Source: Tubiluchus corallicola (taxonomy: Eukaryota > Priapulida > Priapulimorpha > Priapulimorphida > Tubiluchidae). From it: DNA of 64,000 nt. The notes under the pieces were generated by a model. That model searched no databases. It was not told where the DNA came from and worked only from the letters and a program-made list of their open reading frames with translations. Shown piece by piece: positions 1 through 64,000 of the stretch. Within the stretch, counting starts at the first letter, position 1, and each line of letters opens with the position of its first letter. The stretch spans positions 1 through 64,000 of the forward strand of contig JAQGDQ010000560.1 of assembly GCA_030141605.1 (NCBI GenBank), written 5' to 3'. A program made the translations under genes and the position numbers.

Positions 1-71
1 GTGCATTCCTCAATACTGTCCTTTTGTTGTCTTCGCAGACTGTCAAGTTCCTTGCGTAGCAACTGATGAAC
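1..71 (-). CDS. CCDC186: CCDC186 coding exon 8, cut by the window edge
   Basis: Begins after acceptor TTGTTTTAG at 72-74 and encodes VHQLLRKELDSLRRQQKDSI..., heptad coiled coil in phase 0. The exon continues off the left edge. Confidence 0.85.
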
Positions 72-1687
72 CTAAAACAATAAATATAAACTTTATATTT
101 TAACTCTATCAACAACGAATTTAGATTGTTTTCATAAAACGTAGCACAGGCTGTCAGTGGAAAAGAATGTGGTATATCTAGAAGTAAATAAAAATGGCTG
201 CTGTAGAGTTATGAAGCCATCTTTGAAGCCAAAACTGTCCTAAATCTTAGACTCAGCAGACCATTGGTCACTTATTTCCCATTATAATAAATGTTCAAAA
301 ATGCTGAGTGTAACATTTTGGATATGATATGTCTACTGTCATTTGCTATTTACATTGATCAATTTAGCTTGTATAATTTTTGACTTATTTTGTCACCAGA
401 TGGCTGTTACTTTCTTATCCTGAGTTTTTATTTAAGCTAACTGAAGGCAGATCCATGTTTAATTTAGTTAATGGGGGTAGCCCAAAACCTTTACTTTCCT
501 TTGTACCAACTAACTCCCTGTTAGTGATTGAATTACAGAATGGATGATCATCATGGATGAATATTCAATACGTTAAAACCAAGATATATATTTCCTCGTA
601 TAAACTTCACTTGTTTTGCACATCTGCGTGGAGATGTAGTATTAGATATGCCATACAGATACACCTTGACAGTGTACATGTATAGTGAGTGGAAGCCAGA
701 AGGAGTGACTTAGAAAAGTTAGTTCAGGTAGAGAGCTGCTTACGTTCGGATGTTAAAAGCAGCCATGTTAATAAAAAGCAGTGAATAGATGTTGGTAACA
801 ACCTGAAAGTGCTTGTGGAGCCGACAATGGTTACCTTGGTGTAGCTGTAGCTGGTGGTGTTGGTAGACTAGACCCACTGTCAAAGTCAACTATCTTATAT
901 TCATCAATCTAAGGTGCAGAGCCATATTTTGGTATGGGACAGACAGTCATTTGCCATAGTGTTGATGTTCAAAACGTGCAATCAAAGTTCTTTAGACGGA
1001 TAATCGAATCGAGAGCCAACGAGCCCGATGACCCATTTTCAATCGTGTGGAATTTGTGCTCGAAAGCGAACACACCATGTGTACAATATGTGAAAGCTAT
1101 CCTTCGTAAAATGGATATTATCTCTGACGACCTCGAAAACACAAAACAACATATCAGGGATTCCGAAAGAACTAAACTGTGCACCTATCTCTATCTGAAT
1201 CCCCAACTATCTGTCAGTGCAATGTATAGTGTTAACGTAAATGAGCTCCATAGGATTAAAACATCTCGGTTACGCCTCTCCTCACATAACTTGGCTATTG
1301 AGACTGGAAGATATGCAAGGATAAAAAGAGAGGACAGGCTATGCTCCTGTTCTGGCTTAAACATTCAAACAGAAGAGCATGTTATCTGTTTTTGTCCACT
1401 TACGAATCACCTTCGTGAAGATAACACTGAACTGAGCTTCAACGATTTGCATGAATTTTTCAATGGAAACCCAATGTCATAGTGTGAATTTGTAAATAAT
1501 TCTTTAGCTGTTTTTGGACAGTAATGATCATGTTAGGCGATAATAAGTGTGTAGTGAGAATTTGTAAATAATTCTTCAGTTATTTTTTGACAGTAATGAT
1601 CATGTTATATGATCAAAAGTCCTTTTTTGTAGTGATCTATGGACTGAACCAAAATATCATGTTCGACTATCTCTTAATCAGTCAATA

Positions 1688-1721
<34 letters not shown>

Positions 1722-4700
1722 GAGTCAGACTTATTCTGTGCAGAACAAGTTGCCGCTAAGACATATCATTACTACATTTTCTAATATCTGGAGGAACATT
1801 AACTGTTTGCCACACGTCCATCATTAACTTCTTGAAGTGAAGATTGGGACTTGCTAGTAAAATGACTCAGGCCTGCTGGTGAAGTGCAGTCTATGGCGCC
1901 TCCCGCTAACTGCCTTCTTACTATCCCTTCATTACCTTGGGAATGGGCTTTACTTTGTGCACACCCTGTATATTTCTCATAAATTGTAATTCTGATTAGA
2001 AAACCGTTTTGTCAGTGTTTTAAAGCTTTATTTTGTTATCATACAGCAAATTTCACTGTTATTTACATCCTTTAACTTTTATGAAGTGAACGCAGCTTTA
2101 ATTTCAATAAACCTACAAAAGTGTTGATTTCTGTATAGTAATTATTTACTGTTCTGCGTTAATTTACATTTGGTGATTGGACATTGAGGTTACACCCAGT
2201 AATCACTAGACTGCCTAATAACAATTAATCAGGTAACGATCTCCGTAGAGTTTAAGCAATTTACAGATTTTGTTTGAAGTCCTTAGGCCAAAATTCCGTC
2301 ATGTTACACTGAGTGAGCAACTTTTGAAACACCCGATACAATAAATTTTATAAACTATTAGAATTCCTAGAATTACTTGGAGCGATTCCGAACAAAGTTC
2401 GTGCAAAGACATCTGGTGGAAATTTTTCAAACCGCTAAGACAGTTTTGCTTTGTGCTCGCAGCAAGAAAGGAGGAGAAGCAAACAAAAAAATTGAGAAGA
2501 TAAAAAAAGAAACACCGATGACATCCAACGAAAGCATGCAGCACAAAAAGAGCTGCTCTCACATTTTCAGTCGGCCCTAACGGTCCCACCTCCATTTCTT
2601 CGGCTTTCTCTTCGTGATGTTGGGGCGACTCGTGCTCTCTTTCTCTCGACTTCCCACTAAGGTCAAGGTCACCAGTCAGCGAGTCATCCGGATTCTAAAT
2701 ACAAAGTGAGATAAATTGTATGTTAGTTTTATTGAAGTTGACACAAAATTTTTAAATTACGTAGCTTAAAGAAAACTCTCTACTTAAAAAAATAAAACTT
2801 AAAAAATTCGTCTTGAAATTTTATACCGCTTACTGACTACCTTTTTGTATGCATGGCTTGGATCGGCCTTAACGCTGTATAAAATGTGTAAATTCAAGCT
2901 CCTGCGATGACCGTTAGGCGCAGTCATTTTAATAGCAGGTCGTTTGAAACAAGTTTTGATAACATTAAGTAAAGTTTGAAAAATAATCAAAGCATTGGTA
3001 GCAAACATGTTGCTAATTGAGGAAAATTTTAAATTACTATATCTTGTCAATAAGATTAAAAATACGTTTTTGGCTAGTGAGTGGTGCACCCTGGCGGGTG
3101 AGTCAGCAACATTTTACCAACTGCCACAAACATTTTAAATTATTATTTCTAGTTACATAAGTCTTTCCAGCAGGTAAGTGAAATGCTAAGTAATACAGAT
3201 TTGCAAAGAAAGTTTTTTGGGACATAATTTAGCATTTCCTTTTCTTCCCCTGATTTACATGTCGTAGTGACATCATGTAATGGCGCTGTCGGAACAGTAT
3301 TGCGAGAGATTTAAAATAAAAACAAACGAAAATTCCTTTTAATGCAAGTACGATATCCGCATAAAATTGCTGTAAAGTAATATAATTTCTAAGGCGATTT
3401 TTCTGAAACCTACTTTAGGTATCCCTTTTCCTTTAACATATAACAGTTTCGAATTTAACAAAAATTGTTTCAAGTCATGTAAGGATAACAAGGGAGTTCT
3501 TCACAAGACAAATATGTCAGAACAAAATACATAAATAAGATCACATGGCCTTTTTAAAACTTAATAACTAGTTCATTTAAATTATTAAATCATTAAATAA
3601 ACTGTGTTTATGTTAGGCAGCCTTAAAGGGAGTGAAAGTAATTAAAAGTATCATTCATCATCGTTACCTGATAGTTTTTGATCATTTGTTGACAATTTCG
3701 ACGAATTTGCTCAGTTTCCTCTCTGGTGATTTGAAGTTTTCTGGTAAGATCGTCCAGCTGTGCACGAGTTTCCTGAAACAACCAATCGATAAATACGGTG
3801 CACTATAACTACGCAAGGCGAATCACAACTGAGTTATCATGGCATTGTGCTTAGTGTGACTGGAGTTAAGAATAGAGTCGAGGTGGTCAGTTAATGGATT
3901 GGTGAACCGCTGCTGTATGCACATCAGAATGTGACTGAGGTTGGCTGCTGGTTCAGTGGCTCCTTTAAGAAGCATAAGTTCATAAAGAGATAGGTTGCGG
4001 TCTCACCACCATCATTCAAATTACAGCATGAAATGTTGGATTTCACTTTGCAGAGACCAACCATATTCAAATGAGATCTTGAAACGGGTCCCCTAAACAT
4101 TAGGTACAAGTATTTCAGCCTTGGAAAAATGCCACTCTCTTTTTCTGTCCATCCAGCTAGGGGGAGAGTTTAAAGGACAAGATAACACTTTTCATAAATA
4201 AAGCTTAAAAACTTCGTCTTGAAATTTTGCATCACTAACGTGCTGTCTTATTGCATGCAGAGCTTGCATTAGCAGTAATGCTGTATAAAACTTGTAGATT
4301 TAAACATCCGCGACAGACTGTTAATTAAGTGCAGGCATTTTAACGGTAAGTCATTTGAAACAAGTTTAGATAACATTGCGTGAAGTTTAAAAAATATTCA
4401 GAGAATTTGCAGAACACGCTTCACTAGGCTGACAATAAAAATACTTCTGTTTCTGTCTAATCGTCATAGTAATATTTTTTTAATCATACACCTGGCTGGG
4501 AATTTTATAATTTTTTCTATGTTTATATACTTACTTGGCACTGTGATATAAAAGCGTATTTTCTTTATTTAAAACGTAAAATTCCATAATTATTATAATG
4601 TCGTTCTTTTGGGGAACGCAGGATGCGGCCATGTTTCTTCTACGTCTAACTCTTGGCCAGGGTTGCCACTTTGTATGATGCTCACTGTATTGGAGGCTAA

Positions 4701-7700
4701 AAAGTGTGGAATTTTCTACTAAATCGGTGTATTAACGGCCGAGTTGTGTTGGCGCTTATTCCGTAATCATCAGAACATATGTTATGATAGAAAAAAGAGA
4801 ATATACAATAATCGATAATTATACAATAATTTAGTAAAGCAAAAGTAAAAAAACCGTGTGAAAAAATCTGGATTGAAAAAAATTAAAAGATTACTGCTAA
4901 CCAGGGGGAAATAAACAAACTTTGATTTCAACTGATTTTAAATATTCCGCGATTCAGCTTTAAACATTCACAAAGCTTTAAAAAAATTTTCCTCCCTCCC
5001 TACTGACATCCTTTGAGCTGATGAGGTAAGACAGAAACAATTTTTTTGTATCCAGCCTTAGTTAAGCAAAGTTTATATGACTTTATTTTGTCAGTGAGAC
5101 CAGATACATTTTATGCCGCACACTGGTATGGCGATGCTGTGCGGTTTTCACCAGGTAAGCCAGTGAGAAGACTTACTTTATGTGCATCAACCTCTGCCTG
5201 TAGTTTGTTAGCGTGCCACTTGTTTTTCATCGTTTGTGCGTTCACCTCTTCTTTTAATTTGGTTATCTCTTTCTGCAGCGACTGTACTTCTCCGGAGCGG
5301 GTTTCAATGGCCTTGCCCATGCTGGCTTTCTCTCCCTATTACAAAGGCAGTAAAATATGTGACTACCCGCTAGAAGTTGAACACAATGGTTCAAAACTTA
5401 ATTATTCACCCACAGAATGTGGCTTCTTCCACCCTCCGAATGTGGCTTCATCCACCTTCAGAATGTGGCTTCATCCACCTTCAGAATGTGGCTTCACCCA
5501 CATAATGTGGCTTCATCAACCCTCAGAATGTGGCTTCACCCACATAATGTGGCTTCATCCACCCTCAAAATGTGGCTTCATCCACCCTCAAAATGTGGCT
5601 TCATCCACCCTCAAAATGTGGCTTCATCCACCTTCAGAATGTGGCTTCATCCACCTTCAGAATGCGGCTTCATCCACCCCCAGAATGTGGCTTCATCCAC
5701 ATAATGTAGCTTCATCCACTGTCAGAATGTGGCTTCATCCACAGAATGTGGCTTCAACCACCCTCAGAATGTGGCTTTATCCACAGAATGAGGCTTCATT
5801 CAACTTTTTTACACAAATACATGATGCATTACAACAGAAGTACAAGTATTTTGTTTTGTTGTCATTTAGAAATACAATCAATTTAGAACTTGTCTTAAAT
5901 TTGCTATTTGTATTTTGCTAATTTAGCATTTCATCTTGAAGGATTACCCTTGATAAAAAGCTACATCCCTGTTCCTATTACAATATCTATTAATGCCAGC
6001 GTGAACCTGACTTAATAAATTTTAATTTTGTAGCCAAGGTGGCTCCATCTAAAAGTCGACTAAGCAAAAGAACAGACAGACAGACAAACACGACTGAGAA
6101 TAAAAGACGACCCTGCCGCAGAATTAATAATACCTTTAGTTGTTGCAATCGATTCATCAAGAAATCACGCTCTCTGGCATACTCTCCTACTTTCTTCTCC
6201 GCAGCTTCCCGGGCCTTCTTATTCTCCATCAGCGTCTTCTCGCTGCACGCGTACTTCATCACCATCCCATCTTTTTCAGAGCGGACGGCCTCAAATTGTT
6301 TCGTTAACTGTAATCAATGACCGTATCACTTAATTTACACAACAAACATCAATTTAAACGTAGAAAGAATGAAATACAAAAAGAAACATTGTTCCGAAGA
6401 AATTTTGTTTCCTGAAAAAACACGTTATTTAAATTTCGACATCAAGTTATATTTTCCAATATACATACATATATATATATATATAATTATTTACATATAA
6501 ATATATATATATATATATATAATTTTATTCGTACTCATGGTACAATCACATCAAATAAACAAACAGATCAACAAGCAAAATCACATTAATTAACAAGATT
6601 AGTAAGCAATGTGAATATATACAATTACATGAGAGTACGATATGTTAGTACGGCGTATAATTCATTCCTGTCATAAAAATCAAAACAATTACGATCTAGA
6701 GCCCATATAACTTCTTTAATAAAATTTACAGTCCGTATTTGTTCATCGCTAGCATTACTTCTTACATCTAATGTACAAGAAAAAACTTTAGAAAGAAAAT
6801 TTTCATTTGTGTAAAAAGTTTTGTACTCGTTACAAATAGATAACAAATTATAACCCGTTATAGAAGAGGCATGAAATCGAGAATCATGTGCAAAGAAATT
6901 GGCTATGCGATTTTCACTATATAAGCAACTAAGGTCAAATTTAACAAATCGTTTTTGTAGTTCTTTAAATGAGGGAACAATATCACATATAAGAGGAAGA
7001 CAGTATCTGTGTGATTTAAACGGCAAATTCCAGAGATTTCTTACTGCAACATTCCAAGCTGTACTTAGTTTAAAAATTTTACTATCGACTTTCCAGGTTT
7101 GACCTCCGTAGTAACTGCGACATTAGCTCTGGAAGACACGTGATTTTAAATCTAAGTAGGAAAAATGTTTAGGCACTTTAATATACACAAGACTATTGAA
7201 TCTGTGAAACGGATTAAGGGGTACTGATGACGTAATTCGGCGATATCGTACGTACCTATTCACTAATCATGCCAGCAAAGGAAAGATCAAATTATATGTG
7301 TTTCTATTTGTCCTTACTGGTACCCAAGAATCTGTCTGCAAATGTTTTGGAGTTAAGAGCCTCCAAAGGGCAGGCCAATTTCTTGACCTTTTCGTGTCCT
7401 GGGTCAGCGGGCCATCATGCGAAATTTAAAAAAAAAGTCCAAAATGCTGTTAAAATGGTCGCAAAGAATCATTCCTGAAAGTTTGGCACGTTTATCCGGT
7501 CAGCCCTCACTTCATCAAAATCTGGCCGTATCAAACCAGCCTAAATCTCACTCCGTCAGCAACAAAAAGTTAACGACATTTCACTTAACGTCGCATTAGC
7601 GTCGTTAATCGAGCACTTAGTGTAAAACAAGTTGTAACAGCCCTGACTTTTCTCTTAATGCTTAACAAAAATGTGGTCTGTGAAATTTGCAGTAAATTCT

Positions 7701-10700
7701 CTTTGTTTCGAAACAAAATGCTCTGCAACTGCCAATTTATCTTTTCTATTGCTTTATATTTATTAAAATCTGTGATTGTGATTAGCGAAAACGAGTTCTT
7801 TATCTTTCCCAACTTGTATGTATCTAGTTTACCTGATCTATACGAGCCCGTAACGTAGCAATGGCTTTCCTAGCTGCAGCATCCTGACTCTGCAGCTGCT
7901 GCTGACTGTTCTGGACCTTCTGTTCTAATTCCATGATTGTCTTCTCCAGCTAAGAAAAAATAGCAAAATAACTTCAAAGTTTGAAACTGAACGAACTTGG
8001 TGTTACAAACTGTTTTATTTAAAGGAAAACAGGCTGATTTTTTCATACCACATCCCTTTTCATACATTTTTCAAAGTACAGTAAAAATTATGCATTTTAA
8101 CACCTATGATAATGCCAAAGCATTTGTAAAAATTAAATAATAGGTTTAAAACTTAATTAATGGCAGGCGAGCTCAACTAGTGCTGACATCACAAATGAAC
8201 ATAATTTTCAACAGCATAAGCATTCCACGAGCATGTTGCACGTGTTTGCAAAAACAAACATTGAGTGCAGTGATACTATACAACATTCGATGTGAGATAC
8301 AAAAACTCAGGAAATATTAAGTTTAAAATTCAAATTTCAAGTTTCACGCACGAGCTCTCGAGTGTGAGTACTACATCACAACTGAACACCACTGAACTCA
8401 GATGAACAGCACCTGTTTTTTGTGCAATTCATTTCCAAGATGTAAGTGCTAGCTCTCTCCTCTAGCTAGTAAAAGGCAAAATGCACGTAACAAACTAACA
8501 GAGAGAGAACCTGCCGTTTCTGTGGTAATAATTCTTTCACGTTTCAATATTATATAAAATGGACTGTTTGAGTTATGGTTTTAGATTGGTTCTGGTTTTC
8601 CTTTAAGCAGTGTGGACTATTTTTACAAGTTAATAATTGTTTTATGTATGTGTTTTATAAGTAAAGCAAAGTGTATAAAAAATATTCTTATAAAACACAA
8701 CTAAACAAGAATAATTTTTTGATACAGTTTGGCACTCAGAGGTCGACCTACTTCGGGAAGATAGTTGTCAACTTGTGGCAAGACCAGAGCCCAAAACAGT
8801 TTGCTAAGATGAGACATTGATCTGGTGAACGTGTTTAGGCCTCGATCAGAATGTATCGAATTGCACACTTTCACAATGGGAAAATGCCAATGAGAAGTAC
8901 GGCACAAGGAGAATTGAACTTGGTGGTCGCCCGTCCATTCACTCACTAGCTTTAGTGTTGCTCAACCTTTTTTCCTGAGCATGCACACACAGTACTGGTA
9001 GCCTCTCAGCTACTCACTTGGATGCAGAACATGCCTAGTGTTTCTTTTCAGAGAAATCTGTTTTTATAGTGTTAACTAGAGACATGTTAATTTAATTATT
9101 AGCTTAATGAAAATTACTAAATAATTTTAGACGAGTAAATAATGGCTAACACTATTCGAACTAGCTTAGATGGTATGTAACAATTTGCATCTCACTACAT
9201 AAATTAATTACCGTAGCTATCTGAGTAACGTAAACCGTCTCAGTATCAGATGCAGGAACTGAAGTGGTTTCTTTGACAACTTGTAGTTGCTTAGCAACGA
9301 CATCTCTTTCACTAAGAGCATCACGTAGGCTTTGTGTAATATGCTTATTGTCTGCTTCTAACCTAGAATGCAAAGATTTCGCATATATACAATAATTTTA
9401 ATGTAACAAATTTCAAAGTTAGTCAGTCAAACGGAAGCAGTTTAGTAACAAAGTAACGCTAACAATAAGTTCCTTGACACGATGCTATTTTAATCATATA
9501 AATGCAGAAAAGCAAAAATAAAGCCTGCAAATTATAGCACTTCTACTGGGGCTCCAACCTAAGACCTTCATCTGTGCATGACTACTGTAAATTATGCTTA
9601 GATTAAACGTTCGAAATGCAATAGCAAATTAGAAAGTCTCGAAAATCTTACACTTCTACTGGGACTCCAACCCAAGACCTTCATCTATGCATGACTACTG
9701 TAAATTATGTTTAGGTTAAACGTTCGAAATGCAATAGTAAATTAGAAAGTCTCGAAAATCTTACACTTCTACTGGGACTCCAACCAAGACCTTCATCCGT
9801 GCATGACTACTGTAAATTATGCTTAGGTTAATGGTTCGAAATGCAATAGTAAATTAGAAAGCCTCGAAAATCTTGCACTTCTACTGGGGCTCCAACCCAA
9901 GACCTTCATCTATGCATGACTACTGTAAATTATGTTTAGATTAAATGTTCGAAATGCAAAAGTAAATTGGAAAGGCTGAAAAGTCTTACACTTCTACTGG
10001 GACTCCAACCCAAGACCTTCATCCGTGCATGACTACTGTAAATTATGCTTAGGTTAATGGTTCGAAATGCAATAGTAAATTAGAAAGCCTCGAAAATCTT
10101 GCACTTCTACTGGGGCTCCAACCCAAGACCTTCATCTATGCATGACTACTGTAAATTATGCTTAGGTTAAATGTTCGAAATGCAATAGTAAATTAGAAAG
10201 TCTCGAAAATCTTACACTTCTACTGGGACTCCAACCAAGACCTTCATCCGTGCATGACTACTGTAAATTATGTTTAGATTAGAATACTTTAAGCAAACAT
10301 GCAGACCCCTCAAAAGCTGACAGTGAGGCAGTGATTAGTTAGTATATAAGAGATGAGGACAAACTTGCTAGTAATGACAATGAAGAGGAAAGAAAACGGA
10401 GAAAAGAACGATTAAAGTGATGTAACAATGATAATCTCATCATTGCAATATTTGTAGTTGTATGAAAGGAAGCATGTTGTTTCTGAATATTAAAAGAACA
10501 ATTTTATTACAGGCACTTATAGTTAACAGTTATAGTTAAAAACAACACAACTTTATTAAAACTTTTACATTAAAAAGTTTAACTCATGCCAAAAGTTTTG
10601 ATAGGCTACTGCTGACATCTTCAGTGGAAAAATTTACAAACATACAACCAGTTTATATAGGCACCTATTATGCACTAATATGTATTTAGTAGAAGCCAAA

Positions 10701-12279
10701 TGGGTAATGAATAAGCAGACCAGTAGAAAAGAAATTGATACTGTAAATTATGCACTAATTATGTATTCAACAGAAGCCAAATAGGTAATGAATAAGCAGA
10801 GAAGTAAAGTAGCCTGTCAAAACGTTTGGCACGATTTTAACTTTTTAACGTAAAAGTTTTATTAAAGTTCGTTTTTTTTATAATTAAAAAGAACAGTTTT
10901 TGTTCAAGCTGTTACCTTGCAATTTGAACGTCTTGATCTTTACATCTTTGCATCAGTGATTGTAAATCTGTCTGTACAGCATCACAATCAGCATCCAGAC
11001 TCACGGTAACTAACCGGCAATCGCTGACTGAAGTATCGTCTTCTTTGTTTACATCATCACAGGAAAAATCACAAGTAAAATCGGACGAAAGTTCTTCTTT
11101 TACGATCAAGTTGAAAAATTTGTCGCTTTGGTGGCCTTTGCTTACATCTGTGGTGTCTAAACAAATTGTTGGTTCTTCCCTTTCATCTGAGTCATTTATA
11201 GTTTGCAGCTTATCACAAATTTGCGTAACATAATTTTCACTTGTACTATTCTTATTTGCTGCTGTATCGTGAATTTGCTCACATTCACTAAAATCAGCTT
11301 CACATGAAGCAACATTCGTCAAAACAGCCGTCGATTCAACACTTTGTTCGTAACCTACAATTTCTCTAATACCTTCGGGTTCTGACGAACAAACATGATT
11401 TACACACAGTGCTACCTCTTTTGTAACTTCTGGTATATCCTTCCTCTGCAGTTTCTCGCTGTCATTTAGCATTTCGTCCTGCACATTGTCTGTCGCATTA
11501 TCAGCATTATTGTCATTTGATTTAACATGACAACGATCTTCTGGCTCTTCTCCTGCATCTGCTACGGCAGTTGGTGTAAGACGTTCTACTATTGAAGTGT
11601 TTTCACTTTGAAATTCCGGAGAATCGGGAAAAGCGTCATTTTGACGATCATTTTTATTCTCTGTTTCACTTAAGTTATGATTGCTCGGATGTTCGGAAGC
11701 AGCATCTTCAATAGTTTCTCCATCACCAACGCACGGCAAAGTGTCGGCTAAAGAGGGACTGCTGTCTGGAAAATCACAGCCTGTGGAAGTTGACAAAAGA
11801 ACATCACTTTTTGGTTGACCGGAATGTTCAAAATCTACGTTGTCGTCGATCATATTATCACCTGAACAGTCTGCATCAGCAACTTCACTATCATCATTTG
11901 CCCCGTTGAGAAAGGAATTTGCGTGCGTAGTCGTGTCGGCCCCGTCTCCTCGTTCGTATTCCGTCATCTCGCTACCGGAAAAAGAAGAAACTGACAATAT
12001 TCTAGCATTACACGAAGTTGTTTGGCTGGCGTCGATGTTGTCATGCCGGACTGTGCTGCCATCTGGACGCCCATCACTCTGCAAACTGAGAGAGAAGTCA
12101 GAGATAATGTTCACTTTTGCATTTTCGTCACTGCTGGCATCAGGACCGGCCTTTGCATCACATTTTTTCAAATTTTCAACCACCGAGGCGCTGTTACACG
12201 TCTCTACGGGAAGTGAAATATCATTGTTGCATATCTGGCTTGAGAGCTGCTTTGCACTCGCAACACATTCATCTTCCAT
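1..12279 (-). CDS. CCDC186: CCDC186-like coiled-coil protein, 5' part (gene runs off the window)
   Basis: Spliced gene. Coding exons in transcription order: 12279-10916, 9362-9212, 7949-7833, 6307-6134, 5335-5177, 3772-3668, 2694-2590 and 71-1. Phases agree at all junctions (phase 2 after exon 1, then 0), giving about 749 residues without a stop. Residues 1-440 are acidic, Ser/Asp/Glu-rich and look disordered; from about 440 on it is heptad-type coiled coil. Blocks resemble human CCDC186: MVMKY then a K/E-rich helix (exon 4), ITKLKEEVNAQTMKNKW (exon 5), EQIRRNCQQMIKNYQ (exon 6). Known for the family: the human protein and worm CCCP-1 are Golgi-associated, bind RAB2 and act in dense-core vesicle cargo sorting. 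Human CCDC186 is about 900 residues, so the C-terminal part is missing only because the window ends. In minus-strand sense, a plausible 3' splice site (CTTTTTAG) just upstream of the ATG, with the exon edge at 12330, suggests a 5'UTR intron. Confidence 0.88.
934..1722 (+). mobile_element. Non-LTR retrotransposon (LINE) 3' end fragment
   Basis: A 182-codon open frame (934-1482) resembles the C-terminal end of LINE reverse transcriptases, with a zinc-knuckle-like tail: RLRLSSHNLAIETGRYARI, then RLCSCSGLNIQTEEHVICFC. Two imperfect copies of a ~70-bp 3'UTR unit (about 1483-1620) follow, then an (AT)n tail at 1688-1719. No upstream RT core is intact. Lies in the last sampled intron of CCDC186. Confidence 0.75.
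1688..1719. repeat. (TA)n microsatellite, LINE tail
   Basis: Uninterrupted AT dinucleotides directly after the LINE 3' sequence; probably its 3' tail. Confidence 0.85.
2590..2694 (-). CDS. CCDC186: CCDC186 coding exon 7 (probable)
   Basis: 35 codons, phase 0 at both ends; acceptor TTGTATTTAG, donor GTGGGA. Encodes NPDDSLTGDLDLSGKSRERE and then HESPQHHEEKAEEME. Its frame joins exons 6 and 8 without a stop and the charged sequence suits the coiled coil, but I see only weak similarity to the human protein here. It could be an alternative exon. Confidence 0.7.
2760..3440 (-). repeat. Repeat family A, copy 1
   Basis: Near full-length copy, inverted relative to 54860-55500. Shared stretches include the segment around 2800-3000 and the block at 3240-3360 (dinucleotide-poor, AAATCTC...). 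Non-coding; fills most of the intron between CCDC186 exons 6 and 7. Confidence 0.85.
3668..3772 (-). CDS. CCDC186: CCDC186 coding exon 6
   Basis: 35 codons, phase 0; acceptor TTGTTTCAG, donor GTAACGA. Ends REETEQIRRNCQQMIKNYQ, matching human KEEADQIRKNCQDMIKTYQ. Confidence 0.92.
3910..4410 (-). repeat. Repeat family A, copy 2, with an extra module
   Basis: Inverted copy of 35980-36460. It carries an additional ~280-bp module (3920-4190) with CCAGCTAGGGGGAGAGTTTA, joined to the family A end. The short open frames in it are not genes. Confidence 0.85.
4430..5055 (+). repeat. Repeat family F, copy 1
   Basis: Matches 50130-51220 over its whole length. Ends carry imperfect inverted repeats (TTCTGTTTCTGTCTAATCG at the left; its approximate complement near 5025-5050), so it may be a DNA-transposon derivative. 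Confidence 0.75.
5177..5335 (-). CDS. CCDC186: CCDC186 coding exon 5
   Basis: 53 codons, phase 0; acceptor TGTAATAG, donor GTAAGTC. EITKLKEEVNAQTMKNKWHA and NKLQAEVDAHK match the human KLKEDINSH / KWAQNKLKAEMDSHK block. A minisatellite starts about 75 bp upstream of the acceptor. Confidence 0.92.
5409..5800. repeat. Minisatellite, ~18-24 bp unit (AATGTGGCTTCATCCACC)
   Basis: About 18 variants of AGAATGTGGCTTCATCCACC with length changes between copies. The long open frames across it are an artefact of the repeat. Confidence 0.92.
6134..6307 (-). CDS. CCDC186: CCDC186 coding exon 4
   Basis: 58 codons, phase 0; acceptor TTGATTACAG, donor GTATTATT. The EKDGMVMKYACSEKTLMENK segment is the clearest match to human CCDC186 (EKEAMVMKY followed by a K/E-rich helix). 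Confidence 0.92.
6466..7116 (-). mobile_element. LINE 3' end fragment (CR1/Jockey-like)
   Basis: Minus-strand open frame from about 7116 to 6625 reads YGGQTWKVDSKIFKLSTAWN, then AVRNLWNLPFKSHRYCLPLI, then CDIVPSFKELQKRFVKF: the conserved C-terminal region of LINE reverse-transcriptase ORFs. An AT-rich tail with (AT)n at 6466-6520 follows. A stop interrupts the frame at its 5' edge, so it is 5'-truncated or dead. Confidence 0.8.
7833..7949 (-). CDS. CCDC186: CCDC186 coding exon 3
   Basis: 39 codons, phase 0 at both ends; acceptor TTTTTTCTTAG, donor GTAAAC. Contains LEKTIMELEQKVQNSQQQLQ then SQDAAARKAIATLRARIDQ, which aligns with the human stretch that has IEELNKEV and AQDVTAKNAVQQLHKEM. Confidence 0.9.
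8010..8560 (-). repeat. Repeat family B, copy 1
   Basis: Inverted relative to the copies at 42840-43450 and 52600-53200, sharing motifs such as CAGGTGCTGTACCTCTCAGT (diverged here) and TGTGATGTCATCA. Non-coding. Confidence 0.8.
8700..8985 (-). repeat. 5S-rRNA-like SINE relic
   Basis: Read on the minus strand, 8970-8920 contains GTTGAGCAACACTAAAGC and GAATGGACGGGCGACCACC, close to the box C region of animal 5S rRNA (GTTAAGCA...GGATGGGTGACCGCC). The rest downstream is unknown. Probably a 5S-derived SINE, not a 5S gene. Confidence 0.5.
9212..9362 (-). CDS. CCDC186: CCDC186 coding exon 2
   Basis: Residues about 455-505. Acceptor GCATTCTAG, donor GTAATTAA. Starts LEADNKHITQSLRDALSERD. 151 bp restores phase 0 after the phase-2 end of exon 1. 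Coiled coil followed by a short Ser/Thr-rich stretch. Confidence 0.85.
9541..10283. repeat. Tandem array, 7 copies of 113 bp
   Basis: TTCTACT recurs at 9541, 9654, 9767, 9879, 9992, 10105 and 10218, a spacing of 112-113 bp. On the minus strand each unit has GGTTGGAGTCCCAGTAG, which recalls a tRNA T-arm/B box, so a tRNA-derived SINE origin is possible. Confidence 0.93.
10549..10870. mobile_element. Fold-back MITE, ~65-bp inverted arms
   Basis: Left arm 10549-10613 and right arm 10806-10870 are inverted copies (AACTTTATTAAAACTTTTAC against GTAAAAGTTTTATTAAAGTT). The centre has a duplicated ~75-bp segment. A relative lies at 14925-15130. It ends about 45 bp from the donor of CCDC186 exon 1. Confidence 0.8.
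10916..12279 (-). CDS. CCDC186: CCDC186 coding exon 1 (acidic disordered N-terminus)
   Basis: Open from ATG at 12279 for 454 codons plus 2 bases, ending ...DVQIAR before donor GTAACAG. Composition is D/E/S/N/T-rich with no recognisable domain, as in the human N-terminus, which is also poorly conserved. The last ~20 residues (LQSLMQRCKDQDVQIAR) begin the coiled coil. The ATG is the first in the open frame. Confidence 0.85.
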
Positions 12280-13639
12280 CGTGAATAACTTAATTTACAT
12301 CGCTACCGACGAACAGCTGTAATACTCGTCCTAAAAAGAATTCATGAAAAGTAGGTATAACAAATGAGATTAAAGAAAATCCTTGAAAAAACTTACACAG
12401 ATACAAAATAAAAAAATTACAGAGATGCGGTATAAATGTTATCTTCGTAGTCACTAGGGTGCATTTCTATTTAGCATAAGCTATGATATTTTTAAATCTA
12501 AAAAACTAGTTAACAAATTTGACATTAATCAACAGATTATGATTGTAGTTGCAATTAATAAACCATTTCTAGCAAAATGTGAGCAACTGCCTACAGATGG
12601 CAGCTCTGTATAGTATGTATTCGTGCCAATTGTGTGCTGCGCCCGTACATTATGTGCGTTGTAGAATTTTTTATTTTGTTTAATTTTTTTCCAATGTCGG
12701 AAAATAGCGTTTGGCTAATGTTATCTTTTGAAATTGAAACATTTCGACAACAAATAAAAATTTTACTAGTTTTTACTACTAGAGCTAGGTAACATTAATC
12801 GCCATCTGCAAACTCGAAAACGAAATTTCGTAAATGCCTGATCATTTTTTGCGACGTTGGCACCAACTTTATTTTTTTAAGTACGAAGTTGATTGTTATT
12901 TTCTTTACATCAGTGTGCAAATAAAAAGTAATCCTTCTATTCAAGCACTATTTCAGCAATGTTTTTGATTTCGTCACTCTAGGAACGCATTAAAAAAAGA
13001 ACCACCCAAACTGCAAACTAGCCAATTTCTCAACAACTGCATTATCATGGTAATGGCTAAAGTAAAGAGTTAAGAAAAGTAGACTGTGTGAACCAAGCAG
13101 ATTTCGAATTCGAGACCTAGAGATTTTCTTCAAATTCCTTAGCTCGTCAGCCTCAATGTTAAATTGTTATCGAGGAACAGACCGCAACAGTTGATTAATG
13201 TCTTGAACCAGGTATCGCAACACTTGTATAATGGTTGCCCTAGCATTAATCAACTGCTCGCACTGAAGCAGAAAAATTATACTCAACCATATGAAAATCG
13301 GGCTGAAACGGAGTTCACAATTATTATTATAAAATTACTAAACAGACGTTTTTAGAATCCATTTGCACATAAAAATTTAGCAACATATGTAAACGAATAA
13401 AACAGCAACAACATAAAAACAAAATCGCCAACAAAACAAGTCCACTTCAAGTAATAGCAAAAATCTTTTCTCAATTTTGGATGATTTCCTCGTTTCGCGA
13501 CGAGCCTTTCACGCAACTGCGGTAATCGTAAACCAAAGGAGTTCAATTATTTATTGGGGCACTATCAATATCTATCATAACATTAAGCTTTTGGCCCATA
13601 AGACAAAGAATACACTATAAACAATTAATGTTATAGCGA

Positions 13640-14260
13640 ATGTTGTGGATCTCCGAGGAAGAAAGAAATGCAAAAAATGCATTTTTAGCAATATTGGAAA
13701 AGGAAATTCTTGTGAGGTAGACTGTAAACATAATAGAAACAGCAAAGTTGTATGAAATAAATATAAATTGGAATTGGGAAGGGATTAAAACGGATAACCA
13801 ATTCTAAATTAAAGCAAAAAATAAAAGTAGATATAGTAAATATTTGAATACATTGCTAAAGAAAAGTGTCCGAAAATGAAAAAAACTGAGACTTATGAAA
13901 GATGCTATAGGAAGATGGAATGATTCAGTGGATTACGTAATTAAGTGTAAGCAAAAATAGTCTATGAAATAACAGAATGGAAACTGAATATGGTTTTAGT
14001 AAAAACAAATTTCAAAAATAGGTTTAAGAATAATCCAAAATGTTTTCTGTGTAAAATTCATGGTGGCACAACGGAACACTTACGGATGTTTGGGAAAGCA
14101 ATAAAAAATATATTGGGTGAAGAAGATATAGAGTTAGATTTAAAAACATTTAAAGCAGGAAAATTAGTAATGATCAATGATAGTATACAGAAAGTAATAA
14201 ACGTAAGACAGAAAATGGGTTTAGAAATAGAAATTTAGTATTATAATGTCTACACTAGGT
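13640..14260 (+). mobile_element. Decayed LINE 3' end
   Basis: An 82-codon open frame at 13990-14238 contains NNPKCFLCKIHGGTTEHL, a zinc-knuckle-like tail of LINE reverse transcriptases (compare C-x2-C...TTEH), then a charged helix. Upstream frames are broken. Moderate confidence only. Confidence 0.5.
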
Positions 14261-14924
14261 TGTGGGTACAGCATGTTAAAAGTACAATTTTTGGCGCCCT
14301 ATTAGGACTTTCACTTTTCTGCTATACTTTTAGCCTACTAACGTAATTGTAGAAGAAAGGCCAGTATGATCAGCCTGACACACAAACAAGAGCTTTTGAC
14401 TTTTCAGATCAGGAAGATTTCTTTGTAAAAACAAGTTAGAATTTTCTAAGCCATAGCTGAAACTGCGTTTTCTATAATTATAACTTTAAGATTTGGGCAT
14501 TAAAAGCAAATTATAAAGCTGAATTTCACTTCAGTCTCTTTTCTGACTATAGGTAAAGATAAGATAAGATAAGAAAATAGTATTTAGTACTTCAAACCCA
14601 TGTTCTTTTTTGGTAATATTGAGATGCTTTTGTTAATCATTTGTTTACAAAAATTATCTTTTATAATACATAATTATGGCAACATCAGTTCATTTTCAGC
14701 AATTTCGGTAAGTGCTAGCCATAGTTATGCCCGAGGCACGCTTTCCGATGTTCAAATTCAAACATTTTGCCATTGATGTACAAGCGCCATGCTCATTCTG
14801 TTGTTTTGTACCTTTTCGTGGTAACTTGTGAAATGTTTCTAATAGAAAGAAGTTAAAAAATTCGTAAGGTAAGTCTTTGCTTTGACTTCGCTTTTACGGT
14901 ATAAACATTATAACAATTGTCGTT

Positions 14925-15170
14925 AAAACGCCACAAGTTTATTAAAACTTAATTTGCGTAGTTAAAAAATGACAAACATATAACCAATTTGTAAAGGCAG
15001 CGTACAGAATAGAACATTATGCACTAGTGTGTAATGCTCTGTACTATAGGCCCTGGCTGTACAAGCTGGTTGTATGTTTGCAAAAATTGACCACTGATGA
15101 CGACAGCAATAGCTCTGTTGACACACTTGACATCATTTTTTAAGTATAATTGCCTTTTTGGTGCCTGTAA
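14925..15170. repeat. Relative of the 10549-10870 fold-back element
   Basis: Shares AAGTTTATTAAAACTTAATT, GACAAACATATAACCAATTT and TATGCACTA motifs with 10550-10690. Confidence 0.5.
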
Positions 15171-15280
15171 TAAAAAAGTAACAATTGTATTGTATGCTAA
15201 AAAGCTTAAAAAAGTGTCTAATTGATGATTGCTTAATGCAAAAAATTATATGCTTTCATTGCGTAACTTAGACTGACTGA

Positions 15281-16022
15281 GGCGCTATTACACTTTCGCA
15301 CCTCCTAGTTTCGTCTAGGTTATTACTCGTTTCTAGGCTCGTAGGTCATTATTCTATTATTCTCACGTCATCATTGAATGTTTCCGCTAATCTCCTGGTA
15401 ATTTACTCATATATTTAGTGTATAATTACCAATAATTACGTTGTATTCACAGTTGTACACTATACAGTTCGTATCTCCATCATGTTTGTGTGTGTAGTCA
15501 CGTGACGAATTTCGTACTAGTTTATGCATTATCAGGGCCTAGCTTAAAAGGCACGTGACACACTTTTATCTTAACTGCATTTACGAAATAAAGAAAAAAC
15601 CTTTATTTTATAATCTAATAATACTACAGTAATAAATAAAATTAGTGATAATTAACTGTAGTCTTCTAAAATAATTTCCTCGTATATGCCAGCTTGGGTC
15701 TCACTATACAGTGAAGAAGAAACAAAAAATTCGGGAAGTCTTTTGAAGAAAAGACAATGACTGACACAGGATTATAATGGCGTGTTAGTTTTATATACTC
15801 ATTATCACCACCATTATTGCAGTGTTCGTCATCACTACCACTATTCTGATACCATCGAAACAGTGAAGATACCGCGATAAATATTTCACATTAATATTTT
15901 TGAAGTAGCGGGGGAACACTGTAATACGATACAAACTCCCGTGGCTGCAACCAAAATAATCATAAATTATGCAAAAAAACTAGGCCAGAAAAAACTAGGA
16001 GGTACGAAAGTGTAATAGCACC
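15281..16022. mobile_element. 742-bp MITE with 8-bp target-site duplication
   Basis: Ends are inverted repeats of about 35 bp: GGCGCTATTACACTTTCGCA at the left; complement of the right is GGTGCTATTACACTTTCGTA. They are flanked by identical CTGACTGA at 15273-15280 and 16023-16030. An 8-bp duplication points to hAT or P-like transposases. No coding sequence remains. Confidence 0.9.
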
Positions 16023-16344
16023 CTGACTGAGTGCTTTGTATCAGGGATAGGCGCATCGACTAATTTCCTGATCTGCAAAATATTTGGTCCGCAAACTTGA
16101 AATCTGCAATCCTCTGAAAATCCGCATTTTGCTATTAACAGCAATTCGCAGCCACTTTACTAAATTAATTTAAATCCGTTGTCCGTTCTGATCCGCATCC
16201 TGCTTACATGGTTATTTTTAATTCAAGTTTAATAAAAATTTAAATAAAAACATTGTGCTTAGTTAAAAATGTAGATATTTATGCAGGGTCGTGAAATTTT
16301 TGATCCGCATCTGGTCCGTAATTCCTTATTTTCAATAGTACATC

Positions 16345-16870
16345 CGGTCCAGTCCGCAAAAAATCTTGCGAATCTCGGTCTTGTACTCACTCAACCATTG
16401 AACACATGACTTTATAGTGAATGGTACAAAACATATTCTGGTGTCAAGTACAGGTAAACGATCAGTACCAAGAAACATCGGAATTGTTTGACCTAGATAA
16501 TCCTAGTAATACCTGTATTCATGTATCAGGTATAGGTAAGGGATGGTACCAAGTACATCTGATCCGGTCCGCAAAAAATCTTGCGAATCTCGGTCTTGTA
16601 CTCACTCAACCATTGAACACATGACTGTATAGTAAATGGTACAAAACATATTCTGGTGTCAAGTACAGGTAAAGGATCAGTACCAAGAAACATCGGAATT
16701 GTTTGACTTAGATAATCCTAGTAATACCTGTATTCATGTATCAGGTACAGGTAAACAATCAGTACCAAGAAACATCGGAATTGTTTGACCTAGATAATCC
16801 TAATAATACCTGTATTCATGTATCAGGTATAGGTAAGGGATCGGTACCAAGAACCATCGGAGTTGTTTGA
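16345..16870. repeat. Tandem duplication, ~215-bp unit with sub-repeats
   Basis: CCGCAAAAAATCTTGCGAAT occurs at 16354 and 16569, and GATCAGTACCAAGAAACATC occurs three times (about 16449, 16675, 16759). Confidence 0.88.
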
Positions 16871-17005
16871 ATAAGATAACATTAGTAAATATATATAATA
16901 GCACCATGTAGAAATTACCATACGTAGCTTTATGAAGTCTTAGAGACATCTTTCCAGTCACTTGACAGGCTTTTTCTCGTGTGTTTTGCATGTTCTGTAG
17001 AGAAT

Positions 17006-17385
17006 GACTCATATGCATTTTAAAACACATTTGACTCAGTTAGTAGATGTGACCTCTGAAAGCTATTGTAATGTATACACAAAGAAGCATAATGCTGAGT
17101 TAAAGTGATACTAAAGTTTTAGTCATATGACTCATATGCATTCTAAAACATATTTGACTCAGTTCTTAGACGTGACCTCTAAAAGCTTTTGTCTTGTATA
17201 CACAAAGGAGCATAATGCTGAGTTAAAGTGATACTAAAGTTTTAGTCATATGACTCATATGCATTTTAAAACACATTTGACTCAGTTCGTAGACGTGACC
17301 TCTGAAAGCTATTGTCTTGTATACACAAATGAGCATAATGCTGAGTTTAAGTGATACTAAAGTTTTAGTCATAATATGCATGAAT
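17006..17385. repeat. Tandem array, 3 copies of 123 bp
   Basis: GACTCATATGCATT begins at 17006, 17129 and 17252, with a degenerate fourth start near 17370. Confidence 0.92.
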
Positions 17386-17497
17386 AATCTGCCCATATTA
17401 GAGATGAAGTTCATCTTGGAGTCACCATTACAAATGATACAAAACCTGCAACACCCATGTCAATGAAGGACAAAAAAGCAAATTCAATACTGGGTCT

Positions 17498-17620
17498 GGT
17501 CAATAAAGCTTTTGTTAGAAGCTTTGTTAATAACAATTCACTGTGAAATAATGATTACTGGTCAATAAAGCTTTTGTTAGAAGCTTTGTTAATAACAATT
17601 CACTGTGAAATAATGATTAT
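17498..17620. repeat. Direct duplication of ~61 bp
   Basis: TGGTCAATAAAGCTTTTGTT through TAATGATTA is present twice back to back. Confidence 0.92.
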
Positions 17621-17734
17621 ATATATTCAAAGTTCAACCAATAGTTCATTTTTATCTCTCTCCATTCTGAAAAATCCAATCATAGATATTAAATAGTTGG
17701 AAAGAGCAGTGGACTCTTGTATCTGAAATTGCTG

Positions 17735-18619
17735 GGGGTGCTGCTTCAGGAAATTTTTAGCCATTGTTTTATTACTGTGTAAAACGAAACAAACATATGT
17801 AATTTTGATGTTGTAATTGTAATTTTAAACAAACAAATTTGAAACAAACGTATGAAAATTTATAGATAAATTTGATAAAATCCTAAACAAAAATTATTGT
17901 TTGCTTACAAATAGCCTAAATAACAAATTTGAAACAAACGTATGAAAATTTATAGATAAATTTGATAAAATCCTAAACAAAAAATATTGTTTGCTTACGA
18001 ATAGCTTAAATAACAAATTTGAAACAAACGTATGAAAATTTATAGATAAATTTGATAAAATCCTAAACAAAAAATATTGTTTGCTTACGAATAGCTTAAA
18101 TTGCTTCAGTTCAAGAATATGCTGGTACACCGCTTTTAAGCAAGCAACAACTGACAACACACACTGCGTGAACGACAGTACTCTTTCTACTAAAGTGCAG
18201 CGTCGTATCTCAGACAAATTCAATATAGTAAGTCTTTTTCTGTAGTTCTTTCTTTATGCTTGTACGGAACTAGAGCACGTGAGGGTAGTCCTGTTTGCTT
18301 GACTGCCCAGCAGAGTGCGCTCCAGCAACATGGTGTTTGGCTGTTGTGTGCATGCGGCCGTGGAAAGTATGGTTGCTCACACAGTTTGTTGTCAGTTGTC
18401 ACATGCTTACCGTTAATGCATCAAGCTTTAACTGCAAAAAGTTAGGTTATTAGTAAGCAAAAAATATTTTGTTTAGGATTTTATCAAATTTATGCATAAA
18501 TTTCCGCATGTTTGTTTGTTTAAAATTACAATTACAAATTACAACATTGAAATTACATACGTTTGTTTCATTTTACACACTATTCAAATAATGGCTAAAA
18601 TTTTCTGAAGCTGCACCGC
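17735..18619. mobile_element. Fold-back element with ~100-bp inverted arms
   Basis: Left arm 17735-17835 and right arm 18525-18619 are inverted copies (GGAAATTTTTAGCCATT against AATGGCTAAAATTTTCTG). The centre has three 90-bp tandem copies (GAAACAAACG at 17841, 17931 and 18021) and a segment (18220-18400) related to 60050-60190. It ends 230 bp before the TDRD1 ATG. Confidence 0.85.
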
Positions 18620-18848
18620 TACTAATTTTAGCTTTAAGTTGCCACTATTGTGTCGTGATATGTACCGTATCATGATTAGGTGTTTTGTCCTGGTTAAAAC
18701 AGTGTAAGATTTGATACGTTCTAAAAGATTTGTGGCTGGTACACTTATAGCGCCTGGAATGCACCGTTTTTTGCATTTGTTGTGCCGCAGGTCAAATGGA
18801 AATTGAGTACCTAGAGACATCTAGTGTTTTTTTTCCAGATTCGTAGAA

Positions 18849-62971
<44,123 letters not shown>

Positions 62972-63383
62972 TGTGACACTCAAGCGCTGGTTTTGCCTGA
63001 CAATCGAATGCAATTCCGCGATTTTAGAATCCATTGTTTGCTTAACAACTGATCATCGAGTTTGTATTAAAACATGGTGCTCATTGCTGCCTCATTTGTT
63101 GCTGACAGTTAGCAATCTCTCTGTGTACGCGTGTGACATTTCAATTTATGACCCGTTCTTAGTTGGTTCCGTTTGAATTGCAGTCTCGTTTGCGACCAAC
63201 CTGAAAAACTGTTAAGTACATTGTACTGCATAGTTATTGCATTAATAATTAACCAGCACCACCCTCGGCCCGTTCCCGTTCTCCACATCTCAGCCGTATA
63301 ACTTTTGCAAAAAACGGCCGAAAAATGGCCATTTTTGGAGGTTTTTTGCCCTCCCCCTTCCTCGCGGTGGGCCCCATTCGAAA

Positions 63384-63389
63384 AATAAA
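63384..63389 (+). promoter_or_regulatory. Possible polyadenylation signal of TDRD1
   Basis: AATAAA about 410 bp after the TDRD1 stop codon, the first canonical hexamer I see there. The intervening 3'UTR candidate includes a GC-rich stretch (63260-63375). Confidence 0.4.
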
Positions 63390-63488
63390 CCATCAATGGC
63401 ACGACACTAGGTCGAGACCTTTCGTTTGATGTATAGATCGCCGCAAATGGTGCAATCGTCGAAGCTGTAGCCTCGAATCTTATATATG

Positions 63489-63515
63489 CATATATATATA
63501 TATATATATATATAG
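63489..63515. repeat. (TA)n microsatellite
   Basis: Thirteen TA units. Confidence 0.92.
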
Positions 63516-63734
63516 CAAGAATATTAATGTAATAGATAGTTAAAATAGGGGTTGAATGTACTCTAATTTGCTTTTGTGAAAGCCCAGTTACTTGTTTGGT
63601 TTCGATAGCTTGGTCGGCGAATCACAGTAGTTCCTCACTGGTTTCACATTTTGTATCTCTGTGAGCTAATGACATTTAGGCTTGAGGAAATGTTACCGTT
63701 TTCCTGTTTATGTTACACACTACCTGGCATTTGC

Positions 63735-64000
63735 ATAGAGTGTATATAATTCTTTGAAGGTGCATATGGAGTGTATGTGATTGCCATGAAGGTGTATATA
63801 GAGTGTATGTGATTCTTTGAAGGTGTGAATAGAGTGTATTTGATTGCCTTAAAGGTGTGAATAAAGTTTATGTGATTCCCTTGAAGGTGTGAATAGAGTG
63901 TATGTGATTGCCTTGAAGGTGTATATACAGTGCATGTGATTGCCTTGAAGGTGTATATAGAGTGTATGTGATTCTTTGAAGGTGTGAATAGAGTGTATGT
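63735..64000. repeat. Tandem array, ~31-34-bp unit, cut by the window edge
   Basis: Unit GAAGGTGTATATAGAGTGTA plus TGTGATTCCTT, eight or more copies. Lies 3' of TDRD1. Confidence 0.95.

What the first reader, a model, noticed from the sequence alone, without database searches (positions are those of the whole stretch)
1..62971. Head-to-head CCDC186-TDRD1 pair matches the human arrangement
The minus-strand gene is a CCDC186 orthologue and the plus-strand gene is TDRD1-like; start codons are 6.6 kb apart. In the human genome (10q25) CCDC186 is on the minus strand with TDRD1 next to it on the plus strand. The same divergent order in a clearly non-vertebrate, intron-rich, repeat-rich genome suggests microsynteny kept since early animals. 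A Golgi/vesicle gene and a germline piRNA gene have no known functional link, so a shared regulatory region may hold them together (inference).
Basis: partly seen in the sequence, partly recalled or inferred. Interest (0 to 1): 0.85.

Follow-up and report, generated by a model that had tools for sequence, protein, structure and literature searches.

The report
Ancient gene neighbours: CCDC186, TDRD1, ABLIM
A vesicle-sorting gene and a germline transposon-silencing gene sit back to back in an invertebrate just as they do in human, with a third gene (ABLIM) further along, so this is most likely a stretch of gene order kept since the early bilaterian animals; no special mechanism holding them together was found.

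Summary
The minus-strand gene is CCDC186: its 5' half lies in the window, and later exons were found in order on contigs C1666 and C1898. The plus-strand gene has RRM, MYND and five Tudor domains, i.e. TDRD1/Vreteno type. They are adjacent and divergent. Putative start codons lie 6.6-10.3 kb apart because the first TDRD1 exon is uncertain. New here: further along the same contig (C1212, 140 kb), after a rhotekin-like and an unidentified gene, is an ABLIM-type gene on the minus strand. That matches CCDC186(-) TDRD1(+) ... ABLIM1(-) at human 10q25 (human strands recalled). Hox homeodomains suggest a spiralian protostome, so the block probably dates to the bilaterian ancestor; 'since early animals' was not testable. 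The TDRD1 gene carries the RRM known in insect Vreteno but absent in mouse and fish Tdrd1, plus five Tudors; with the synteny this suggests that both descend from one gene whose RRM vertebrates lost. A shared regulatory region is not supported: the gap is kilobases wide, about 30% repeats, without a single CpG island. Passive retention is the best explanation. New member of a known kind (ancient microsynteny), moderately interesting.

The parts
10916..12279 (-). CCDC186 first coding exon, ATG at 12279; acidic, low-complexity N-terminus
   Evidence: gene model; phase fits next exon; no homology test of this exon
9212..9362 (-). CCDC186 exon 2 (coiled coil)
   Evidence: one search finds this stretch on C1212 only
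7833..7949 (-). CCDC186 exon 3 (coiled coil)
6134..6307 (-). CCDC186 exon 4; the model's donor is at 6191 but homology runs to 6137, end at 6134 inferred by eye
   Evidence: (49% identity over 57 aa to recalled human CCDC186)
5177..5335 (-). CCDC186 exon 5
   Evidence: (46% over 52 aa)
3668..3772 (-). CCDC186 exon 6; last CCDC186 exon found in the window; later exons on C1666 and C1898
   Evidence: 53% over 36 aa
12280..18848 (.). Intergenic spacer (longer, to about 22.5 kb, if the TDRD1 start is ATG 22541); about 30% tandem and interspersed repeats; no gene recognised
18849..18874 (+).
22513..22629 (+). TDRD1 N-terminal exon
22964..26842 (+). TDRD1 RRM, three exons 22964..23036, 25234..25322, 26606..26842 with fitting phases
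   Evidence: first two exons given a bonus by hand; RRM_1 1.6e-12
30422..31256 (+). TDRD1 MYND zinc finger, split over exons 30422..30752 and 31160..31256, phases fit
   Evidence: (bonus by hand); zf-MYND 7.6e-11; exon hit alone
34598..35044 (+). TDRD1 linker exon, Q/N/G-rich
36600..40683 (+). TDRD1 Tudor 1 (exons 36600..36701, 36947..37171, 40500..40683); best solved match TDRD1
   Evidence: (9.1e-28)
44238..51696 (+). TDRD1 Tudor 2 (exons 44238..44438, 46289..46472, 49676..49758, 51147..51167, 51462..51696)
   Evidence: (1.6e-21)
51619..56100 (+). TDRD1 Tudor 3, approximate limits (end of exon 51462..51696, exon 53700..53767, first part of exon 55676..56787)
   Evidence: (1.5e-19)
56109..56468 (+). 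TDRD1 Tudor 4, inside exon 55676..56787
   Evidence: (8.7e-24)
56685..61406 (+). TDRD1 Tudor 5, approximate limits (end of exon 55676..56787, exons 57604..57717, 59282..59443, 61197..about 61406); 3' end of the gene beyond this not fixed
   Evidence: (1.3e-15)

Best explanation
The window shows a conserved microsyntenic block. CCDC186(-) and TDRD1(+) are head to head, followed on the same contig by ABLIM(-), as at human 10q25. The order was most likely inherited from the bilaterian ancestor and kept passively in a region that rearranged little, without a compact shared promoter. The two genes work separately. CCDC186 is a coiled-coil trans-Golgi protein acting in dense-core vesicle maturation. 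TDRD1/Vreteno is a nuage scaffold whose Tudor domains dock arginine-methylated PIWI proteins; the MYND supports granule localisation, and the RRM may contact RNA. Shown: gene content, order, orientation, domain content. Inferred: the biochemical roles here, the age, and passive retention.
For: CCDC186: three exons collinear with the recalled human protein; later exons in order; 9 of 9 matches to the window's CCDC186 coiled coil are on C1212 or C1666. TDRD1: RRM, MYND, 5 Tudors; best solved relative TDRD1; of 9 contigs with Tudor matches and 12 with MYND matches only C1212 is shared. ABLIM: 2 LIM stretches; villin headpiece. Vertebrate neighbours: passages. Under random order of an assumed 20,000 genes the divergent pair has chance about 2.5e-5 and the third gene about 7.5e-5 (rough and post hoc). 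[quoted passage not shown] Roles: abstract start of PMC10419233 for CCDC186; passages of PMC6411831 and PMC10711660 for the Tudor proteins.
Against: No other invertebrate genome could be compared. The CCDC186 comparison uses human letters recalled from memory, and Pfam and PDB do not identify it. Human strands are recalled. The same paper says vertebrates lost 84% of bilaterian-ancestor blocks and that the vertebrate ancestor inherited 70 blocks against 110-124 expected by chance in shuffled genomes, so loosely defined vertebrate blocks can be accidental. VWA2 and AFAP1L2, between TDRD1 and ABLIM1 in vertebrates, were not recognised on C1212; a rhotekin-like and an unidentified gene are there instead. 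Four villin-headpiece places exist in this genome and no tree shows that the one on C1212 is the ABLIM1 orthologue; in PDB dematin scores slightly above ABLIM2. Tudor similarity alone is not decisive: for Tudors 2 and 4 the best solved match is fly Tudor, and a multi-Tudor ORF on C814 also matches recalled TDRD1 (111 bits over one stretch, against 185 bits for the window gene).
Confidence: 0.85

Rival explanations
1. The pair is held together by a shared cis-regulatory region or bidirectional promoter that both genes need.
For: Divergent order and long persistence would fit it; the abstract of PMC8851819 says some microsyntenies are co-regulated (listing). CpG ratio is raised (1.1 against a contig mean of 0.85) over CCDC186 exon 1 and the kilobase upstream, and again (1.08) at 15.5-16.5 kb in the spacer.
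Against: Putative start codons 6.6-10.3 kb apart; spacer about 30% repeats; raised CpG ratios also occur elsewhere (1.27 at 21-22 kb, 1.11 at 23-24 kb), so no single island; a third gene also stays; the expected expression of the two genes differs (neuroendocrine against germline, recalled).
Confidence: 0.08
2. Chance or convergent adjacency without common descent of the arrangement.
For: Only one invertebrate genome was examined; about one orientation-matched adjacent pair is expected by chance between two random orders (rule of thumb, assumed gene number); chance blocks are not rare in shuffled vertebrate comparisons.
Against: Immediate adjacency with the right orientation plus a third gene in the expected strand on the same contig makes chance unlikely.
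Confidence: 0.04
3. Assembly artefact: the two genes are joined only by a misassembly.
For: The assembly seems to hold both haplotypes in places (C1666 against C1212, 91-95% identity) and has a perfect 1.8 kb inverted repeat on C1898 beside CCDC186.
Against: No N in C1212; no fold-back palindrome of 60 bases or more in the window (18 inverted pairs, all with arms more than 6 kb apart); the result reproduces the vertebrate order, which a random misjoin would not.
Confidence: 0.03

Closest known systems
Human 10q25 block CCDC186-TDRD1-VWA2-AFAP1L2-ABLIM1
   Same: CCDC186 and TDRD1 adjacent and divergent; ABLIM on the same side and on the same strand as in human (human strands recalled)
   Different: Between TDRD1 and ABLIM a rhotekin-like gene and an unidentified gene were recognised instead of VWA2 and AFAP1L2. 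On the other side only about 11 kb beyond the CCDC186 3' end were read (C1898:220001-231218) and no gene was recognised there; NHLRC2 and ADRB1 were not searched for
Vreteno (silkworm, fly) and Veneno (mosquito)
   Same: RRM and MYND before extended Tudor domains (Vreteno: PMC10711660, passages; mosquito Veneno: PMC6411831, passages)
   Different: Five Tudors here against two or three in Vreteno
Vertebrate TDRD1
   Same: MYND followed by a run of extended Tudors; best solved relative of Tudor 1 is TDRD1
   Different: Has an RRM and a fifth Tudor; mouse and fish Tdrd1 lack the RRM and have four
Microsyntenic blocks of PMC8851819 (three or more orthologues, each separated by up to five intervening genes)
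   Same: CCDC186, TDRD1 and ABLIM, with two recognised intervening genes, meet this definition against human
   Different: Not checked whether this block is in their list (supplements not available)

Membership tests
CCDC186 | Long coiled-coil protein collinear with human CCDC186 | tested here: met
   Exons match a recalled human sequence in order on C1212, C1666 and C1898, strongly at the ends, weakly in the middle; recalled letters, so a database check is still wanted
CCDC186 | No second gene that fits better in the same genome | tested here: met
   9 matches, all on C1212 or C1666; C1666 looks allelic, though a recent duplication is not excluded
TDRD1/Vreteno | MYND zinc finger together with several extended Tudor domains | tested here: met
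   only contig with both kinds of match
Vreteno-type architecture | N-terminal RRM upstream of MYND | tested here: met
TDRD1 as in vertebrates | No RRM, four Tudors | tested here: not met
   RRM and five Tudors; orthologue candidate, not the vertebrate architecture
TDRD4, 5, 7, 2, 9, 12 | RING, LOTUS, KH or helicase domain with the Tudors (table rows of PMC12147562, passage) | tested here: not met
   none in the Pfam scan of the model
TDRD1 orthology | Position in a tree of full-length Tudor proteins | not tested
   no animal protein collection in the tools
ABLIM | LIM domains plus C-terminal villin headpiece | tested here: met
   LIM 5.9e-24, 2 stretches; headpiece 2.2e-12, dematin and ABLIM2 the best solved matches; the AbLIM anchor match was below cut-off for one exon and absent for the joined model
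Microsyntenic block (PMC8851819 definition) | At least three orthologues with at most five intervening genes | tested here: met
   two intervening genes recognised between TDRD1 and ABLIM; vertebrate side from a cattle gene list; definition. Orthology of ABLIM not tested by a tree
Bidirectional promoter pair | Start sites within about 1 kb (recalled definition) | tested here: not met
   start codons at least 6.6 kb apart; real transcription starts unknown

The most novel reading that the evidence does not exclude
Insect Vreteno and vertebrate TDRD1 descend from one gene. Position beside CCDC186 and ABLIM, plus an RRM-MYND-five-Tudor architecture that unites both forms, would make this the ancestral bilaterian state: vertebrates lost the RRM and one Tudor, while insects duplicated the gene (Vreteno, Veneno, CG9684/CG9925) and lost Tudors. 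It would show that the RNA-binding module of the PIWI scaffold was given up in the vertebrate line. Probability lowered from 0.5 to 0.4 on checking: the table of PMC12147562 pairs TDRD1 with fly CG9684/CG9925 and lists Vreteno without a human counterpart, against PMC10711660, which treats Tdrd1 as the Vreteno homologue.
Probability: 0.4. Interest if true: 0.55.

Novelty: new member of a known kind. Interest (0 to 1): 0.42.

Why it matters
If right, it adds a protostome-vertebrate conserved block (CCDC186-TDRD1-ABLIM) and gives a position-based handle on piRNA-scaffold orthology, which sequence clustering resolves poorly (PMC12147562, passage, reports one 'noisy' group for TDRD1-2-4-5-6-7-15 and AKAP1). 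It also warns against reading shared regulation into an old gene pair.

Tried and rejected
Shared promoter: CpG profile, repeat content and spacing do not support it. The bacterial-type promoter scan found 35 sites against 32.3 expected and does not apply to an animal; not used. Rfam: no match in the window. tRNA: none. Viral-contig scan for relatives of the large Tudor exon: one pattern match, no relative. Phylum from COX1: no match in the assembly. PDB search with the CCDC186 coiled coil: best E 0.14, nothing meaningful; Pfam gave only coiled-coil and other hits below cut-off. DCLRE1A-type domain as a further neighbour: the one DRMBL match is on C716. The unaided gene model read the MYND exon in another frame, ended the exon before it early and left out one RRM exon; four exons were given a +40 bonus by hand because domain motifs and splice phases fitted, and the coding score was trained on exons of this same window, so model scores are not independent. 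A predicted CCDC186 exon at 2694..2563 has no homology support and was dropped. In one search the shuffled queries were scored without exon linking. Tudor 5 was not searched alone against PDB. Literature on the pair: searches list 5, 2, 3, 5 and 1 papers, 13 distinct; I read passages of six and none of those passages describes the pair in an invertebrate; the other seven were seen as listings only. Irimia 2012 and Handler 2011 are not held, so whether the block is in print is open.

Full report
What is in the window. The window is the first 64 kb of contig C1212 (140,388 bp) of a 343.5 Mb assembly with 2,344 contigs. A small gene finder (codon score, splice sites, phase) gave two divergent genes. 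The minus gene starts at ATG 12279 and runs to the contig edge; I keep six exons of its model. The plus gene runs from about 18.8-22.5 kb to about 61.4 kb or beyond; the model (exon penalty 5) has 27 exons, several short and doubtful.

CCDC186. Pfam and PDB do not identify it, so I compared with human CCDC186 letters recalled from memory. Three neighbouring exons match consecutive pieces, residues 1-57, 60-111 and 111-146 of the recalled fragment, at 46-53% identity with linked E 1e-26. Their scores are 58.2, 57.4 and 43.5 bits, against a best of 26.6 in 20 shuffled queries. The recalled C-terminal part then found two segments at 70-72% identity on contig C1898, minus strand (74-75%, with a weaker segment between them in order). 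Middle exons lie on C1666 in order (residues 34-63, 63-108, 108-179, at 33-40% identity, linked E 2e-11). C1666 matches C1212 from base 2 to 6148 at 91-95% DNA identity, introns included, except about 745 bases (969-1712) that C1666 lacks (for the exons). I read it as the other haplotype; a recent duplication is not excluded. C1898 carries a perfect 1.8 kb inverted repeat 358 bases from the CCDC186 exon, so the physical chain C1212-C1666-C1898 is plausible but not proven.

TDRD1. Pieces of the joined model match RRM_1 (1.6e-12), zf-MYND (7.6e-11) and TUDOR five times (9.1e-28, 1.6e-21, 1.5e-19, 8.7e-24, 1.3e-15), all above Pfam's cut-offs (whole model). The MYND is split by an intron with fitting phases. 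The best solved relative of the five-Tudor region, over Tudor 1, is TDRD1 5m9n (1.2e-18). Of the four Tudors judged against PDB, TDRD1 is the top hit for 1 and 3 and fly Tudor for 2 and 4, so single domains do not decide. Domain combination does: among the table rows of PMC12147562 shown in the passage only TDRD1 has several Tudors plus MYND, and in this genome only C1212 has both kinds of match. By eye, and with the motif recalled, the aromatic cage for methyl-arginine looks intact in Tudors 1, 2 and 4 and degraded in 3 and 5.

Architecture. PMC10711660 (passages) states that fly and silkworm Vreteno have RRM, MYND and two or three extended Tudors, whereas mouse and fish Tdrd1, which it calls Vreteno homologues, lack the RRM and have four. 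The present gene joins both: RRM, MYND and five Tudors. PMC6411831 (passages) reports an RRM in mosquito Veneno, calls Tdrd1 its closest mouse orthologue, and finds that the MYND, not the RRM, matters for granule localisation. Against a simple one-to-one story, PMC12147562 pairs TDRD1 with fly CG9684/CG9925 and lists Vreteno separately.

Neighbours. On the rest of C1212 I found a rhotekin-like gene on the minus strand at about 72-86 kb (Anillin domain 6.7e-18; PH and HR1 below cut-off; the name rests partly on recall), an unidentified gene with coiled coil on the plus strand at 86.9-93.3 kb (no family above cut-off), and an ABLIM-type gene on the minus strand at 120.5-137.6 kb (two LIM stretches, 5.9e-24; villin headpiece 2.2e-12, one of four such places in the genome; best solved matches dematin and ABLIM2). 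A cattle paper lists NHLRC2, DCLRE1A, ADRB1, CCDC186, TDRD1, VWA2, AFAP1L2, a microRNA, ABLIM1 (passage). Dog and chicken papers agree in part (passages), and a review lists TDRD1, VWA2, ADRB1 and ABLIM1 as neighbours of human AFAP1L2 (passage). Strands in human are recalled. With two recognised intervening genes, CCDC186, TDRD1 and ABLIM meet the block definition of PMC8851819 (section 5, part 1 of 2).

Which animal. Of 118 homeodomain matches I fetched 30 loci and could read a homeodomain in 25 of them. Hox1 to Hox5, Antp-like, one UbdA-type and Post-type homeodomains suggest a spiralian protostome; these names rest on recalled sequence signatures. COX1 is not in the assembly.

Mechanism. 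A compact shared promoter is unlikely. Start codons lie 6,570, 7,027 or 10,262 bp apart depending on the first exon. About 30% of the spacer 12280-18848 is repeats, a lower bound because only this contig was compared. The CpG ratio is raised to 1.1 over CCDC186 exon 1 and the kilobase upstream, to 1.08 at 15.5-16.5 kb and to 1.27 at 21-22 kb, against a contig mean of 0.85: several rises, no single island. Since a third gene is kept too, passive retention is the simplest reading. Under random order of an assumed 20,000 genes the pair has chance about 2.5e-5, but it was noticed after the fact. PMC8851819 reports 256 new blocks in the bilaterian ancestor, largely retained among lophotrochozoans, but 84% lost in vertebrates, where inherited blocks are fewer than in shuffled genomes; a vertebrate match is therefore less expected and loosely defined ones may be accidental.

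Verdict. The finding is real and now stronger by one gene, dated to at least the bilaterian ancestor if the phylum reading holds. The regulatory inference is not supported. The more informative result may be the TDRD1 architecture.

Noticed in passing
G000:C1212:120450-137612 (minus), outside the window: ABLIM-type gene (LIM domains and villin headpiece) on the same contig and strand as expected from human 10q25.
   Followed up: yes
G000:C1212:71980-85724 (minus): Rhotekin-like gene (Anillin domain, weak HR1 and PH pieces) between TDRD1 and ABLIM, not part of the vertebrate block.
   Followed up: partly
G000:C1212:86937-93267 (plus): Gene with coiled coil and no known domain between the rhotekin-like gene and ABLIM.
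   Followed up: partly
G000:C1898:241634-245626: Perfect 1,800 bp inverted repeat with a 393 bp spacer; its arms carry an exon of a plus-strand gene that further on has a chitobiase C-terminal-like domain; possible fold-back artefact or recent palindrome.
   Followed up: partly
G000:C1666 against C1212:2-6148: Apparently allelic contigs differing by 5-9%, i.e. a very heterozygous animal; two homeobox loci (L044, L045) on different contigs also read the same.
   Followed up: partly
window 969-1712: About 745 bases present in C1212 but lacking in C1666, overlapping an ORF (913-1482) that looks like a retrotransposon fragment; perhaps an insertion that differs between haplotypes.
   Followed up: no
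window 48295-49616 and 40825-41535: Long tandem arrays (55 bp x 24, 31 bp x 23) inside TDRD1 introns.
   Followed up: no
G000:C814:33701-48133 (minus): Open frames of 1,148 and 1,330 aa with many Tudor domains, apparently with few introns; TDRD6/Tudor-like candidate.
   Followed up: no
window 6625-7122 (minus): ORF that looks like a retrotransposon fragment within a CCDC186 intron.
   Followed up: no
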